A stretch of DNA of 64,000 nt, taken from positions 124,001 through 188,000 of the forward strand of contig ABHC01000001.1 of assembly GCA_000171835.1 (NCBI GenBank), read 5' to 3'. A program made the position numbers and the translations under genes. This document shows positions 1-64,000 of the stretch, piece after piece. The DNA is from an alpha proteobacterium BAL199 (lineage in GTDB: Bacteria; Pseudomonadota; Alphaproteobacteria; Thalassobaculales; Thalassobaculaceae). The notes under the pieces were generated by a model, which worked only from the letters and a program-made list of their open reading frames with translations, was not told where the DNA came from and searched no databases. The first letter of the stretch is position 1. Each line of letters begins with the position of its first letter.

Positions 1-593
1 CGTTTCGCGACCCCGAGGTGCATCGGGCGATCCGCGGTGGAATGCTCGGGTCGATCGTCGTCGCCGTGATCGAATGGTCGGGCCGGTACCAGCAGATCGT
101 GCAGATTCCGTGGACGCGGCTGGATGGCCCGGCGGCGGCCTTGGCGTTCGCCGACGAGATCGCCGATCTGCAGCGCGCCTTTGACGAGGGGGTGACTTCG
201 ATCTCCGGCGCGCTGGATTTTGCATCGGGACAGTTCGACGGCAACGGCTTCGTTGCGGCGCGCCGGGTGATCGACATCTCGTCCGACGGTGTCCAGAATC
301 AGGGACGGCGCATCGATCTGGCGCGGGAGGCCACTCTGGCGCGTGACGTCACGATCAACGCCCTGGTGATCCTGAACGAGATGCCGGATCTGGAGGAGTA
401 CTTCGGCGAGCGGGTGATCGGCGGATTCGGCGCGTTCGTCATGGCGGCGAACGACTACCCGGACTATCCCGAGGCGATCCGGCGCAAGCTCTTGCGGGAG
501 ATCGGTCAGACGCCGGTCAGTGTGCTGGATGACGGTCGGAACCAGCAGGCGTGGCTGCCGACCCTGACTAGCGATCGTGCGGCGCTGCCATGA
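1..593 (+). CDS. DUF1194 domain protein, first of three tandem copies (5' end outside window)
   Basis: The reading frame is open from the first bases of the window, so the N-terminus, including any signal peptide and the first metal-site residues, lies upstream. What remains aligns by eye with the two following proteins: FRDPEV near the start, a VIEWSG strand, a TSISGAL segment (the threonine position of a von Willebrand A-type metal site), a DISSDG segment (the aspartate position), and the shared ending of IRRKLLREI type. DUF1194 proteins are exported VWA-like proteins of alphaproteobacteria without a settled function. Its stop codon overlaps the next start in an ATGA, so the two genes are probably translationally coupled. 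Confidence 0.8.
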   Translation, partial: FRDPEVHRAIRGGMLGSIVVAVIEWSGRYQQIVQIPWTRLDGPAAALAFADEIADLQRAFDEGVTSISGALDFASGQFDGNGFVAARRVIDISSDGVQNQGRRIDLAREATLARDVTINALVILNEMPDLEEYFGERVIGGFGAFVMAANDYPDYPEAIRRKLLREIGQTPVSVLDDGRNQQAWLPTLTSDRAALP

Positions 594-1351
594 CCGCTCG
601 CGGGGGGGCGGGGGCGATTGTCGTCGTCGCTGTGATGTTCTGTACAGCGGCTGGGCCCGCCGTGGCGACAAACGTCGAGGTCGATCTGGCCCTGGTCCTC
701 GCGCTGGACTCGTCCGCCAGCGTTGACGCCGAGGAGTTCGCGCTGCAGCGCGGCGGACTGGCTGCCGCGTTCCGCGACCGCGAGGTTGTCGAGGCGATCG
801 CCGCCGGGCCGCTTCGGCGCATCGCCGTGACGGTCATGGAATGGGCCGGCGCCGTCCAGCAGGTGGTATCGGTGGAGTGGGTGGTGGTCGCGGATTCGAC
901 CGGTGCATTGGAACTGGCCGATCGAATCGACGCCCTGGACCGGGCGATACCCACCGGGGCCACGTCGATAGCCGGCGCGCTGATTTTCGGAAACGCTTTG
1001 CTCCGTACCGCGCCATTTGATGCCACCCGCCGGGTCATCGACCTATCCGGCGACGGCCGCAACAACCAGGGCCAGAACGTCGAGGACGTACGCCGGTTGG
1101 TGGTGGCGCATGGGGTGACGATCAACGGGCTGGCGATCCTGAACGAGCATCCCACGCTGAACCACTATTTCCAGGATCGCGTCATCGGCGGCCCCGGCGC
1201 GTTCGTCGAGATTGCCGAGGACTACAGCGCCTATGTCGGCGCGATCCGCCGCAAGCTGATCCGCGAAATCCGCAGCCTGACGGTCAGCGATGCCACACCG
1301 CCGCCCGAAAGCCGGGTTCAACTGGTTGCCGCTTTGCCACCAGGGCTCTGA
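590..1351 (+). CDS. DUF1194 domain protein, second tandem copy (VWA-like, exported)
   Basis: A 253-residue protein with a Sec-type signal peptide (hydrophobic stretch about 8-22, likely cleavage after AVA at 26). The VWA-like metal site is visible: DSSAS at 40-44, a threonine in a TGATSIAGAL strand, and the aspartate of DLSGDG. The family is therefore expected to bind a divalent cation and act in the periplasm; the biological role is unknown. It starts inside the ATGA overlap with copy one and ends 3 bases before copy three, so the three genes form one transcription unit. It has a longer C-terminal tail (about 25 residues) than copy three. Confidence 0.85.
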   Translation: MTARGGAGAIVVVAVMFCTAAGPAVATNVEVDLALVLALDSSASVDAEEFALQRGGLAAAFRDREVVEAIAAGPLRRIAVTVMEWAGAVQQVVSVEWVVVADSTGALELADRIDALDRAIPTGATSIAGALIFGNALLRTAPFDATRRVIDLSGDGRNNQGQNVEDVRRLVVAHGVTINGLAILNEHPTLNHYFQDRVIGGPGAFVEIAEDYSAYVGAIRRKLIREIRSLTVSDATPPPESRVQLVAALPPGL

Positions 1352-1354
1352 AAC

Positions 1355-2038
1355 ATGCGCTTGCGCCTGATTGCGTCGATCGTTGCCGTCGTGGCCGGAT
1401 GGGGCCTCGATGCCCGCTCCGAGCCGGTCGACCTCGAGCTTGTGCTGGCCGTCGACTCCTCGGCGAGCGTCGACTACAGCGAGTTCAGTCTGCAGTTGGA
1501 GGGGTTGGCACTGGCGTTCCGGGACCCCGAATTGGCGGCGACCATCAGCGCCGGCATCCACGGCGTCATCGCGGTCACGCTGATGGAGTGGTCGAGTATC
1601 GGTCGCCAGGAGGTGGCCCTGCCGTGGACGCGGATCGCCACCACGGCGGACGCCAGCGCGTTCGCCGATGCCATCGACCGATCGCCGCGCCAGTTGCAGA
1701 CCGGTGCCACGTCGATATCGTCGGCCATTGAGTTCGCCAATGGACTGTTCGCCGGCAACGGCTTCGAGGGGGTACGACGTGTCATCGATCTGTCCGGTGA
1801 CGGATACAACAACCAGGGCGAGCCGCTGGACATAACCCGAGCGGACGTATTGGCAACCGGCACCACCATCAACGCCCTGGCGATCGAGAACCAAGTGCTC
1901 GGGCTCACCGAGTACTTCGAACAACAGCTGATCGGCGGCGTTGCCGCATTCGCGATGCGCGCCACCGACTATCGGGACTATCTCGGCCAGATCCGTCGCA
2001 AGCTGCTGCGCGAGATCCAGGCCCCGCCGATGTCGTAG
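1355..2038 (+). CDS. DUF1194 domain protein, third tandem copy (VWA-like, exported)
   Basis: A 227-residue paralogue of the two preceding proteins. It has a short signal peptide (residues 1-22) followed directly by the mature strand with DSSAS at 34-38. The threonine-containing TGATSISSAI segment and the DLSGDG aspartate complete a VWA-like metal site. The ending IRRKLLREI is shared by all three copies. The proteins keep the same motifs but differ clearly elsewhere, so the triplication is not recent. Ligand and partner are unknown. Confidence 0.85.
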   Translation: MRLRLIASIVAVVAGWGLDARSEPVDLELVLAVDSSASVDYSEFSLQLEGLALAFRDPELAATISAGIHGVIAVTLMEWSSIGRQEVALPWTRIATTADASAFADAIDRSPRQLQTGATSISSAIEFANGLFAGNGFEGVRRVIDLSGDGYNNQGEPLDITRADVLATGTTINALAIENQVLGLTEYFEQQLIGGVAAFAMRATDYRDYLGQIRRKLLREIQAPPMS

Positions 2039-2181
2039 CCTGACGACACATAATTCTGGAAGGTCGGGAACCTTCCGACGCGGGCGCTGTTGGACGGGCG
2101 AGGCCCGGAACGTCAGGGGCCATCCGCTTGTCGGTGGAAGGCGTTGCCGGGGATCAGCACCATCGACCCGGAGCGCGCACT

Positions 2182-3840
2182 ATGCGTCGCGTCAAACGGA
2201 CGGACATCAACGCATCCAAACCGCCCCAGGAATGGGAGAACGGATTTGCGACGATCGTCGGCGGTTCACCGGCAGACGACCGTCATCCAACGACGGCCCA
2301 GACCGACGCGGCGCCGGGCTGGCCGGACAGCCTGCAAGCGCCGGACCTGAAAGACAGTCAAGGTGACGGTAATCCGCCGTGGACCAGGCAGTGGTCGGCC
2401 CATTGGACACCGTCGAACCCCGATCGCCGTCCGGCGCCGAGTGATCAGATATTCCAGGGGTTTGACCGGGCTGCCGAGGCCATGGACTTCCCGCGCCGTC
2501 CGGCGGGCACTCCGGTTAAGCCGGTTGAGCGACGGGGTCGACCGGTCACGCCGCGCCGACCGAGGCAACCGTTCCCGATCCGTCCTGTGGTGGCGGTTGC
2601 GGCGATTGCCGGCGTAGCAGTGGCGTACTTCGTGGCGCCGGTACACGTGGGAACGGACCAATGGTCTGTGCCGGCGGTCGAGTTGCGCACATTTCCGATT
2701 GCCGACCCGACTGTCGGACCGAAGGCACCTGGACAAGCGGCGGCACTGTTGGCGACCGCCGGGCCGGTTCCGGAGATCGCCCCACCGCGGCAATCAACTG
2801 TCCCCCGGCTGTTGCCCGAGGAGACGATCGTGGCGCGCTCGCCTGAGGTGGTCTCGATTGAGCCCGCGATGCCGCGCGTAACCGTACCCGGACAAGTCCC
2901 GGCGCCTCAGGTGGTGGACGTTCCAATGTCCAACCCGGCAGGCAAACCGGTACCGGTGGCATCGGAGGGGTTGCCGGGAGCACCACTGGCCGAAACGATC
3001 GCGGCGGAGAGTGTTGCCTCGTCAATGGCCGCCGATCAGGCTTTGGCGCTCTCCGGCCCCGAGACGGCCAGTCACCCGCCGGTTCTGGCGCTGAAGCCCA
3101 GCAGTGCGGAGGTCGCGCCCTTGAGACCGGCTTCGGTCCAGGTTGCGTCGTTGGAGCCGATGGCTCCAGCGCCTTCTGCATCCCCCATCGTTCCGGGAAG
3201 CCTGGAGCCCCTCAACCCGGTCGAACACGTCACCTTGCGGCCCGCAGCGCCGACGGCGGTTGAAGCTGCGCTGCAACGCCTGATCGGTCAGGCGCCAGTT
3301 GGAACCGGGACACCGGTGGTCGAGCAGGTGGCGATGGCCGGACCGGAACAAGCCGTGCGGCCGTCGATCCAGTACGTGACCGCTCGCGACGCCGATTCGG
3401 AGGGACTGCTGGCCTCGGTCGCGCCGGAGGCCGTGCCAGTTGGGGAGGTCTCGCGCGCTTCCGACCCGGTGCCGGCAGCACGCACGCACGAAGTGCCGCC
3501 TGTCCCGAAGAGGTCACCGCTGGTTGGCCGCATCCAGAGTGCCCTGCTCGAGCGGGGGTTCGACCCAGGGCCGGTGGACGGTGTTCAGGGACCCCAGACC
3601 GTGGCGGCGGTCCAGGCCTACCAGCGCTACCGCGGCGTCACAGCCGACGGCGTCATCGACGCGGCCTTGCTGCGCAGCCTGAAGACGGCGCCTTCGCCCC
3701 GTCCGCGCCGCACTGGTCCGCGCGAGGGACCGCTGGACGGCATCGTCAACGCCTTGGCTGACCTGTTCGGAACCGACGGAATTCCCATTTCGTCGGTCCA
3801 AGCGAGCGCCGGACGGAATGGGCCCGGCGAAGGTCGCTGA
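2182..3840 (+). CDS. Single-pass membrane protein with C-terminal peptidoglycan-binding domain
   Basis: A protein of about 552 residues. A basic, disordered, presumably cytoplasmic segment (1-134) is followed by one membrane span (about 135-155, AVAAIAGVAVAYFV). Next comes a long Pro/Val/Ala-rich, low-complexity periplasmic spacer (about 156-440), then a PG_binding_1 domain (about 446-501; RIQSALLERGFDPGPVDG, then VQAYQ and GVIDAALL). This suggests a type II membrane protein that reaches the cell wall. No catalytic domain is visible. The ATG at 2182 is chosen over a TTG at 2128, whose extra residues show no conserved character. Its role could be envelope anchoring or a structural scaffold. 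Confidence 0.7.
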   Translation: MRRVKRTDINASKPPQEWENGFATIVGGSPADDRHPTTAQTDAAPGWPDSLQAPDLKDSQGDGNPPWTRQWSAHWTPSNPDRRPAPSDQIFQGFDRAAEAMDFPRRPAGTPVKPVERRGRPVTPRRPRQPFPIRPVVAVAAIAGVAVAYFVAPVHVGTDQWSVPAVELRTFPIADPTVGPKAPGQAAALLATAGPVPEIAPPRQSTVPRLLPEETIVARSPEVVSIEPAMPRVTVPGQVPAPQVVDVPMSNPAGKPVPVASEGLPGAPLAETIAAESVASSMAADQALALSGPETASHPPVLALKPSSAEVAPLRPASVQVASLEPMAPAPSASPIVPGSLEPLNPVEHVTLRPAAPTAVEAALQRLIGQAPVGTGTPVVEQVAMAGPEQAVRPSIQYVTARDADSEGLLASVAPEAVPVGEVSRASDPVPAARTHEVPPVPKRSPLVGRIQSALLERGFDPGPVDGVQGPQTVAAVQAYQRYRGVTADGVIDAALLRSLKTAPSPRPRRTGPREGPLDGIVNALADLFGTDGIPISSVQASAGRNGPGEGR

Positions 3841-3861
3841 GCGTCGTCGCTTGCGAGCTTT

Positions 3862-4749
3862 TCAGAGCGGCTGTTCAAGTGTCGGGGCGCAGTCGGCAAC
3901 GGTGGTGCGGTGCATGTCCCGGGGCTGGGTGTGGTCGTAGCGCCGGGCCCGGTGCATGACCGCGCGGTTGTCCCACATCACCAGATCGTACTGCCGCCAG
4001 CGGTGAGCATAGGTGTACTCGCGCTGGGTGGCGTGCTCGGTCAGGTCACGGATGAACATCCGGGCCTCCGGGATTGGCCAGCCCTGGATGGTGCCGGCGT
4101 GCGAGGCCAGGAACACAGACAGCCGGCCGCTGCCTGGGTGGCGGCGCACCATGCGCTGCGGCACCGGCGCCCACTTGGCCCGTTCCTCGTCGGTGAACTG
4201 GTCGAAGCCGAGCAAGCCACGCGAATACAACTGGCTGTGCTCGGCTACCAGTGGCATGAGGTCGGCCTGGGTCTTCGGGTCCAGGTCGTCCCAGGCGGCG
4301 CGCATGTCCGCGAACTCTGTGTTGCCGCCCTCGCCCGGAATGGTGCGGGCCGACAGCAGCGAGAACTTCGCCGGGGTCGCTTTGAACGAGCTGTCGGTGT
4401 GCCACAGCATGTTGCCGAGGCCGAACAGCCGGCGCCGGTCGTCGCGCTGCAGGACCTGTCCGTTCTTGTCGAGATTGGAGATGTCGTTGATGTCCATCGA
4501 CAGCCGCCGGTCGCCTTGCGCGGCGATATCGCCGGTGGCGGTCTCCATCGGCCCGAAATGGGTGGAAAAGACGTACTGCTGGTCGTCGTTCACCCGCTGC
4601 TCGGGGAACACCAGGACGGCATAGCGGTTGATCGCGTCCTCGATCTCCTCGGCCACCGCCTTGGAGACACCGGCGGCGATGTCGAGGCCGGTGACTTCGG
4701 CGACGAAGTCGTCGCGTTTGGGATTGATCGGTCGGATCGAGAGAGCCAT
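3862..4749 (-). CDS. TauD/TfdA-family Fe(II)/2-oxoglutarate dioxygenase
   Basis: A 295-residue protein of the taurine / 2,4-D dioxygenase family. The iron site is visible: H117 and D119 in WHTDSSF, and the distal H266 in AVMHRARRYD. R281, shortly after it, is placed to bind 2-oxoglutarate. Such enzymes hydroxylate a small acid and so release sulfite or another leaving group; the substrate cannot be read from the sequence. It is transcribed divergently from the flavin monooxygenase at 4905, with about 155 bases between the starts, so the two oxygenases may share control. No sulfonate transporter lies next to it, so a role in taurine use is not supported by context. Confidence 0.88.
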   Translation of the reverse strand: MALSIRPINPKRDDFVAEVTGLDIAAGVSKAVAEEIEDAINRYAVLVFPEQRVNDDQQYVFSTHFGPMETATGDIAAQGDRRLSMDINDISNLDKNGQVLQRDDRRRLFGLGNMLWHTDSSFKATPAKFSLLSARTIPGEGGNTEFADMRAAWDDLDPKTQADLMPLVAEHSQLYSRGLLGFDQFTDEERAKWAPVPQRMVRRHPGSGRLSVFLASHAGTIQGWPIPEARMFIRDLTEHATQREYTYAHRWRQYDLVMWDNRAVMHRARRYDHTQPRDMHRTTVADCAPTLEQPL

Positions 4750-4904
4750 GGCGTTTCGTCCCTGGAGGATGTTTTCGGAACGATAGCGCGTTCGCCAAGG
4801 CTTGTTCCACTGCGCGCAGGGAACAGCTGTGCTGCAATGGTTGTACCCGATGCGGCCGGATACGCTAGGCTCTGCGGCGGCTCGTGAAACGGAGGTTCAT
4901 CGGC

Positions 4905-6500
4905 ATGGCGGATTCTGATGTCGACGCGGTGATCGTCGGAGCCGGGTTCGCCGGCCTGTACATGCTGCACCGATTGCGGGGACTTGGTTTTTCGGCCCAG
5001 GTCGTGGAGGCTGGCGGCGGCGTCGGTGGCACTTGGTACTGGAACCGTTACCCTGGCGCGCGCTGCGATGTGGAGAGTATTCAGTACTCCTACCAGTTCT
5101 CGGACGAGTTGCAGCAGGAGTGGGAGTGGAGCGAGCGCTACGCCGCACAGCCGGAGATCCTGCGCTATGCCGAGCATGTGGCGGAACGTTTCGACCTGCA
5201 CCGCGACATCCGTTTCGACACCCGCGTAACGCTGGCAGCGTTCGATGATTCGGCGCGCCGCTGGGTCATCGACACCGAGGTCGGCGACCGGCTCCGCGCA
5301 ACCTGGTGCATCATGGCGACCGGCTGCCTGTCGGCGTCGAACATCCCGAACTTCGAAGGGCGCGACAGCTTCACCGGGGCGACCTACCACACCGGCCACT
5401 GGCCGCATGAAGGTGTCGATTTTTCCGGCCAGCGGGTCGGTGTCATCGGCACCGGGTCGTCGGCGATCCAGTCGATCCCGATCATCGCCGAGCAAGCCGA
5501 GCATCTGACGGTTTTCCAGCGCACGCCGAACTACGCCATCCCCGCGCACAACGCGCCCTGGGATCCCGAGGTTCTGCGGCAGGCTAAGGCCAACTATCCG
5601 GAGATGCGGGCGCGCGCCAGGCGCATGCCGAACGGCATCGCCTTCCGGCTCAACACTCAGTCGGCACTTGAGGCGACACCAGAGGAGCGCCGGCGCGAGT
5701 ACGAAGCGCGTTGGCGGGAAGGCGGACTGACGTTTCTCGGCGCCTACGGCGATCTGATCCTCAACGCCGAAGCCAACGCCACGGCGGCGGAGTTCGTGCG
5801 CGGCAAGATCCGTGAGATCGTGCAGGATCCGGAGATCGCGGAGACTCTGTTGCCGAGCAATGTGATCGGCTGCAAGCGGTTGTGCGTCGACACCGACTAC
5901 TACAAGACCTTCAACCGGCGGAACGTCACCCTGGTCGACCTCAACAAGGCGCCGATCGAGGCGATCACGCCCGACGGCGTGCGGGCTGGTGGTGTGGAGC
6001 ACGGCTTCGACGCGATCGTGTTCGCCACGGGCTTCGACGCCATGACCGGTGCGCTGCTGAAGATCGACATCCGCGGCGTCGGCGGCGTGCCGTTGCGCGA
6101 GAAGTGGGACAGCGGGCCGCGCACCTATCTCGGCCTCGCCACCGCCGGGTTCCCGAATCTGTTCATGGTCACCGGGCCGGGCAGCCCGTCAGTTCTGACC
6201 AATATGCTGCCGTCGATCGAGCAGCACGTGGACTGGATCGCCGACTGCCTTGCCCACATGCGGGCGAATGGCATCGCGCGGGTCGAGGCCCGGACCGATG
6301 CGGAAGACGACTGGGTGGCCCATGTGAACGAGGTTGCCGGGTTCTCGCTGCGGTCGACCTGCAGTTCCTGGTACGTCGGCGCCAACGTGCCCGGCAAGCC
6401 GCGGGTGTTCATGCCGTACATCGGCGGCTTTCCCGCTTACGTGGACCGATGTGACGCCGTTGCGGCGAACGGGTATGAGGGTTTCGCGCTGAGCGCCTGA
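4905..6500 (+). CDS. Flavin-containing monooxygenase, Baeyer-Villiger type
   Basis: A 531-residue protein. The N-terminal FAD-binding GAGFAG lies at about 12-17, then GTWYWNRYPGARCD, typical of cyclohexanone-type monooxygenases. The Baeyer-Villiger fingerprint (F-x-G-x3-H-x3-W-P) is seen in FTGATYHTGHWP at about 156-167. A second dinucleotide site, GTGSSAIQ, for NADPH follows at about 182. The family inserts oxygen next to a ketone using NADPH and O2; the substrate is unknown. The ATG at 4905 is chosen because GGAGG lies 9 bases upstream; an in-frame ATG at 4884 has no such site. It runs convergent with the ABC permease, 18 bases away. Confidence 0.9.
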   Translation: MADSDVDAVIVGAGFAGLYMLHRLRGLGFSAQVVEAGGGVGGTWYWNRYPGARCDVESIQYSYQFSDELQQEWEWSERYAAQPEILRYAEHVAERFDLHRDIRFDTRVTLAAFDDSARRWVIDTEVGDRLRATWCIMATGCLSASNIPNFEGRDSFTGATYHTGHWPHEGVDFSGQRVGVIGTGSSAIQSIPIIAEQAEHLTVFQRTPNYAIPAHNAPWDPEVLRQAKANYPEMRARARRMPNGIAFRLNTQSALEATPEERRREYEARWREGGLTFLGAYGDLILNAEANATAAEFVRGKIREIVQDPEIAETLLPSNVIGCKRLCVDTDYYKTFNRRNVTLVDLNKAPIEAITPDGVRAGGVEHGFDAIVFATGFDAMTGALLKIDIRGVGGVPLREKWDSGPRTYLGLATAGFPNLFMVTGPGSPSVLTNMLPSIEQHVDWIADCLAHMRANGIARVEARTDAEDDWVAHVNEVAGFSLRSTCSSWYVGANVPGKPRVFMPYIGGFPAYVDRCDAVAANGYEGFALSA

Positions 6501-6518
6501 TCTTTGCAGGGCAGACGC

Positions 6519-7184
6519 CTACCGTGCGACCCGGTGCTCCAGGCGGCTCAGCAGCCGCACGCAGGGCCACAGCAGGATCAGGTAGATGACCGCCGCCGCC
6601 ACGATCGGCGACGGGTTGTAGGTCAGCGACCGCGCCATGTCGGCCGAGTAAAGCAGTTCCGGCAGGGCCACCACGCTGGCGATTGACGTCAGCTTGACCA
6701 CCTCGACCGTGTTCGACACCAGGTCCGGCAGCACGTTCCGAACCGCCTGCGGGATCACGACGTAGACCAGGGTCTGCGTGGTGGTGAGGCCGGTGGAACG
6801 GGCGGCTTCCCACTGGCCCTTGCCGATGCTGTCGATGCCGGCGCGGTAGATCTCGCCGTAGTACGAGCCGGTGTTCAACAGGAAGGCAATGCAGACCGCC
6901 ATGAACGGCGACGGCCGGATGCCGATGAACGGCAGCCCGGCGTAGATGAAGATCAGCAGCACCAGCGGCGGCACGGCGCGGAAGAAATCGACCAGCACGA
7001 AGGCCGGCCAGCGGATGGCGCGGTGCTTGCTGAGGCAGACCAACGCGATCAGCAACCCACCGATCAAGCCGAGCGGCACCACGGCGAGGCACAATTGCGC
7101 GGTCACACCGAGGCCGCGCAGCAACAGCGGTAGGGCCTGGCCGATGATCTCGACGTTCAGGAACTGGCTGAGGAACATGTCCAT
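6519..7184 (-). CDS. Polar amino acid ABC transporter, permease 2 (HisM/GlnP family)
   Basis: A 221-residue inner-membrane permease with about five membrane spans and the EAA loop that contacts the ATPase (EAARSTGLTTTQTL followed by VIPQAVRNVLP). It is the last gene of a four-gene minus-strand importer: binding protein, ATPase, permease 1, permease 2. It starts 9 bases after the stop of permease 1. Two different permeases of this type usually form a heterodimer in amino acid importers. The start at 7184 (MDMFLSQFLN) matches the start style of its partner. Confidence 0.9.
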   Translation of the reverse strand: MDMFLSQFLNVEIIGQALPLLLRGLGVTAQLCLAVVPLGLIGGLLIALVCLSKHRAIRWPAFVLVDFFRAVPPLVLLIFIYAGLPFIGIRPSPFMAVCIAFLLNTGSYYGEIYRAGIDSIGKGQWEAARSTGLTTTQTLVYVVIPQAVRNVLPDLVSNTVEVVKLTSIASVVALPELLYSADMARSLTYNPSPIVAAAVIYLILLWPCVRLLSRLEHRVAR

Positions 7185-7193
7185 ACCGCGCCC

Positions 7194-7877
7194 TTACGCC
7201 CGGCCCCAGGCGAACCGGGTCTCCAGCCAGCGCCCGAGGACGACCACCGGGACGAACAGCACGATGTAGGCAAGTGCTCCGAGCAGCAGCGGGGTCGCAT
7301 TGCCCGAGAAGCTCTGGGCGGTCTGCGCCTGCATCAGGATCTCCGGCACGCCGATCACCGCCCCGAGTGCCGTGTTCTTGGTGATCGCGATGGTGCGGTT
7401 GGTCAGCGGCGGCACCGTCATCCGCACGGCCTGCGGCAGGATCACATGGGTCAGGGTCTGCAGGAATGTCAGGCCGGTGGAGCGCGCCGCCTCCCACTGG
7501 CCCTTGCGGATCGACAGGATGCCCGACCAGAAGATCTCCTCGGCGAAGGCGGCCAGCACCAGCGACAGCACCAGCCACAGCACGGCGAAGCCGGACAGGC
7601 GGATCCCGACGCTCGGCAGGCCGAAATAGATGATCAGGATCAGCACCAGCGGCGGCAGGGCGCGCAGTACGTCGACGAACAGCACGATCAGGACGTTGAC
7701 CGGACGCACCCTGAAGCTGCGCACCGCCGCCAGGAGCAGGCCCAGCGCGATGCCGGTCGCGACGACGGCCAGTGCCACTTCGACGGTGATGATCATGCCC
7801 CATAGGATGTCGGGCAGGTATTTGTCGATGACGGCGCGGTTGAGGAATGCGTCCAGGAAGACGGTGGTGCTGTCCAT
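7194..7877 (-). CDS. Polar amino acid ABC transporter, permease 1 (HisQ/GlnP family)
   Basis: A 227-residue inner-membrane protein with several hydrophobic spans and the conserved EAA loop (EAARSTGLTFLQTL, then VILPQAVRMTVPPL). The frame is open further upstream, but that extension lies inside the ATPase gene and is not conserved in character. The ATG at 7877 (MDSTTVFLDAFLN) lies 7 bases after the ATPase stop and is the sensible start. It is expected to pair with the 6519-7184 permease as the membrane channel. The substrate is likely a polar amino acid or a related amine, judged from the family only. Confidence 0.9.
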   Translation of the reverse strand: MDSTTVFLDAFLNRAVIDKYLPDILWGMIITVEVALAVVATGIALGLLLAAVRSFRVRPVNVLIVLFVDVLRALPPLVLILIIYFGLPSVGIRLSGFAVLWLVLSLVLAAFAEEIFWSGILSIRKGQWEAARSTGLTFLQTLTHVILPQAVRMTVPPLTNRTIAITKNTALGAVIGVPEILMQAQTAQSFSGNATPLLLGALAYIVLFVPVVVLGRWLETRFAWGRA

Positions 7878-7884
7878 CGCGTCG

Positions 7885-8628
7885 TCAGGCCGCGAAGTCG
7901 GCGAGGAAGCTTTGGGTCCGCGCGTGCTGCGGCGCGCCGAAGATTCGGTCGGGTGGGCCTTGTTCGACGATCTGGCCGGCGTCCATGAACACCACCCGGT
8001 CGGCGGCATCGCGGGCGAACCGCATCTCATGGCTGACCACCACCATGGTCATGCCGTCCTGGCGCAGTTCGCGCATCACCGCCAGCACGCTGCCGACCAG
8101 TTCCGGATCGAGGGACGACGTCGGCTCGTCGAACAGCATGATCTTCGGTTCCAGCGCCATGGCGCGGGCGATTGCCACCCGCTGCTGCTGGCCGCCGGAG
8201 AGCTGCGCCGGATAGGCGGAGGATTTGTCGGCCAGATCGACCCGCGCCAGCGCGGCTTCGCCGATTGCACGAGCCTCCTCGCGGCCTTTTCCCAGGGCCT
8301 TTCGCAGCGCCAGGGTGACGTTCGCCAGCACCGTCATGTGCGGGTACAGGTTGAACGACTGGAACACCATCCCGATGCGCTGGCGCATCGCGTTGATGTC
8401 GGTCTTCGGGTCGAGCAGTTCCACGCCGTCGACGCGAATCGACCCTTCGTTCGGCTCCTCCAGACGATTGCAACAGCGCAGCAAGGTGCTCTTGCCGGAG
8501 CCGGATGGGCCAATGACGAAGACAAGCTCCTGCGCCCGAACCGTCAGGTCGATGCCGCGCAGCACTTCGAGGGTGCCGAAGCTCTTGCGCAGCCCGGTGA
8601 CTTCAAGAATTGCAACGGATTCAGGCAC
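7885..8628 (-). CDS. Polar amino acid ABC transporter ATP-binding protein (GlnQ family)
   Basis: A 247-residue ATPase with all expected motifs: Walker A GPSGSGKST, the Q-loop in VFQSFNLYPH, the signature LSGGQQQR, Walker B IMLFDEPTSSLD and the switch histidine in VVVSHEM. A longer frame begins at 8691, but the GTG at 8628 has TGGAGG a few bases upstream and directly precedes the family start (ILEVTGLRKSFG), so it is preferred. The gene sits between the binding protein and the two permeases and energises that importer. Confidence 0.92.
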   Translation of the reverse strand: MPESVAILEVTGLRKSFGTLEVLRGIDLTVRAQELVFVIGPSGSGKSTLLRCCNRLEEPNEGSIRVDGVELLDPKTDINAMRQRIGMVFQSFNLYPHMTVLANVTLALRKALGKGREEARAIGEAALARVDLADKSSAYPAQLSGGQQQRVAIARAMALEPKIMLFDEPTSSLDPELVGSVLAVMRELRQDGMTMVVVSHEMRFARDAADRVVFMDAGQIVEQGPPDRIFGAPQHARTQSFLADFAA

Positions 8629-8709
8629 GTTTGGCCTCCAGGTGCCGGAATGCACAGGTCCGATGGAATGAGGGGCGATGCCGACCGGCACCGCCCGTCA
8701 GACCGCGGA

Positions 8710-9540
8710 TCAGCCGCAGTTCGGCGTGTGTTCGGTCGGATCGTACCCGGTCGTGCCGGGAACGCCGTAGCCTGGATAGACAGTGACCGCGGCAGAACCG
8801 GCGGCCGGCTTGATGCCGAACCACTTCTCATGCATCGCCGCCATGGTGCCGTCGAGCTTCATGCACTCGATCGCATTCTCCACCAGCTTGCGCATCTCGG
8901 CGTTGTCCTTGCGGATCGGTGCGGCCCACACCAGGCCGGTCGAATGCAGGTAGGACAGCTTGATCTGCGGGTTCTTCTTGACGGCCCAAGCCGAAACCGT
9001 GTTGCCGGCTACGTTGGCGTAGGCACGGCCGGACAGCACCGCCTGCACCGCATCGGTGTTGGTGCCGAAAGTCTCGACCGTCCAGCCAATCTTGTCGGTC
9101 AGACCGCGCACCCAGCTGTCATAGGCGGATCCACGGTTGACCGCGATCACCTTGCCCTTCAGTTCGGCGAGATCCTTGATATCCGGCGTTGAAGCCAGGA
9201 TCACGAACTGGAAATCGGTGTTCAGGTAGCCTTCGGTGAACAGCAGGTTCTCCGCGCGCTCCTTGGTTACCGTGGTTGGTGCGGCGACGAAGTCGTAGGT
9301 GCCGGCCTGCAGGCCCGGGAGCAGCCCCGAGAACTGGGTCGCCTCAATCGTCACGCCGCGCTTGCTGCGTTTGCCGATCTCGTTGGCGAGGTCGATGTTG
9401 AAACCCTCGACGCCGCCGCTCAGCGTCGGCATGGCGTGCGGCGCGAAGGTGCCGTCGACTCCGGTCTTTAACGGCTCCTGCGCCAGCGCTGCGCCAGCCG
9501 TCAGCAGGAATGCGCCGAGTGTTGCAGTCAATCTGTTCAT
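8710..9540 (-). CDS. Amino acid ABC transporter substrate-binding protein
   Basis: A 276-residue periplasmic binding protein of the SBP_bac_3 type. The ATG at 9540 opens a clear signal peptide ([20 protein letters not shown], cleavage after residue 20), preceded by a GGGGGA ribosome site; the upstream extension is not real. The mature part has the usual pattern: VDGTFAPHA near the start, then [13 protein letters not shown], and a late motif that closes the ligand cleft. It is first in the importer operon and sets its substrate, probably an amino acid or derivative. The 80-base gap before the ATPase is longer than the other gaps in the operon. Confidence 0.9.
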
Positions 9541-9732
9541 GGTCAGTCCCCCAGTTGGAAACGTGTCGCCGACCTCCCCGGACAGTGGCTGTGACGCGTT
9601 GGACCGCGTTCTGTCGTCGTGAGGTACCGGTTCAATCCCAGAACGGGATCCGGTTGGGCCGTGTTTGCAGAGGCTGACACGATTCACCGCTGGGTTCCAA
9701 GCGCATACGATGCGGCAGGGCCTTGGGCGCGA

Positions 9733-10929
9733 TCAGGACGCCATCCGATTGGGCGTTTCGCTGACCGCGACTTGATTGCGGCCGTTCTGTTTGGCGTCGT
9801 AGAGCGCGGAGTCCACGCGTCGCAGCCAGTCCTCGGCGGTCTCGTCGGCCAGGATCAAGCCGACCCCGATGCTGACTGTCATGGTCTCGATGGCGGTGAA
9901 CCCGTATCCGGCAACGGCGTTCCGGATGGTTCCAGCCAAGGCGGCGGCCTCGTCGCGGTCGGTCGCCGGCAACAGGATGATGAACTCCTCCCCGCCCCAC
10001 CGGCAGAGGACGTCGCGTTCTCGAATCTGTTGGCCGAGCAGGTCGGTCAATTCGCGCAGCACCGCGTCGCCGGTGTGGTGGCCGAACCGGTCGTTGACCC
10101 GTTTGAAATAGTCGGCATCGATTGCCAGCAGCGAGAGCGGCGACCCTTCGTCCTGTGAGCGGGCGATCTCGACCTCGATCATGTCTTCGAAATGGCGCCG
10201 GTTCCAAAGCCCGGTCAGGCTGTCGGTGCGGGCAAGTGTCTCGATGTCCTGTCGGGCTCGTCGCAACTCGGCCTCCAGCCGCTCCCCGGTCTGCAGCAGC
10301 AGGCAATAGGCTCCGACGACGTCGAAGACGACCACGAGCAGCAGTGCCAGTCGGATCTTGGGGTTGCTCTCGAGCTCCATGACAGGCCCCGGCTGGGCGC
10401 TGAGCCAGGCGTGGTGCAGGTTGTTCGCAACCAGCACCAGCAGGACCGCAGACAGCAGCAGGAAGGATAGGCTGCGGCGGATTGCCGGCAATCGAAGCGG
10501 CTCCAGGGCGCAGCGGGCCAGAAGGACCGCCTGGGTGAGCGAGTAGATCACGACACGGCTGTCGAGATCGGGCGCAGCGCTGGCGAAAAACCCTTGAGCC
10601 GCTACGGCGATGGCGACCAGCGCGTAGTTCGCGAGGTCCGGTACCCGGCTGGTGTAGAGGGAGTGGAAGCGGGTCAATCCGCTGAACAGCAGGGCCGAGG
10701 AGGACAGCAGCAGGGCGTTGGTCAGGATGACCGCCAGGGCCGACGGATCCGGCCCGCGGACCGCGAACACCAGGGCTCCGGCGATCAGGCACAACTGCCA
10801 GAGCACCCAGTGGCCGAAACCCGCGTACACTTGGCGGGTGAAGTAGACCAGGATGAGGATCGCGCTCACTGACGTGAACACGGCAGCCGTGACGACGGCC
10901 AAAGTTGGGACGTCGAGGGTGGCGATCAC
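9733..10929 (-). CDS. Membrane-bound diguanylate cyclase (GGDEF domain)
   Basis: About 398 residues. The first about 210 form roughly six to seven hydrophobic spans, followed by a short coiled linker and a GGDEF domain. The active-site motif is intact as GGEEF (in [12 protein letters not shown]), and an RxxD inhibitory site (RERD) lies five residues before it. The enzyme should therefore make cyclic di-GMP and be feedback-controlled. The GTG at 10929 forms a GTGA overlap with the cobQ stop, suggesting coupling; an ATG at 10944 is the alternative. No known sensory domain is recognised in the membrane part. Confidence 0.87.
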
Positions 10930-12446
10930 AGCGCGACCCCGCACGCGGTGATGTTCGTCGAGGACCGGATGCTTACCGGTCGTGCCGCTGCCAGCAGCGC
11001 GTCGGTGTCGAGATGCGCCGCCAGATGGTCGGCCAACCGGTCCAGCGTGGCGTCGACTGTTGCGTCGAAATTCAGCTGCGTATCCCCCTCGGCCCCCAGG
11101 GCGCGGAGGTATGACCGACGGAATCCGTCGGCGGTGAACAGCCCGTGTAGGTAGCAGCCGGAAACCCTGCCGTCAGCGGACGTCGCACCTTCCGCGATAC
11201 CGTCGGCCAGGCTCAGGACCGGACGACTGCGGTCCGGGCCGTCGGTGCGGCCGATGTGAATTTCGTAACCTTCGACCATTTCGCCGGTCGCGAGGTGCCG
11301 TGCCCTGGTACGGGCCAGGGTCTTGCTGGGCGTCAGAACCGTCGTGACGTCCAGCAGGCCGAGGCCGTCAGCCTCGCCGGCCGGACCCTCGATGCCCTCT
11401 GGGTCGCGGATCACCCGCCCGAGCATCTGGTAGCCGCCGCACAGCCCCAGTACCCGACCGCCGCGCCGCACATGGGCGAACAGATCGACATCCCATCCCT
11501 GGGAACGCAGGAAGGCCAGATCGCCGATCGTCGACTTCGAGCCCGGCAGCAGCATCAGGTCGGCATCACCGGGCAGCGGCTGTCCCGGTTGAATGATCCG
11601 CAGATCAACCGAGGGCTCGATACGCAACGGGTCGAGATCGTCGAAGTTGGCGATGCGCGACAGTTTCGGTACGGCGACCGTGACGGTCGTACCCGGTTTG
11701 CCGGCCCGCGTCGGTCGATCCAGTGCGACCGCGTCCTCGGCCGGCAGAAGTGCTGCGTCGGCGAACCACGGCACCACGCCGAAACTCGGCCAACCGGTGC
11801 GGTCCGTGATTGCCGCCAAGCCGTCGTCGAACAACGAGGCGTCGCCGCGGAACCGGTTGATCAAATAGCCGACGACCCGTTCACGGTCGGATTGTTCGAG
11901 CACGGCGTGGGTCCCGACGAGCGCCGCGATCACCCCGCCGCGGTCGACGTCACCGACCAGGACCACCGGCACGCCGGCGGCGTCGGCGAAGCCCATGTTG
12001 GCGATGTCGCCGGCGCGCAGGTTGATCTCGGCGGGACTGCCGGCACCCTCCACCAGCAGCAGGTCGGCGTCGGCGGCGAGGCGGGTGAAGCTTTCCAGCA
12101 CGGCGGCCAGCAAGGTCGGCTTCAGCGCCTGGTACTCCCGGGCGCGGGCGTGCCCGATCCGTTTGCCGTGGACGACGATCTGGGCGCCGGTGTCGGTTTC
12201 CGGTTTCAGCAGGATCGGGTTGAGGTCGACGGTCGCGGCAATGCCGGCGGCCCGGGCCTGAAGCGCCTGGGCCCGGCCGATCTCGCCGCCGTCCGCCGTT
12301 ACCGCAGCGTTGTTCGACATGTTCTGTGGCTTGAACGGACGGACCGCGAGGCCGCGGCGGGCAAACAGACGGCATAGTCCAGCGACGATCAGCGACTTGC
12401 CGACGTCGGAACCGGTGCCTTGGAACATGATCGCGCGGGCCGCCAT
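10926..12446 (-). CDS. cobQ: Cobyric acid synthase
   Basis: A 506-residue enzyme that amidates adenosylcobyrinic a,c-diamide to cobyric acid in cobalamin synthesis, using glutamine and ATP. The N-terminal dethiobiotin-synthetase-like half has the P-loop GTGSDVGKS. The C-terminal half is a glutamine amidotransferase with the nucleophile cysteine in [10 protein letters not shown] and a histidine in YLHGLF. Length fits the family. No other cobalamin gene lies in the window, and the 68-base leader is too short to hold a cobalamin riboswitch. Its stop overlaps the start of the diguanylate cyclase gene. Confidence 0.95.
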
Positions 12447-12514
12447 GGGTCGGACTTAGCGCAGGCGCGGGCCGTTGGGAACGGGGTCCGTTCGGATGAC
12501 GCCGCGATTGTCTC

Positions 12515-12961
12515 TCAGGACAGGGCGCGAAGATTCGCTCGCAGGGTGTCGGGGTCGGATGCCGTGATCAGCGCCTCGAGTTCGGCATGGGTTTTCTCCC
12601 AGAACGGCATGGCCTCGATCAGCAAGTCACGGCCCGCGTCCGTCAGGGCCAGCAGGCGGCCGCGACGATCGGACTCGTCGACCGCGACGGTAACCAAGCC
12701 ACGCCGCTCCAGCGGCTTGAGGTTGGCGGTCAGCGTGGTCCGGTCCATGGCCAGGAGGGTCGAGACCGCCCGGATGCTCGGCGGGTTGGGGCGGTTGAGC
12801 GACATCATCAGCGAGAACTGACCGTTGGTCAGGCCGAGCGGCCGCAGCGCGTCGTCGTACCGTCGTGCCACTGCCCGCGCCGCCCGCTGCACGTGAAGGC
12901 ACACGCACAGATCGCGGACCCGGATGGTGAGATCAAATGGCAGATCGTCGGGGTTTGACAT
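12515..12961 (-). CDS. MarR-family transcriptional regulator
   Basis: A 148-residue winged-helix regulator. It shows the MarR layout: an N-terminal helix, a helix-turn-helix with LTNGQFSLMMSL and PPSIRAVSTLLAMDRTTLTANLKPLERRGL, and a wing with DESDRRGRLLALTDAGR (the D-x-R-x-R-x-L wing motif). It is divergent from the NTF2-like gene at 13048, and the gap holds a 12-base perfect palindrome. It probably represses that gene and itself. The inducer is unknown. Confidence 0.88.
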   Translation of the reverse strand: MSNPDDLPFDLTIRVRDLCVCLHVQRAARAVARRYDDALRPLGLTNGQFSLMMSLNRPNPPSIRAVSTLLAMDRTTLTANLKPLERRGLVTVAVDESDRRGRLLALTDAGRDLLIEAMPFWEKTHAELEALITASDPDTLRANLRALS

Positions 12962-12972
12962 CAGATAATAGT

Positions 12973-12984
12973 GTTGATATCAAC
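12973..12984. promoter_or_regulatory. Palindromic operator candidate for the adjacent MarR regulator
   Basis: GTTGATATCAAC is a perfect 12-base palindrome located 11 bases upstream of the marR start, in the divergent promoter region shared with the NTF2-like gene. MarR proteins typically bind TTG-N4-CAA palindromes of this type. Binding by this regulator is inferred from position and symmetry. Confidence 0.55.
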
Positions 12985-13047
12985 GTAAAAGTCAAACGTA
13001 TTCGCAACCGAGACGCTCGATCGAGCGCGATCACAATGGAGGCCAAC

Positions 13048-13491
13048 ATGGACGGTGCGACCCGCAGCAGCACGGTGCGGACCGAGGTCAGAAGCCTGCT
13101 CGACGGTTGGGTCGAGGCGGTCACCGCCCAGGACCTCGACCGGATCATGGCGTGCTACGTCGACGACGTCCGGGCGTTCGATGCCATTGCCCAACTGCAG
13201 TTCACTGGGCGGGACGCCTACCGGGAACACTGGAAGATATGCTTCACCATGTGCGAGTCGATGGCCTTTGAGATCCATGACCTGGACATCACCGCGGCCG
13301 ACGACGTTGCCTTTGCCCACTATCTGGCGCGCTGCGGCGGCATCGGGCCCGACGGCAAGGAGCATTTGGGGTGGATGCGGGCAACGGTCGGGTGCCGCAA
13401 GGTGGCGGGCCGCTGGCTGGTGACGCATGAACACTATTCAGCTCCGTTCGACCCGGAGAGCGGCAAGGCCCTGTTCGACCTGACCCCTTGA
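13048..13491 (+). CDS. NTF2-like / SnoaL-like protein
   Basis: About 147 residues with the cone-shaped NTF2-like pattern: an N-terminal helix (LLDGWVEAVTAQDLDRIMACYVDDV), then FTGRDAYREHW and a C-terminal sheet ending GRWLVTHEHYSAPFD. Members of this family act as small isomerases or hydrolases, or only bind ligands; no definite active site can be assigned here. The ATG at 13048 is chosen because GGAGG lies 5 bases upstream; earlier in-frame starts lie within the control region. Divergence from marR suggests ligand-inducible expression. Confidence 0.75.
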   Translation: MDGATRSSTVRTEVRSLLDGWVEAVTAQDLDRIMACYVDDVRAFDAIAQLQFTGRDAYREHWKICFTMCESMAFEIHDLDITAADDVAFAHYLARCGGIGPDGKEHLGWMRATVGCRKVAGRWLVTHEHYSAPFDPESGKALFDLTP

Positions 13492-13498
13492 TCGGGGA

Positions 13499-14653
13499 CT
13501 ATTTCGCGCTCGCCTGGCTGCGATCGTCACGCCAGGCGGCCAACGCTTCGCGCGCGACCGTCAGCAGACGCCGCTCTCGTTTGGTGTCGATCGCGATCGA
13601 CGCTGTCATACCGGCACGCAGCGGAGGCCGGCCGTCAACCTTTTCCAGGTCGATGCGCACCGGGACGCGCTGCACGACCTTGACCCAGTTCCCGGAGGCG
13701 TTCTGCGGCGGAAGCACCGCGAATTCCGCACCGGTGGCGGGGGCGATGGAGGTCACACGGGCAGACCAGGTTACATCCGGGTAGGCGTCGACCGAGACTT
13801 CGACCAGTTGACCTTCGCGGACGTGGGTCAACTCGGTCTCCTTCAGGTTCGCGACGACCCAGGTGTCGTCGACCTCGATCAGCCCGAAAGCCGGTTTGCC
13901 TTCCTCCAGCCATTCGCCGGGCTCGAGGTGAACCTGCGTGGCGATGCCGCCCGTCGGCGCACGCACTTCGGTGTACCCCAGGTGCAATTCGGCCAGGTTC
14001 CGTTCGGCGAGTGCTTCGAGGTACTTCGGATGCAACTCGGCGGCGCGTTCCGGATCGCCCCCCAGTTCGGCCAGCACCTTGCGAGTCTTCTCGCGCAATG
14101 CCCGCACGCGTTGGCGGGCGGACGCGAATTCGAACTCGGCTTCGTCGAGTTTGGCAGACGTTCCGGCCCCGGTCTTGGCGAGCGCCCGTTGCCGTTCCGC
14201 TTCGCGCTGGTAGTACCGAACCGTTTCGTTGCCTTCGTCGATCTCGGCCTCAATCTGGTGGAACTCCGCGCGCACCGCGTCGATGTCGTTGCGCACGGTC
14301 ACAATCTTTGCCTCGGTGATCTGCAACTGCAGCCAGTACGGGTCGGGATCGAGCCTGAACAGCACGTCGCCCGCCTGTACCCGCTGATCGTTGCGCACCA
14401 TGACCTCGACCACCCGGCCGTCGATGTCGGTCGAGATGGCAATGATATGCGCCTTCACGTAGGCATTCTCGGAGGTTACATAGCGCCCGGTAAAGGCATA
14501 CCAGGACGCCGCGCCCGCGATCAGGACGAGCGGTACCAGGACCAGCATGATCAGACGGCGAATGCGTCGACCCCGGCCCCGTCGTGCCCGTGTCTGTGCT
14601 GCCGTCGCGTCATGGGCCGTGGTGTCCTGGGCCGCCTCGGCCCCGTCAGTCAT
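13499..14653 (-). CDS. EmrA/HlyD-family membrane fusion protein
   Basis: A 384-residue periplasmic adaptor. After a basic N-terminus there is one membrane span (about 45-65, MLVLVPLVLIAG). A biotinyl-lipoyl-like domain split by a long coiled-coil hairpin (about 110-220) follows, then a beta-barrel domain (GEWLEEGKPAFGLIEVDDTWVVANLKET). EmrA-type adaptors link an MFS or ABC exporter to an outer-membrane channel. Its start overlaps the end of the upstream marR gene by 8 bases, so the two are one operon. No exporter gene is next to it: the next gene downstream is convergent. It must work with a pump encoded elsewhere or with none. Confidence 0.88.
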   Translation of the reverse strand: MTDGAEAAQDTTAHDATAAQTRARRGRGRRIRRLIMLVLVPLVLIAGAASWYAFTGRYVTSENAYVKAHIIAISTDIDGRVVEVMVRNDQRVQAGDVLFRLDPDPYWLQLQITEAKIVTVRNDIDAVRAEFHQIEAEIDEGNETVRYYQREAERQRALAKTGAGTSAKLDEAEFEFASARQRVRALREKTRKVLAELGGDPERAAELHPKYLEALAERNLAELHLGYTEVRAPTGGIATQVHLEPGEWLEEGKPAFGLIEVDDTWVVANLKETELTHVREGQLVEVSVDAYPDVTWSARVTSIAPATGAEFAVLPPQNASGNWVKVVQRVPVRIDLEKVDGRPPLRAGMTASIAIDTKRERRLLTVAREALAAWRDDRSQASAK

Positions 14654-15131
14654 CGGCAGCCTCGCGACCATTCTCCGCCAGCGGGCTGCGCAGTTCGTCG
14701 AAGTCGTGCAGGTTCGCCTTGATCTGCAGCAGGGTGTCCACGAAGGCTTCGTGCCGCTCGCCCTCGATGCCCTTCGTCGCGTCGCGCCGGATGTCGGCCG
14801 CAATGGAGCGCAGGGACCGCATCAGGCCCTGGACCCGATCGGTCAGGTAAACCCGTTTGATCCGTCGGTCGTGCCGGTCCGGCCGCCGTTCGATCCATTC
14901 CTTCTCTTCAAGGCGGTCAAGCAGCCGTCCGAGCGTTGCCTTCTCCAGATCCATGAACGCAGCCAGTTCCGATTGGGTCACGGCTTCCTTGGCGTACAGT
15001 GCCGTCAGAACCCACCATTGCGACCGGGTAAGGCCGAGCTCGCGTCCACGACGGTCGAACGCAACACGCATCAGCCGTGCGACGTCGTGGATCAGAAAGC
15101 CGAAGTTTCGATGTAAATCCGATCGTTCCAT
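14646..15131 (-). CDS. MarR-family transcriptional regulator of the adaptor operon
   Basis: A 161-residue MarR protein. The helix-turn-helix spans LTRSQWWVLTALYAKEAVTQ and SELAAFMDLEKATLGRLLDR; the wing has RRPDRHDRRIKRVYLTD. The frame is open to 15308, but the ATG at 15131 (MERSDLHRNFGFL) is the family-like start and lies 13 bases from a palindrome. It is co-transcribed with the EmrA-type adaptor, a common arrangement in which the repressor senses a toxic compound and releases the efflux gene. Confidence 0.87.
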   Translation of the reverse strand: MERSDLHRNFGFLIHDVARLMRVAFDRRGRELGLTRSQWWVLTALYAKEAVTQSELAAFMDLEKATLGRLLDRLEEKEWIERRPDRHDRRIKRVYLTDRVQGLMRSLRSIAADIRRDATKGIEGERHEAFVDTLLQIKANLHDFDELRSPLAENGREAADD

Positions 15132-15144
15132 GGCCCGATGATAG

Positions 15145-15156
15145 TTGGCATGCCAA
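15145..15156. promoter_or_regulatory. Palindromic operator candidate upstream of the marR-emrA operon
   Basis: TTGGCATGCCAA is a perfect 12-base palindrome 13 bases upstream of the marR start. A half-site-like repeat (ATAGTTGCCAAC) follows directly, so two regulator dimers could bind side by side. Autorepression by the adjacent MarR protein is inferred. Confidence 0.55.
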
Positions 15157-15192
15157 TAGTTGCCAACAGCGAGGTGGAATGCCGTCGACTGG

Positions 15193-16779
15193 TCATGACT
15201 CTTGTGTTGATGAAGACGGCACCGACGACGCTGCACTGGTCGCGTCGTCGGTGCGCAAGACCTCTTGAAGAGACATCTGCTCGCGTCGACTGACCGAAGT
15301 TGGTTCAAGCAATGTCGGGAAACTCAGCGTCACCGTCGTACCGCGACCGGGTGCGCTGGCGATGTTCAACGTGCCGTCGTGTTCACGAACCAGCGCCCGG
15401 CTCAGGGCGAGCCCGAGCCCGACACCCTCGACGGCTCGCGCTCCGCTGACGCCGGCCTGCTCGAAGGGCCGGAAAACGCGCTCAAGATCGTCGTCGGACA
15501 TGCCGATACCGGTGTCGGCAACACGGATGACGACCGTGCCGGCGGTATCGTCGCCAATGTCGACTTGAACCGATCCGCCTGCGTCGGTGAATTTCACGGC
15601 GTTGGTCAGCACGTTCAGCAGGATCTGCCGGAACCGAACCCGGTCACCAAGGATCGTTGCTGATGGGTTTGCGGCGGGAGCGAACCGCAGATCGATGCCG
15701 GAATCGGTGGCGCGCCCCTGCACCAGCCGGCAGCAGGATTCGATCTGTTCGACCACATCGAGTGGCTCGCGCCGAAGAACCAACTTTCCGGCTTCGACCC
15801 GTGACAGGTCCAGGACATCGTCGATCAGGGCGAGCAGATGATCACCGCTGGAGCGGATATCGTTTGCGTAGTCGCGGTACTTCGCGTGGCCGATCGGTCC
15901 GTACAGCTGTCTGGCCATGATCTCCGAGAATCCGATGATCGCGTTCAGTGGCGTTCGAAGCTCGTGGCTCATGGCGGCCAGGAACATCGATTTGGAGCGG
16001 TCGGCGGTCAGCGCGGCGTCACGGGTCCGCGACAGCTCCTCCGACGCGGCCTTCAGGCGGGTGTTCTGTCGGGCGAGCAGGGCGAGCGCGTCGGAGGTTT
16101 CCTGAAGCGCGCTGTCGCGTTCCCGAACCGCGGTCTGGAGGTGGTCGAGGGCATGACGCAGCGCCCGCAGGACCACCCGGTCGATCCCCAGATACAGTCC
16201 GGCTGCGATCAATGCCGAGAACATCGTGACCAGGGCGGTCTCGAAGAAGGTCGGCCAGAGACTGGCGCTGGTCGCAAGCTCGGCGACACGTCTACCGTTG
16301 ATGAGAATTGGCGCCCTGGCGGTGAGTACCGGCCGATCAACACGGGTTGTCGACGGCAACAGAACTTTGCCTTTCGGGCCAAGCAAGGTCCGCTCGATCT
16401 GAATTCCCATCGATGGAATTGAGGCAATCACCTCCCGGATGGCGCCAGTGTCGCTGGCCCATTCAGACCCCGCACCTTGAGCCTGGTTCGAAACGCGTTC
16501 GGCGGTCACTGCGGCCTCCAGGCCGACGTGCTCGTGGAGGGCGCGGATTCCGGCAAGCGTAAACAAGGCTGGAATGGAGAACAGGACGGTTGCGGTCACC
16601 GCAATTGTCAGGCGGCGAAGCGCCCGGCGCACCAGTGCGATGTCTGTTGCCGGAGTAGCTTCCAAACGGCCATACGCTGCTGCCGTATCCGACGATTTGG
16701 CGCCGAACTCAGTCCTTACAGCCGTGGGAACTTCGTTCGTCATGGCGCGCTTCGCGTCGCTGGGCTGGGTGGCCATCAT
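15193..16779 (-). CDS. Membrane-bound sensor histidine kinase
   Basis: A 528-residue kinase. Two membrane spans (about 50-75 and 185-210) frame a periplasmic sensor region of about 110 residues that matches no family I can name. A coiled linker, a HisKA domain with the phospho-accepting histidine in SHELRTPL (about 270), and a HATPase domain with N, G1 (DTGIGM) and G2 (GVGLGLALSRALV) boxes follow. No response regulator gene is adjacent, so it is an orphan in this window. The start can be either of two adjacent ATGs at 16779 and 16776. Confidence 0.88.
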   Translation of the reverse strand: MMATQPSDAKRAMTNEVPTAVRTEFGAKSSDTAAAYGRLEATPATDIALVRRALRRLTIAVTATVLFSIPALFTLAGIRALHEHVGLEAAVTAERVSNQAQGAGSEWASDTGAIREVIASIPSMGIQIERTLLGPKGKVLLPSTTRVDRPVLTARAPILINGRRVAELATSASLWPTFFETALVTMFSALIAAGLYLGIDRVVLRALRHALDHLQTAVRERDSALQETSDALALLARQNTRLKAASEELSRTRDAALTADRSKSMFLAAMSHELRTPLNAIIGFSEIMARQLYGPIGHAKYRDYANDIRSSGDHLLALIDDVLDLSRVEAGKLVLRREPLDVVEQIESCCRLVQGRATDSGIDLRFAPAANPSATILGDRVRFRQILLNVLTNAVKFTDAGGSVQVDIGDDTAGTVVIRVADTGIGMSDDDLERVFRPFEQAGVSGARAVEGVGLGLALSRALVREHDGTLNIASAPGRGTTVTLSFPTLLEPTSVSRREQMSLQEVLRTDDATSAASSVPSSSTQES

Positions 16780-16964
16780 GCACTCGACTCGTTAATCAGC
16801 CGTTAAGGATCCGGCTGTGGTCGATGGCTCGCATGACCGTCCGGAACGGCACCCGTTCCTTGGAGATGATGACCGGGCCTGCTTGACAGGCATAGACTGC
16901 CGACCAAGTTCAGGAAGGCAGACCCCGACAGCATCGGACGGGGCGCCAGCGTGGAGGTTGTCGA

Positions 16965-17789
16965 ATGGCCGAAGTCCAGTGGCCCCGCAAGGTTGCGGCG
17001 CACCTCGACCCAATCTGGGATGGGCTGCGCGCAGACGCCGAGACGACCGCGCGCGACGAGCCGGCGCTGGCGAGTTTCCTGCACGCAACCGTTCTGGCCC
17101 ACGATACGCTCGAACACGCCCTGGCCTATCACCTGTCGCAAAAGCTCGGATCGGAATCGATCACCGGGCTGTCGCTGCGGCAGACCATCGATCAGGCCGT
17201 GCATGGTGGGGCTGATATCGGCCAGTTGGTCCGTGCGGATCTTTCGGCAGTGTTCGACCGCGATCCGGCGTGCAACAGCTATCTGGAACCGTTCCTGTAC
17301 TTCAAGGGCTTCCAGGCCCTGCAGGCTTACCGGGTTGCCCATTGGCTGTGGGAGAACGGCCGCAAGGCGCTGGCACTCTATCTGCAATCCCGCACGTCCG
17401 AGGTGTATGGCGTGGACATCCACCCCGCCGCCCGCATCGGCCGGGGCATCCTGATCGACCACGCCACCAGCGTGGTGGTCGGCGAGACTGCGGTCATCGA
17501 GGACGAGGTGTCGCTGCTGCACGGCGTGACGCTTGGGGGGACCGGCAAGGAAACCGGCGACCGTCACCCGAAGGTCCGGCGCGGCGCCCTGATCGGCGCG
17601 AACGCCACGATCCTCGGCAACATCGAGATCGGGTCGTGCTCGCGGGTCGGCGCCGGCAGCGTGGTGCTTCATGACGTTCCGCCGAACACCACGGTGGCCG
17701 GCGTGCCGGCGAAGGTGGTGGGCGAGGCCGGCTGCGAGCGCCCTGCACTCGCCATGGATCAGCATTTCTCCGAGGACTGTGCGGACTGA
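16965..17789 (+). CDS. cysE: Serine O-acetyltransferase
   Basis: A 274-residue enzyme that makes O-acetylserine from serine and acetyl-CoA, the first step of cysteine synthesis. The N-terminal helical domain (about 1-145) includes the family stretch ACNSYLEPFLYFKGFQALQAYR. The left-handed beta-helix of hexapeptide repeats has the catalytic-site region DIHPAARIGRGILIDHAT and the loop GVTLGGTGKETGDRHPK. The C-terminus ends in ...EDCAD rather than the isoleucine that docks into cysteine synthase in the classical complex. It is divergent from the sensor kinase. Confidence 0.93.
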   Translation: MAEVQWPRKVAAHLDPIWDGLRADAETTARDEPALASFLHATVLAHDTLEHALAYHLSQKLGSESITGLSLRQTIDQAVHGGADIGQLVRADLSAVFDRDPACNSYLEPFLYFKGFQALQAYRVAHWLWENGRKALALYLQSRTSEVYGVDIHPAARIGRGILIDHATSVVVGETAVIEDEVSLLHGVTLGGTGKETGDRHPKVRRGALIGANATILGNIEIGSCSRVGAGSVVLHDVPPNTTVAGVPAKVVGEAGCERPALAMDQHFSEDCAD

Positions 17790-17902
17790 CGGCGTCAATC
17801 GACCCGGCTGACACGATCTCGCTCGGGTTTACCTTTCGTTGACGCCTGACCGGTACTGATGGTCCGTGCACCGTCCGGGGGACGGATGAAGGGGGACCGA
17901 GA

Positions 17903-18538
17903 ATGATCGATCAACAGTTGGCTTCAGGCGATATCGGTGACATGCCGAGCCTGGGATTGTTCACGGCGCTGCGTCAGACCGCCGACGAGCCGCTGTTCCA
18001 TCATGAAGCCAAGGTCGGTCTGATCACCCATCTGCTGGCGACCGCCCTCGGCCACGACAACGGATCGGCGGCCGAGATGGCGTATGCGGCGACCGTGCAC
18101 GACGTCGGACGCCATTCCATGTCCGACGAGACGTTTGCCAAATGCGATGCGCTGACCGAAGACGAGATCGCCGAACTCCGCCGCCATACTGGCTACGGCG
18201 CCTTGCTGCTCGAAAAGGCCGGATTTGACCCCGATGGGCTGGCCGTCCAGGCGGCGCTCCACCATCACGAGCGTTATGATGGAACCGGATACCCGACTGG
18301 TATCTCCGGCGAGGCAATTCCGCTGGTCGCCCGGTTGGTGGCGGTGGCCGATGTCTATGACGCGCTTCGTGCCGCGCGGCCGTACAAGCCGGCGCTCGAT
18401 CACGCCGAGGTCTGCCGAATCATCCTGGAGGGCGACGGTCGCTGTTCGCCAAGTCACTTCGACCCGGTCGTCCTGGAAGCCTTCCGGGACAATGCCGAGG
18501 CGATACGGCGGCTGTGGGCGCCGGCTGCCGCGGCGTGA
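17903..18538 (+). CDS. HD-GYP-type phosphohydrolase
   Basis: A compact 211-residue protein made of an HD-GYP domain with almost nothing else. The metal-binding HD is in ATVHDVGRHSM (about 67-77). The HHHERYDGTGYP segment (about 114-125) carries the second histidines and the GYP motif, and a further aspartate follows in VADVYDAL. HD-GYP domains hydrolyse cyclic di-GMP. It may oppose the diguanylate cyclase at 9733-10929, but the two are not in one operon. No receiver domain is present. Confidence 0.82.
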   Translation: MIDQQLASGDIGDMPSLGLFTALRQTADEPLFHHEAKVGLITHLLATALGHDNGSAAEMAYAATVHDVGRHSMSDETFAKCDALTEDEIAELRRHTGYGALLLEKAGFDPDGLAVQAALHHHERYDGTGYPTGISGEAIPLVARLVAVADVYDALRAARPYKPALDHAEVCRIILEGDGRCSPSHFDPVVLEAFRDNAEAIRRLWAPAAAA

Positions 18539-18545
18539 TCCCGGC

Positions 18546-20129
18546 TCAGGCCGTCGGCGACGGGTGGTACTGGTACAGCCAAGTCTCGGTCAGGACGGTG
18601 TCGCCGCTGCGCAGATAGCAGCGCAGGTTGACCGGCTCGTCGCCGTTGACGGCCAAGTCGAACTGGGCGCGCCAATGGCCCGGCACGTCGTCCGGCACCG
18701 CCTCGGTAAAGATGTACGAAAACTCGCCGCGAGACGTCGTCAGGATCGCTTCCGGCAGCACGCCCATGGGAAGGTCCTTGAGCGGTCCGCCTAGAAACTC
18801 GACCATGAATTTCCGCACCGCCTTCGGGCGCGGCTGCCCGGGCTGCCCGCCATTGCCCATCCGGGTGGCAACGCAGCGTCCGAGTTCGCTTGGATAAGGC
18901 TCGTCGGCCAGCCAATGCAGGCGGTAAGCGATTTCGATGTGGCTGCCGGCGCCATGCGGCTGGTCCGGCACCCACATGGCGCAGATGTTGTCGTGGATCT
19001 CGTCGTCGGTCGGAATTTCGACCAGTTGCACCACACCCTTGCCCCAGTCGCCCAATGGCTCGACCCAGGCTGACGGCCGCTTGTCGTACTTCACGCCGTC
19101 CAGGTAGTGATCGAAGTTCCGGTCGCGCTGCGACAGGCCGAAGCCGCGCGGATGCTCGTCCAGGAAACTGGAGATCATGGTTCGGCCCGGATTGTTCAGC
19201 GGCCGCCAGATCCGTTCGCCGGCCCCGGTCCACAGGGCCAGGCCGTCGGAGTCATGCACTTCCGGCCGCCAGTCGACCATCGCGGGCTTGGCGGTTTCGG
19301 AGAACCAGTACATTGAGGTCAGGGGCGCGAGCCCGAGGCGCTCGATGGTCTTCCGAGGGTGGATCGACGCCTCGATGTCCATAACGACGCCCGAGGTGCG
19401 GTGCATCTTGAACTGATAGGCGCCAGCCACCGAGGGACCACTCAGCAGCGCATACACGGTCACCGGCTGGTTTTCGCTGCCGGCCGGCTCGAACCAGTAG
19501 CTCACGAAATCCGGAAACTCCTCCGGCCCCGGCGCGCCGGGTGCCAAAGCGATGCCGCGCGCCGACAGTCCGACCTGGCCGAGTTCGCCGACCCCGCGGA
19601 AGTACGAGGCGCCGAGGAAGGTTGCCCACGGCTCGACCTTGTCCAGGTCGCCCTTGCGGGCCGGTTCGTGCACCCAGAAACCGGCAAAGGCCGACGGCTG
19701 TTCGCCCAATGCCTCGGCGACGTGCCCCTGGCCAACGGTGAAGTAGGTCGGGTCGTACAACACCTCCCGGGCATTGGTGCCGTCGATGGCATGCATTCGA
19801 ACCGTCTTTGGGAAGAACATGCCGACGTGTTGGAACGAGATCGGAAAGGCAGCGTCCCGGTGCAGCGCGAACTCTTTGCGGTACCGCAGCTTGCCGTGGG
19901 CGTCATAGTCGATCTTCGCGACGATGCCGGGGTCGGGACGTGGCGGTTCCTGATAGGGCTGCGCAGCCAGATCGCGGGCGTGTTGCTTCAGCCATTCGTA
20001 GGAGAATGGCGTGGTCTCGCCGAATCTGAGGCCGTTTGCGGCCATGGCGGATGCCGGGCCGCCGACCATCCGGGCGGTTCCGGCGGCGAGCAAGAGCTGC
20101 AGGAGCGAGCGTCGATCGAAAGCAGGCAT
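18546..20129 (-). CDS. mdoG: Periplasmic glucan biosynthesis protein, MdoG/OpgG-OpgD family
   Basis: A 527-residue periplasmic protein needed for backbone branching or release of osmoregulated glucans. It has a twin-arginine signal (DRRSLLQLLLAAG), the type found on OpgD. Family stretches include ANGLRFGETTPFSYEWLKQHARDLA near the N-terminus, then SYFRGVGELGQVGLSARG and RDRNFDHYLDG. The usual partner, the membrane glucosyltransferase OpgH, is not in the window. It is convergent with the HD-GYP gene, 7 bases apart. Confidence 0.9.
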   Translation of the reverse strand: MPAFDRRSLLQLLLAAGTARMVGGPASAMAANGLRFGETTPFSYEWLKQHARDLAAQPYQEPPRPDPGIVAKIDYDAHGKLRYRKEFALHRDAAFPISFQHVGMFFPKTVRMHAIDGTNAREVLYDPTYFTVGQGHVAEALGEQPSAFAGFWVHEPARKGDLDKVEPWATFLGASYFRGVGELGQVGLSARGIALAPGAPGPEEFPDFVSYWFEPAGSENQPVTVYALLSGPSVAGAYQFKMHRTSGVVMDIEASIHPRKTIERLGLAPLTSMYWFSETAKPAMVDWRPEVHDSDGLALWTGAGERIWRPLNNPGRTMISSFLDEHPRGFGLSQRDRNFDHYLDGVKYDKRPSAWVEPLGDWGKGVVQLVEIPTDDEIHDNICAMWVPDQPHGAGSHIEIAYRLHWLADEPYPSELGRCVATRMGNGGQPGQPRPKAVRKFMVEFLGGPLKDLPMGVLPEAILTTSRGEFSYIFTEAVPDDVPGHWRAQFDLAVNGDEPVNLRCYLRSGDTVLTETWLYQYHPSPTA

Positions 20130-20208
20130 GATCCGTCCGTGATGCTGTGCGGGCGGCCTGCGTCAATGCAGGCAACGGCTCCGGAACGCGTTGACCGATG
20201 AGCGGTTC

Positions 20209-20245
20209 CGCCCTTCGGGGCCGTTTGCCGGGATCCCGAAGGGCG
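20209..20245 (-). terminator. Stem-loop downstream of gloA
   Basis: An 11-base perfect inverted repeat (CGCCCTTCGGG and its complement) with a 15-base loop lies just after the gloA stop codon and before the glucan gene promoter. No T-run follows, so it may end transcription only weakly or protect the 3' end of the messenger. Confidence 0.45.
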
Positions 20246-20251
20246 AAGACG

Positions 20252-20701
20252 TTACCAGTTGCCGGTGTTGGCCATCGACGACCACGGCTCCGCGGCCTCT
20301 TTGGCGCTGCCGTTCTGCAGCAGCTCGATGGAGATGCCGTCGGGCGACTTCACGAACGCCATGTAGCCGTCACGCGGCGGGCGGTTGATGGTGACGCCGT
20401 TGTCCATCAGGTGCTGGCAGGTCGCGTAGATGTCGTCGACCCGGAACGCCAGATGGCCCCAGGCCCGGCCGGTCTTGTAGTCCTCCGGATCCCAATTGTA
20501 GGTCAGCTCCAGCAGCGGCGCCTTCTTGTCGGACGCGGCCTCCTTCTCGTCAGCCGGGGCTGCCAGGAAGATGTTGGTGAACCGCCCCTTCTCGCTGTCG
20601 TAGCGCCGGACTTCCTTCATGCCGAGCAGATTGCAGTAAAACTTCAAGCTGTCGTCGACATTGCTGATCCGGACCATGGTGTGCAGGTACTGCATGGACA
20701 T
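20252..20701 (-). CDS. gloA: Lactoylglutathione lyase (glyoxalase I)
   Basis: A 149-residue glyoxalase-fold enzyme that converts the methylglyoxal-glutathione adduct to lactoylglutathione. Candidate metal ligands are H7 (YLHTMVRI), the glutamate of LLELTYN, the histidine of GHLAFRV and the glutamate of ISIELLQ, which matches the H/E/H/E pattern of the family. The start at 20701 has GGGAGG upstream. It is a stand-alone gene between two differently oriented neighbours. Confidence 0.9.
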   Translation of the reverse strand: MSMQYLHTMVRISNVDDSLKFYCNLLGMKEVRRYDSEKGRFTNIFLAAPADEKEAASDKKAPLLELTYNWDPEDYKTGRAWGHLAFRVDDIYATCQHLMDNGVTINRPPRDGYMAFVKSPDGISIELLQNGSAKEAAEPWSSMANTGNW

Positions 20702-20810
20702 GGGGGATACCTCCCTTTTGGGCGAGTTGCTGACTCGGATTGTTCGTCGGTGCGATACATAGCGCGGAGCGCGGGGAAGTCGATAGCCGAGTCAGCATCG
20801 CCGCAAGGGA

Positions 20811-21824
20811 TCACCCCGGCCGCACACCCTGGGCCAGCATGGTCATGCCCGGGATCATTGGCGTTACCGACACCTCGGCGAACCCGGCCTTGGTTAACTG
20901 CTGTGCCAACCAGGCGTCGTCCAGCGAGCGGGCCTTGGGCGTGAACGCGGTGTGCTGCAACTGCCAGAGCGCGGCCAGTTTCGGACCGGTCCGGTCCGCC
21001 GACACCACGAAGTCGTGGATCAGGATCCGGCCACCGGGCGCCAGACGCTCGAACGCTCGCGCCAGCAACCCGTCATGGGCCTCCCCGGGAACGCCGGAAA
21101 ACAGGTACGACATCAAGACCGCGTCCTGGTCGCCGGGCCACTCGGTCTTCAGGGCGTCGCCCGGAACATAGGTGATCCGGTCGGCGAGCCCGGCGTCTTC
21201 GGCATACTTTGCGCCAAGCGACACAACGTTCGGGAAATCGACGACGGTCGGGCGCAGATCGGGAAACGCCTCGCACAGGGTGATGGCGAACGCGCCGGTG
21301 CCGCCACCGACGTCCAGCAGGCGGCGGGCGCCCGACAGGTCGACGCTTTTGGCGAGCCCGAGCGCCGGGCCGAGTGAGCCGGCGTGCTGGCTCATCGAAT
21401 ATAGGCGTGCTTCCTCAGGGTCGGAGAACCACTCCGCATATGACGCGGTGGCATCGTCCGGCAGCTTGTTGGCCAGCGCGAGCTCGATCTGGTCGAGCAA
21501 GGTGTACATCTGCCGGTCGACCTGCAGGCGCAGATAGTCGCCGAAATCGTACTTGGCGCCCTTGACCAGGAAGGAGTCAGCGGCCGGCGAGTTGCCGAAC
21601 CGGCCGCCCTCGACCGACAGTATGCCGAGGGCGGCGAGCGCGGTCAGCAGGGTGCGCACGCGCTCCGGGTGCAGGCCGGTCGCTTCCGCGGCCTGCTCGG
21701 CGGTCAGCGGGCCGTCGGCCAATCGGGTGAAGACCTGGTGGTGCAGCGCAGCGAACAGCGCCTTCGATCCCATGAAGCCGAACGCGACGTCGGAAATTTC
21801 TTCGGCCTTGGTCAGCAGCGTCAT
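20811..21824 (-). CDS. SAM-dependent O-methyltransferase, acetylserotonin/CrtF-like
   Basis: A 337-residue enzyme. An N-terminal winged-helix dimerisation domain (about 1-95; PLTAEQAAEATGLHPERVRTLL) is followed by a Rossmann-type methyltransferase domain. That domain has the SAM site LLDVGGGTGAFA and the acidic residue of PTVVDFPNVV. Relatives methylate hydroxyl groups of aromatic or tetrapyrrole-like substrates; the substrate is not evident here. The ATG at 21824 has AAGGA upstream and is preferred to the one at 21857. Confidence 0.82.
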   Translation of the reverse strand: MTLLTKAEEISDVAFGFMGSKALFAALHHQVFTRLADGPLTAEQAAEATGLHPERVRTLLTALAALGILSVEGGRFGNSPAADSFLVKGAKYDFGDYLRLQVDRQMYTLLDQIELALANKLPDDATASYAEWFSDPEEARLYSMSQHAGSLGPALGLAKSVDLSGARRLLDVGGGTGAFAITLCEAFPDLRPTVVDFPNVVSLGAKYAEDAGLADRITYVPGDALKTEWPGDQDAVLMSYLFSGVPGEAHDGLLARAFERLAPGGRILIHDFVVSADRTGPKLAALWQLQHTAFTPKARSLDDAWLAQQLTKAGFAEVSVTPMIPGMTMLAQGVRPG

Positions 21825-22018
21825 TCGGTGTTCCTTAATGTTGCCTTGCGGCGACAATAGTTATCTGAATTCGACATGCTTTGACAAATCGGGACGCCGC
21901 TTTGACCATCACGTGGTGCAATGCGGCAGTCCAAGGCGTTGGTTCCCGGTGTCGCGATGGCGCCAGTCGTGTCAGGCTGCCTCGACGATATCAACGCATC
22001 GTCTTCAGGATGGTTGCG

Positions 22019-23464
22019 ATGCCGAATTTCAAGATGGATGGGCCGACACGCCGCCGCTTCCTGGCCGGAAGCGCCGCGATGCTGACGGGCGGCGTTGCAT
22101 TCCCGTCCGTCGCCCGGGCAGAGCCCCGTGAAATCCAGCTGCGGGCTGGGCCGGCCAGGGTCCGGATTGTTCCGACCCCCTATCCCGACACCACCGTCTG
22201 GTCGTTCAACGGCAGCGTGCCCGGCCCGGAGATCCGGGTTCGACAAGGCGAGCGGGTGCGTGTCTTCGTCAAGAACGCTTTGGCCGAGGAAACCACGGTG
22301 CACTGGCACGGCCTGCGGGTCACCAACGCCATGGACGGAGTGCCGCACCTGACCCAGCGCCCGATCGCGCCGGGCGAGACCTTCACCTACGAGTTCGATG
22401 CGCTGGATGCCGGCACGTTCTGGTACCACCCGCACCAGCGCGGCTTCGAACAGGTCGACCGCGGCCTATACGGTCCGCTGATCATCGACGAGGCCGAGCC
22501 GATTGTTGTCGATCGCGACGTGACCTGGGTGCTGGACGATTGGCGCCTGCGTAACGACGCCTCGATCAGCGACGATTTCGAGAACATGCACGACTCGGCG
22601 ATGGCCGGCCGGATCGGAAACACGGTCACGATCAACGGCAGCGTACCGGATCGCTTCGTCGTCCAGGCCGGCGAGCGTGTCCGCCTGCGCCTGATCAACG
22701 CCGCCAACGCCCGGATCTTTGCGCTGGAGTTCGAGGGGCACCAGCCGCAGATCGTCGCCCTGGATGGTCAGCCGGTTGCGCCGCACGCGCCGAGCGGCGG
22801 TCGCGTCATGCTGGGACCGGCGATGCGCGCCGACCTGATCATCGACATGACGGGCGCGCCCGGCGCCCGGTTCCGGGTGATCGACGGCTTCTACCGCGGT
22901 CGCGAATACCGTCTGCATGACGTGGTTTATACCGACATCCCGCTTCGCGCAGCGCCGCCGGACACCGCGATCGAACTGCCCGCCAACCCGTTGGCCGAAC
23001 CGGATGTGGCCGACGCGCAGCGCCATGCCGTCAGTTTCGGCGGTGGCATGATGGGTGGAATGATGGGCGGTGGTATGGGCGGGATGATGCGCCGCATGAT
23101 GCCAGGGATGCAGCATGGCGGGATCTGGAACATCAATGGGGTGTCGGCGACCGGCCACGTCATGGACCCGATGCTCACCCTGGCCCAGGGGCGTTCCTAC
23201 CTGCTGGCACTCACCAATGACACCGCCTTTCACCATCCGATCCACCTGCACGGCCATTCCTTTCGCGTGCTGAGCCGCAACGGTGTCCCCACTCGGCGTC
23301 GGGAGTGGCAGGACACGGTGCTGATGGATCCGCGCGAGCGGGTAGACATCGCTTTCGTCGCCGACAATCCTGGCGACTGGATGTTCCACTGCCACATCCT
23401 GGAGCATCAGGCCGCCGGGATGATGGGAGTCATCCGTATCGCGCCCGAAACCTCCCGAACCTGA
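22019..23464 (+). CDS. Multicopper oxidase (Tat-exported, Met-rich)
   Basis: About 481 residues. A Tat signal (TRRRFLAG) starts about 10 residues in. All copper motifs are present: HWHGLR, FWYHPH, HPIHLHGHSF and HCHILEHQAAGMM. Between the second and third domain lies a Met/Gly-rich loop (about residues 340-365, GGMMGGMMGGGMGGMM), as found in cuprous oxidases of the CueO type. It probably oxidises Cu(I) in the periplasm. An earlier in-frame ATG at 22010 is also possible. The RraA-like gene starts 29 bases downstream. Confidence 0.9.
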   Translation: MPNFKMDGPTRRRFLAGSAAMLTGGVAFPSVARAEPREIQLRAGPARVRIVPTPYPDTTVWSFNGSVPGPEIRVRQGERVRVFVKNALAEETTVHWHGLRVTNAMDGVPHLTQRPIAPGETFTYEFDALDAGTFWYHPHQRGFEQVDRGLYGPLIIDEAEPIVVDRDVTWVLDDWRLRNDASISDDFENMHDSAMAGRIGNTVTINGSVPDRFVVQAGERVRLRLINAANARIFALEFEGHQPQIVALDGQPVAPHAPSGGRVMLGPAMRADLIIDMTGAPGARFRVIDGFYRGREYRLHDVVYTDIPLRAAPPDTAIELPANPLAEPDVADAQRHAVSFGGGMMGGMMGGGMGGMMRRMMPGMQHGGIWNINGVSATGHVMDPMLTLAQGRSYLLALTNDTAFHHPIHLHGHSFRVLSRNGVPTRRREWQDTVLMDPRERVDIAFVADNPGDWMFHCHILEHQAAGMMGVIRIAPETSRT

Positions 23465-23493
23465 CCGACCACCGATTACGAAGGATCCGCACC

Positions 23494-24213
23494 GTGACCA
23501 AGACCGCAGACGACCTGCTTGCCCGCCTTGCCAAACTGGAGACCGGGCAGATCAGCGATGTGCTCGACGAGGCCGGGGTGTCGAACCACGCGCTGTCGTC
23601 GGCGTTGACCCCGCTCACTCCGCTGACCGCTGGGACTCGGTTTGCCGGGGTCGCGGTATGCGCCCGCGGCGAGGCGTCGGTTCAGGGCCGGCATGCCCGT
23701 CCGGCGATGCCGGGTGAGGCCCTGGAGAAGGCGATGCACCCGAATGCGGTGCTGATGATCGAGAGCGGCGGGTTCACCCGCGGCGCCCTGTTCGGCGGGT
23801 TCGTCGCCTACAGCCTTCAGCGGGCGGGCTGCGTGGCGATCGTGTCGGATGGTGGGGTACGCGACGCCGACGAAATTCGCGGTCTTGGACTGCCGGTGAT
23901 CTCGGCTGCCGTGACGCCGGTCAACGGCTCGCGCCGCTGGCAGTGGACCGATGTCGGCGTGCCGATCGCCCTGCCGGGGCAGGAGGGTCGACCGGTCCCG
24001 GTCGCGCCAGGCGACTACATCCTGGCCGATGGCGACGGCCTGGTGGTCATTCCGGCGGCGATCGCCGCCACGGTGATCGAGGACACCGAGAAACTATCCG
24101 AGGTCGAGCGGGAGATAGGCAAGGGCCTGCGCGCTGGCGGTACCCGCGCCGAAGTGTTCAAGCGCAACCCGCGCTTCGCCCATATCCGTCCGGCGTCACC
24201 GACGAAGGGGTGA
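23494..24213 (+). CDS. RraA-like / HMG aldolase-family protein
   Basis: A 239-residue protein of the RraA/demethylmenaquinone methyltransferase-like fold. The active-site region reads DGGVRDADEIRGLGLPV (the aldolase R-D pair), with GALFGGF before it and GDYILADGDGLVVIP after it. Members cleave 4-hydroxy-4-methyl-2-oxoglutarate or oxaloacetate; others bind RNase E. The presence of the R-D pair favours an enzyme. The GTG at 23494 has AAGGA upstream; a longer frame reaches into the oxidase gene and is not used. Confidence 0.8.
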   Translation: MTKTADDLLARLAKLETGQISDVLDEAGVSNHALSSALTPLTPLTAGTRFAGVAVCARGEASVQGRHARPAMPGEALEKAMHPNAVLMIESGGFTRGALFGGFVAYSLQRAGCVAIVSDGGVRDADEIRGLGLPVISAAVTPVNGSRRWQWTDVGVPIALPGQEGRPVPVAPGDYILADGDGLVVIPAAIAATVIEDTEKLSEVEREIGKGLRAGGTRAEVFKRNPRFAHIRPASPTKG

Positions 24214-24256
24214 GGGGGCTACCGGGCGCCCGACCGATAGTCGTCTTCAAGGAAGG

Positions 24257-24343
24257 TGGTGCGGGCGGTCGGAGTCGAACCGACACTCTGTCACCAGAAC
24301 TGGATTTTGAGTCCAGCGCGTCTACCAATTCCGCCACGCCCGC
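24257..24343 (-). tRNA. tRNA-Leu (anticodon CAA)
   Basis: An 87-base tRNA read on the minus strand. It has a 7-base acceptor stem (GCGGGCG/CGCCCGC), a leucine-type D arm, an anticodon stem CTGGA/TCCAG with loop CTCAAAA giving anticodon CAA, a long variable arm, and the T arm with GGTTCGACTCC. The discriminator A and the CCA end are encoded. No integrase or duplicated tRNA end is next to it. Confidence 0.95.
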
Positions 24344-24412
24344 GACGCGGATGTCCTACTACGGCATCGCGCGGTTTTCGACCAGAATTTTCACATCGGT
24401 TCTGGACGACGT

Positions 24413-25429
24413 TCAATGCAGGAACGCCAGCAGCACGTAGCGGGTGCCGCGGGTCACCGGACGGGCCTCGTGCAGCAGCGAGCAGGAGAACACCACTGCC
24501 TCGCCGGCGGCTGGGCGATAGCCGATATCGCCGTACTCCGGAAACACCAGATGTCCGCCGTCGTATGCGCCAGTGTTGAGGTTGAGGGTCACTGCGAACC
24601 GCCGGGTCCGGCCGGCGGTCGAGGTGTTGTCGCGGTGCGGACGGAAGTGCCCGCCTTCCTCGGCCTCGTAGCGCACGATCTTGAACAACTCGTGGCGCTG
24701 GATCGGCGAGTGGGTGGCCCGCGCGATCTCCGGGATCAGCCGGCGCTGGAAGATGTGGCGGATCTCGGCCTCCAGCGGGGAGCCTTCCGGCACCACGTGG
24801 TCGCGCCGTACCTTGACCTCGGCATCCGACAGCAGGACCGACTCGCCTTTCACCTGTTGCAGGAAGCCCGACGGCTCGTTGCCCTGGCTGTCGTGCACGT
24901 GGATCAGCCAGCGGCACCACTCCGGGGACAGCACGTCGGGGATCATCATCACCGGCGCTTGCGCGGCAGGGCCTTCGCGGAACGCAGTTGCCGGTAGCCG
25001 GGAGTGCACCAGGGCGCAGCAGGCCTCGGCGTGGGCAGCCGGATCGCCTTCGCTCGGAATTATCCCCGCCAGACGCGATGCCCGGTCGAACACGACGGTC
25101 GCGGATGTCGTGAGGTTGAGGTTGCGGGCGAGCGCGCCGGCGGGGTCGGCGAGCAGGGTGACGCCGGACGGCGTGGAGCCGGTAATCGCCTCGGGCGTAG
25201 CTTGGCGAACCGCGTACAGATCGGCGCCAAGGGCTGCGAAGGCGTCGGATCGAGCCTGCAGTGCCGCGATCACCGGCGACGGGGCGCCGGATCCGACACC
25301 GACATGCATGACGCACGTCCGTCCGGCCATTCGGGTGATTGGCCGCGTCTTGCCGTCGGCGGTGCGGAGTTCGACGACCGGTGCCACGTCGCCGACATCG
25401 AACCAGGGATGGAGGGCGGGTTTCTGCAT
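24413..25429 (-). CDS. Peroxiredoxin-like domain fused to a prolyl-4-hydroxylase-type 2OG oxygenase
   Basis: A 338-residue two-domain protein. Residues about 1-135 have the AhpC/TSA-like fold pattern (a GDVAPVVEL start, then a central strand and VFDRASRLAGII), but the segment that normally carries the peroxidatic cysteine reads RTCVMHVGVGSG and lacks the usual TPVCT motif. Residues about 150-338 form a P4Hc domain with iron ligands H and D in HFRPHRDNT, a distal histidine in LLHEARPV, and a following arginine/tyrosine region for 2-oxoglutarate. The substrate may be a protein or peptide. Confidence 0.82.
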   Translation of the reverse strand: MQKPALHPWFDVGDVAPVVELRTADGKTRPITRMAGRTCVMHVGVGSGAPSPVIAALQARSDAFAALGADLYAVRQATPEAITGSTPSGVTLLADPAGALARNLNLTTSATVVFDRASRLAGIIPSEGDPAAHAEACCALVHSRLPATAFREGPAAQAPVMMIPDVLSPEWCRWLIHVHDSQGNEPSGFLQQVKGESVLLSDAEVKVRRDHVVPEGSPLEAEIRHIFQRRLIPEIARATHSPIQRHELFKIVRYEAEEGGHFRPHRDNTSTAGRTRRFAVTLNLNTGAYDGGHLVFPEYGDIGYRPAAGEAVVFSCSLLHEARPVTRGTRYVLLAFLH

Positions 25430-25598
25430 GGCCGTATCTTGGCCGGACCGGGCTGTCCCGGCAACGCGTCTGTCGCCGGGAACAACGGTCTGGCGGCCGC
25501 CTCCGATATGGCGTGGCGATGAAATAGAGCGGCAGCGACGGAAGTCATTGGCTCAGACGTTGGATACCCATGGGGATGGCGACATGAGGAGAGACGCG

Positions 25599-25937
25599 AT
25601 GTCAGTTCTTTCACATTCGCTGGCTGCGCTGGCCTTGGTCGCCGGCGTAGCGCTTGCCGCGCCGGAGCCGGTCCGTGCCGATTCATTCGGGTTTGTGATC
25701 ACCACCGACGACGATCGTGGCGGTCATCGTGGCTCGCGCCACCGCGGCCACCGCGATCATGGCTGGCGTGGCGACGATCGTCGCTGGGATCACGGGCGGG
25801 GGCACCGTCGGCACGGCCCGCCGCCGTGGGCGCGCGGCCATCGGCTCTACTACGGGCCGTATGCCCACGCCTACGTCCAGCGCTGCCAGGTTGTCTGGAG
25901 CGAGTGGCATCGGAACTACGTGCAGGTCTGTCGTTGA
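25599..25937 (+). CDS. Small exported His/Arg/Gly-rich protein
   Basis: A 112-residue protein with a signal peptide (1-28, LAALALVAGVALA, cleavage near VRA-DS). A stretch dominated by H, R, G and D follows (about 40-80), then a C-terminal region with two cysteines (QRCQVVW ... QVCR) that could form a disulfide. The His-rich part may bind metal ions. The ATG at 25599 has GAGGAGAG upstream. No family is recognised with certainty; similar small exported proteins are common in alphaproteobacteria. Confidence 0.7.
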   Translation: MSVLSHSLAALALVAGVALAAPEPVRADSFGFVITTDDDRGGHRGSRHRGHRDHGWRGDDRRWDHGRGHRRHGPPPWARGHRLYYGPYAHAYVQRCQVVWSEWHRNYVQVCR

Positions 25938-26045
25938 GTCCGACTGCCGGCGCCCGGCGAAGATCGGGCGTCGGCGGCTCGCCTTGCGGCTTTCGGCCGG
26001 CACTGCTATCGCAGGCGGCTCCGACACTCAGTAGGGTTCGCCTCG

Positions 26046-26627
26046 ATGCTCCGGCCCTTCTACGACTGGACCCTGCGGGTCGCCGGTGATCGGCGTGCCG
26101 ATTGGTGGCTGGCGTTGGTCGCCTTCGTGGAAAGTTCGGTTTTTCCGATTCCGCCGGACGTGATGATCGTGCCGATGGTGCTGGCGGATCGCCGCCGGGC
26201 CTGGCGGATCGCGACGATCGCGACCATCGCTTCGGTCGCGGGCGGGATGCTTGGTTACGCCATCGGCAGCCTGTTCTTCGATGCCATCGGCCGCCCGATC
26301 CTTGACCTGTATGGCTATGCCGACAAGTTTGCGGACTTTGCCGCACGCTACAACGACTGGGGCGCCTGGATCGTTTTTGGCGCCGGGATTACACCCTTCC
26401 CTTATAAAGTCATTACTATTGCCAGCGGAGTGACCCGCCTCGACCTGCTGGTGTTCATCGTCGCTTCGGTGCTGGCTCGGGCGTTGCGGTTCTTCGTGGT
26501 GGCCGGTTTGCTGTGGCAGTTCGGGCCGTCGATCCGGCGGTTGCTTGAGCGTTACCTGGGGCCAATAACGGTTATATTTTTCGTGCTGTTGGTTGGTGGC
26601 TTTGTCGCCCTCAATTACATCGTGTAG
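26046..26627 (+). CDS. YqaA-family membrane protein (DedA/VTT-like)
   Basis: A 193-residue inner-membrane protein with about four to five spans. The family motif VESSVFPIPPDVMIVPMVL, the GMLGYAIGS segment and the RFFVVAGLLWQFG re-entrant-like stretch identify the YqaA/DedA group, which is linked to lipid scrambling and envelope integrity. It is the first gene of a tight run with dsbB (3-base gap) and coq7. Confidence 0.87.
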   Translation: MLRPFYDWTLRVAGDRRADWWLALVAFVESSVFPIPPDVMIVPMVLADRRRAWRIATIATIASVAGGMLGYAIGSLFFDAIGRPILDLYGYADKFADFAARYNDWGAWIVFGAGITPFPYKVITIASGVTRLDLLVFIVASVLARALRFFVVAGLLWQFGPSIRRLLERYLGPITVIFFVLLVGGFVALNYIV

Positions 26628-26630
26628 ATC

Positions 26631-27134
26631 ATGGATCCTTTCGTTTCCCGTGCCGGTTTGTTGATTGCGTGGACGTCGACTCTGGCGCTCCTCTCGGTGT
26701 TCGTTGCGCAGTATGGCTTCGACCTGCAGCCCTGCGTCCTGTGCATCTGGCAGCGCTGGCCGCACGGGGTGGCAGTGGCGCTGGGGCTCGCGGTCTGGGC
26801 GTTCCGGGATTGGCCGGCGGTCTCGCTCAGCCTGCTCGGGCTGGCGATCACGGCTGAATTGATCACCGGCGGCATCGGGGTGTTCCACGTCGGGGTCGAG
26901 CAGGGCTGGTGGCAGGGCACCGCCGGGTGCGGGTCGACCAGCGGGGCCGACAGCTTGGCCGCACTGAAAGCGCAGATCATGAACCAGCCGATCGTTCGGT
27001 GCGACGAGGTGGCGTTCGCGATCCTGGGAGTTTCGATGGCAGGATGGAACGTGGTGCTGGCCGCTGCGCTGGCCGGGCTCGGCCTGGGTGCCGTGGTCCG
27101 CAACGTCAACCGCCGCAAGGAGGACTGGTCATGA
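26631..27134 (+). CDS. dsbB: Disulfide bond formation protein B
   Basis: A 167-residue membrane protein with four spans that reoxidises DsbA and passes electrons to quinone. The first periplasmic pair is CVLC (in LQPCVLCIWQRWPH). The second pair lies in the loop between GCGSTSGAD and VRCDE. The quinone-contacting arginine follows the CxxC motif. It overlaps coq7 by the ATGA at 27131, so redox chemistry at the membrane and ubiquinone synthesis are co-expressed. Confidence 0.93.
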   Translation: MDPFVSRAGLLIAWTSTLALLSVFVAQYGFDLQPCVLCIWQRWPHGVAVALGLAVWAFRDWPAVSLSLLGLAITAELITGGIGVFHVGVEQGWWQGTAGCGSTSGADSLAALKAQIMNQPIVRCDEVAFAILGVSMAGWNVVLAAALAGLGLGAVVRNVNRRKEDWS

Positions 27135-27712
27135 CCAGCAAGGCCGGAACCGCGAAGGCCGGATCTGCCCCCAACCCGAGGCGGCTGCCGGGTGACCTGT
27201 CCCACGATGCGCTGATCGATCGGATCGTGCGGGTCGACCATGCTGGCGAGTTCGGGGCGCAGCGGATCTACGAAGGCCAGCTTGCCGTGCTCGGCCGCCG
27301 CCCGTGCGCCAAGACCATCCGCCACATGAAGGAGCAGGAAGAACGGCACCTGGCGGCGTTCGAAGGGCTGATCCGCAGCCGTCGGGTGCGGCCGACCATC
27401 CTGCACCCGCTGTGGAACATCGCCGGCTTCGCGTTGGGTGCCGGTACCGCCCTGCTCGGCGAGAAGGCAGCGATGGCCTGTACGATTGCGGTCGAGGAAG
27501 TGATCGACGACCACTATCGCCGCCAGACCGAGGCGCTTGGTGACGACGAGGCGGCGCTGAAGGAGACGATCGAGGAGTTCCGCGCCGAAGAGGCGGAACA
27601 CCGCGACATCGGCAAGGAACACGGCGGTGAGGAAGCGGTCGGCTACCCGATGATGCGCGCCGCGATCCGCGCCGGCTCGCGCGCTGCGATCTGGCTCAGC
27701 GAGCGATTCTGA
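27131..27712 (+). CDS. coq7: Demethoxyubiquinone hydroxylase (COQ7/CAT5)
   Basis: A 193-residue di-iron enzyme that hydroxylates demethoxyubiquinone late in ubiquinone synthesis. The iron ligands appear as two repeats: E in HAGEFGAQRIYEGQ and ExxH in KEQEERHLAAFE, then E in CTIAVEEVIDDHY and ExxH in RAEEAEHRDIG. The start at 27131 lies in an ATGA overlap with dsbB. Confidence 0.95.
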   Translation: MTSKAGTAKAGSAPNPRRLPGDLSHDALIDRIVRVDHAGEFGAQRIYEGQLAVLGRRPCAKTIRHMKEQEERHLAAFEGLIRSRRVRPTILHPLWNIAGFALGAGTALLGEKAAMACTIAVEEVIDDHYRRQTEALGDDEAALKETIEEFRAEEAEHRDIGKEHGGEEAVGYPMMRAAIRAGSRAAIWLSERF

Positions 27713-27749
27713 ACGGCAGCAGCAGTCGGTGCGCGAAGCCGGAGCCGGT

Positions 27750-28271
27750 GTGACCAACGCGTGGAGGATGGCGAGGCTGGACGACGTAGCGCGGATCGCG
27801 CGCCTGTCGAACTCCATCCACATCTTGTTTCCCGAGCGCGAGGAGGTGTTCGCCGAGAAGGTTCGCCTGTCGCCGGAGGGCTGCCAGGTGCTCGAGGCCG
27901 ACGACCGTATCGTTGGCTATATCCTCAGCCATCGATGGCGTCGCCAGAGTCCGGCCGCTTTGGACAGCCTTCTGGGCGAGCTGCCGGCCAAAGCGGACTG
28001 CTGGTACATCCACGATCTCGGAATGGGCGCGGGAGCGCGCGGTACCGGCGCGGCGACCGAGATCGTCGGCCGGATCATTCGGGCGGCTGAACGTGAGAGA
28101 CTCCCTGTGGTGGCGCTGGTCGCGATCGCAGGCGCCATCGGATTTTGGCGGAAGCTTGGGTTCCAGGTGGTCGTAGCCAAAGGGCTTGCCGCCAAGCTAC
28201 GGGAGTACGGCGAGAACGCTGTCTACATGGAGCTGACGCTGGGCGCCGCTGGCGTGGCGTCACCGTCCTAG
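27750..28271 (+). CDS. GNAT-family N-acetyltransferase
   Basis: About 173 residues with the GNAT fold: MARLDDVARIARLSNSIH at the start, a central DDRIVGYILSHRW strand, and the acetyl-CoA loop in LGMGAGARGTGAATEIVGRII (the R/Q-x-x-G-x-G/A region). FWRKLGFQVV near the end is typical. The substrate is unknown. The GTG at 27750 has GGAG upstream; a GTG at 27729 and an ATG at 27768 are alternatives. Its last four bases overlap the convergent HNH gene. Confidence 0.8.
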   Translation: MTNAWRMARLDDVARIARLSNSIHILFPEREEVFAEKVRLSPEGCQVLEADDRIVGYILSHRWRRQSPAALDSLLGELPAKADCWYIHDLGMGAGARGTGAATEIVGRIIRAAERERLPVVALVAIAGAIGFWRKLGFQVVVAKGLAAKLREYGENAVYMELTLGAAGVASPS

Positions 28272-28912
28272 AACGCCGGCACCGTTGCAACCGCCGGGCG
28301 GATGGCATCGTCGTCCTGATCCAATTCGATGTCCCAGTACAGGTAGTCGCGCCAGCTCTCATGCAGGTAATTCGGCGGGAAGCCGCGACCGGCGTCCTGC
28401 AGGTCGTAGGCTGTCGGCTGGCGCGGCGTCACCCGCGGGATCATGCCGATCTCGCGGGGCATGCGGCTGCCCTTGCGCAGGTTGCAAGCCCCGCACGCCG
28501 TCACGACGTTCTCCCAGGTGGTGCGGCCGCCGCGTGAGCGTGGCACCACGTGGTCGAAAGTCAGGTCTTGGGTCGGCAGGCGGTCGGCGCAGTACTGGCA
28601 GGAGAAGCGATCGCGCAGGAACACGTTGAACCGGGTGAACGCCGGCCGCCGGGACTGGTGGATGTATTCCTTGAGCGCAATGACGCTCGGAAGACGCATC
28701 TCGAAACTGGGGCTGTGCACCAGGATGTCGTAGTTCGACACGATGTTCACCCGATCGAGGAACACCGCCTTGACGGCGTCCTGCCAGGACCAGAGCGAGA
28801 GCGGAAAATACGAGAGCGGCCGGAAGTCGGCGTTCAGGACAAGCGCGGGCGCGTTGTCCGGGCCGATCACCGCACCGCCCTCCACGTCGGGAGCAGCGGA
28901 CGGTGATCGCAA
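28268..28912 (-). CDS. HNH endonuclease family protein
   Basis: A 214-residue protein with a C-terminal HNH nuclease domain: a zinc knuckle CQYC, then LTFDHVVPRSRGGRTTWENVV (the D-H pair and N), and a second knuckle CGACNLRKG. The N-terminal half (ALVLNADFRPLSYFPLSLWSWQDAVKAV) is the typical lead-in of a widespread chromosomal group, not of a restriction system. The start appears to be a TTG at 28912. Cellular role unknown. Confidence 0.85.
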   Translation of the reverse strand: MRSPSAAPDVEGGAVIGPDNAPALVLNADFRPLSYFPLSLWSWQDAVKAVFLDRVNIVSNYDILVHSPSFEMRLPSVIALKEYIHQSRRPAFTRFNVFLRDRFSCQYCADRLPTQDLTFDHVVPRSRGGRTTWENVVTACGACNLRKGSRMPREIGMIPRVTPRQPTAYDLQDAGRGFPPNYLHESWRDYLYWDIELDQDDDAIRPAVATVPAF

Positions 28913-29092
28913 CTAGGGCGACTGGTCGAGTGTCGCGGCTCGTGCCGCCACAAGATTTGGACTGTCAGCGCCGTCTTCATCGAGTCGAGTCACTCCCGTG
29001 TCGGGAATATCCGGTCGAACTGCACCGTCTGTATAACTAGATGTTGTTACAGTTTTATAGCCGCCGCAAGACCGTCCAGGCAACCGAAACGC

Positions 29093-29761
29093 TCAAACGC
29101 CGAGCACGCGCTTCAGGAACGCCACGCCCAGCCGCAACCCGCCATCGTCGATGCCGTGGGCGAGGCCAGGGCGTGCGTGGCCTTCCACCGGAATGCCGGC
29201 CGCGCTCAGGCCGTGCTCGGCGGTCGCCATAGCTTGGAACGGCACCACCGGGTCGGCGGTTCCATGCACCAGCATCACCGGCGGCTTCGCTGTTGCTTCG
29301 GAGGACAGGGTTTCGGCACCGATCAACGCGCCTGAAAACCCGAGCACGCCGGCCACCGCCGCCGGCCGGCGCGGCGCGGTGTACAGCGCGGTCATCGTGC
29401 CCTGGCTGAACCCGACCAGCGCCAGCTTGTCCGGACCGAGCCCGTGGCGTTCGAGTTCGCGGTCCAGGAAAGCGTTCAGTGCCTGCGCCGCGGTCGCGGC
29501 TCCGGCCAGCATGGCGGCGGGTCGGCGATCCTGCAGGCTGAACCACTGATACCCATACGGCGCCATGTCGCACGGCTCCGGCGCGTTCGGCGACACGAAG
29601 GCGACGCCCGGCAGCATCGGCGCCCACATCGGGGCGATCCCGATCAGATCGTTGCCGTCGGCGCCGACGCCGTGCAGCATCACCACCAGCGCTTTCGGCG
29701 CAGCGCCATCGCCGGGGCCGAAGCGCGGCCCGTCCAGTTCAATCGTCATCGGTTTGGTCAA
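29093..29761 (-). CDS. Phospholipase/carboxylesterase, alpha/beta hydrolase
   Basis: A 222-residue serine hydrolase of the YpfH/carboxylesterase 2 group. The oxyanion region is VVMLHGVGADGNDLIG, the nucleophile is in LVGFSQGTMTAL, the aspartate in HGTADPVVPF and the histidine in PGLAHGIDDGG. No signal peptide, so probably cytosolic. Substrates in the family are short-chain esters or lysophospholipids. Confidence 0.9.
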   Translation of the reverse strand: MTKPMTIELDGPRFGPGDGAAPKALVVMLHGVGADGNDLIGIAPMWAPMLPGVAFVSPNAPEPCDMAPYGYQWFSLQDRRPAAMLAGAATAAQALNAFLDRELERHGLGPDKLALVGFSQGTMTALYTAPRRPAAVAGVLGFSGALIGAETLSSEATAKPPVMLVHGTADPVVPFQAMATAEHGLSAAGIPVEGHARPGLAHGIDDGGLRLGVAFLKRVLGV

Positions 29762-29779
29762 GCCTTGGATCTCCTGCCT

Positions 29780-29993
29780 TCAAGTTGGTCGACTCGGACC
29801 GAGCGGATCGACGGCATCTGTAACGGGGACGAACTGTTCCCACACCCGGTCTGAGGCGATGTAGCGAAAGCCGACCTGAGCATCCACAATATCAAGATGA
29901 AAGCGCGCCGATGCGTCGGCGCCGGGTCGCAGATCGCGCATTGGACCCATCCGGAGGTCCACGGAGATGCGGGTACCGTGAATGCGCTGTGTC
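29780..29993 (-). pseudogene. 3' remnant of a minus-strand gene cut by the IS6 element
   Basis: The minus-strand frame that ends at 29780 encodes about 68 residues of ordinary protein character (RISVDLRMGPMRDLRPG ... VGFRYIASDRVWEQFV) up to the left end of the insertion sequence at 29994, then runs into IS sequence. No start is present on the host side. It looks like the C-terminal part of a gene whose 5' part was lost. Family not recognised. Confidence 0.45.
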
Positions 29994-30809
29994 GGTGTTG
30001 TCACGTTAACTCGTCGAGTTAGCAAGTTGGCATGCCGGTCGTTGATCAAGCGGCATGTGCCGCGGATTTCCAAGCTTCGAACGCTTCGAGCCGATGGTAG
30101 CGAATGGTGAGGGCGGAACGACGGCGGGCTGGGACAGAGTAACGATTGCGGGTTGCGGATTGCATAGACACGAAGCGTTGTAATCCACCCGGTGATCGGA
30201 AGCCTTGCATCACCCGCTCTCGTTTTCGGAAGGGCAAGTGGCTGTTCTCGGCGCGGTTATTGAGCCCCTTGTGTGACCAATGATCAAGGCCAGGCGCGAC
30301 CTCGCGCTTGGCGGCCCCATATGAGCGCAGTTTGTCCGTAATGATCCTTTTGGGCACGAAGCCCCAACGTTTCATCAGCTTGATCAAAAGCCGCTTTGCA
30401 GCGCGCTTGTCTCGCTTCGATTGTAAGATTTCCTCAAGAACGACACCGTGTTGGTCGACGGCGCGCCACAGCCAGTATGACCGGCCCGCGATCTTCACGA
30501 CGACTTCGTCCAGATGCCAAACATCACCAGGGCGAGGCTGCCGTCGCCGCAGAACGTGGGCGATCCGGGGACCGAACTTGACGGTCCAGCGCCGGATCGT
30601 CTCATACGAAACGTCCACACCACGTTCCAGCATAAGCTCCTCGACCTCGCGCAGGCTCAAGTTGAACCGGGCGTAGAGCCAGACAACATGAGAAATAATC
30701 TGAGGCGGAAAGCGGTGGCGCTTGTAGCTGATTTTCTCTGTTTGCATCGACACCGCCTACGCCCGGATCATTGAACCCGCAACCTCAGGCACGTTAACGT
30801 GACAACACC
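29994..30809 (-). mobile_element. IS6-family insertion sequence, complete copy
   Basis: An 816-base element with 17-base terminal inverted repeats (GGTGTTGTCACGTTAAC at 29994-30010 and its complement at 30793-30809) and one transposase gene on the minus strand. Length and single-gene layout fit IS6/IS26-type elements. The 8 bases on the left (GCTGTGTC) are not repeated after either copy, so no target duplication is seen. Confidence 0.88.
30046..30753 (-). CDS. IS6-family transposase (intact copy)
   Basis: A 235-residue DDE transposase. A short N-terminal region with VVWLYARFNLSLREVEELML and VSYETIRRWTVKFG precedes the catalytic core. The acidic residues are visible in DVWHLDEVVV (first D), RIITDKLRSYG (second D) and NNRAENSHLPFRKRER (E). 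Its C-terminus ends EAFEAWKSAAHAA just inside the left inverted repeat. It differs from the copy at 30757-31479 by at least one silent base and by the last residues. Confidence 0.93.
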   Translation of the reverse strand: MSMQTEKISYKRHRFPPQIISHVVWLYARFNLSLREVEELMLERGVDVSYETIRRWTVKFGPRIAHVLRRRQPRPGDVWHLDEVVVKIAGRSYWLWRAVDQHGVVLEEILQSKRDKRAAKRLLIKLMKRWGFVPKRIITDKLRSYGAAKREVAPGLDHWSHKGLNNRAENSHLPFRKRERVMQGFRSPGGLQRFVSMQSATRNRYSVPARRRSALTIRYHRLEAFEAWKSAAHAA

Positions 30810-31479
30810 CTTCGAGCCGATGGTAGCGAATGGTGAGGGCGGAACGACGGCGGGCTGGGACAGAGTAACGATTGCGGGTTGCGGATTGCATAGACACGAA
30901 GCGTTGTAATCCACCCGGTGATCGGAAGCCTTGCATCACCCGCTCTCGTTTTCGGAAGGGCAAGTGGCTGTTCTCGGCGCGGTTATTGAGCCCCTTGTGT
31001 GACCAATGATCAAGGCCAGGCGCGACCTCGCGCTTGGCGGCCCCATATGAGCGCAGTTTGTCCGTAATGATCCTTTTGGGCACGAAGCCCCAACGTTTCA
31101 TCAGCTTGATCAAAAGCCGCTTTGCAGCGCGCTTGTCTCGCTTCGATTGTAAGATTTCCTCAAGAACGACACCGTGTTGGTCGACGGCGCGCCACAGCCA
31201 GTATGACCGGCCCGCGATCTTCACGACGACTTCGTCCAGATGCCAAACATCACCAGGGCGAGGCTGCCGTCGCCGCAGAACGTGGGCGATCCGGGGACCG
31301 AACTTGACGGTCCAGCGCCGGATCGTCTCATACGAAACGTCCACACCACGTTCCAGCATAAGCTCCTCGACCTCGCGCAGGCTCAAGTTGAACCGGGCGT
31401 AGAGCCAGACAACATGAGAAATGATCTGAGGCGGAAAGCGGTGGCGCTTGTAGCTGATTTTCTCTGTTTGCATCGACAC
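30757..31479 (-). CDS. IS6-family transposase (second copy, altered C-terminus)
   Basis: This 240-residue frame matches the first transposase up to RYHRLE. It then reads out of its own truncated left end into the right end of the first copy (GCCHVNVPEVAGSMIRA). The DDE residues are intact, so the protein could still be active in trans, but the last dozen native residues are missing. The frame stops at 30757 within the right-end region of copy one. Confidence 0.85.
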   Translation of the reverse strand: MSMQTEKISYKRHRFPPQIISHVVWLYARFNLSLREVEELMLERGVDVSYETIRRWTVKFGPRIAHVLRRRQPRPGDVWHLDEVVVKIAGRSYWLWRAVDQHGVVLEEILQSKRDKRAAKRLLIKLMKRWGFVPKRIITDKLRSYGAAKREVAPGLDHWSHKGLNNRAENSHLPFRKRERVMQGFRSPGGLQRFVSMQSATRNRYSVPARRRSALTIRYHRLEGCCHVNVPEVAGSMIRA

Positions 31480-31535
31480 CGCCTACGCCCGGATCATTGA
31501 ACCCGCAACCTCAGGCACGTTAACGTGACAACACC
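30811..31535 (-). mobile_element. IS6-family insertion sequence, left-truncated second copy
   Basis: This copy lacks its first about 91 bases, including the left inverted repeat: its sequence joins copy one at a point equivalent to 30085. Its right inverted repeat (31519-31535) is intact and abuts the cyclase gene. In the shared part I see one base difference (30706 region against 31432 region), so the duplication is recent. The two copies together form a compound head-to-tail tandem. Confidence 0.87.
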
Positions 31536-33163
31536 CCTGGGAGGATATCCCGGTAGAATGGGTGACCGATCGCTGGTTCCGGCACGAGCGGCGGTTCTCT
31601 CGCGGGCCGCTGGCCAGTCTGATAGCGACAGCCGAGCTACGCCCCACCGAGCGCGGTACGATCTGCCGCTACACCATGGACGCCGAGCCATCCGGTCTGA
31701 TCGGTCGGCTGGTTCTGGCGGGCGGATTCTTCTCGACCGCCGAGAAGGGGTTCAACCGGCTGATCGACGGCGTGCGGGCGCATCTCGCGGGCCAGCGCCC
31801 AGTCGCCTATGAGCCGGCGCGCCCACCGCTCGATACTGCCCGGCAGCAGCGCCTGGCGCGGCTAGTCGAGACCATCGAGACCAGCGGGAACGGGCATGGT
31901 CTGGCGGCTCGCCTCGCCGATCTGGTGCGGACCGGCCAGGACCTGGACGTCGAGCGCATGCGGCCACGGGCCCTGGCGCGCCGCTGGGGGGTCGATGAGC
32001 GGTCGGCGATCGAACTCTGCCTGCAGGCGGTGCGCGACGGCATGCTGGAGTCGCGCTGGGACATCCTGTGCCCGCGTTGCCGGGGCGCTCAGTTGTCGGC
32101 TACCGCCCTCGACCGATTGCCGACCAAGGCGCATTGCGACAGCTGCAATGTCGGCTATGACCGAGACTTCGCGCAGAACGTCGAATTGAGCTTCCATCCG
32201 GCGCCGAGTGTGCGACCGGTGACCGAGGGCGAGTTCTGCCTGTTCGGGCCGATGTCGACACCTCATGTGCTGGCGCAGGTTCGTCTGGAACCGGGCGACC
32301 AGCGCTCGGTCCCGGCCAGCCTTGCCGCCGGTCCGTGGCGCTACCGGACCCTGGACCCGGGCGATCCGGCCGACGTTACGATCGGCAGCGGCGACGGGAT
32401 TCCCGCCGTGATTGTCACGGCCTCCGGCGTCGAGGCCGGGTTGGCGGGCGAGGCCGGGAGCTTGTCGCTCGAAAACCGGGACACCCGGCCCCGCGTGGTG
32501 GTGGTGGAGTCCCGACGCTGGGTCGAGGATGCGCTGACCGCCCACCGTGTAACCACCATGCAAGCGTTCCGTGATTTGTTTGCCGGTGACGTGCTGCGGC
32601 CGGGCGACGAAGTGGCGATCGCCCAGATTGCGCTTCTGTTCACCGACCTGTCGGGGTCGACCGCGCTGTACGAGCGGATCGGCGACGCGGCTGCGTACCG
32701 GCTGGTGCGCGAGCATTTCGCGTTCCTGACCCGGACCATCCGTGCCCATGACGGCGCGGTGGTGAAGACCATCGGTGACGCGGTGATGGCGGCGTTCGCT
32801 GAACCGGCCGACGCGGTGCGCGCCGCGGTTGCGGTGCAGTCGGCGGTGCAGGACTTCAATCGGGACCAAGGCACCGACGGCGTTGCCATCAAGATGGGCG
32901 TGCACGCCGGGCACTGCATTGCGGTCACCCTGAACGACCGGCTCGACTACTTCGGCACCATGGTCAATCTGGCGGCCCGTCTGCAGGGATTGGCACGTTC
33001 TGGCGAGGTGCTGCTGTCCGGTTCGTTGGCCGGTGATCCGAAGGTGGCCGAGGTGCTGGCCGAAACGGTGCCTGGTAGCAACGAGACGGTCAGCGTGCGC
33101 GGGGTGGAACGGTCGGTCGCGGTGATGCGATTGGCCGGGCCGTTCACCGCTCAAGGAGACTGA
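31536..33163 (+). pseudogene. DUF5939-type adenylate/guanylate cyclase, 5' end removed by IS6
   Basis: The frame is protein-like right from the IS border (the codons before GTG 31562 read WEDIPVEWV), so the natural N-terminus, a START-like ligand domain, has been cut off. From 31562 it encodes 533 residues. A zinc-ribbon-like part (CPRCRGAQL ... CDSCNVGYD, about 174-200) is followed by the DUF5939 region (CLFGPMSTPHVLAQVRL, about 225 onward) and a class III cyclase domain (about 355-520; LFTDLSGSTALYERIGD, KTIGDAVMAAF). The catalytic part is complete, so a shortened enzyme from GTG 31562 is possible. I call it a 5'-truncated gene. Confidence 0.75.
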
Positions 33164-33166
33164 CGG

Positions 33167-33508
33167 TCACTCGGGGCCGGTCAGCCGGCAGTTCGGTTCG
33201 TTCCGTTCCAGGCAACTGACAAAGCTGTCGGCAGCGTTGACGGCCTTTGCTGCCTGATCCAGTGATTCCTGCAAGCACTGTCTGTACTCCCCGAGCTTCT
33301 CGCGGAACGCTTCGGCATCTTCCAGGCAGCGGCTGCGTGCCACGCCAGTGTCGGTGGCGGCGGAAGGATCGGTACTGGGGATGATGGTCGCGCAGACCGG
33401 GGTCACCGGCTTGCTGCACAGGGACTGCCCCTGCGCGCCGTGGCTGACGGCGAACAGGATCGTCATCAGCGCAAGGGTGACCGTCGGTTGGAAAGGTCGC
33501 TCAGCCAT
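33167..33508 (-). CDS. Small exported cysteine-rich protein
   Basis: A 113-residue protein with a signal peptide (about 1-28, VTLALMTILFAVSHGAQG). The mature part of about 85 residues carries six cysteines (LCSK, VCAT, SRCLE, RQCLQ, SCLER, NCRL) spaced in a helical pattern, suggesting three disulfides in the periplasm. No family recognised. It is convergent with the cyclase remnant, 3 bases apart. Confidence 0.65.
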   Translation of the reverse strand: MAERPFQPTVTLALMTILFAVSHGAQGQSLCSKPVTPVCATIIPSTDPSAATDTGVARSRCLEDAEAFREKLGEYRQCLQESLDQAAKAVNAADSFVSCLERNEPNCRLTGPE

Positions 33509-33712
33509 CGGCTAGTGCCTGAATCCGTATTGCCTCGGGGCGTTGCCGTATCAACCCGCGAGGGCTCGGCGGGTTTCACCGACGGTCACTCACCGTGAAA
33601 ACTTGTCCGCAGAGTCGATTTCTCGGGAATGCCGATGCCGGATGATGCGTCCTAAGGACAGGCGATGCGCCAGCCCGGCCGCGTCCGAGCCCAATCGCAA
33701 GAAGGACATTCA

Positions 33713-34108
33713 ATGCCCTTGATGCTCCGATCGATGTTGAGTGCAGTCGGTCTTGCCATGCTGACGTCGGCGATGCCGATAGCCGCCCCGTCGGCCGAAA
33801 CCACGTCCTCGCCGCCATCGTCGTCACGACCGGCCCCGGTGATGGAGTTTTCCGATGAGGAATTGAAGCTGTTCGCGAGGACGTCCCTGGCGGTCGAGGC
33901 GATCAGCGGCAAATGGCAACCGAGGATTTCCGGAGCCGGCAGCAAGACCGAGGAGCAGGACATGCGCGAGCAGGCCATGGGTGAAATGGTCGAGGCTGTC
34001 GAGCAAAAGGGCCTGTCCGTCGGTCGCTACAACCAGATCGCTCTTGCCGTGCAATCCGACCCTGAGGTTGCCCAAACCGTACAGTCTTACCGGGCCGCGC
34101 AGCCGTAA
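33713..34108 (+). CDS. DUF4168 domain exported protein
   Basis: A 131-residue protein with a signal peptide (1-27). After a Ser/Pro-rich spacer comes a helical DUF4168 domain (FSDEELKLFARTSLAVEAI ... MGEMVEAVEQKGLSVGRYNQIALAVQSDPEV). Function of the family is unknown. The ATG at 33713 has AAGGA upstream, and the frame before it is not conserved in character. Confidence 0.75.
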   Translation: MPLMLRSMLSAVGLAMLTSAMPIAAPSAETTSSPPSSSRPAPVMEFSDEELKLFARTSLAVEAISGKWQPRISGAGSKTEEQDMREQAMGEMVEAVEQKGLSVGRYNQIALAVQSDPEVAQTVQSYRAAQP

Positions 34109-34123
34109 GGCTGGGTCCGGTCA

Positions 34124-34174
34124 CCGGGGCGATCGCGGCCTGCGCCACCCTCCCCGGGTTGGCGGTCGCCCCGG
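34124..34174. terminator. Stem-loop between convergent genes
   Basis: CCGGGGCGATCGC at 34124-34136 can pair with GCGGTCGCCCCGG at 34162-34174 with one mismatch. The structure sits between the convergent DUF4168 and Usp genes and may end transcription from both sides. There is no strong T-run, so this is only a likely call. Confidence 0.4.
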
Positions 34175-34188
34175 ACCATTCTTGACGG

Positions 34189-35043
34189 TTAGCGGAACAG
34201 TAGGACCGGAATCTTGCAGGACCGCACCATCTCGACCGTCGTCGAGCCGATGAACAGCGCCCGGATCCGGGAATGGCCGAACGCGCCCATCACCAGCAGG
34301 TCGATGGCGTCGTTCTCGACTGCCCTGGTGATGACCTCTTCCGGCTGGCCCGGTCGGATCTCACCGGTGGCGGAGTGGCCGGCGGCCGTAAGCTTTGCGA
34401 CAGCGTTGTCCAGTCGGCGCCGCGCCTCGGCTGTCTCGGACCCGACCGTCAGCAGCAGGCACTCGGTACCGGTCAACAGCGGCCCGCTCGCCAGGGTGTC
34501 GATGGCCTTCAGCGCGCTGGCGCCGCCGTCGAAAGCGATCAACGCACGGCGGACCGGCTTAAAGGCTCGAGACGCGACCAGTACGGGCTTGGTGGTGGAC
34601 CGGGCCACCCGCTCCAGGTTGGAGCCAAGATGCAGCTTGGCGAAGTCGGCGGCCTCGCCGCGCTTGCCGATCACGATCATCTCTGCACCGGCCTGGAACT
34701 CGGCAACGGTCTCCAGCAGATCGCCATGGCGGAGTTTGGTGGTGACCTCGCCGACTTTGCCTTCCAAGCTCTGCTTTGCCTGCTCCAGAATTAGCCGGCC
34801 GCGCTTCTGCGCGAGCTTGGCCTTCTGCTCGTCCAGGGAGGCGAGTTCGGCCAGCAGGGTGTCGCGGGCGTCGGCCGCCAGGTTGCCGGTGTAGTCGGCC
34901 CCGGGTGCGCTCGATACGTCGCGCCGGCCCAGCACGTGCACGATCTCGACAGACGCGCCGGTCCGCTCGGCGGCCCAGGCGGCGTGGTCGCACACGCTCT
35001 GCGCATAGATCGACGCGTCGATCAAAGCCAAAAGTTTGGTCAA
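34189..35043 (-). CDS. Universal stress protein with two Usp domains
   Basis: A 284-residue tandem Usp protein. The first domain spans about 1-145 (LLALIDASIYAQSVCDHAAWAA at the start, MIVIGKRGE near its end). The second spans about 155-284 and ends with DLLVMGAFGHSRIRALFIGSTTVEMV, the glycine-rich nucleotide-binding loop. The start is a TTG at 35043 with GGGAGGA 7-8 bases upstream. It lies 13 bases after sulP and is co-transcribed, a pairing that suggests stress control of anion transport. Confidence 0.9.
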   Translation of the reverse strand: MTKLLALIDASIYAQSVCDHAAWAAERTGASVEIVHVLGRRDVSSAPGADYTGNLAADARDTLLAELASLDEQKAKLAQKRGRLILEQAKQSLEGKVGEVTTKLRHGDLLETVAEFQAGAEMIVIGKRGEAADFAKLHLGSNLERVARSTTKPVLVASRAFKPVRRALIAFDGGASALKAIDTLASGPLLTGTECLLLTVGSETAEARRRLDNAVAKLTAAGHSATGEIRPGQPEEVITRAVENDAIDLLVMGAFGHSRIRALFIGSTTVEMVRSCKIPVLLFR

Positions 35044-35056
35044 AATCCGTCCTCCC

Positions 35057-36544
35057 TCAGTGCCCCATGAGACGCTCAAGGGCGCCGGGCTTATCGTGGA
35101 TCGCGAGCTTGTCGACGATGGTCTCGCTCGCTTCGTTGAGGCCGATGATGTCGACTTCGGCGCCTTCCCGACGGAACTTCAGCACGATGGTGTCCAGGGC
35201 GGCCACACTGGAGATGTCCCAGATGTGGGCCCGGCGCACGTCGATCGTCACTTTCTCCAGGGCTTCCCGGAAATCGAAGGCGGCCGCGAAGTCATCCGCC
35301 GAGGCGAAGAACACCTGACCTTCGACAACATAGGTCCGAGCGGCGCCGTCATCCGAAAGGGTCGACGTGACCCGGAAGATCTGCGCGATCTTCCACGAGA
35401 AGAAGATCCCCGACAGCAGCACTCCGACCAGCACGCCGATCGCCAGGTTGTGGGTAGCGACGACGCCGATCACGGTCGCCAGCATCACGATCGACGAGCT
35501 GCGCGGATGGTGCTTCAGGTTGCGGATCGATGCCCAGCTGAACGTACCGATCGACACCATGACCATGATCGCGACCAGGGCGGCCATCGGGATCAGCTTG
35601 ACCCATTCGCCCAGGACGACGATCAGGAACAGCAGGAAGATGCCGGCGCAGAATGTCGACAGCCGGCCGCGGCCGCCGGACTTCACGTTGATCACCGACT
35701 GGCCGATCATCGCGCAGCCGGCCATGCCGCCGATGAACCCGGTGGCGACGTTGGCGATGCCCTGGCCGACGCATTCGCGGTTCTTGTCGCTCTTGGTGTC
35801 GGTCAACTCGTCGACGACCGAGGCGGTCATCAGTGATTCCAGCAGGCCGACCGCGGCGATCGCCGCCGAGTACGGCAGCACGATCAGCAGCGTCTCGAGG
35901 GTCAGCGGTACGTCCGGCAGCAGGAACACCGGCAGGGTCGACGGCAACTCACCCATGTCGCCGACGGTGCGCAGGTCGAGATCGAGGCCGATGGTGAGCG
36001 CGGTCAGGACGACGATGCAGACCAGGGGTGACGGCACCACCTTGGTCAGGCGCGGCAGCAGGTAGATGATGCCCAGTCCGGCAGCCACCATGATGTAGGT
36101 CAGGTATGGCACGTCGATCAGTTCGGGCAGCTGGGCCATGAAGATCAGGATCGCCAGGGCGTTGACGAAGCCGGTCATCACCGAGCGCGAGACGAACCGC
36201 ATCACGTAGCCGAGCCGGAACACCCCCGCGCCGATCTGCAGCACGCCGGCCAGCACCGAGGCGACCAGCAGGTATTGCAGGCCGTAGTCGCGGACCAGGG
36301 TGACCATCAGCACGGCGGTTGCGGCGGTCGCGGCCGAGATCATCCCGGGTCGGCCACCGGCGATCGCGGTGATCACGGCGATCGAGAACGATGCGTAGAG
36401 CCCGACCTTGGGATCGACGCCGGCGATGATCGAGAACGCGATGGCCTCTGGAATCAACGCCAAGGCGACCACCAGTCCGGCCAGCACATCGCCGCGGATG
36501 TTGCCGAGCCATTCGTCGCGCAACCGCAACACCGAGAATGTCAT
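35057..36544 (-). CDS. SulP-family anion transporter with STAS domain
   Basis: A 495-residue membrane transporter. About eleven spans fill residues 15-380, starting with the family motif DVLAGLVVALALIPEAIAFSIIAGVDP and including GGMAGCAMIGQSVIN. A STAS domain (about 395-490; VEGQVFFASADDFAAAFDF) ends the protein. SulP members carry sulfate, bicarbonate or dicarboxylates; the substrate is not fixed by the sequence. It is the first gene of an operon with the tandem Usp protein. AAGGAG lies upstream of the start. Confidence 0.92.
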   Translation of the reverse strand: MTFSVLRLRDEWLGNIRGDVLAGLVVALALIPEAIAFSIIAGVDPKVGLYASFSIAVITAIAGGRPGMISAATAATAVLMVTLVRDYGLQYLLVASVLAGVLQIGAGVFRLGYVMRFVSRSVMTGFVNALAILIFMAQLPELIDVPYLTYIMVAAGLGIIYLLPRLTKVVPSPLVCIVVLTALTIGLDLDLRTVGDMGELPSTLPVFLLPDVPLTLETLLIVLPYSAAIAAVGLLESLMTASVVDELTDTKSDKNRECVGQGIANVATGFIGGMAGCAMIGQSVINVKSGGRGRLSTFCAGIFLLFLIVVLGEWVKLIPMAALVAIMVMVSIGTFSWASIRNLKHHPRSSSIVMLATVIGVVATHNLAIGVLVGVLLSGIFFSWKIAQIFRVTSTLSDDGAARTYVVEGQVFFASADDFAAAFDFREALEKVTIDVRRAHIWDISSVAALDTIVLKFRREGAEVDIIGLNEASETIVDKLAIHDKPGALERLMGH

Positions 36545-36858
36545 TCAGGAAGCTCCTTACCTGCCCTGCTGTGGGCAGGACACAATCGAGCGGACGTCCG
36601 GAGACCGTGACATCCGTAACGCGATGTCGATGAGGCGCCAGCAGGTTGCCGCAATAGAGCGGTGCAGCGCCAGATCGGGTTGATGGGATCATGCTGCACT
36701 GCAGCAATCAACTCATGAGATACCCTTTCAGGGGCCGTCAGGCAAGCCCGGAGATGATTTGAGAGGCTTCAAAGCGCTCGGTTGGGGTATCGGCACGGGC
36801 TGTTCCTCGGGGGTGATGGGTTTGGGGCGGGGTGAAAGTTCGGGTCATTTACGAGGCG
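36545..36858. other. Intergenic stretch upstream of sulP, no gene seen
   Basis: Apart from the hairpin at 36560-36579 and the likely sulP promoter, I see no convincing reading frame or RNA gene here. It separates the sulP operon from the RTX gene group. Confidence 0.5.
36560..36579 (-). promoter_or_regulatory. Leader hairpin just before the sulP ribosome-binding site
   Basis: CCTGCCC and GGGCAGG form a perfect 7-base stem with a 6-base loop. In the messenger it lies directly before the AAGGAG ribosome site of sulP. It may influence translation; this is inferred from position only. Confidence 0.35.
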
Positions 36859-36954
36859 GATCCGACCAATGAATTCGCGCTCGGCGAGGGCAACACCCTG
36901 GTCTTGAAGAGTGTGAATGCCAGTCAGCCGCAATCGGACTGGTTCACTTTCGTG
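36859..36954 (+). pseudogene. Decayed C-terminal fragment of a third RTX paralogue
   Basis: The plus frame reads FALGEGNTLVLKSVNASQ and QSDWFTFV. This matches the last residues of both large proteins downstream ([27 protein letters not shown]), but the stop codon is lost and the frame runs on. Base-level similarity to 39904-39988 is clear. No repeats remain upstream, so most of the gene has gone. Confidence 0.75.
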
Positions 36955-37261
36955 TATTGCTTCTACGAACTGGATCGGTGCAGTCCGGTTCGGTTCATCG
37001 GTCACGGTTTCTCTGCGAACAGTGCCGGCCCTGAGTAATAGGAAATATCCTTAACCTTCAGCTCCAAGCATTACCTTACAGGTTTGCTTCGCAGTCCTGG
37101 ACGACCTGCAGATCAGGGTCGTTGACGTCGGTGCGTTAACGTTAAATTATTAGATATAGCGTTAAAATGCGCATCAAATACGCTTAAAGGCATGATCGCG
37201 ACTGGCGATCACCCCAAAATCCGAATCTCGCGCCACCTGTTTGTTCGAAGGACAAGCACCC
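36955..37261. other. AT-rich intergenic region before the first RTX gene
   Basis: No gene is seen. The part at 37133-37190 is unusually AT-rich for this genome and holds repeated GTTAA elements (GCGTTAACGTTAAATTATTAG, then GCGTTAAAATG). It is the probable promoter region of the RTX gene at 37262. Confidence 0.45.
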
Positions 37262-39991
37262 ATGACCGGTATCCACATCTGTGTGCCGACTCATACCACC
37301 ACGCTGCTGATCGTCGACGCTGAGGTTGATGACGCGTCCCTGTTGATCGCCGGTCGGCAGCCCGGGATCGACGTTCTGCGTCTGACGCCCGGCGGACGCG
37401 GGCTGCAGCAAATTGCCGAGTATCTGGCTAACCGGCACGGGATCGCGTCGCTGCACATCCTGAGCCATGGCGAGCCGGGCGCGCTGCAACTGGCAGGCGA
37501 ACGGATCGACGTGCCGGCGCTGGCGATTCAACGGGGCGTTCTGGGCGATATTGCCGACTCGCTGGCAACTGACGCGACGGTCACCCTGTATGGCTGTTCG
37601 GTGGCAGCGGGGAAGCTTGGTCGCGGTTTCCTGGAGTACCTTGAAGCATCCCTTGGTGCCGATGTCGCTGCTTCGGTGAGCCCGGTCGGGGCTGCGGGGC
37701 TTGGCGGCGGATGGACTGTGCGCGGCCGTGACGGAGCGGCGTTTGAACCGGCGTTTGCTGCTGAAGCGCGGGCTGCCTTTCCAGGATTGCTGGCGAACAC
37801 CACCGGTACCGCTGCTGCCGAGGTCCTGTCCGGTACGGCGGGCGACGACACCATCTCGGCGTTGGACGGGAACGACACCGTCTCCGGCCTTGACGGCAAT
37901 GATCTGCTGTATGGCGATGCCGGGAACGACACGCTGTACGGCGGCGGCGGTGTCGACACGCTGTACGGCGGTGTTGGGAATGACTTCCTGTACGGCGAGA
38001 CCGGCAACGACCTGCTGTTCGGCGAAGACGGCAATGATGGCATGTCGGGTGGCGTCGGCGACGACACCTTGTATGGCGGAAACGGCAACGACACGTTGAT
38101 CGGTAGCAGCGGAGCCGATCGTCTGTACGGCGGCGACGGCAACGACTGGATGTGGGGCGGGAGGGGCGACGACCTGCTGTACGGCGGGAACGGTGCTGAC
38201 ACTCTTTCCGGTGGCGATGGCGTCGACTCGCTCTACGGCGAAGCCGACGACGATCTGATCAGCGGTTTCAGCGGCGACGACATCCTGTTCGGTGGGGCCG
38301 GCAACGACACGCTCCGCGGCAACGCCCAGAACGACACGCTGTCCGGCGGCCTTGGCAACGACGCACTGTCCGGTGGCGCCGACGACGACGTGCTGTCTGG
38401 CGGTGGCGGTGACGACCTGCTGTACGGCGGTTCCGGTTTCGACACCCTGGTCGGCGGTTCCGGCAACGACACGTTTACCGGCAGCGCGTCGGACCACAAC
38501 GGTGACACGATTTCGGACTTCGCGGTCGGCGACAGCATCATCGTGACCGGTGTCGACCTGTCGTCGCTGAACGGCACGACCGCCAGCGGCACGCTCGCGA
38601 CCGGGAATATTGGCATCACCTTGACCGGAATCACCTCGGCGAACGGCACGTTCGCGGCGACGTTCGACAACACCAACACGACGATCACGCTGGTCGCGCC
38701 GGTCGTCGACAGCGGCGGTGGTGGAGGTGGCAGTGGCGGGGGAACCGGCACGCTGGTGGTGAACGACACATCGACGACGAACACCACCGGGGGCGCTCGC
38801 ACCATCTCCAACAGTGGCAGTTCGCCCGGCAGTGCGGCGATCGTGCAGAACACCGGCAACAACAACAACGTGGTGACCGCCACTCTGCCGGGTTCGGTCA
38901 GCATCACCTCGGAGGGCCCGGCGACGGCGCAGTCCGGCACGGATGCGGTCACCACCCTGGTGTCGGCGATTCAGGCCCGCGGATCGACCGGCACCACCGG
39001 CCTGGTTTCGAACGCCCAGACCTTCCTGACCAGGCTCGGCACCACCTCCACGCTGGATATCCGCACCATCGTGCCGACCCAGTCGTCGGGCGTGACCACG
39101 GACGACCCGATCGTGATCACCGGCAGCCCCGGGTCGAGCCAGTCGGAAGCCTTCGTCATCGACATGCGCTCGATCTCGGGCAAGGTGCTGCAGGTCGACA
39201 ACATCGAGTTCGTGTCGATCATCGGCTCGGCCCGGGTGATCGGCGGCTCGGGTAACAACTACGCGGTCGGCGACGACAGCGCGCAGTTCATCTCGCTGGG
39301 CGAGGGCGACGACACGCTGTACGGCGGCGACGGCAACGACACCATTGGCTCCGCCAGCGGCAACGATGCGCTGTTCGGCGATGGCGGCAACGACACCGTC
39401 AACGGCGGTACCGGCAACGATACGGTGTGGGGTGGAACGGACGCCGACGTGGTCTACGGCAACCAGGACGCTGATGTGGTCTATGGCAACCAGGGCAACG
39501 ACACATTGTTCGGCGGCCAGGGCAACGACACGGTGTTCGGCGGCCGGGATGCCGATTTGGCGTACGGCAACCTGGGCGACGACGTTGTGTACGGCAATCT
39601 CGGTAACGACACGCTCTACGGCGGCGACGGCAACGACGTGCTTTACGGTGGTGCCGGCGACGATACGATGATCGGCGGCGCGGGCAACGACACGTTCCAG
39701 GGCGGTCTGGGCAACGACCTGATCTCCACCGGAGCCGGCAACGATCTCATCGCGATAAGCGCTGGCAATGGGGCGGACACGGTGTCCGACTTCGACGGCG
39801 CGTCGGGCGACCGGGTCCAGGTTGCCTCCAACATCAACGGTGGTTCGATCGACACCTTCGCCGAATTGCAGGCGGCGTCGACCAACAATGCCGACGGCAA
39901 CGTCGTAATCGCGCTCGGCGGCGGCAACACCCTGACCTTGATGGGGGTGAACACCAGCCAGTTGCAATCGGACTGGTTCACCTTCGTCTGA
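37262..39991 (+). CDS. DUF4347/RTX calcium-binding repeat protein, copy 1
   Basis: A 909-residue protein without a Sec signal. Residues about 15-175 are a DUF4347 domain ([41 protein letters not shown]). RTX nonapeptide repeats (GGxGxDxLx) fill about 185-410, followed by a short cadherin-like strand region and a Gly-rich hinge. A conserved segment (about 510-680) has [13 protein letters not shown] and [15 protein letters not shown] second RTX block follows (about 680-835), then a tail ending LQSDWFTFV. Such proteins leave the cell by type I secretion and fold on Ca2+; no type I exporter is in the window. AAGGA lies 9 bases before the ATG. Confidence 0.88.
37816..38495 (+). repeat. RTX nonapeptide repeat block, copy 1 (first)
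   Basis: Roughly two dozen tandem GGxGNDxLY-type units of 27 bases inside the gene. Each glycine/aspartate turn contributes to a Ca2+-binding beta-roll. Confidence 0.88.
39298..39765 (+). repeat. RTX nonapeptide repeat block, copy 1 (second)
   Basis: About seventeen 27-base units, several of an unusual YGNQDAD/YGNLGDD variety in which asparagine replaces the second glycine of the repeat. The same variants recur in copy 2 in the same order. Confidence 0.85.
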
Positions 39992-40381
39992 ACACTTCCA
40001 GAGGGCTGACCACTCGTCGACCCTCGATCAAGCTCTTGCAGCGCCACCCGCCGAGACCCGGCGATTGGCGTCAGTTTCTGTTGGTCGCAACCCATTCAAC
40101 TCGCTTGTCATTGTGTGAGTACCGGATGTTCTGTCGAGCGCTGCGAGATGGTGCAGCAATGTCATCGGAACGCTCGGTGAATTGCTGTCCAGTCGTATAT
40201 ACATACAATTTTAGGTTTATTGTTGAAAGCTGAACCGAGAACGCATATCGTTTCATGCGTGGGAAGAGTTTTGTAATTTTCAATTGAAAATCGCTCTCGG
40301 CCAAAGTGCCGGGCCTAGACGAGTGCCGTGGGCGGTCCGCTGCGCTCTGCGGTTCATGAGTGCCAGAAAGGACACGCCGCG
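39992..40381. other. Intergenic region between the two RTX genes
   Basis: No supported gene in 390 bases. The part from about 40190 to 40290 is AT-rich and contains a 16-base palindrome, so it likely holds the promoter and operator of the second RTX gene. The second gene is therefore probably transcribed independently of the first. Confidence 0.5.
40276..40291. promoter_or_regulatory. 16-base perfect palindrome upstream of RTX copy 2
   Basis: ATTTTCAATTGAAAAT is perfectly self-complementary and lies 90 bases before the start at 40382, in an AT-rich stretch. A dimeric regulator could bind it. The same palindrome is not seen before copy 1. Confidence 0.5.
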
Positions 40382-43000
40382 ATGACACGCAATCCTCCGC
40401 TTCGGGCGGGTAGCGCCCATTCCGTTTCCGGTAAAGAACTCCTGGTCGTTGATTCGGCAGTCGGTGATGCATCCCTGCTGGTGAGCGGCCGACGAGCGGG
40501 AATGGATGTTCTGCATCTCGTTCCTGGCAGGCGCGGGTTGGAACAGATCGCCACCCATCTGGCGGGCCGGCGCGGAGTTACCTCCCTGCACATCCTCAGC
40601 CATGGTGAGCCGGGTGCGATTCTGCTCGCCGGCGAACGGGTCGACCTGCCGGCTCTGGTGATGCGGCGCGTGGCCCTGGCCGGTATCGCCGACGCCCTGG
40701 CGCCCGACGCCGAAGTGCTGTTGTACGGCTGTTCGGTGGCGGCCGGACCCCGCGGGCGTGGATTCCTCGAGTATCTCGAAGCCTCGTTGGGGGCTGATGT
40801 CGCGGCTTCCGTGAGCCCGGTCGGCGCGTCGACGCTCGGCGGTTCCTGGACGCTGCGCGGGCGCAACGGCGCCGCTGTCGACCCGGCCTTCGCGTCATCG
40901 GCACGGGCCGCCTTCCCAGGGCTGCTCGTGGCATACGCAATGGACATCTTCGGCAACGGCATCACCGGGACAGTCAACGACGACAATTTCGACGCGCTCG
41001 CCGGGGAGTTCAACGCCAACGACACGCTCAACGGGGCCGGCGGAACGGACACGCTGAACATAGCCGGGGCGCAGGGAACGCTGACCCTGACGGCGACCAC
41101 GATCACCAACATCGAGATCGTGAACATCACCGCGGGCGTCCAGGACATCTCCACCAACGACGGCAACGTCGCTGCCGGTGAGACCCTGACCGTCAACGCC
41201 TCGACCAACAGTTCCAGCGTCACCTGGAACGGCGCCGCCGAGACTGACGGCGTCTTCTCGATGACCGGTGGCAGCGGCGCCGACTCCCTGGTCGGTGGCG
41301 CCGGAGCGGATACGATTTCCGGCAATTCCGGGAATGACACGCTGCGCGGCGAAGCGGGCAACGACCGGCTCTTCGGCGGTACCGGCAACGACCAACTGTC
41401 CGGTGGCGCCGGGACCGATACCCTGTCGGGCGGCGCCGGCAATGATCTCATGTCGGGCGGGTCCGGTTTCGATACTCTGGTCGGGGGGGCCGGCAACGAC
41501 ACTTTCACCGGCAGTGCGTCGGACCACAACGGCGACACAATCTCCGATTTCGCCACCGGCGACAGCATTGTGGTGACCGGCGTCGATCTGTCGTCGCTGA
41601 ACGGCACGACCGCCAGCAGCACGCTCGCCACCGGCAGCAATGGCATCACGCTGACCGGCATCACGTCGGCCAGCGGCACGTTCGCGGCGTCGTTCAGCGG
41701 TGGCAATACGACCATTACGCTGGTTGCGCCCGTGGTCGACAACGGCGGCGGTGGCGGAACGGTGGTCGTCAACGACACGACATCGACCGACACCACCGGG
41801 GGCGCCCGCACCATCACAAACAGCGGCGGCTCGCCCGGCAGCGCGGCGGTCGTGCAGAACACCGGCAACAACGGCAATGTGGTGACCGCGACCTTGCCGG
41901 GTTCGGTCAGCATCACCTCGGAGGGCCCGGCAACGGCGCAGTCCGGCACGGATGCGGTCACCACCCTGGTGTCGGCGATTCAGGCCCGCGGATCGACCGG
42001 CACCACCGGCCTGGTTTCGAACGCCCAGACCTTCCTGACCAGGCTCGGCACCACCTCCACGCTGGATGTCCGCACCATCGTGCCGACCCAGTCTGCGGGC
42101 GTGACCACGGACGACCCGATCGTGATCACCGGCAGCACCGGGTCGAGCCAGTCGGAGGCCTTCGTCATCGACATGCGCTCGATCAGCGGCAAGGTGCTGC
42201 AGCTCGACAACATCGAGTTCGTGTCGATCATCGGCTCGGCCCGGGTGATCGGCGGCTCGGGCAACAACTACGCGGTCGGCGACGACAGCGCGCAGTTCAT
42301 CTCGCTCGGCGAGGGCGACGACACGCTGTACGGCGGCGACGGCAACGACACCATCGGCTCGGCCGACGGCGCCGACCAACTGTTCGGCGAAGGCGGCGCC
42401 GACACGGTGAACGGCGGCACCGGCGCCGACACGGTGTGGGGCGGTACCGACGCCGACGTGGCCTACGGCAACCAGGACGACGATGTGGTGTACGGCAACC
42501 AGGGCAACGACACCCTGTTCGGCGGCCAGGGCAACGACGTGGTATTCGGCGGCCAGGACGCCGACATCGTTTATGGCAACCTGGGCGACGACGTGGTGTA
42601 CGGCAATCTGGGCGATGACACGCTGTATGGCGGGGCCGGCAATGACCTCCTGTACGGCGGTGCCGGCAACGACACGCTGATCGGAGGCGTGGGCAACGAC
42701 ACGTTCCAGGGCGGTCTGGGCAACGATCTGTTCTCCACCGGAACCGGCAACGACGTCATCATTGTGAGCGCCAGCAGCGGGGCGGACACGGTCTCCGACT
42801 TCGACGGCGCGTCGGGCGACCGGGTCCAGGTTGCCTCCAACATCAACGGTGGTTCGATCGATACCTTCGCCGAGTTGCAGGCGGCGTCGACCAACAACGC
42901 CGACGGAAATGTCGAGATCGCGCTCGGCGGCGGCAACACGTTGACCCTGATGGGGGTGAACACCAGCCAGCTGCAATCGGACTGGTTCACCTTCGTCTGA
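40382..43000 (+). CDS. DUF4347/RTX calcium-binding repeat protein, copy 2
   Basis: An 872-residue paralogue of the preceding gene. DUF4347 lies at about 18-175 ([25 protein letters not shown]). A beta-strand segment unique to this copy follows (about 180-290; TITNIEIVNITAG), then a short RTX block (about 295-380), a hinge, the conserved middle segment, a second RTX block (about 642-795) and the same tail LQSDWFTFV. From about base 41880 on it is nearly identical to copy 1 at the DNA level, whereas the first third has diverged. AAAGGA lies upstream of the ATG. Likely a type I secreted adhesin or surface protein. Confidence 0.88.
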   Translation: MTRNPPLRAGSAHSVSGKELLVVDSAVGDASLLVSGRRAGMDVLHLVPGRRGLEQIATHLAGRRGVTSLHILSHGEPGAILLAGERVDLPALVMRRVALAGIADALAPDAEVLLYGCSVAAGPRGRGFLEYLEASLGADVAASVSPVGASTLGGSWTLRGRNGAAVDPAFASSARAAFPGLLVAYAMDIFGNGITGTVNDDNFDALAGEFNANDTLNGAGGTDTLNIAGAQGTLTLTATTITNIEIVNITAGVQDISTNDGNVAAGETLTVNASTNSSSVTWNGAAETDGVFSMTGGSGADSLVGGAGADTISGNSGNDTLRGEAGNDRLFGGTGNDQLSGGAGTDTLSGGAGNDLMSGGSGFDTLVGGAGNDTFTGSASDHNGDTISDFATGDSIVVTGVDLSSLNGTTASSTLATGSNGITLTGITSASGTFAASFSGGNTTITLVAPVVDNGGGGGTVVVNDTTSTDTTGGARTITNSGGSPGSAAVVQNTGNNGNVVTATLPGSVSITSEGPATAQSGTDAVTTLVSAIQARGSTGTTGLVSNAQTFLTRLGTTSTLDVRTIVPTQSAGVTTDDPIVITGSTGSSQSEAFVIDMRSISGKVLQLDNIEFVSIIGSARVIGGSGNNYAVGDDSAQFISLGEGDDTLYGGDGNDTIGSADGADQLFGEGGADTVNGGTGADTVWGGTDADVAYGNQDDDVVYGNQGNDTLFGGQGNDVVFGGQDADIVYGNLGDDVVYGNLGDDTLYGGAGNDLLYGGAGNDTLIGGVGNDTFQGGLGNDLFSTGTGNDVIIVSASSGADTVSDFDGASGDRVQVASNINGGSIDTFAELQAASTNNADGNVEIALGGGNTLTLMGVNTSQLQSDWFTFV
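41263..41525 (+). repeat. RTX nonapeptide repeat block, copy 2 (first)
   Basis: About nine 27-base GGxGxDxLx units, far fewer than in the matching block of copy 1 (37816-38495). Confidence 0.85.
42307..42770 (+). repeat. RTX nonapeptide repeat block, copy 2 (second)
   Basis: About seventeen units in the same order as the second block of copy 1, with a few GND to GAD changes. Confidence 0.85.
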
Positions 43001-43071
43001 GCTGATGCTCTACTGCCGGCTGGCGTCGCGCCAGGGTGTCTGGCGCGTCGGGTCCGTCAACGGGAGCATCC

Positions 43072-43452
43072 ATGATCGACTTCATCGACCAGCCGCCGCC
43101 GGGTTCGTCGCGGCCGTTCAGCCGTGCCGCCCGCGCCGGCAACCTCGTCTTCGTCTCCGGCCACTCGGCACCGCACGACCCGGCGAACGGCGTTCACCGC
43201 GGCGAGACCGCCGCCGAACAGGTCCGCGAAGCGCTGGCGGTGGTCGGCGAGATCCTGCGCGACGCCGGCAGCAGCCTGGAGCGGGTTGTGCAGGTGACGA
43301 TGCTGATCACCGACCCGGCCGACTATGCCACCTGCAACGCGGAATACGTGAAGCACTTCCCGGGAGGCCTGCCGGCCCGCCACACCGCCCGGTTCGGTGT
43401 GCCGACCGATGCCAAGGTCGGGTTCGCCTGCATCGCGCTGGCCGGCGACTGA
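43072..43452 (+). CDS. RidA-family protein (enamine/imine deaminase-like)
   Basis: A 126-residue member of the YjgF/YER057c/UK114 family. Family stretches are FSRAARAGNLVFVSGHSA, TAAEQVREALAVVGEILRDAG and a C-terminal KVGFACIALAGD. RidA proteins hydrolyse reactive imines made by PLP or amine-oxidising enzymes. The usual arginine of canonical RidA appears in PARHTARFGV. The ATG at 43072 has GGGAGC upstream. It opens a plus-strand group of small-molecule catabolic genes. Confidence 0.87.
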   Translation: MIDFIDQPPPGSSRPFSRAARAGNLVFVSGHSAPHDPANGVHRGETAAEQVREALAVVGEILRDAGSSLERVVQVTMLITDPADYATCNAEYVKHFPGGLPARHTARFGVPTDAKVGFACIALAGD

Positions 43453-43575
43453 ACGGCCCCGAGTTCGCGGACGCGTTGGCGGCGCAAGCCGTTGAGCTGA
43501 TTGCTCCCATGTCGTCTGATGATATGGTTTCCGCTTCAGGACATCGCATCAACACACGGCGTTTGGAATGCATTC

Positions 43576-44481
43576 ATGACGATTGGATTTATCGGCCTCG
43601 GCGGCATGGGGACCGGTCTGGTGAAGAACCTCGCCCTGAAAGGGCAGGCGGTGCGCTGCTTCGATCTGGCGCCTGAGAAAGCGCAGCGCATGGCCGAATT
43701 CGGGGCCGCGCCGGCAGCCTCGATACGCGAGGCCGCCGAGGGCGTGTCGATCCTGGCGCTGTGCGTCACCACCGCCGAAGCGGTCGAGGCGATCCTGTTC
43801 GGCGCCGATGGAGGCGTGGCCGGACTGCTGCCGGCCGGCGCCATCGTCCTGGATCACACCACGGTCAGCCCGGAGCATGTCGAGCGGATGAACGCGCGTT
43901 GTGCGGAAGTCGGTCTGCGCTACGCCGAGGCGCCGATCACCCGCACGCCGATCCACGCCGAACAGGGCCGGGTGAACGTGCTGTTCGGCGGGACGGCGGA
44001 ACTGCTCGACGAACTGCGCCCGGTGTTCGCCTGTTACGCCGAGAACGTCTTCCACGTCGGTCCGTCCGGCCACGCCATCCGACTGAAGCTGATCCACAAC
44101 TACATCGCCTTCGCCACCGTCGCGGCGTACTGCGAGGGCTTCGCGCTGGCCGCCCGCGAGGGACTGGACATGACCAAGGTGATCGACATCATTTCGTCGG
44201 CCGGTGGCAAGTCGGGGATGATGGATCTGTACGGCGAGAAGACGCTGCGCCGGGATTTCGCACCCTACATGTCGCTGGCCAACGCCGAGAAGGACGTCAA
44301 GTACTACGCCCGATGGCTGGAGGCGACCGGCCTGCCGAGCGGCATGGCCGAGGCGGTTCACCAGACCTACGTGAACGCGTCCGACCTTGGGTACGGCGGC
44401 GAAGGCTGCACGGCGGTCATCAAGCCGTACGAGCGCGCCTCCGGGGTGGAGGCTAGGCTGCCGGACGGGACCGGGTCGTAG
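43576..44481 (+). CDS. NAD(P)-dependent beta-hydroxyacid dehydrogenase (HIBADH family)
   Basis: A 301-residue enzyme. The N-terminal Rossmann domain has GFIGLGGMGTGL, and DHTTVSPEHVERM is the substrate-region motif of 3-hydroxyisobutyrate-type dehydrogenases. The catalytic lysine lies in LKLIHNYIAF. The substrate-binding motif is APITRTPIHAEQG, which departs from the usual DAPVSGG. The substrate is therefore uncertain: a beta-hydroxy acid or a related imine. It follows the RidA gene by about 120 bases. Confidence 0.87.
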   Translation: MTIGFIGLGGMGTGLVKNLALKGQAVRCFDLAPEKAQRMAEFGAAPAASIREAAEGVSILALCVTTAEAVEAILFGADGGVAGLLPAGAIVLDHTTVSPEHVERMNARCAEVGLRYAEAPITRTPIHAEQGRVNVLFGGTAELLDELRPVFACYAENVFHVGPSGHAIRLKLIHNYIAFATVAAYCEGFALAAREGLDMTKVIDIISSAGGKSGMMDLYGEKTLRRDFAPYMSLANAEKDVKYYARWLEATGLPSGMAEAVHQTYVNASDLGYGGEGCTAVIKPYERASGVEARLPDGTGS

Positions 44482-44525
44482 GGCCGCGGGAACCAGGAGA
44501 CGCGGGGCGGAGACAGGAGGACGGC

Positions 44526-45017
44526 ATGGTGGACCACACTGACCTGAAGCATCTGCGGCGCGCCCTGGAGTTGGCGCGCGAGGCCTTGGAGGCCGGCGAC
44601 GCGCCGTTCGGCTCGGTCCTGGTGGCTTCCGACGGGACCGTGCTGGCCGAGGATCGCAACCGGACCGGCGGCGGCGACCGCACCCGGCATCCGGAGTTCG
44701 CGCTGGCGCGCTGGGCGGCCGAGAACATGAAGCCCGCGGACCGGCCCGGAGCGACTGTCTACACCTCCGGCGAGCACTGCCCGATGTGCGCCGCCGCCCA
44801 CGGCTTCGTCGGCCTCGGCCGTATCGTCTACGCCGGCTCCTCCGGTCAGTTGGTGGCATGGCGGGCGGATTTCGGCGCCGCTCCCTCACCGGTGCGCGCT
44901 TTGCCGATCCGGGAGGTGGTGCCGGGCCTCACGGTGGAAGGCCCGGTGCCGGAACTTGCGGACGAGTTGCGCGAGATGCACCGGCGGTACAGCGCCGAAC
45001 TGGCCGCCCGGGGCTGA
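44526..45017 (+). CDS. Nucleoside deaminase-family protein (cytidine deaminase fold)
   Basis: A 163-residue zinc deaminase of the guanine/cytosine/tRNA-adenosine group. The zinc motifs are present in a slightly changed form: HPE in place of the usual HAE (TRHPEFALARWAA), and EHCPMCAAA in place of the PCxMC stretch. DAPFGSVLVASDG near the start is typical. It may act on a free base or on a related amine in the surrounding pathway. A second, more canonical guanine deaminase lies at 59865. Confidence 0.83.
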   Translation: MVDHTDLKHLRRALELAREALEAGDAPFGSVLVASDGTVLAEDRNRTGGGDRTRHPEFALARWAAENMKPADRPGATVYTSGEHCPMCAAAHGFVGLGRIVYAGSSGQLVAWRADFGAAPSPVRALPIREVVPGLTVEGPVPELADELREMHRRYSAELAARG

Positions 45018-45026
45018 ACGCCCCGC

Positions 45027-46454
45027 CTATTCCGCTGCCGGGCGCGGCTGCAGCGGCGGGGTGACGTCGTCGGGGATCGGGCAGACATAGGGCTGCCGGG
45101 CCAGCCGCTCGCGGTGGTCCATCTTGGCGCGTGCGAGCAGCAGCTCGTCCGAGAACAGCATGCGGGCGGTGGCGCCCATCACCTGCCCGGCATAGGTCAT
45201 GCCCTTGTGGGCGGCCGGCGCCTTGCCTTGGGCGGTGATCTGCCAGGTGTGGCCGGGGGTGCCGATGGCGTGGGTGGCGACCAGGGCCTGCACGGTCGGC
45301 ACCGCCCACGACACGTCGGCCACGTCGGTCGACCCCATCATCTTGTCGCCGATCGCGGTGCGCGGGACGACGTAGTCGCACAGCGGCTCGCCCTGGCGCG
45401 GTTCGACCCCGGCGCGGCGGTAGGCGGCGGTGATGTCCTCGGCGGTCAGGGTAGCCTGGATACGCGCGGCGTAGGCCCGATCGGCGTCGTCGAACGCGAT
45501 CCCGCCCAGCCCGTCCAATGCGGCCTGCATCGCCTCCTCCAGCGGGGTGTTGCCCAGCAGGTTGGAGACCGCCGAGATCACCTTGATGTCCACCGACGTC
45601 TCGGTCATCAGCGCCGCCCCCTGGGCGACCTTCTTGACCCGCTCGATCAGCGCCAGCATGCCCGGCAGGTCGGTGGCGCGGACGGTGTAGCGGACCTTGG
45701 CGGTGCCCTGCACCACGTTCGGCGCGGTGCCGCCGGCGTCGAGATAGGCGTAGTGGATGCGCGCCGAGCTCGGCATGTGCTCGCGCATGTAGTTGACGCC
45801 GACGTTCATGAGCTCGACTGCGTCCAGCGCGCTGCGCCCGAGATGCGGCGACACCGCGGCGTGGCTGGTCCGGCCGGTGAAGGTGAAGTCGATGCGGGTG
45901 TTGGCCAGGCTGTGGGCGTCGAACACCTTGGTCATGGCGTTCGGGTGCCAGGTGATCGCGGCGTCGACGTCGGCGAAGGCGCCGTCGCGCACCATGAACG
46001 CCTTGGCAGCGCCGCCCTCCTCGGCCGGGCAGCCGTAGTAGCGCACCCGGCCGGGCGTGCCGGTGGCCTCCAGCCAGTCCTTCAGCGCGCACGCCGCCAG
46101 CAGGGCGGCCGAGCCCAGCATGTTGTGGCCGCAGCCGTGGCCTGCACCCCCGGCGACCAGCGGCTTCGGTTCGGCGATGTTGGCCTCCTGGCTCAACCCC
46201 GGCAGGGCGTCGTACTCGCCCAGGATGGCGATCACCGGCCCACCCTCGCCGGCCTCGCCCAGCACCGCGGTCGGGATGCCGGCGACCTCCTCGGTCACCC
46301 GGAAGCCCTTGGCGCGCAGCACCGCGGTGTGTTCGGCGCACGACCGGTATTCGGCGTACAGCGTCTCGGGCATGCCCCACACTCGGTCGGACAGCACGAT
46401 GAGGTCGGCTCGGTGGCTGTCGATGTGCGGCAGGATCGGATCGGTGTTCTGCAT
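45027..46454 (-). CDS. M20D-family amidohydrolase (AbgB / aminobenzoyl-glutamate utilisation-like)
   Basis: A 475-residue metallo-amidohydrolase. Key segments are GEYDALPGLSQEAN, the metal cysteine/histidine region GGAGHGCGHNMLG, and YGCPAEEGGAAKAFM with the catalytic glutamate pair. A lid domain follows (VFDAHSLANTRIDFTFTGRTSHAA). Relatives hydrolyse N-acyl or p-aminobenzoyl-glutamate-type amides. The frame extends to 46625, but the ATG at 46454 has AGGGA upstream and family-like sequence follows it. It is convergent with the deaminase. Confidence 0.88.
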   Translation of the reverse strand: MQNTDPILPHIDSHRADLIVLSDRVWGMPETLYAEYRSCAEHTAVLRAKGFRVTEEVAGIPTAVLGEAGEGGPVIAILGEYDALPGLSQEANIAEPKPLVAGGAGHGCGHNMLGSAALLAACALKDWLEATGTPGRVRYYGCPAEEGGAAKAFMVRDGAFADVDAAITWHPNAMTKVFDAHSLANTRIDFTFTGRTSHAAVSPHLGRSALDAVELMNVGVNYMREHMPSSARIHYAYLDAGGTAPNVVQGTAKVRYTVRATDLPGMLALIERVKKVAQGAALMTETSVDIKVISAVSNLLGNTPLEEAMQAALDGLGGIAFDDADRAYAARIQATLTAEDITAAYRRAGVEPRQGEPLCDYVVPRTAIGDKMMGSTDVADVSWAVPTVQALVATHAIGTPGHTWQITAQGKAPAAHKGMTYAGQVMGATARMLFSDELLLARAKMDHRERLARQPYVCPIPDDVTPPLQPRPAAE

Positions 46455-46762
46455 GGCGGATTCCCTGGGCTGGGGAGCGCCCCGGACGGGGCGCGGGTCT
46501 GGCGGGAGCGGAAGGATTCCACAGATGCGCGGCGTTGGGGATGGGGTTTGTTCGGAGACCGTGCGCTCCGCCGACGACAGTATCCGTCGACTGATATTCT
46601 CAGGTTGCCGGCAATGTGAGAACATCGGCTCACCCGCCTCGAATGAACACGACCTCCAAAAAACTCGGCCTGAAAATCAAGAATTCACGAGGCTGTCCCG
46701 GATAACCCCCGAAGCAGGTTATCGGGGACAGCCCCTTCGAGAACGTCCAGAAGGGAAACAAG
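46455..46762. other. Divergent control region between the two amidohydrolase genes
   Basis: Holds no gene. It carries promoters for the minus-strand M20 gene and the plus-strand gene at 46763, and the long inverted repeat at 46691-46733. Confidence 0.5.
46691..46733. promoter_or_regulatory. Long inverted repeat (17-base arms) before the amidohydrolase-2 gene
   Basis: GGCTGTCCCGGATAACC at 46691-46707 pairs with 46717-46733 over 17 bases with a single mismatch, leaving a 9-base loop. It lies 29 bases before the start at 46763. In RNA it would form a very stable hairpin; in DNA it could be an operator. No T-run follows. Its role is open. Confidence 0.6.
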
Positions 46763-47677
46763 ATGCGCCCGATCATCGACATGGAAATCGAAGCCCCGCT
46801 GTCCGAGGCCGCCCTGCGCGTCCAGGAGATCGGCAAGGGCCGGCCCGGTACCCCGATGGGCGAGTCCCTGGCCCGACCCGAGGGATACGGGTTCGCCAAT
46901 TACGGTACCGTCTTCGGCGGCGGCTCGACCGGGTCGGCGACCAAGGGCTTCACGCCGGACGAGATCGACCGTCAGTTCGAGGCGATCGTCGCCGACATGG
47001 ACCGGGCGAACATCGAATACGGCTTCATGTGCAACATGCTGAACAGCGAGATCGGCCCCATCCACCGCAAGCATCCCGGCCGCTTCAAGATGTTCGCCCT
47101 CATCGATCCGATGGACGGCATGCGCGGGGTGAGGGAACTCGAACGGCTGGTGCGGGAGGACGGCGCCAACGGGTTTCGCGTGACCGCGCTCAGCAACTGC
47201 CTGCCGGCCAGCGACCGCCGCTACTATCCGCTCTACGCCAAGTGCGTCGAGCTGAACGTGCCGGCCAAGATCTACAGCACCATGAACTACGCCAACGACC
47301 GGCCCTACGATCTCGGCCATCCGCGCCACCTCGACCAGGTCGCCGTCGACTTTCCGGAGCTGAAGATCGTCGCCGGGCTGGGCGGCTGGCCGTGGGTCGC
47401 GGACATGGTCGGCCTGCTCGCCCGGCATCCGAACCTCTACTGCGATACCTCGGCCCACCGGCCGCGCTACTTCGGCAAGCCGGGGGCCGGCTGGGAGATG
47501 TTCATGCAGTTCGGCAACACCCGCCTGCAGGACAAGATCATGATCGGGATGTCGCGCTATCTCTTCGGCTGCTCGTTCGAGGAGCTGATCGGTGAGTACA
47601 GCCAGCTTCCGCTCAAGGAGAAGGTCCTGGACAAGTGGTTCTACCACAACGCCAAGCGGTTCTTCGAAGGCAACTGA
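46763..47677 (+). CDS. Amidohydrolase-2 family protein lacking the usual metal motif
   Basis: A 304-residue TIM-barrel protein of the ACMSD-like amidohydrolase group (HPGRFKMFALIDPMDG, LKIVAGLGGWPWVADMVGLLARHPNLYCDTSA). At the N-terminus the family's HxH metal pair is absent: the strand reads IIDMEIEAP. The later metal histidine position reads VAGLGGW. Either it uses no metal or it has another role. AAGGG lies before the ATG. It is followed after 53 bases by the CoA-ligase gene, and the two are probably one operon. Confidence 0.8.
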   Translation: MRPIIDMEIEAPLSEAALRVQEIGKGRPGTPMGESLARPEGYGFANYGTVFGGGSTGSATKGFTPDEIDRQFEAIVADMDRANIEYGFMCNMLNSEIGPIHRKHPGRFKMFALIDPMDGMRGVRELERLVREDGANGFRVTALSNCLPASDRRYYPLYAKCVELNVPAKIYSTMNYANDRPYDLGHPRHLDQVAVDFPELKIVAGLGGWPWVADMVGLLARHPNLYCDTSAHRPRYFGKPGAGWEMFMQFGNTRLQDKIMIGMSRYLFGCSFEELIGEYSQLPLKEKVLDKWFYHNAKRFFEGN

Positions 47678-47730
47678 ACCCGGCGGTCCACGTCCGCCCG
47701 CTTACCACAGCCGCACAGCAAGGGGTCACG

Positions 47731-49845
47731 ATGACCAGGGATGTCTCGTCTCTCATCAGGCCGGCGACGATCGCCGTCATTGGCGCGTCGGCCACGAAAA
47801 GGGCCCAGGGCAACGCCGTAATCGACAATCTGCTGAGCCGGGACTGCGGGCGCCGGATCATCCCGGTCCACCGCAGCGCCGGGACGGTCCAGGGCCTGGC
47901 GACGGTCGCGACCATCGAAGACCTGCCCGACGGGGTCGATCTCGCGATCGCCTCGGTCCCCGCCGGCGCCGCGGCCGAAACGGCGCGGGCGCTGGAGGCG
48001 CGCGGCGTGAAGTCGGCGATTTTCTTCGCCTCCGGGTTCTCGCCGGCGGACGGGGAGGCGTTCCGCTCCCTGGCCGCCGCGAGCGCCATGAACATCCAGG
48101 GGCCGAACTGCATGGGCCTGATCAACCTCAACGACGCGCTGTTCCTCTATCCGGCGACGACGTCGAGCAAGATCAGGGCGGGCAAGGTTGCGTTCGTCGC
48201 GCAGTCCGGCTCGGCGGCGATCACCCTGATGAATTCGGCCGAGTTCGGCATCTCCAAGATCATCACGGTCGGCAGCGAGTTCCAGCTGACCGCCGCCGAC
48301 TACATGGACTGGCTGGCGACGGATGACGATACCGCCGCGATCGGCGTGGTCCTGGAGGCGATCAAGGACCCGGACGCCTTCGCCCGTGCCGCGCGCCGGA
48401 TCCGCGACAACGGCAAGTCCCTGACCATCCTGAAGGTCGGCAACTCCGAGGTCGGGTCGGCCGCGACCCTGGCCCACACCGGATCCATGACCAACGACGC
48501 CGACACCTACCGGCTCTACTTCGAGGCGAACGGCATCGCCACCGTCGACGATTACGACGAGCTGAACGCCTCCCTGGAGATCCTGTCGCGCCACGGCCAG
48601 CGGCACGGCACGGGCAGGCTGGCGATCGTCGGCATTTCGGGCGGGCAGACGGCGCTTGCCTGCGACGTCGCCGCGGCTGCCGGCATCGAACTCGCGCGTT
48701 TCGGCGATGCCGTGGTCCGTGACATGGGCCGGGTGTCTCCCGGCACGCTGGCCCAGAACCCGATCGACTTCGGCTCGGTGGTGGACGAGGCCGCCCGCGA
48801 CATCGCCGGCTCGATCAAGGCCGTCCTCGACGACGACGGCATCGACGTGCTGGCCGTGATCCAGGATTGCCAGGCCGGCCTGCACCCGAAGTCGCTGGAA
48901 TCCTACACCACGCCGATCGACGCCTATTGCCGCAGCGCTGTCGCGGCGTCGAAACCGATCGTCGCGATCTCTCCGACCTCGGAGGAGATCCACCCGGGCG
49001 TCCGCGCGACGTTCGAGAGCCACGGCATTCCGATCGTCAGCGGCCTGCGCGAGGGCCTCGTCGGGATCCGGACGATCTCGCGGCCCCACCCGCGCCCGCC
49101 CGCCGACACGCCGGAAACCCCCGGGACGCTCGCCCGAAAGACCCGTGCCCTGGGCCTGATCCAGGACGGGTTGAAGAGCGGCCGGTCCCAGCTGGCGCCG
49201 GACGCCTGCATGGAAATCCTGGCCGCTTACGGCATTCCGACGCCCCCGTCCCTGGTGGTCGGGAACGCGTCGGAGGCGGTGGCGCGGGTCGCCGAGGTCG
49301 GGTTCCCGCTGGCCGTCAAGATCGCGTCCAAGGACATCGCCCATCGCTCGGAACTCGGCGGCGTCGTGCTGGGCGTGAACGACGTGGACGGCCTCTCGGC
49401 GGCGATCGCCCGGATCGCCGGCAGCGTCGCGGCGGCCGCGCCCGACGCCGCGATCGACGGCTACGAGCTGCAGCGCGAGGTCCGCGGCGACCTCGAGGCG
49501 GTGGTCGGCTTCGTCGCCTCGCCGCCCTTCGGCGTCAAGGTCATGGTCGGAACCGGCGGGACCCTCGTGGAGCTGACCGGCGACCTGGCGATGGGGCTGG
49601 CGCCGCTGACGGTGGCGGACGCCCAGGCGCTCATCGCTTCGACCAAGCTCGGCCAGCGCCTGGACGGCTACCGGAACCTCATCGCCAGGACCGACACCCG
49701 GCCGCTCGCCGAACTGGTCGCGAACCTGTCGCTGATGGCGCGCGAACTGGGGGACCGGATCACCGGCTGCGATCTGAACCCGGTGATGATCCGAGCCGGA
49801 TCCGGCGACGTCGTCGTCGTCGACGTGCTCATGACGGTGGGGTGA
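47731..49845 (+). CDS. ADP-forming acyl-CoA synthetase (acetate--CoA ligase family, fused)
   Basis: A 704-residue protein with the three parts of the ADP-forming CoA-ligase family in one chain. These are a CoA-binding Rossmann domain (about 1-125; ATIAVIGASATKRAQGN), succinyl-CoA-synthetase-like domains (about 140-450; KVAFVAQSGSAAITLM, active-site histidine likely in LAHTGSMTND), and a C-terminal ATP-grasp domain (about 480-700; PLAVKIASKDIAHRSELGGVVLGV). It makes an acyl-CoA from a carboxylic acid with ATP, or the reverse. The acid is unknown and is probably a product of the neighbouring hydrolases. AAGGGG precedes the ATG at 47731. Confidence 0.87.
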   Translation: MTRDVSSLIRPATIAVIGASATKRAQGNAVIDNLLSRDCGRRIIPVHRSAGTVQGLATVATIEDLPDGVDLAIASVPAGAAAETARALEARGVKSAIFFASGFSPADGEAFRSLAAASAMNIQGPNCMGLINLNDALFLYPATTSSKIRAGKVAFVAQSGSAAITLMNSAEFGISKIITVGSEFQLTAADYMDWLATDDDTAAIGVVLEAIKDPDAFARAARRIRDNGKSLTILKVGNSEVGSAATLAHTGSMTNDADTYRLYFEANGIATVDDYDELNASLEILSRHGQRHGTGRLAIVGISGGQTALACDVAAAAGIELARFGDAVVRDMGRVSPGTLAQNPIDFGSVVDEAARDIAGSIKAVLDDDGIDVLAVIQDCQAGLHPKSLESYTTPIDAYCRSAVAASKPIVAISPTSEEIHPGVRATFESHGIPIVSGLREGLVGIRTISRPHPRPPADTPETPGTLARKTRALGLIQDGLKSGRSQLAPDACMEILAAYGIPTPPSLVVGNASEAVARVAEVGFPLAVKIASKDIAHRSELGGVVLGVNDVDGLSAAIARIAGSVAAAAPDAAIDGYELQREVRGDLEAVVGFVASPPFGVKVMVGTGGTLVELTGDLAMGLAPLTVADAQALIASTKLGQRLDGYRNLIARTDTRPLAELVANLSLMARELGDRITGCDLNPVMIRAGSGDVVVVDVLMTVG

Positions 49846-49893
49846 CACTGGGGGAGAGTCGGTCGTACGGCCTCGCGGAACTATCTGCAAGGT

Positions 49894-49924
49894 CGGCCTC
49901 TTCGGTTACCCGGAAGCCCTTGGC
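49894..49924 (-). pseudogene. Short remnant similar to the M20 amidohydrolase gene
   Basis: These 31 bases match 46283-46313 inside the M20 gene at 28 positions, in the same orientation. Translated on the minus strand both give KGFRVTEE. The rest of the gene is absent. It lies in the gap between the CoA-ligase gene and the Mrr-like gene. Confidence 0.4.
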
Positions 49925-50095
49925 ACTGTACCCTGACTTCATGCTTTTTTAGGTTGGTAAGCGATTGGAAAGCGGATCGGCTTGTATGTCGTGAGCCGGA
50001 TAATGTTACTACTGGTTGTCTTGACTACGCTCGTGCACCGCTATGCCATCAAGTGAGGCGGTTACGGAATAGCCGCTGAAGCGAGGAGGGGGCAG

Positions 50096-51031
50096 TTGGC
50101 TATCCCTGACTACCAGACCCTAATGCTGCCCGTTCTGAGGCTGGCTGCGGCTGGCGAGACTCGCGTTCCCGATGCCGCGGAGACGATCGCTGACGATCTC
50201 GGTCTGTCGGCGGCAGAGCGCGAAGAACTACTTCCTAGTGGCCGGCAGCGCTTGCTCCACAATCGGATCCACTGGGCTAAGTTCTATATGAACAAAGCCG
50301 GGCTGATCGACCAGCCGCGCCGTGGTCGGTTTGTCGTGAGTGAAACCGGCAAGCAACTGCTCTCCACGAGCCCAGAGCGGATCGATGTCGCACGCTTGAT
50401 GCAATACCAGGAGTTTCGCGAGTTCTACACCAACGCTGGTACCGCTAAGGAGGTTGACGGGCCGCCAGACCAGCATCAAGTGGCCCCAAGCCCGTCTGCT
50501 GGGCAGACGCCGGAGGAGCAAATCGAAGCTGCTCATCGCGCGCTCCAGACGGCTCTGCGTGGCGAGCTCTTGCAGCGCATTCTACAGAACAGTCCAAGCT
50601 TCTTTGAGCAGGTGATCGTCGATTTGCTCGTTGCCATGGGCTACGGAGGCTCACATCGGAACGCCGCTGAGCAACTTGGCCGAACCGGTGATGGCGGTGT
50701 TGACGGCGTGATCAATGAAGATCGGCTTGGGCTAGATCGGGTCTACATCCAGGCCAAGCGGTACGGGCCAAATGTCTCTGTTGGACGGCCTGAAGTTCAG
50801 GCGTTTGTCGGCAGCCTCGTCGGTCTAGGCGCAAGCAAGAGTGTCTTTGTTACAACTTCCACATTCAGTCAACACGCGACTGACTTCGCTCGGCATTTGA
50901 GCCAGAGAATAATATTAATCGATGGTGTCCGATTAGGCGACCTCATGATCGAGTACAATGTTGGTGTGCGTGTCGCCAGAACAGTAGAGTTCAAGCGGTT
51001 GGATGAAGATTTTTTTGCTGAAGATCAATGA
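50096..51031 (+). CDS. Mrr-family restriction endonuclease (type IV-like)
   Basis: A 311-residue protein. The N-terminal winged-helix Mrr_N domain spans about 1-110 (RLLHNRIHWAKFYMNKAGLIDQPRRGRFVVSETG, read in parts). The C-terminal Mrr catalytic domain (about 160-290) has the PD-(D/E)XK site in DGGVDGVI and VYIQAKRYG. Mrr enzymes cut DNA with foreign methylation. The start is a TTG at 50096 with GGAGGGGG upstream. Base composition is visibly less GC-rich than the flanks, and no methylase partner is present. It ends 27 bases from the xdhB stop. Confidence 0.87.
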   Translation: MAIPDYQTLMLPVLRLAAAGETRVPDAAETIADDLGLSAAEREELLPSGRQRLLHNRIHWAKFYMNKAGLIDQPRRGRFVVSETGKQLLSTSPERIDVARLMQYQEFREFYTNAGTAKEVDGPPDQHQVAPSPSAGQTPEEQIEAAHRALQTALRGELLQRILQNSPSFFEQVIVDLLVAMGYGGSHRNAAEQLGRTGDGGVDGVINEDRLGLDRVYIQAKRYGPNVSVGRPEVQAFVGSLVGLGASKSVFVTTSTFSQHATDFARHLSQRIILIDGVRLGDLMIEYNVGVRVARTVEFKRLDEDFFAEDQ

Positions 51032-51057
51032 TCGGCGCATAATTATCTTCGATGACG

Positions 51058-53391
51058 TCACAGAATTTCACAAACTCTTATCCTCTCCACCGCCGCCAGC
51101 ACCCGCGTCGGCGTGGCCGGCGCATCAAGCTCCACCTTCGCCCCGACCGGCCCGACGCTCGCCACCGCGTCGCGGATCGCCAGCCAGACCGACAGGGCCA
51201 GCATTAGCGGCGGTTCGCCGACCGCCTTGGAGCGGAACACCGTGGCCTCGCGGTTCGGGGCGTCGGCCAGCAGGCGGGCGTTGAACACCGGGGGCACGTC
51301 GCGGCTGCCGGGGATCTTGTAGGTCGAGGGGCCGTGGGTCCGCAGGGCGCCGGAGGGGTCCCACCACAACTCCTCCGAGGTCAGCCAGCCCATGCCCTGG
51401 ACGAACGCGCCCTCGATCTGGCCGAGGTCGATCGCCGGGTTCAGCGACGCGCCGCAATCCTGCAGCAGCTCGGCGCGCAGCACCCGCAGCTCGCCGGTCA
51501 GGGTGTCGATCGCCACCTCGGCCGCCGCCGCCCCGTAGGTGAAGTAGAAGAACGGCCGGCCGGTGCAGGTGGCGGCGTCCCAGTGAATCTTCGGGGTGCG
51601 GTAGAACCCGGTCGACGACAGCGAGACCCGCCGGCTCCAGCACAGCTGCGCCAGCTCGCCGAACGCCAGGCTCTCGTTGCGGGCGAACACCCGTCCGTCG
51701 TCGAAGGCGATCTCCTCGACCGGCACCGCGAAGCGTTCGGCCATCACCTCGGCCATCCGACCCCTGATGGTCTGCGCCGCGTTCAGGGCGGCCATGCCGT
51801 TCAGGTCGGAGCCGGATGACGCGGCGGTGGCCGAGGTGTTCGGCACCTTGCCGGTGCTGGTGGCCGAGATCCGGATCATCGAGACGTCGATGCTGAAGGC
51901 TTCGGCGACCACCTGGGCGACCTTGACGAACAGGCCCTGGCCCATCTCGGTGCCGCCGTGGTTCAGGTGCACGCTGCCGTCGGTGTAGACGTGCACCAGC
52001 GCGCCGGCTTGGTTCAGGGTCGGCAGGTTGAACGAGATGCCGAACTTCACCGGCACGGTGGCGAGGCCCTTCTTGACCACCGGGCTCTTGGCGTTGAAGG
52101 CGTCGACCGCGGCGCGCCAGCCGGGCAGGTCGACGGCGCGCGCCAGCTCGCCGGTCACCCGCTCGATGATGTTGTCCTCGACCGTCATGCCGTAGGGCGT
52201 GACGTTGTTGCGCCCGACCCCGTAGAAATTGCGGGCGCGCACGGTGTCGGCGGGCAGGCGCAGGTGGCGGGCCACGTCGTCGACCAGCGCCTCGATCGCG
52301 AGCATGCCCTGCGGCCCGCCAAAGCCGCGGAACGCGGTGTTCGACACCTTGTGGGTCTTGCAGGCGAGGCCGGTGACCCGGACGTGCGGCAGCCAGTAGC
52401 AGTTGTCGACGTGGCACAGCGCGCGGGTCACCACCGGCGGGGTCAGGTCGGCGATGTTGCCGGCGTCGGCGGCCAGCATCATGTCGAGCGCCAGGATGCG
52501 GCCCTCGGCGTCGATCCCGACGTCGTAGCGGATCAGGAACGGGTGGCGCTTGCCGGTCGCCAGCATGTCGTCGTCGCGGGCCAGCCGCAGCTTGACCGGG
52601 CGACCCGATTTGGCGGCCAGCACCGCGGCGATGCCGGCGATGATGGTGGCCTGGCTCTCCTTGCCGCCGAACGCCCCGCCCATGCGCCGGACCTCGACCG
52701 TCACCTGGTTGAACGGCAGGCCCAGCAGGTGGGCGACCCCGTGCTGCACCTCGGTCGGGTGCTGGGTTGAGGAGTAGACCTGCATGTCGCGGTCCTCGCC
52801 GGGGATGGCGATGGCGATCTGGCCCTCCAGGTAGAAATGGTCCTGGCCGCCGCAGCGCACCTCGCCGGACAGCCGGATCGGCGCCGCCACCAGGGCGGCG
52901 TCCGGGTCGCCGCGGGTCATGATCTGCGGCGGCGCGACGTACAGCTTGTGCTCCAGCGCCTCTTCGACGGTCAGCACCGTGGGCAGCGGCTCGTAGTCGA
53001 CCACCACCCGCGCGGCACCCTCGCGCGCCGCCTCCAGGGTGTCGGCGGCCACCGCGGCGATCGGGTGGCCGGCGTATTCGGCGACCCCGGCGGCCAGCGC
53101 CGGCTCGTCGCGCAGGATCGGTCCGATGTCGTTGCGGCCGGGGATGTCGTCGGCGGTGATCGCGGCGACCACGCCGGGCACGGCAAGGGCGGCGGACAGG
53201 TCGATGCCGCGCAGCCGGGCGTGCGGGTGCGTGCTCAGCACCAGGGCCGCCTCCAGGGTGTTCGGCGGCAGAGGCATGTCGTCCAGATAGACCGCCCGGC
53301 CGGTGACATGGCCGACCGCGCTGTCGTGCCGGACGGCGGCGTGGGCGCCGCGGCGGGCGGTGCCGGTCGGTGGTGGCGGGGGCGCGTTCAC
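51058..53391 (-). CDS. xdhB: Xanthine dehydrogenase, molybdopterin-binding subunit
   Basis: A 777-residue subunit that oxidises hypoxanthine and xanthine to urate. It has the small entry domain (GHVTGRAVYLDDMPLPPNTLEAALVL in parts), then the molybdopterin domains with RRMGGAFGGKE, AFRGFGGPQGM and NHGGTEMGQGL. The catalytic glutamate is expected near EGAFVQGMGWLT and the end region. It overlaps xdhA by 4 bases. The final residues (RIRVCEIL) run to the border of the Mrr patch and may not be the original end. Confidence 0.95.
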   Translation of the reverse strand: MNAPPPPPTGTARRGAHAAVRHDSAVGHVTGRAVYLDDMPLPPNTLEAALVLSTHPHARLRGIDLSAALAVPGVVAAITADDIPGRNDIGPILRDEPALAAGVAEYAGHPIAAVAADTLEAAREGAARVVVDYEPLPTVLTVEEALEHKLYVAPPQIMTRGDPDAALVAAPIRLSGEVRCGGQDHFYLEGQIAIAIPGEDRDMQVYSSTQHPTEVQHGVAHLLGLPFNQVTVEVRRMGGAFGGKESQATIIAGIAAVLAAKSGRPVKLRLARDDDMLATGKRHPFLIRYDVGIDAEGRILALDMMLAADAGNIADLTPPVVTRALCHVDNCYWLPHVRVTGLACKTHKVSNTAFRGFGGPQGMLAIEALVDDVARHLRLPADTVRARNFYGVGRNNVTPYGMTVEDNIIERVTGELARAVDLPGWRAAVDAFNAKSPVVKKGLATVPVKFGISFNLPTLNQAGALVHVYTDGSVHLNHGGTEMGQGLFVKVAQVVAEAFSIDVSMIRISATSTGKVPNTSATAASSGSDLNGMAALNAAQTIRGRMAEVMAERFAVPVEEIAFDDGRVFARNESLAFGELAQLCWSRRVSLSSTGFYRTPKIHWDAATCTGRPFFYFTYGAAAAEVAIDTLTGELRVLRAELLQDCGASLNPAIDLGQIEGAFVQGMGWLTSEELWWDPSGALRTHGPSTYKIPGSRDVPPVFNARLLADAPNREATVFRSKAVGEPPLMLALSVWLAIRDAVASVGPVGAKVELDAPATPTRVLAAVERIRVCEIL

Positions 53392-54791
53392 AGGGCCTCC
53401 AGCCGGACCGGCGCCGGATCGTCCGAGGTTTCCGCCACCAGCCGGCGCAGCAGGTTGGCCGCCGCCGCCAGCCGGTAGGACGCGGTGGCGCGCTGGTCGT
53501 CCAGCGGCGCGAAGTCGCGGGCGACGGCGGCGTCGATGCCGGCCAGCGACGCGGAGGTCCAGAGTTGGCCGGTCAGGGCGGCTTCGACGGCGGCGGCGCG
53601 GGCGGTGGTCGCCGCCATGCCGCCGTAGAACGCCCGCAGATCGCTCAGCGTGCCGGCCTTCGTCGTCACCCGGAACGCCGCGACCACGGCGGAGATGTCC
53701 TGGTCGAACCGCTTCGACAGCTTATAGGCGACGAACCGCTGTCCGGCGCGCAGGGGCGGGATGCGGATCGCCTCGATCACCTCGCCCGGCCGCAGCGCGG
53801 TCTGGCGGTAGCCGGTGATGAACCGGTCGGCCGGGATGCGGCGCTGCCCGGTGGCGGAGCGCAGCACGATCTCGGCGTCCAGCGCCATCAGGCACGGCGG
53901 GGTGTCGCCGATCGGCGAGGCGTTGGCGAGGTTGCCGGCCAGGGTGCCGAGGTTGCGGATCTGCCGCGACCCGATGCGCCGGACCAGGGCGGCGAACGAC
54001 GGGAAAGCGGCGTCGAGATGCGGCAGCGCCTCGGTGTAGGTGACGGCCCCGCCGAACTCGAGTGCATCGTCGGTCACGGTGATGCGCTTCAACTCGGGCA
54101 CCCGGGAGGTCGAGATCACCACGGTCGGCCGCTGCCGCTGCTTGGTGACGGCGAGGCCGAGATCGGTGCCGCCGCCGAGCAGCCAGGCGTCCGGGTACCG
54201 CTCGACCAGTGCCGTCAGGTCGGCGAGGGTCGAGGGCGCGAAGAAGCGGTGGCCGTCGTCGCCGAACGTCTCGGATGCCGGCGCGATCCCGGCGGTCGGA
54301 ACCGTCGTTGGAGCGATCCCGGCGATCCGGCGGCAGGCGTCGACGATCGGCCGGTAGCCGGTGCAGCGGCATAGGTTCCCGGCCAGCGCCTCGTGGATGC
54401 GGTCGTCCTCGGCCGGCTCGCCGCCGTGCTGGAACGCGAACATCGCCATGGCGAAACCGGGGGTGCAGAAGCCGCACTGGGTGGCGTCGGTCTCGACCAG
54501 CGCCTGCTGCACCTGGTGCAGGGTACCGTCGGCGGCGGCCAGCCCCTCGACGGTGACGACCGCCGTGCCGTCGACCTGCGGCAGCAGCATCAGACAGGAA
54601 TTCACCGCCTGCCAGCCGCCATCGGGGCGGGCGACCGCCACGGTGCAGGCCCCGCAATCGCCCTCCGCGCAGCCTTCCTTGGTGCCGGTCAGCCGACGGG
54701 TGCCGCGCAGGTAGTCGAGCAGCGTGGTGGTCGGCGGAACCCGCTCCTCGGCCACCGGGCGTCCGTTCAGGGTGAAGCGGACCGCTGCCAT
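53388..54791 (-). CDS. xdhA: Xanthine dehydrogenase, FeS/FAD small subunit
   Basis: A 467-residue subunit combining two [2Fe-2S] domains (C41, C46 and C49 in GCAEGDCGACTVAV; CGFCTPGF and CRCTGYRPI) with an FAD-binding domain (about 190-370; LLGGGTDLGLAV, GNLANASPIGDTPP) and a CO-dehydrogenase-flavoprotein-like C-terminus. It passes electrons from XdhB to NAD. The assembly factor XdhC is not in the window. Confidence 0.95.
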   Translation of the reverse strand: MAAVRFTLNGRPVAEERVPPTTTLLDYLRGTRRLTGTKEGCAEGDCGACTVAVARPDGGWQAVNSCLMLLPQVDGTAVVTVEGLAAADGTLHQVQQALVETDATQCGFCTPGFAMAMFAFQHGGEPAEDDRIHEALAGNLCRCTGYRPIVDACRRIAGIAPTTVPTAGIAPASETFGDDGHRFFAPSTLADLTALVERYPDAWLLGGGTDLGLAVTKQRQRPTVVISTSRVPELKRITVTDDALEFGGAVTYTEALPHLDAAFPSFAALVRRIGSRQIRNLGTLAGNLANASPIGDTPPCLMALDAEIVLRSATGQRRIPADRFITGYRQTALRPGEVIEAIRIPPLRAGQRFVAYKLSKRFDQDISAVVAAFRVTTKAGTLSDLRAFYGGMAATTARAAAVEAALTGQLWTSASLAGIDAAVARDFAPLDDQRATASYRLAAAANLLRRLVAETSDDPAPVRLEAL

Positions 54792-54798
54792 TGCGGTC

Positions 54799-55569
54799 TC
54801 ACGCGGCAGCGCTGGTGGACGAGCGGAACGCCCAGCGGGTCATCCGGCGCTCGACCAGGGCGAACAGCGCGTACATGGCGATGCCCTCGACCGCGAGCGC
54901 CATCAGCCCGGCGAACACCAGCGGCATCTGGAAGTTCGACCCGGCCTGGGCCATCAGGAAGCCGATGCCGGCGTTGGCGGCGATCGTCTCGGACACCACC
55001 GAGCCGACGAACGCCAGGGTGATCGCCACCTTCAGCGATCCGAACAGATAGGGCAGGGCCCGCGGGATGCCGACCTTCAGCATGATGTCCAGCTTACGCG
55101 CTCCCAGCGCGCGCAGCACGTCCTCCAGTTCAGGCTCCATGGTGGCGAGCCCGGTGGCGACGTTCACCACGATCGGGAAGAACGAGATCAGGAACGCGGT
55201 GAGGATCGCCGGCACCTCGCCGATGCCGAACCAGATCACCAGGATCGGCACCACCGCGACCTTGGGAATGGTGTTGAAGCCGATCATCACCGGGTAGATG
55301 CCGCGGTAGATGGTGCGCGACCAGCCGACGATCAGGCCCAGCACGATGCCGAACGCCACCGCTAGCCCGAACCCGACCATGGTGGTCCACAGCGTCACCA
55401 GCGAATGCCGCAGCACCGGTCGCCAGTACTGGACCAGGGCCGCGAGCACCTCCGACGGCGCCGGAAGGATGAACGGGTCGACGTCCAGCAGCCGGCAGGT
55501 CGCCTCCCACACCGCGAACAGGCCGATGGTGAACCACAGCGGCACCAGGCGTTCCATCGAGCCGCTCAT
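54799..55569 (-). CDS. ABC transporter permease, NitT/TauT type
   Basis: A 256-residue permease with about six spans and the EAA-type loop (ALGARKLDIMLKVGIPRALPYLFG). LPAPSEVLAALVQYW near the start is typical of this family. The ATG at 55569 overlaps the ATPase stop by 4 bases; a longer frame inside the ATPase gene is not used. Together with the next two genes it forms an importer embedded in the purine operon, likely for a purine or pyrimidine-like compound. Confidence 0.9.
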   Translation of the reverse strand: MSGSMERLVPLWFTIGLFAVWEATCRLLDVDPFILPAPSEVLAALVQYWRPVLRHSLVTLWTTMVGFGLAVAFGIVLGLIVGWSRTIYRGIYPVMIGFNTIPKVAVVPILVIWFGIGEVPAILTAFLISFFPIVVNVATGLATMEPELEDVLRALGARKLDIMLKVGIPRALPYLFGSLKVAITLAFVGSVVSETIAANAGIGFLMAQAGSNFQMPLVFAGLMALAVEGIAMYALFALVERRMTRWAFRSSTSAAA

Positions 55570-56354
55570 GCCGCGCGCATCTCGGCGATCCGGCCGCGCA
55601 ACTCGTGGATCAGGTCGACGAACGCCGGCTCGAAGCACACTTCCAGGTCGCGGGGCCGCGGCAGCTCGACCTGCCGGGTGGTGACGATGCGGCCGGGCCG
55701 CGCGCTCATCACGTGGATGGTGTCGGCCAGGAACGCCGCCTCGCGCAGGTCGTGGGTGACCAGGACGACGGTGAAGCCGATCCGCTCCCACAGATCGCGC
55801 AGCACGCACCACAGCTCCTCGCGGGTGAACGCATCCAGCGCCGCGAACGGCTCGTCCAGCATCAGCAGTTCCGGCTCGTGGATCAGCGCCCGGCACAGCG
55901 AGGCGCGCTGCTGCATGCCGCCGGACAGCTCCCACGGAAATCGGTCGCCGAAGCCGGCCAGACCGACGGTCGCCAGCAGCGCTTCGGCGCGCTCCTTGTA
56001 CTGCTTCTTCTCGGCCCGGAACCGGCGGCGGTACGGCTCGACGATCTCCAGCGGCAGCAGCACGTTGTCGGTCACCGTGCGCCACGGCAGCAGGTTCGGG
56101 TTCTGGAACGCCATGCCGGCGATCTTCACCGGGCCGTCGACGGCGGCACCGTCCAGCGACACCCGGCCCTCGGTCGGCCGGACCAGTCCGGTGACCAGCC
56201 TCATCAGCGTGGACTTGCCGCAGCCCGACGGGCCGACCACGGCGGTGAACTCGCCGCGACCGACCGCCAGGCTGGTGCCGCGCAACGCCGTCACGTCGCC
56301 GGACGCACCCCGGTAAGTCAGGGTGACGCCGTCGATGTCGACGAAGGCGGTCAT
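55566..56354 (-). CDS. ABC transporter ATP-binding protein, NitT/TauT type
   Basis: A 262-residue ATPase: Walker A GPSGCGKSTLM, Q-loop in MAFQNPNLLPWRTV, signature LSGGMQQRASL, Walker B LLMLDEPFAALD and switch histidine in VLVTHDLREAAF. It energises the permease at 54799-55569. It starts 37 bases after the binding-protein gene. Confidence 0.93.
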   Translation of the reverse strand: MTAFVDIDGVTLTYRGASGDVTALRGTSLAVGRGEFTAVVGPSGCGKSTLMRLVTGLVRPTEGRVSLDGAAVDGPVKIAGMAFQNPNLLPWRTVTDNVLLPLEIVEPYRRRFRAEKKQYKERAEALLATVGLAGFGDRFPWELSGGMQQRASLCRALIHEPELLMLDEPFAALDAFTREELWCVLRDLWERIGFTVVLVTHDLREAAFLADTIHVMSARPGRIVTTRQVELPRPRDLEVCFEPAFVDLIHELRGRIAEMRAA

Positions 56355-56391
56355 GCGGCGGCCCGTGAAGGACCGCGATCGGGTAGGCTTC

Positions 56392-57411
56392 TCACTTCGC
56401 CAGCATGCGGTCGGCGGCCAGGGGCAGGTATTCCGACGTGAACACGTCGTCGGCCGTCGGCCGTGCCTTGAAGTCGTAGGTCACCGCGATCTGATCGATC
56501 GAGGCGGCGAGGCGGGCCGCGTCGACGCCGCCGAAGCCGTTGGCCTTGACCCAGGGTGTGGCGATGTTGTCGCGGATCGCCATCTTCAGCCGCGCCAGCT
56601 CGATCGCCCGGTCGGCGGTCTCGTTGCGCTTCATGACCGAGTCGATGGCGGAATCCGGATCCTTCACGGTGTCCTGCACCCCCTTGATGGTGGCGCGCAC
56701 GAAGGCGGCCACGATCTGCGGGTTGGCGGCGGCGAAGTCCGGGTTGACCATGACCGCGTTGCCGTACAGCACCAGCCCGTAGTCGGCCATCAGCATGACC
56801 GTGATGTCCTCGGGCTTCACGCCCTTGAGCTGAAGGTTGAAGTAGGACGAGAACGAGAATCCGGTGATCGCGTCGACGTCGCCGTTGGCCAGCATCGGCT
56901 CGCGCACCGGAAACCCGACGTTGTTGATCGTCACCTTGGACGCGTCGATGCCGTTCTCCTTCACGAACGCCTTCCACTGAGCGTAGGCGCCGTCCGGGGC
57001 CGGGGCGCCGAGGATGCGGCCTTCCAGATCCTTCGGCTTGGTGATCCCGGTCTTGGCGATGGTGACGATCGCGAACGGCGGCCGGTCATAGACCATCAAC
57101 ACCGCCTTGACGGCCTTGTCGGGGTTCTGGTCGCGGAACTTGACCAGCGAGTTGATGTCGAAGAACCCCATGGGGTAGGTGCCGGCGGCGACCCGACCGA
57201 TTCCGGCGACCGAGCCGGGGCCGGTGTCGACCGTGACGTCCAGTCCTTCGGCCTTGTAGTAGCCCTTGTCGATCGCAACGAAATACGGCGCCGACGGTCC
57301 CTCGAACTTCCAGTCGAGCGCAAACTTCAGCGCCGTCTCTGCGAACGCCCCGGTGGCCGCTGTGCATGTCATTACCGCGGCCAGCGCCGCCCCGATCCGA
57401 TGGAACCGCAT
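56392..57411 (-). CDS. ABC transporter substrate-binding protein, NMT1/THI5-like
   Basis: A 339-residue periplasmic protein. It has a signal peptide (about 1-24, MRFHRIGAALAAVMTCTAATG, read in parts), then the family opening LKFALDWKFEGPSAPYFVAIDKGYYKAEGLDV. NMT1-type proteins bind pyrimidine- or thiamine-precursor-like ligands; in this operon a purine-type ligand is more likely. The ATG at 57411 has GGAGG upstream, and the longer frame to 57570 is rejected. Confidence 0.9.
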   Translation of the reverse strand: MRFHRIGAALAAVMTCTAATGAFAETALKFALDWKFEGPSAPYFVAIDKGYYKAEGLDVTVDTGPGSVAGIGRVAAGTYPMGFFDINSLVKFRDQNPDKAVKAVLMVYDRPPFAIVTIAKTGITKPKDLEGRILGAPAPDGAYAQWKAFVKENGIDASKVTINNVGFPVREPMLANGDVDAITGFSFSSYFNLQLKGVKPEDITVMLMADYGLVLYGNAVMVNPDFAAANPQIVAAFVRATIKGVQDTVKDPDSAIDSVMKRNETADRAIELARLKMAIRDNIATPWVKANGFGGVDAARLAASIDQIAVTYDFKARPTADDVFTSEYLPLAADRMLAK

Positions 57412-57609
57412 TTCCCCGAGCCCTCCTGTCCGCTGTTCACTGTGCGCCGGTCGTCCGGCGTCAGATTGTCCGCAATCGCCGTGCCAGCGATTCCATGGCG
57501 CTGCGCCGCCCTGCATCCTGGCGGTGCCGCTCAAAGCGTAGGCAAACACGCGTCGGCACTGTTCAATCATACGTCAGAGACCGCGTCGGCGCGCAACCAT
57601 CCGCCAAGG

Positions 57610-58509
57610 TCAACTCCCCCGATACGTCGAATAGCTCCACGGTGTCGCCAGCAGCGGCACGTGGTAGTGGCCTTCCGGCTCGGCGATCGCGAAGCGCACC
57701 GGCACCACGTCCAGGAACGGTGGGTCGGCTAGCGGTACATGCAGTCCCGCGAAGTAGGCGCCAAGATGGAATCTCAACTCATAGCGCGCGGTCGGTAGCG
57801 GTCGGCCGGCGATCAGCGGTGCGTCGGTGCGGCCGTCGGCGTTGGTGACGGCGCGCACGACGAGGCGGATCGAATCGCCGCCGGTCAGTTCGAACAGCTC
57901 GATCGCCACCCCCTCCGCCGGACGGCCGCGATGGGTGTCCAGGATGTGGGTCGACAATCGGCCATGGACGGACAGGCGGTCGGCCGCCGTCACCCGCTGG
58001 TCGAGGCGCAGGGCGCCGATCCGCAGGACTTCCGCAAGCGCCGTGTCGAGTTCGGCCTGCGGCGTGTTCTCCAGCCGGCGCGCGAAGTTGGCCAGGATCG
58101 ACTCCTTGCCGTGCCGGCGCACACAGACGATGAACGGAAAGCCGAACTTGGCGTGATAGGCATCGTTCAGGCGGTGGAACTCGGCGTATTCGGCGTCCGA
58201 CAGCCGGTCGAGCCCGGCGCTTGCCTGCTCGGCGGTGGAGTCCGACGTCAGGTCGCCGGCGCGGGCCGCCTTGCCGGCCAGGTCCGGGTGGCCGCGCACC
58301 AGGGTGAGGCGCTGTTCCAGCGGCGCGTCGCGAACGATTCCGGTCAGGGTGGTGTACAGATCGGCCAGCGAGGCGAAGGGCCGGTGCCCGGCGGCAGCTT
58401 CTACAACCCATGGAGCGTGCTCGAACACGCCGTTCATCGCCACCGTAAAGCTGGTGTCGTCAACCCGGTTCAGAATATCGAGGGCGATCGGCTCGGGATC
58501 GGAGGTCAT
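57610..58509 (-). CDS. uraD: Fused OHCU decarboxylase / 5-hydroxyisourate hydrolase
   Basis: A 299-residue fusion covering the two steps after urate oxidation. Residues about 1-165 form the OHCU decarboxylase (VRGHPDLAGKAARAGDLT with the catalytic histidine, then GFPFIVCVRRHGKESIL). Residues about 185-299 are the transthyretin-like 5-hydroxyisourate hydrolase, with LSTHILDTHRGRPAEGVAI at its start and the C-terminal YRGS signature. Fusion secures a correct order: 5-hydroxyisourate to OHCU to S-allantoin. It starts 7 bases after puuD. Confidence 0.95.
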   Translation of the reverse strand: MTSDPEPIALDILNRVDDTSFTVAMNGVFEHAPWVVEAAAGHRPFASLADLYTTLTGIVRDAPLEQRLTLVRGHPDLAGKAARAGDLTSDSTAEQASAGLDRLSDAEYAEFHRLNDAYHAKFGFPFIVCVRRHGKESILANFARRLENTPQAELDTALAEVLRIGALRLDQRVTAADRLSVHGRLSTHILDTHRGRPAEGVAIELFELTGGDSIRLVVRAVTNADGRTDAPLIAGRPLPTARYELRFHLGAYFAGLHVPLADPPFLDVVPVRFAIAEPEGHYHVPLLATPWSYSTYRGS

Positions 58510-58516
58510 GCGCCGC

Positions 58517-59716
58517 TCATTCCCTGGTGGCGCCGGCGGCGAGCCAGGCGGCCAGCACCGCACGCTCCTCGACCGGCATGTCGGTGATGTTGCCGGGCGG
58601 CATGGCGCCGGAGCGGACCGCATAGAGTTCGATCTGCCGGGCGTGCTGGTGGATGCGTTCCGGCGTGTCGAGCTTCACGCCCTTCGGGGCAGCCGGAACG
58701 CCGAGCCAGACGGCCTCATCGGCGTGGCACATGCTGCATCGGGACAGCACGATCTCCTCGACCGCCGCGAACGTCGGGGCCGGGGCGTCTGCCGCACCGA
58801 CCACGGCATCGCGCGGACCGGCGGCACTCAGCCAGCCGATGGCGGCGAGACCGGCGGCTGCCACACCCCAGGTCCACCAAGGGCTGCCCTTACCGGCATG
58901 CCGACTGTTGAAGAAGTGCCGGATCACCGGGCCGAGTGCCAGGAGAATGGCGACGATGACCCAGTTGTACCGGGTGGCGAACAGCAGGGGGTAATGGTTG
59001 CTGATCATCAGCAGCACGACCGGCAGGGTCAGGTAGTTGTTGTGCACCGAGCGCTGCTTGGCCTGCCGGCCCAGCGCCGGGTCCGGCGACTGACCAGCGA
59101 ACAGCGCGGCGATGGTCTTCTTCTGGTTCGGGATAATCACCACGAACACGTTGGCGACCATCATGGTGCCGATCAGCGCGCCGATCTGCACAAAGGCAGC
59201 GCGGCCGCTGAACACTTCGGTGAAGCCCCAGGTCGCCGCCACCAGGAACAGGTAGCCCACGACCGACAGGGCGGTCTCGCTGCGGCCCAGCGGCGAGCGG
59301 CACAGCGCTTCGTACAGCAGCCAGGCACCAGCCAGGCTGCCGACGCTGAGCGCGATCGCCATCTGCGGTGTCAGATCCATCACCGTCCGGTCGATCAGGA
59401 ACAACTCGGCGCCGAGGTAGTAGACCAGCACCAGCAGGGCGAAGCCGCTGAGCCAAGTGGTGTAGGCCTCCCATTTGAACCAGGTCAGCTCGTCCGGCAC
59501 CCGGTCGGGGGCCACGAGGTACTTGACCATGTGGTAGAAGCCGCCGCCGTGGACCTGCCAGGCTTCGCCCTGGACTCCGGCGGGCAGGCCGCTGCGCTGC
59601 CGCAGGCTGAGGTCGAGTGCGATGAAGTAGAACGAGCTGCCGATCCAGGCGATGCCGGCGATCACATGCAGCCAGCGCACGATCATGCTCAGCCACTCGA
59701 CGAGCACCGCATCCAT
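58517..59716 (-). CDS. puuD: Membrane urate oxidase with cytochrome c domain
   Basis: A 399-residue PuuD-type enzyme. Eight or so membrane spans (about 10-300; RWLHVIAGIAWIGSSFYFIALD at the start, NNYLTLPVVLLMISNHYP) are followed by a C-terminal cytochrome c domain with the haem motif CSMCH and a late methionine in SGAMPPGNITDMP. It converts urate to 5-hydroxyisourate and passes electrons to the respiratory chain, so no peroxide is formed. It is first in the seven-gene minus-strand operon. The frame extends upstream, but the ATG at 59716 opens the family sequence. Confidence 0.93.
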   Translation of the reverse strand: MDAVLVEWLSMIVRWLHVIAGIAWIGSSFYFIALDLSLRQRSGLPAGVQGEAWQVHGGGFYHMVKYLVAPDRVPDELTWFKWEAYTTWLSGFALLVLVYYLGAELFLIDRTVMDLTPQMAIALSVGSLAGAWLLYEALCRSPLGRSETALSVVGYLFLVAATWGFTEVFSGRAAFVQIGALIGTMMVANVFVVIIPNQKKTIAALFAGQSPDPALGRQAKQRSVHNNYLTLPVVLLMISNHYPLLFATRYNWVIVAILLALGPVIRHFFNSRHAGKGSPWWTWGVAAAGLAAIGWLSAAGPRDAVVGAADAPAPTFAAVEEIVLSRCSMCHADEAVWLGVPAAPKGVKLDTPERIHQHARQIELYAVRSGAMPPGNITDMPVEERAVLAAWLAAGATRE

Positions 59717-59864
59717 GGCCGACCCGCCCCTGCCGTTGTGCCGCCGGTCAAGGTGACGGGCTGCGCATGGGGAGAAGGCTACACGGCTCGCCGAACCGCC
59801 TTCAAGCTTCGCGCGCGGCGCGACCCGCGCCATACTCCGTATTGCGGGCGGAAGGTGTCGTTTA

Positions 59865-60350
59865 ATGGAGTTGTCTTTGATGTCCGATGAGAAGCACTTG
59901 CGCCGGGCGATCGAGCTCAGCCAAGGCAACGCCGAAGCCGCCACGGGCGGACCGTTCGGTGCGGTGGTGGTGCGCGACGGCATGATTGTCGGCGAAGGCG
60001 CGAACCGGGTCATCACCGACTTCGACCCGACCGCGCACGCCGAGGTCGTTGCGATCCGTGCGGCCTGTCGGCAACTCGGCACCTACGACCTGTCCGGCGC
60101 GGTGATCTACACCAGCTGCGAGCCGTGCCCGATGTGCCTGGCAGCCATCCTGTGGGCGCGCATCGACCGCATGGTCTATGCCAACACCCGGGCCGATGCC
60201 GCCGCGATCGGCTTCGATGACGCGTGGTTCTACGAGCAGGTGGCGCTGCCGATTGACGGTCGCGCCTTGCCGGCGCAGCGCCTGCTCGGCGACGAGGCGC
60301 GGGCGGTGTTCCAGCTGTGGGCCCAGAACCCGGACAAGATCCCATATTGA
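59865..60350 (+). CDS. guaD: Guanine deaminase (cytidine-deaminase fold)
   Basis: A 161-residue enzyme. The zinc site is canonical: HAE in PTAHAEVVAIRAA and PCPMC in SCEPCPMCLAAILWA. The C-terminus with FQLWAQNPDKIPY resembles the Bacillus-type guanine deaminase. It makes xanthine from guanine, feeding xanthine dehydrogenase. It is divergent from puuD with 148 bases between starts, so one control region may serve both. GAAGG lies before the ATG at 59865. Confidence 0.88.
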   Translation: MELSLMSDEKHLRRAIELSQGNAEAATGGPFGAVVVRDGMIVGEGANRVITDFDPTAHAEVVAIRAACRQLGTYDLSGAVIYTSCEPCPMCLAAILWARIDRMVYANTRADAAAIGFDDAWFYEQVALPIDGRALPAQRLLGDEARAVFQLWAQNPDKIPY

Positions 60351-60416
60351 GCCTGCCGGCCGACTGTCCGCGATTGCGGCTGCATTCCCCGAATGGATGA
60401 AGTAAGACCCGTTAAC

Positions 60417-61070
60417 ATGGGCTGGTCGAAGGACGGATCGGGTGGACGGCGGCGCGGCTACCACCATGGCAATCTGCGCGAGGCGTTGATCGAGGCGGCG
60501 CTGTCGCTGATCGCCGAGAAGGGGCCGTCGGGTTTCAGCTTCGCCGACGCGGCGCGCTCCGCCGGGGTCAGTTCGGCGGCACCCTATCGGCATTTTCGCG
60601 ATCGCGATGCGCTGCTCGCAGACGTGGCGCTCCGCGGATTCGAGTTGTTCGAACAACGTCTGGCCAAGGCCTGGAACGATGGCCGACCGGAACCGTTCAG
60701 CGCGTTCGAAAGCACCGGGCGCGCCTATCTAGCGTTCGCCCGCGAGGAGCCGTCGCACTATTCGGCGATGTTCGAGGCTGGGGTCGACCTCGACTCCGAC
60801 CCCGAACTGCGCAAGGCCGCCGACCGGGCGTTCGCCGTGCTGCGTCAGGCGGCCGACGCGCTGTGCGCCCTGGCGCCGGCCGGCGCCCGACCGCCGGCGC
60901 TGATGGTCAGCCTGCACTTGTGGTCGATGTCGCACGGCATCGCCTCCCTGTTCGGCCGCGGCGATGCCGGTCGGCGTAAGCTGCCGATGGCGCCGGAGGA
61001 ACTGCTGGAGGCCGGCGTGCTGGTGTATCTGCGTGGCCTTGGGCTCGACCGGGGTAGCACTGGACGATAG
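60417..61070 (+). CDS. TetR-family transcriptional regulator
   Basis: A protein of about 217 residues. The N-terminal helix-turn-helix has GYHHGNLREALIEAALSLI, then GFSFADAARSAGVSSAAPYRHF. The C-terminal ligand domain belongs to the WHG type (AYLAFAREEPSHYSAMFEAGV). The ATG at 60417 begins shortly before the family sequence; one at 60393 is possible. The inverted repeat at 61118-61144 just downstream is its likely site. Confidence 0.87.
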   Translation: MGWSKDGSGGRRRGYHHGNLREALIEAALSLIAEKGPSGFSFADAARSAGVSSAAPYRHFRDRDALLADVALRGFELFEQRLAKAWNDGRPEPFSAFESTGRAYLAFAREEPSHYSAMFEAGVDLDSDPELRKAADRAFAVLRQAADALCALAPAGARPPALMVSLHLWSMSHGIASLFGRGDAGRRKLPMAPEELLEAGVLVYLRGLGLDRGSTGR

Positions 61071-61117
61071 TGACGATTTTTTTGCCGCCTGCTCTTGATC
61101 AGCAAAGGCGGTTCGAC

Positions 61118-61144
61118 CATGTGAATGTTACTAACATTTACATG
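61118..61144. promoter_or_regulatory. TetR-type operator candidate before the DUF2852 gene
   Basis: A 27-base inverted repeat: 13-base arms (CATGTGAATGTTA and TAACATTTACATG) around one central base, with one mismatch. It lies 48 bases after the tetR stop and 8 bases before the DUF2852 start, reaching the ribosome site. A bound dimer would block that gene directly. Confidence 0.65.
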
Positions 61145-61152
61145 AGGTCGGC

Positions 61153-61521
61153 ATGGGCATCGTGGAGAAATTAGACGACATCGGAAAGCCGGCCTGGATC
61201 GGCCTGATGGTGTTCGGATTCATCGTGTTCTGGCCGTTCGGCCTGGCAATTCTCGGTTACCTGTTCTGGAGTGGACGCATGGGATGCTGGAAGCGTAGTC
61301 GCGGGCAGTGGTGGCAGAGCGAGAAGCGGTCATCCACAGGCAATGCGGCGTTCGATGAATACCGCAGCGACACGCTGCGACGGCTGGAAGACGAGCAGAA
61401 GGAGTTCGTGGACTTCCTTGAAAAGCTGCGGTTGGCCAAGGACAAGGCCGAGTTCGATCAGTTCATGGCCAATCGGGGTCGCCGCCCGGACGGTCCGGCC
61501 CCAGAGGCGAACGGCGCCTGA
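61153..61521 (+). CDS. DUF2852 domain small membrane protein
   Basis: A 122-residue protein. One long hydrophobic segment (about 14-40, WIGLMVFGFIVFWPFGLAIL) is followed by a basic stretch and a soluble helical tail with TGNAAFDEYRSDTLRRLEDEQKEFVDFLEKLR. This is the DUF2852 family of alphaproteobacteria, function unknown. A strong terminator follows. The operator candidate just before it suggests control by the adjacent TetR protein. Confidence 0.85.
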   Translation: MGIVEKLDDIGKPAWIGLMVFGFIVFWPFGLAILGYLFWSGRMGCWKRSRGQWWQSEKRSSTGNAAFDEYRSDTLRRLEDEQKEFVDFLEKLRLAKDKAEFDQFMANRGRRPDGPAPEANGA

Positions 61522-61561
61522 TACTGAAGTCACGCCGTTGGAAACGTACCTACAAATCTCG

Positions 61562-61587
61562 ACAACCCCGGTCTCGGCCGGGGTTGT
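61562..61587 (+). terminator. Rho-independent terminator after DUF2852
   Basis: ACAACCCCGG and CCGGGGTTGT form a perfect 10-base stem with loop TCTCGG, followed by TTCGTT. It ends the DUF2852 transcript and may also serve the convergent oxygenase gene. Confidence 0.8.
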
Positions 61588-61602
61588 TTCGTTCCTGGTC
61601 GG

Positions 61603-62403
61603 CTACGCGCCTGCCGGTGCCGTGATCTGATAGGGCCGGCTGTCGATGAAGTCGTCGGCCAGATCGACGAAAAAGTTTACGTAGCGTCGGATGTGGGGCG
61701 TCGGCCGGCGCGGCAGCACGCCGTGCACCGCGTCGACCGAGTTCACGAACATGATCAGCGTGTTCGGGGCGTACGCTATGCGGGAGACCGGCTCGACATC
61801 CTTCAGGTCGACGGAGACCCCGTGGAGGCGCCGGGCGCCGCGGTGTCGGTACAGCATGAGGTCGCCGCCGGCGTCGTCACCCGGTTCCGGAAAGTAGAGC
61901 AGGGCGCTGATCAGGCGGCGGGCCTTGTCGATGTGCGCGCCGCGCACCGAGGACGATGTCGTGACCGGGGTATTGAAGCCGAACTGCAGGCCAAGCCGCA
62001 CGGCGGGCGTTCGTGGGTTCTGGGAGGCTGTCGGGTCGTTGGCGCGCACTGTGGGCGCAGCTTCAAGAGGGATGCCCAACCGGGTCTCGAGATCGGGATG
62101 GGCGCGCCGGATGGCGGGGCCCATGACGCGCACAATTGACTGAAAGAATGCGGGTGACGTGTGATGCGACACAAACCATCGCCAGGCTTCGGTCAATCGG
62201 GCGGCAATCAACGGTTCAAATGGATCGATCAGGGCCAGGAAGTTCTGCGGAGTGTTCGCCGGCACGGTCGGTCTCGGCATTGCCTGAGACAACCCGCGAT
62301 ACAACTCCTCCGGCAGGCAGTCGACCCGCAGCAGATGGGCGAACGGGCTGTCGGACACATCAGACGGTGCCGCGCTGTCGAGGATCGAGTGTGTGCCGGT
62401 CAT
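61603..62403 (-). CDS. 2OG-Fe(II) oxygenase family protein
   Basis: A 266-residue protein. The iron site is suggested by H and D in GAHIDKARRLISALLYF and the distal histidine in NSVDAVHGVLPR. The arginine pair in HIRRYVNFFVDL is placed for 2-oxoglutarate. The middle part DDAGGDLMLYRHRG fits the double-stranded beta-helix. The substrate is unknown; the nearest relatives act in small-molecule or sugar-linked pathways. It is separated from the sensor kinase by about 100 bases. Confidence 0.78.
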   Translation of the reverse strand: MTGTHSILDSAAPSDVSDSPFAHLLRVDCLPEELYRGLSQAMPRPTVPANTPQNFLALIDPFEPLIAARLTEAWRWFVSHHTSPAFFQSIVRVMGPAIRRAHPDLETRLGIPLEAAPTVRANDPTASQNPRTPAVRLGLQFGFNTPVTTSSSVRGAHIDKARRLISALLYFPEPGDDAGGDLMLYRHRGARRLHGVSVDLKDVEPVSRIAYAPNTLIMFVNSVDAVHGVLPRRPTPHIRRYVNFFVDLADDFIDSRPYQITAPAGA

Positions 62404-62503
62404 GACCTGATGCCGGGAGCCTGTTGTGTTGCCATGAAGACAACCTACTGCAGCGACCGTTTCGCTGTCACTGTTTGCTCAGACCATTCAATACGGCGGT
62501 CGA

Positions 62504-64000
62504 TCAGGCGATGATGTCGCTTTGGAACAGGATCTCGGCTCGGGTGCCTTGACCGGGCGTGCTCTGGATCTCCAACTCGCCTTTCATCGCTCCGACGATC
62601 GATTTGGTGATCGCCAGTCCCAGCCCTGCACCGCGCTTGTCGACATGCCCGCCGGGTGATGCGAACGGCTGCCCGATCGCCTTGATCGTTTCGCTGGCCA
62701 TACCGACTCCGGTATCGACCACTGCGATGCACACGCCGCCTGTGGGGGCGGCGCCCACCGATAGATCGACGGCGCCGCCACGGTGCGAGAACTTGATCGC
62801 ATTCGACAGAAGATTCAGCAGGCATTGCTCCATTGCCCGCCGGTCGAGCAGAACCGCTGGGAAATCCTTCGGTACCGTGGTGCGTAGCCGTATGCCGGCG
62901 TCCTGCGCGATCGGACGCACCATTTCAACGATGCTGGTCGTAAGAGCGTGCAGATTCAGGCGTTCAGGGGAGATTACGAAGCGACCGCTCTCGATCGCGT
63001 TCAAGTCCAGGATATCGTTGATCAGGGACAGCAGATGCTGGCCGCTTTTGTGAATTGCTGCGGCGTAGTCCGGGTAGCGCCCGCTATCCAGCGTGTCGCT
63101 CTTGATGATCTCCGAGAAGCCGAGGATGGCGTTCAACGGGGTTCGCAGTTCGTGGCTGACATTGGCAAGGAAATCCGACTTGGCCCTGTTGGCCGTCTCC
63201 GCCTCGTTCTTGGCGCGCTCCAGATCGGTCTCGCGTTGCCGTAATTCGGTCTGATCGCTGTTGATCAGGAAGGTGCTACCATCCTCTAGTCGAACCTCCC
63301 GAAGCAACAGGATCTGCCCGTCTTTGCGCCGCGACACGATTGCTTCGCCGGATGGGTGGCGATGCGCATCCATGCGGGCCTTCAGAAACTGGTCTTCCTT
63401 GCCAACCGCGTCGAGGATGCGCCCGCTGTCGAGATTGCGCCGAACCATTTCCTCGAACGTCATTCCGACGTAAATGTCGGGTGCCAGATCCGGGTTCAGT
63501 TCCTTGAATCGTGAGTTGCAGAATATGAGCTTGTCGGCCGGGTCGAAGAGAGCAAACGCGTCAGTCATGCTCTCCATGGCTTGTATGAAGAGATTGTGAC
63601 GGTAGTTGGCGGCGTTCTGAGCCTCCATTATCAGTGTTATATCGGTACCGGTTCCTATATATCCGGAAAATTGACCATCTGATTGGAATATTGGTCGTCC
63701 ACTGGACTTTATCCATACTTTGCGACCTGCGCGATTGACTCGAGAAATGATGACGTCACGGAAAATCTCACGGCGAAGAATAGGGTCAGTGCCGATCAAT
63801 ACTGAGATGCCGAGTTCTTCGCGAGTTTTCCCATAGTGCCATCCGGGTGGATCTCCTGTAACGGCTTCCACGCGATTGGAAAAATAGATATAGCGAAGAT
63901 CGGAATCCATGATCCAGAACCAGTCCGACGTCATTTCGAACAGGTCGGCGACATCGTTTTCCGCAGTGTCTCCAAGTGTCTCGAGAATTTTAATAAAATC
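62504..64000 (-). CDS. PAS-domain sensor histidine kinase (5' end outside window)
   Basis: The frame is open to the last base of the window, so the N-terminus lies beyond it. The visible part of about 498 residues has two PAS domains: SDWFWIMDSDLRYIYFSN, then AFALFDPADKLIFCNSRF. A HisKA domain follows with the histidine in NVSHELRTPLNAILGFSEII, then a HATPase domain (DTGVGMASE, GAGLGLAITKSIV). No membrane span is seen in this part. Redox or ligand sensing through PAS is likely. No response regulator is next to it in the window. Confidence 0.88.
   Translation of the reverse strand, partial: DFIKILETLGDTAENDVADLFEMTSDWFWIMDSDLRYIYFSNRVEAVTGDPPGWHYGKTREELGISVLIGTDPILRREIFRDVIISRVNRAGRKVWIKSSGRPIFQSDGQFSGYIGTGTDITLIMEAQNAANYRHNLFIQAMESMTDAFALFDPADKLIFCNSRFKELNPDLAPDIYVGMTFEEMVRRNLDSGRILDAVGKEDQFLKARMDAHRHPSGEAIVSRRKDGQILLLREVRLEDGSTFLINSDQTELRQRETDLERAKNEAETANRAKSDFLANVSHELRTPLNAILGFSEIIKSDTLDSGRYPDYAAAIHKSGQHLLSLINDILDLNAIESGRFVISPERLNLHALTTSIVEMVRPIAQDAGIRLRTTVPKDFPAVLLDRRAMEQCLLNLLSNAIKFSHRGGAVDLSVGAAPTGGVCIAVVDTGVGMASETIKAIGQPFASPGGHVDKRGAGLGLAITKSIVGAMKGELEIQSTPGQGTRAEILFQSDIIA

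Follow-up and report, generated by a model that had tools for sequence, protein, structure and literature searches.

The tetR-DUF2852 locus

The window, meaning the whole stretch of 64,000 nucleotides analysed here, comes from alpha proteobacterium BAL199 (GCA_000171835.1, contig ABHC01000001.1, positions 124,001-188,000, forward strand), whose genome comprises 6.1 Mb in 69 contigs. Within it, a tetR gene ending at 61070 is followed on the same (plus) strand by a DUF2852 gene with its ATG at 61153, and the gap between them holds an inverted repeat that the original prediction took for a TetR-type operator. The features of the locus are as follows.

60400-60418, no strand: putative tetR operator, AAGTAA-N7-TAACAT, matching 9/10 specified bases, the last two being the AT of the proposed ATG at 60417
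60417-61070, plus strand: tetR, a regulator with TetR_N and TetR_C_33 domains, start ATG at 60417 chosen by homology
61095-61100, plus strand: proposed -35 element TTGATC of the DUF2852 promoter, with a 17-base spacer to 61118
61118-61123, plus strand: proposed -10 element CATGTG, inside the left arm of the repeat
61118-61144, no strand: putative DUF2852 operator, 13-base arms with 1 base between them
61119-61137, no strand: operator unit A, ATGTGA-N7-TAACAT, perfect match, first proposed TetR dimer site
61125-61143, no strand: operator unit B, ATGTTA-N7-TTACAT, perfect match at a 6-base shift, second proposed TetR dimer site
61145-61148, plus strand: AGGT, possible DUF2852 ribosome binding site judged from sequence
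61153-61521, plus strand: DUF2852 gene, 122 aa, a hydrophobic helix followed by a charged helix, predicted small membrane protein
61562-61595, plus strand: terminator-like inverted repeat (10-bp perfect, 61562-61587) with T-rich tail

The TetR protein passes the Pfam TetR_N model (PF00440, E 2.9e-11, 43.4 bits, cut-off 24), its C-terminal domain matches TetR_C_33 (PF13305, E 6e-16), and its AlphaFold model (mean pLDDT 84.9) matches TetR structures, that is, the all-helical C-terminal TetR fold, with 1zk8 and 3on2 as the best PDB fold matches. None of the 12 NCBIfam TetR equivalog models listed (BetI, RutR, FabR, AcrR and others) was passed, the best score being 38.8 bits against a cut-off of 250. 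The open reading frame list also offers a longer tetR start at 60393. The DUF2852 protein passes PF11014 (E 2.1e-38, 131.4 bits, cut-off 22.5) and carries the conserved stretch FDEYR...LR.AKDK.EFD.FM; its AlphaFold model, of low global confidence (mean pLDDT 72.4, pTM 0.28), places helices at 4-39 and 65-109. It is predicted to be a small membrane protein in which the first helix is of membrane type and the second charged. Upstream of tetR, at 57610-60350, lies a purine breakdown group recognised by Pfam (an OHCU decarboxylase/HIUase fusion, a urate oxidase and a deaminase), the urate oxidase having a cytochrome c-like tail whose Pfam score is below its cut-off. The gene following DUF2852 (61603-62403, minus strand) had been described as sealed off by a terminator; the inverted repeat and T-rich tail are indeed present, but they add little because that gene is convergent, and shuffled sequence contained a mean of 1.1 terminator-like sites, i.e., about one is expected per such region.

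Anatomy of the repeat before DUF2852

The arms of the repeat (61118-61130, CATGTGAATGTTA; 61132-61144, TAACATTTACATG) are complementary at 12/13 positions and eight bases (61145-61152) separate it from the DUF2852 ATG, so that both the single difference between the arms and the placement originally reported hold. The repeat is 70% A+T, compared with 34% for the window. As a bare palindrome it is unremarkable in 64 kb: between 0 and 3 such repeats were counted in each of 12 randomised copies of the window (order-1 Markov, spacers 0-8), and the real window has two. The other one, at 15220-15253, has 13-base arms matching at 12/13 or better across an 8-base spacer, which is what chance would produce. 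A chance palindrome would account for these counts equally well, and conservation is therefore the decisive evidence.

Comparison of the gaps of relatives yielded a consensus unit, ATGTNA-N7-TNACAT, and for the whole repeat ATGTNA-ATGTNA-N-TNACAT-TNACAT. Instead of the one 27-base site originally proposed, the positions 61118-61144 comprise two 19-base units that overlap, the second displaced by 6 bases, an arrangement to be expected for two TetR dimers. The 27-base pattern at up to 3 mismatches occurs in the own genome solely at 61118-61144, and a perfect unit in exactly two places, both within that repeat. Allowing up to one mismatch gives 28 places, among them the tetR start, whereas the reversed pattern gives 8; additional TetR targets may therefore exist.

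Conservation of the unit

DUF2852 was found in 25/146 relatives and in 68/387 genomes of the class. A first set of 73 DUF2852 loci was compared, among which 49 had TetR upstream on the same strand (phmmer E < 1e-30); the gap contained a perfect unit in 48 and a 9/10 unit in the remaining one (L072). When confined to the 200 bases after tetR in the 48 adjacent loci (L028, with tetR ~1 kb away, falling outside), 47 were perfect and one 9/10, the reversed motif reaching at most 8. The 25-base double form was present at 18/20 or better in 38/49 loci, the remainder having single units or partly decayed pairs. A second set of 80 named loci, the best 80 of 584, was picked by TetR similarity alone and takes in Rhodopseudomonas, Bradyrhizobium, Afipia, Nitrobacter, Bosea, Hyphomicrobium, Reyranella, Chelatococcus and many uncultured organisms; four of its loci overlap in sequence with loci of the first set. 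DUF2852 ends within 1.2 kb of tetR in 70/80 and lies anywhere downstream on the same strand in 73/80, and the gap unit of the 70 was perfect in 68 and 9/10 in the other two, while the reversed motif never exceeded 8 in these gaps. Across related loci the operator columns are nearly fixed and the flanking columns near background.

Elsewhere in the second set, one locus (L131) runs out at a contig end after the site and the beginning of DUF2852, and another (L144) stops 176 bases past tetR. Three (L132, L133, L156) have a perfect tetR unit with DUF2852 not seen within ~3 kb, and two show neither unit nor DUF2852 in the sequence at hand (L162, 2982 bases; L174, 1012 bases). The L131 contig is labelled Anaerolineae and may be mislabelled or part of a contaminated bin.

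The conservation check proposed with the original prediction, for loci where tetR and DUF2852 adjoin, thus came out in favour of an operator tied to the pair, the unit being perfect or 9/10 in 48/48 and 70/70 loci. Against this recurrence at one position, a chance palindrome is vanishingly improbable, and it is conservation rather than statistics alone that excludes it.

The site at tetR itself

A perfect unit also lies near the tetR start in 35/49 loci of the first set and 71/80 of the second, the reversed motif not exceeding 8 in either set. Among 99 readable perfect tetR units, 84 end in an in-frame ATG, 12 in an out-of-frame ATG and 3 without ATG, so that a position over the start codon holds for most perfect cases and one near the start for all. 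By this pattern, tetR probably controls itself through the unit at its own start. In the family of the window the unit is 9/10 in the window genome and 8/10 in G002, and it was not seen in G001 or in four g12 loci; because of these weak or missing units, self-control in this family is likely but uncertain and the site may have decayed. Since a start codon within the site leaves little space for a leader, we infer that the tetR message is leaderless or nearly so; a weak TTG-like peak 18-20 bases ahead of the site is compatible with such a reading, though not strong.

Coupling of the unit and DUF2852 to this TetR

At a strict threshold (E 1e-60) this TetR was found in 51/387 genomes of the class, and all 51 are among the 68 with DUF2852 (Fisher 2e-49, a value that ignores kinship); this occurrence only with DUF2852 indicates tight coupling and makes the inference of function sound. 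Every one of the 51 carries the unit before DUF2852, perfect in 50 and 9/10 in G290. The other 17 DUF2852 genomes lack this TetR, and in the 16 that could be tested over 600 bases upstream (the region in G105 being cut by a contig end) the best match was 6-9/10, with 0/16 perfect, a sole 9/10 (G240) and the reversed motif up to 8. In G153 and G240 a different, divergent TetR gene lies upstream of DUF2852 (L073, L074) together with altered half-sites of GTGAAC/GTTCACTT type, and it is possible, from these sequences, that regulator and site changed together. Two 1.5 Mb single-contig genomes of the window's family (G013, G021; L021, L023) keep DUF2852 without such a TetR or site. DUF2852 is nearly confined to the class, which contributes 65 of the 66 matches among 299 genomes of the phylum, the remaining one being marginal (E 3e-4).

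The unit stays with DUF2852 where tetR is distant (~2.4 kb in G378, ~1 kb in G329, on another contig in G221). In a further family, f23, which we take from the look of its genes to be Rhodobacterales-like, TetR does not adjoin DUF2852 and follows a PPK2 gene in one Pfam-checked case, with similar neighbours in two more. DUF2852 in this family carries two units, in 5/5 genomes first seen and in 30/30 further loci (those returned from 40 genomes with DUF2852). In the latter the units are spaced by 57-59 bases in 28, by 70 in one and by 6 in one; one member of the pair is only 9/10 in 4/30, and in 4/30 the units sit ~95-170 bases before DUF2852. TetR is present in 29/30 of these genomes; in the other (G457, 85% complete), which has DUF2852 and units, none was found at E 1e-50. 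The tetR start showed no unit in the five f23 genomes examined.

These distributions bear on whether the repeat could be a transcript hairpin or terminator rather than a protein site, as an inverted repeat between two same-direction genes may suggest. However, the stem is A+T-rich with no T run after it, the unit recurs at the start of tetR and ahead of DUF2852 genes that are not linked to tetR, and it tracks the presence of TetR, no testable genome without the orthologue having a perfect site; the hairpin or terminator reading of 61118-61144 was rejected as very improbable. The alternative, that TetR and DUF2852 are regulator and target, is strongly supported by the comparative sequence evidence.

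Architecture of the operator

Of 129 loci entered into a scan of unit architecture, 7 went unscanned (tetR pattern not found) and 111 had a perfect unit at or after the tetR end. A second unit (at least 8/10) occurred at a 6-base shift in 97/111 and at none of the shifts 1-5 or 7-12; because loci with an ATGT six bases upstream had their left end placed on it, shift 6 is favoured by the procedure, but the zeros elsewhere are not. Single units exist too, e.g., in L016, L020, L059-L061 and L065, and at tetR.

A single TetR dimer with extended contacts on a 25-27 base palindrome could also be envisaged, as the site is one nearly perfect palindrome and in other TetR proteins a single dimer binds 15-17 bp, according to a passage of PMC4150764. 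However, N7 half-site pairs occur alone at tetR and at several DUF2852 promoters, separate units lie 57-59 bases apart in most f23 loci, and the second overlapping unit appears solely at the 6-base shift among shifts 1-12. A single extended dimer is accordingly judged unlikely, and occupancy of the overlapping units by two dimers would fit the anatomy better.

Promoter

In the relatives, T is the commonest base preceding the ATGT arm, giving TATGTN as a candidate -10 element, and TTGA[CT] gave 83 matches across 111 loci at distances of 24, 25, 27 or 28 bases ahead of the operator's left end; in a window of equal size downstream of the operator, no distance gave more than 2 such matches. A simple E. 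coli-type consensus scan found no promoter in the region, and the DUF2852 promoter therefore counts as proposed. Taken together, the operator most likely covers the -10 element and the transcription start, the start lying near its middle. The original prediction had placed the site on the translation start region, which is probably misplaced: as a -35-like element, TTGATC, stands 24 bases upstream, the site covers a likely -10/transcription start region, and transcription, not translation, is the probable target.

It has to be considered that TetR might activate DUF2852 or act on its translation. The nearness of the site to the start codon would allow this, as would promoter elements that are proposed and escaped the consensus scan. 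However, the site occupies the place expected for -10/+1, most loci having TTGA[CT] 24-28 bases ahead of it, and most studied TetR proteins are repressors, as a passage of PMC3511530 has it. Activation or translational control thus seems improbable, and transcriptional repression is the preferred reading.

Other candidate targets

DUF2852 had been thought probably the only target, which is probably not so, given the tetR start unit (9/10 in the window) and a third gene in about half of the f23 genomes that have it. The latter encodes a 357-aa protein with no Pfam match over cut-off; it occurs in 28/61 genomes of the family and is preceded by a 9-10/10 unit in 15/28 (control at most 7; loci L227, L244, L245, L254-L281), f23 being the one family where such an extra target was sought. 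Perfect units number 1-9 per genome against 0-2 for the reversed control (35 genomes, among the matches listed; 9 genomes re-run). A wide TetR regulon was considered and rejected, as perfect units are few per genome and one extra target recurs in the chosen sample of places. Other places with units include a TetR paralogue (L234 by Pfam, L232 by similarity only). Another of these places, the palindrome ATGTCA-N7-TGACAT, stands in a homologous neighbourhood of L224, L235, L239 and L241; in L235, the one read in detail, it separates a MarR-like regulator gene from a divergent aminotransferase-like gene (named by eye), and it is probably the operator of another regulator.

A model for regulation of DUF2852

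Comparison between genomes shows the sites, how they are built and that they go with this TetR and with DUF2852, and it allows the construction of a model in which TetR is very probably a dedicated local repressor of DUF2852. This model proposes that TetR would bind ATGTNA-N7-TNACAT as a dimer, that the two overlapping units before DUF2852 may hold two dimers, and that these would cover the -10 element and the transcription start, thereby shutting off a one-gene DUF2852 transcript. A single unit over the tetR start may confer a weaker self-repression, and if DUF2852 takes two dimers and tetR one, control would be tight at the former and loose at the latter. A small-molecule ligand could then free TetR from the DNA, allowing DUF2852 to be made. 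Within this model we infer the binding itself, repression rather than activation, the two dimers, the promoter and the existence of a ligand; that the signal might be a disturbance of the envelope or membrane is a guess.

Hints at the function of DUF2852 point weakly to the cell envelope. TolQ-like genes lie nearby (downstream) in 14/80 loci, TolR-like genes in 9 and TolA-like genes in 11, named by eye with one TolQ-like gene Pfam-checked. According to a passage of PMC6377625, a DUF2852 protein is lower in a Brucella suis mapB/TamB mutant. A Bradyrhizobium DUF2852 protein is up 2.5 log2 at low oxygen, with the transcript at 2.1-fold, and at 4.9-fold in bacteroids, the table concerned carrying no NifA or FixK2 mark (PMC6515984); judging from L189, L191 and L199, this gene would be the TetR-linked DUF2852.

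It is conceivable, albeit doubtful, that these observations reflect an undescribed and widespread alphaproteobacterial stress switch, in which a TetR that exists only with DUF2852 would sense membrane or envelope disturbance, repress its own, probably leaderless message through one site at the tetR start codon, and repress DUF2852 through an operator that may have been rebuilt in evolution (as a 6-base overlapping pair, a 58-base separated pair or a single unit) while the half-site stayed constant. A description of the regulator or site was not found in the open-access literature, supplementary files aside, among the matches listed. Searches with operator strings likewise returned no bacterial regulation paper on the site among the matches listed, only a 10-base string being matched, and matches to DUF2852/PF11014 were by title mostly on Plasmodium, apparently through other identifiers. 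While local TetR repressors are well known as a kind, this member, its target and the changing layout of its operator appear undescribed.

By name, DUF2852 is scarce in full-text literature. The pair provides a handle on its function, in the form of a regulator, a half-site, a promoter and a clean genetic prediction in genera such as Rhodopseudomonas and Bradyrhizobium, and because a probable repressor and its likely sites are kept with DUF2852 in many relatives, the family becomes easy to test. The signal that releases TetR, once found, would tell when cells need DUF2852.

Comparison with known TetR systems

A 6-base shift between dimers is presumably also that of QacR. QacR, CgmR, SlmA, Ms6564 and CprB form a group of TetR proteins that bind as dimers of dimers, with measured operators of 22-32 bp (PMC4150764), and the present regulator resembles them in being of TetR type and in having a long operator able to hold two dimers. 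The QacR-type arrangement of two overlapping dimer sites is seen in the sequence of most loci scanned, as described above. Unlike that group, the regulator belongs to the TetR_C_33 subfamily, its site sequence is another, its target is DUF2852 and two-dimer binding is a proposal. The dimer-of-dimers reading thus draws on operator anatomy together with the precedent of QacR and CprB given in passages of PMC4150764, and by analogy TetR is likened to QacR in its working rather than assigned as a dimer-of-dimers binder.

With respect to sequence and fold, 3on2 (Rhodococcus) and 1zk8 (Bacillus cereus), both TetR_C_33-like, are among the best PDB matches, with 26-29% identity in the fold alignment, and their titles name no operator or ligand. 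A palindromic operator near both the target and the own gene is a trait of the TetR family, and here sequence conservation places one at each. The system is further akin to the self-regulating TetR repressors of a neighbouring gene described in a passage of a genome-context study (PMC3511530), in that the regulator adjoins its target, a site lies in the gap and the regulator gene has a site of its own. In contrast to the repressors of that passage, however, the genes are here co-oriented with separate sites, and the link between regulator and target persists when the genes are apart.
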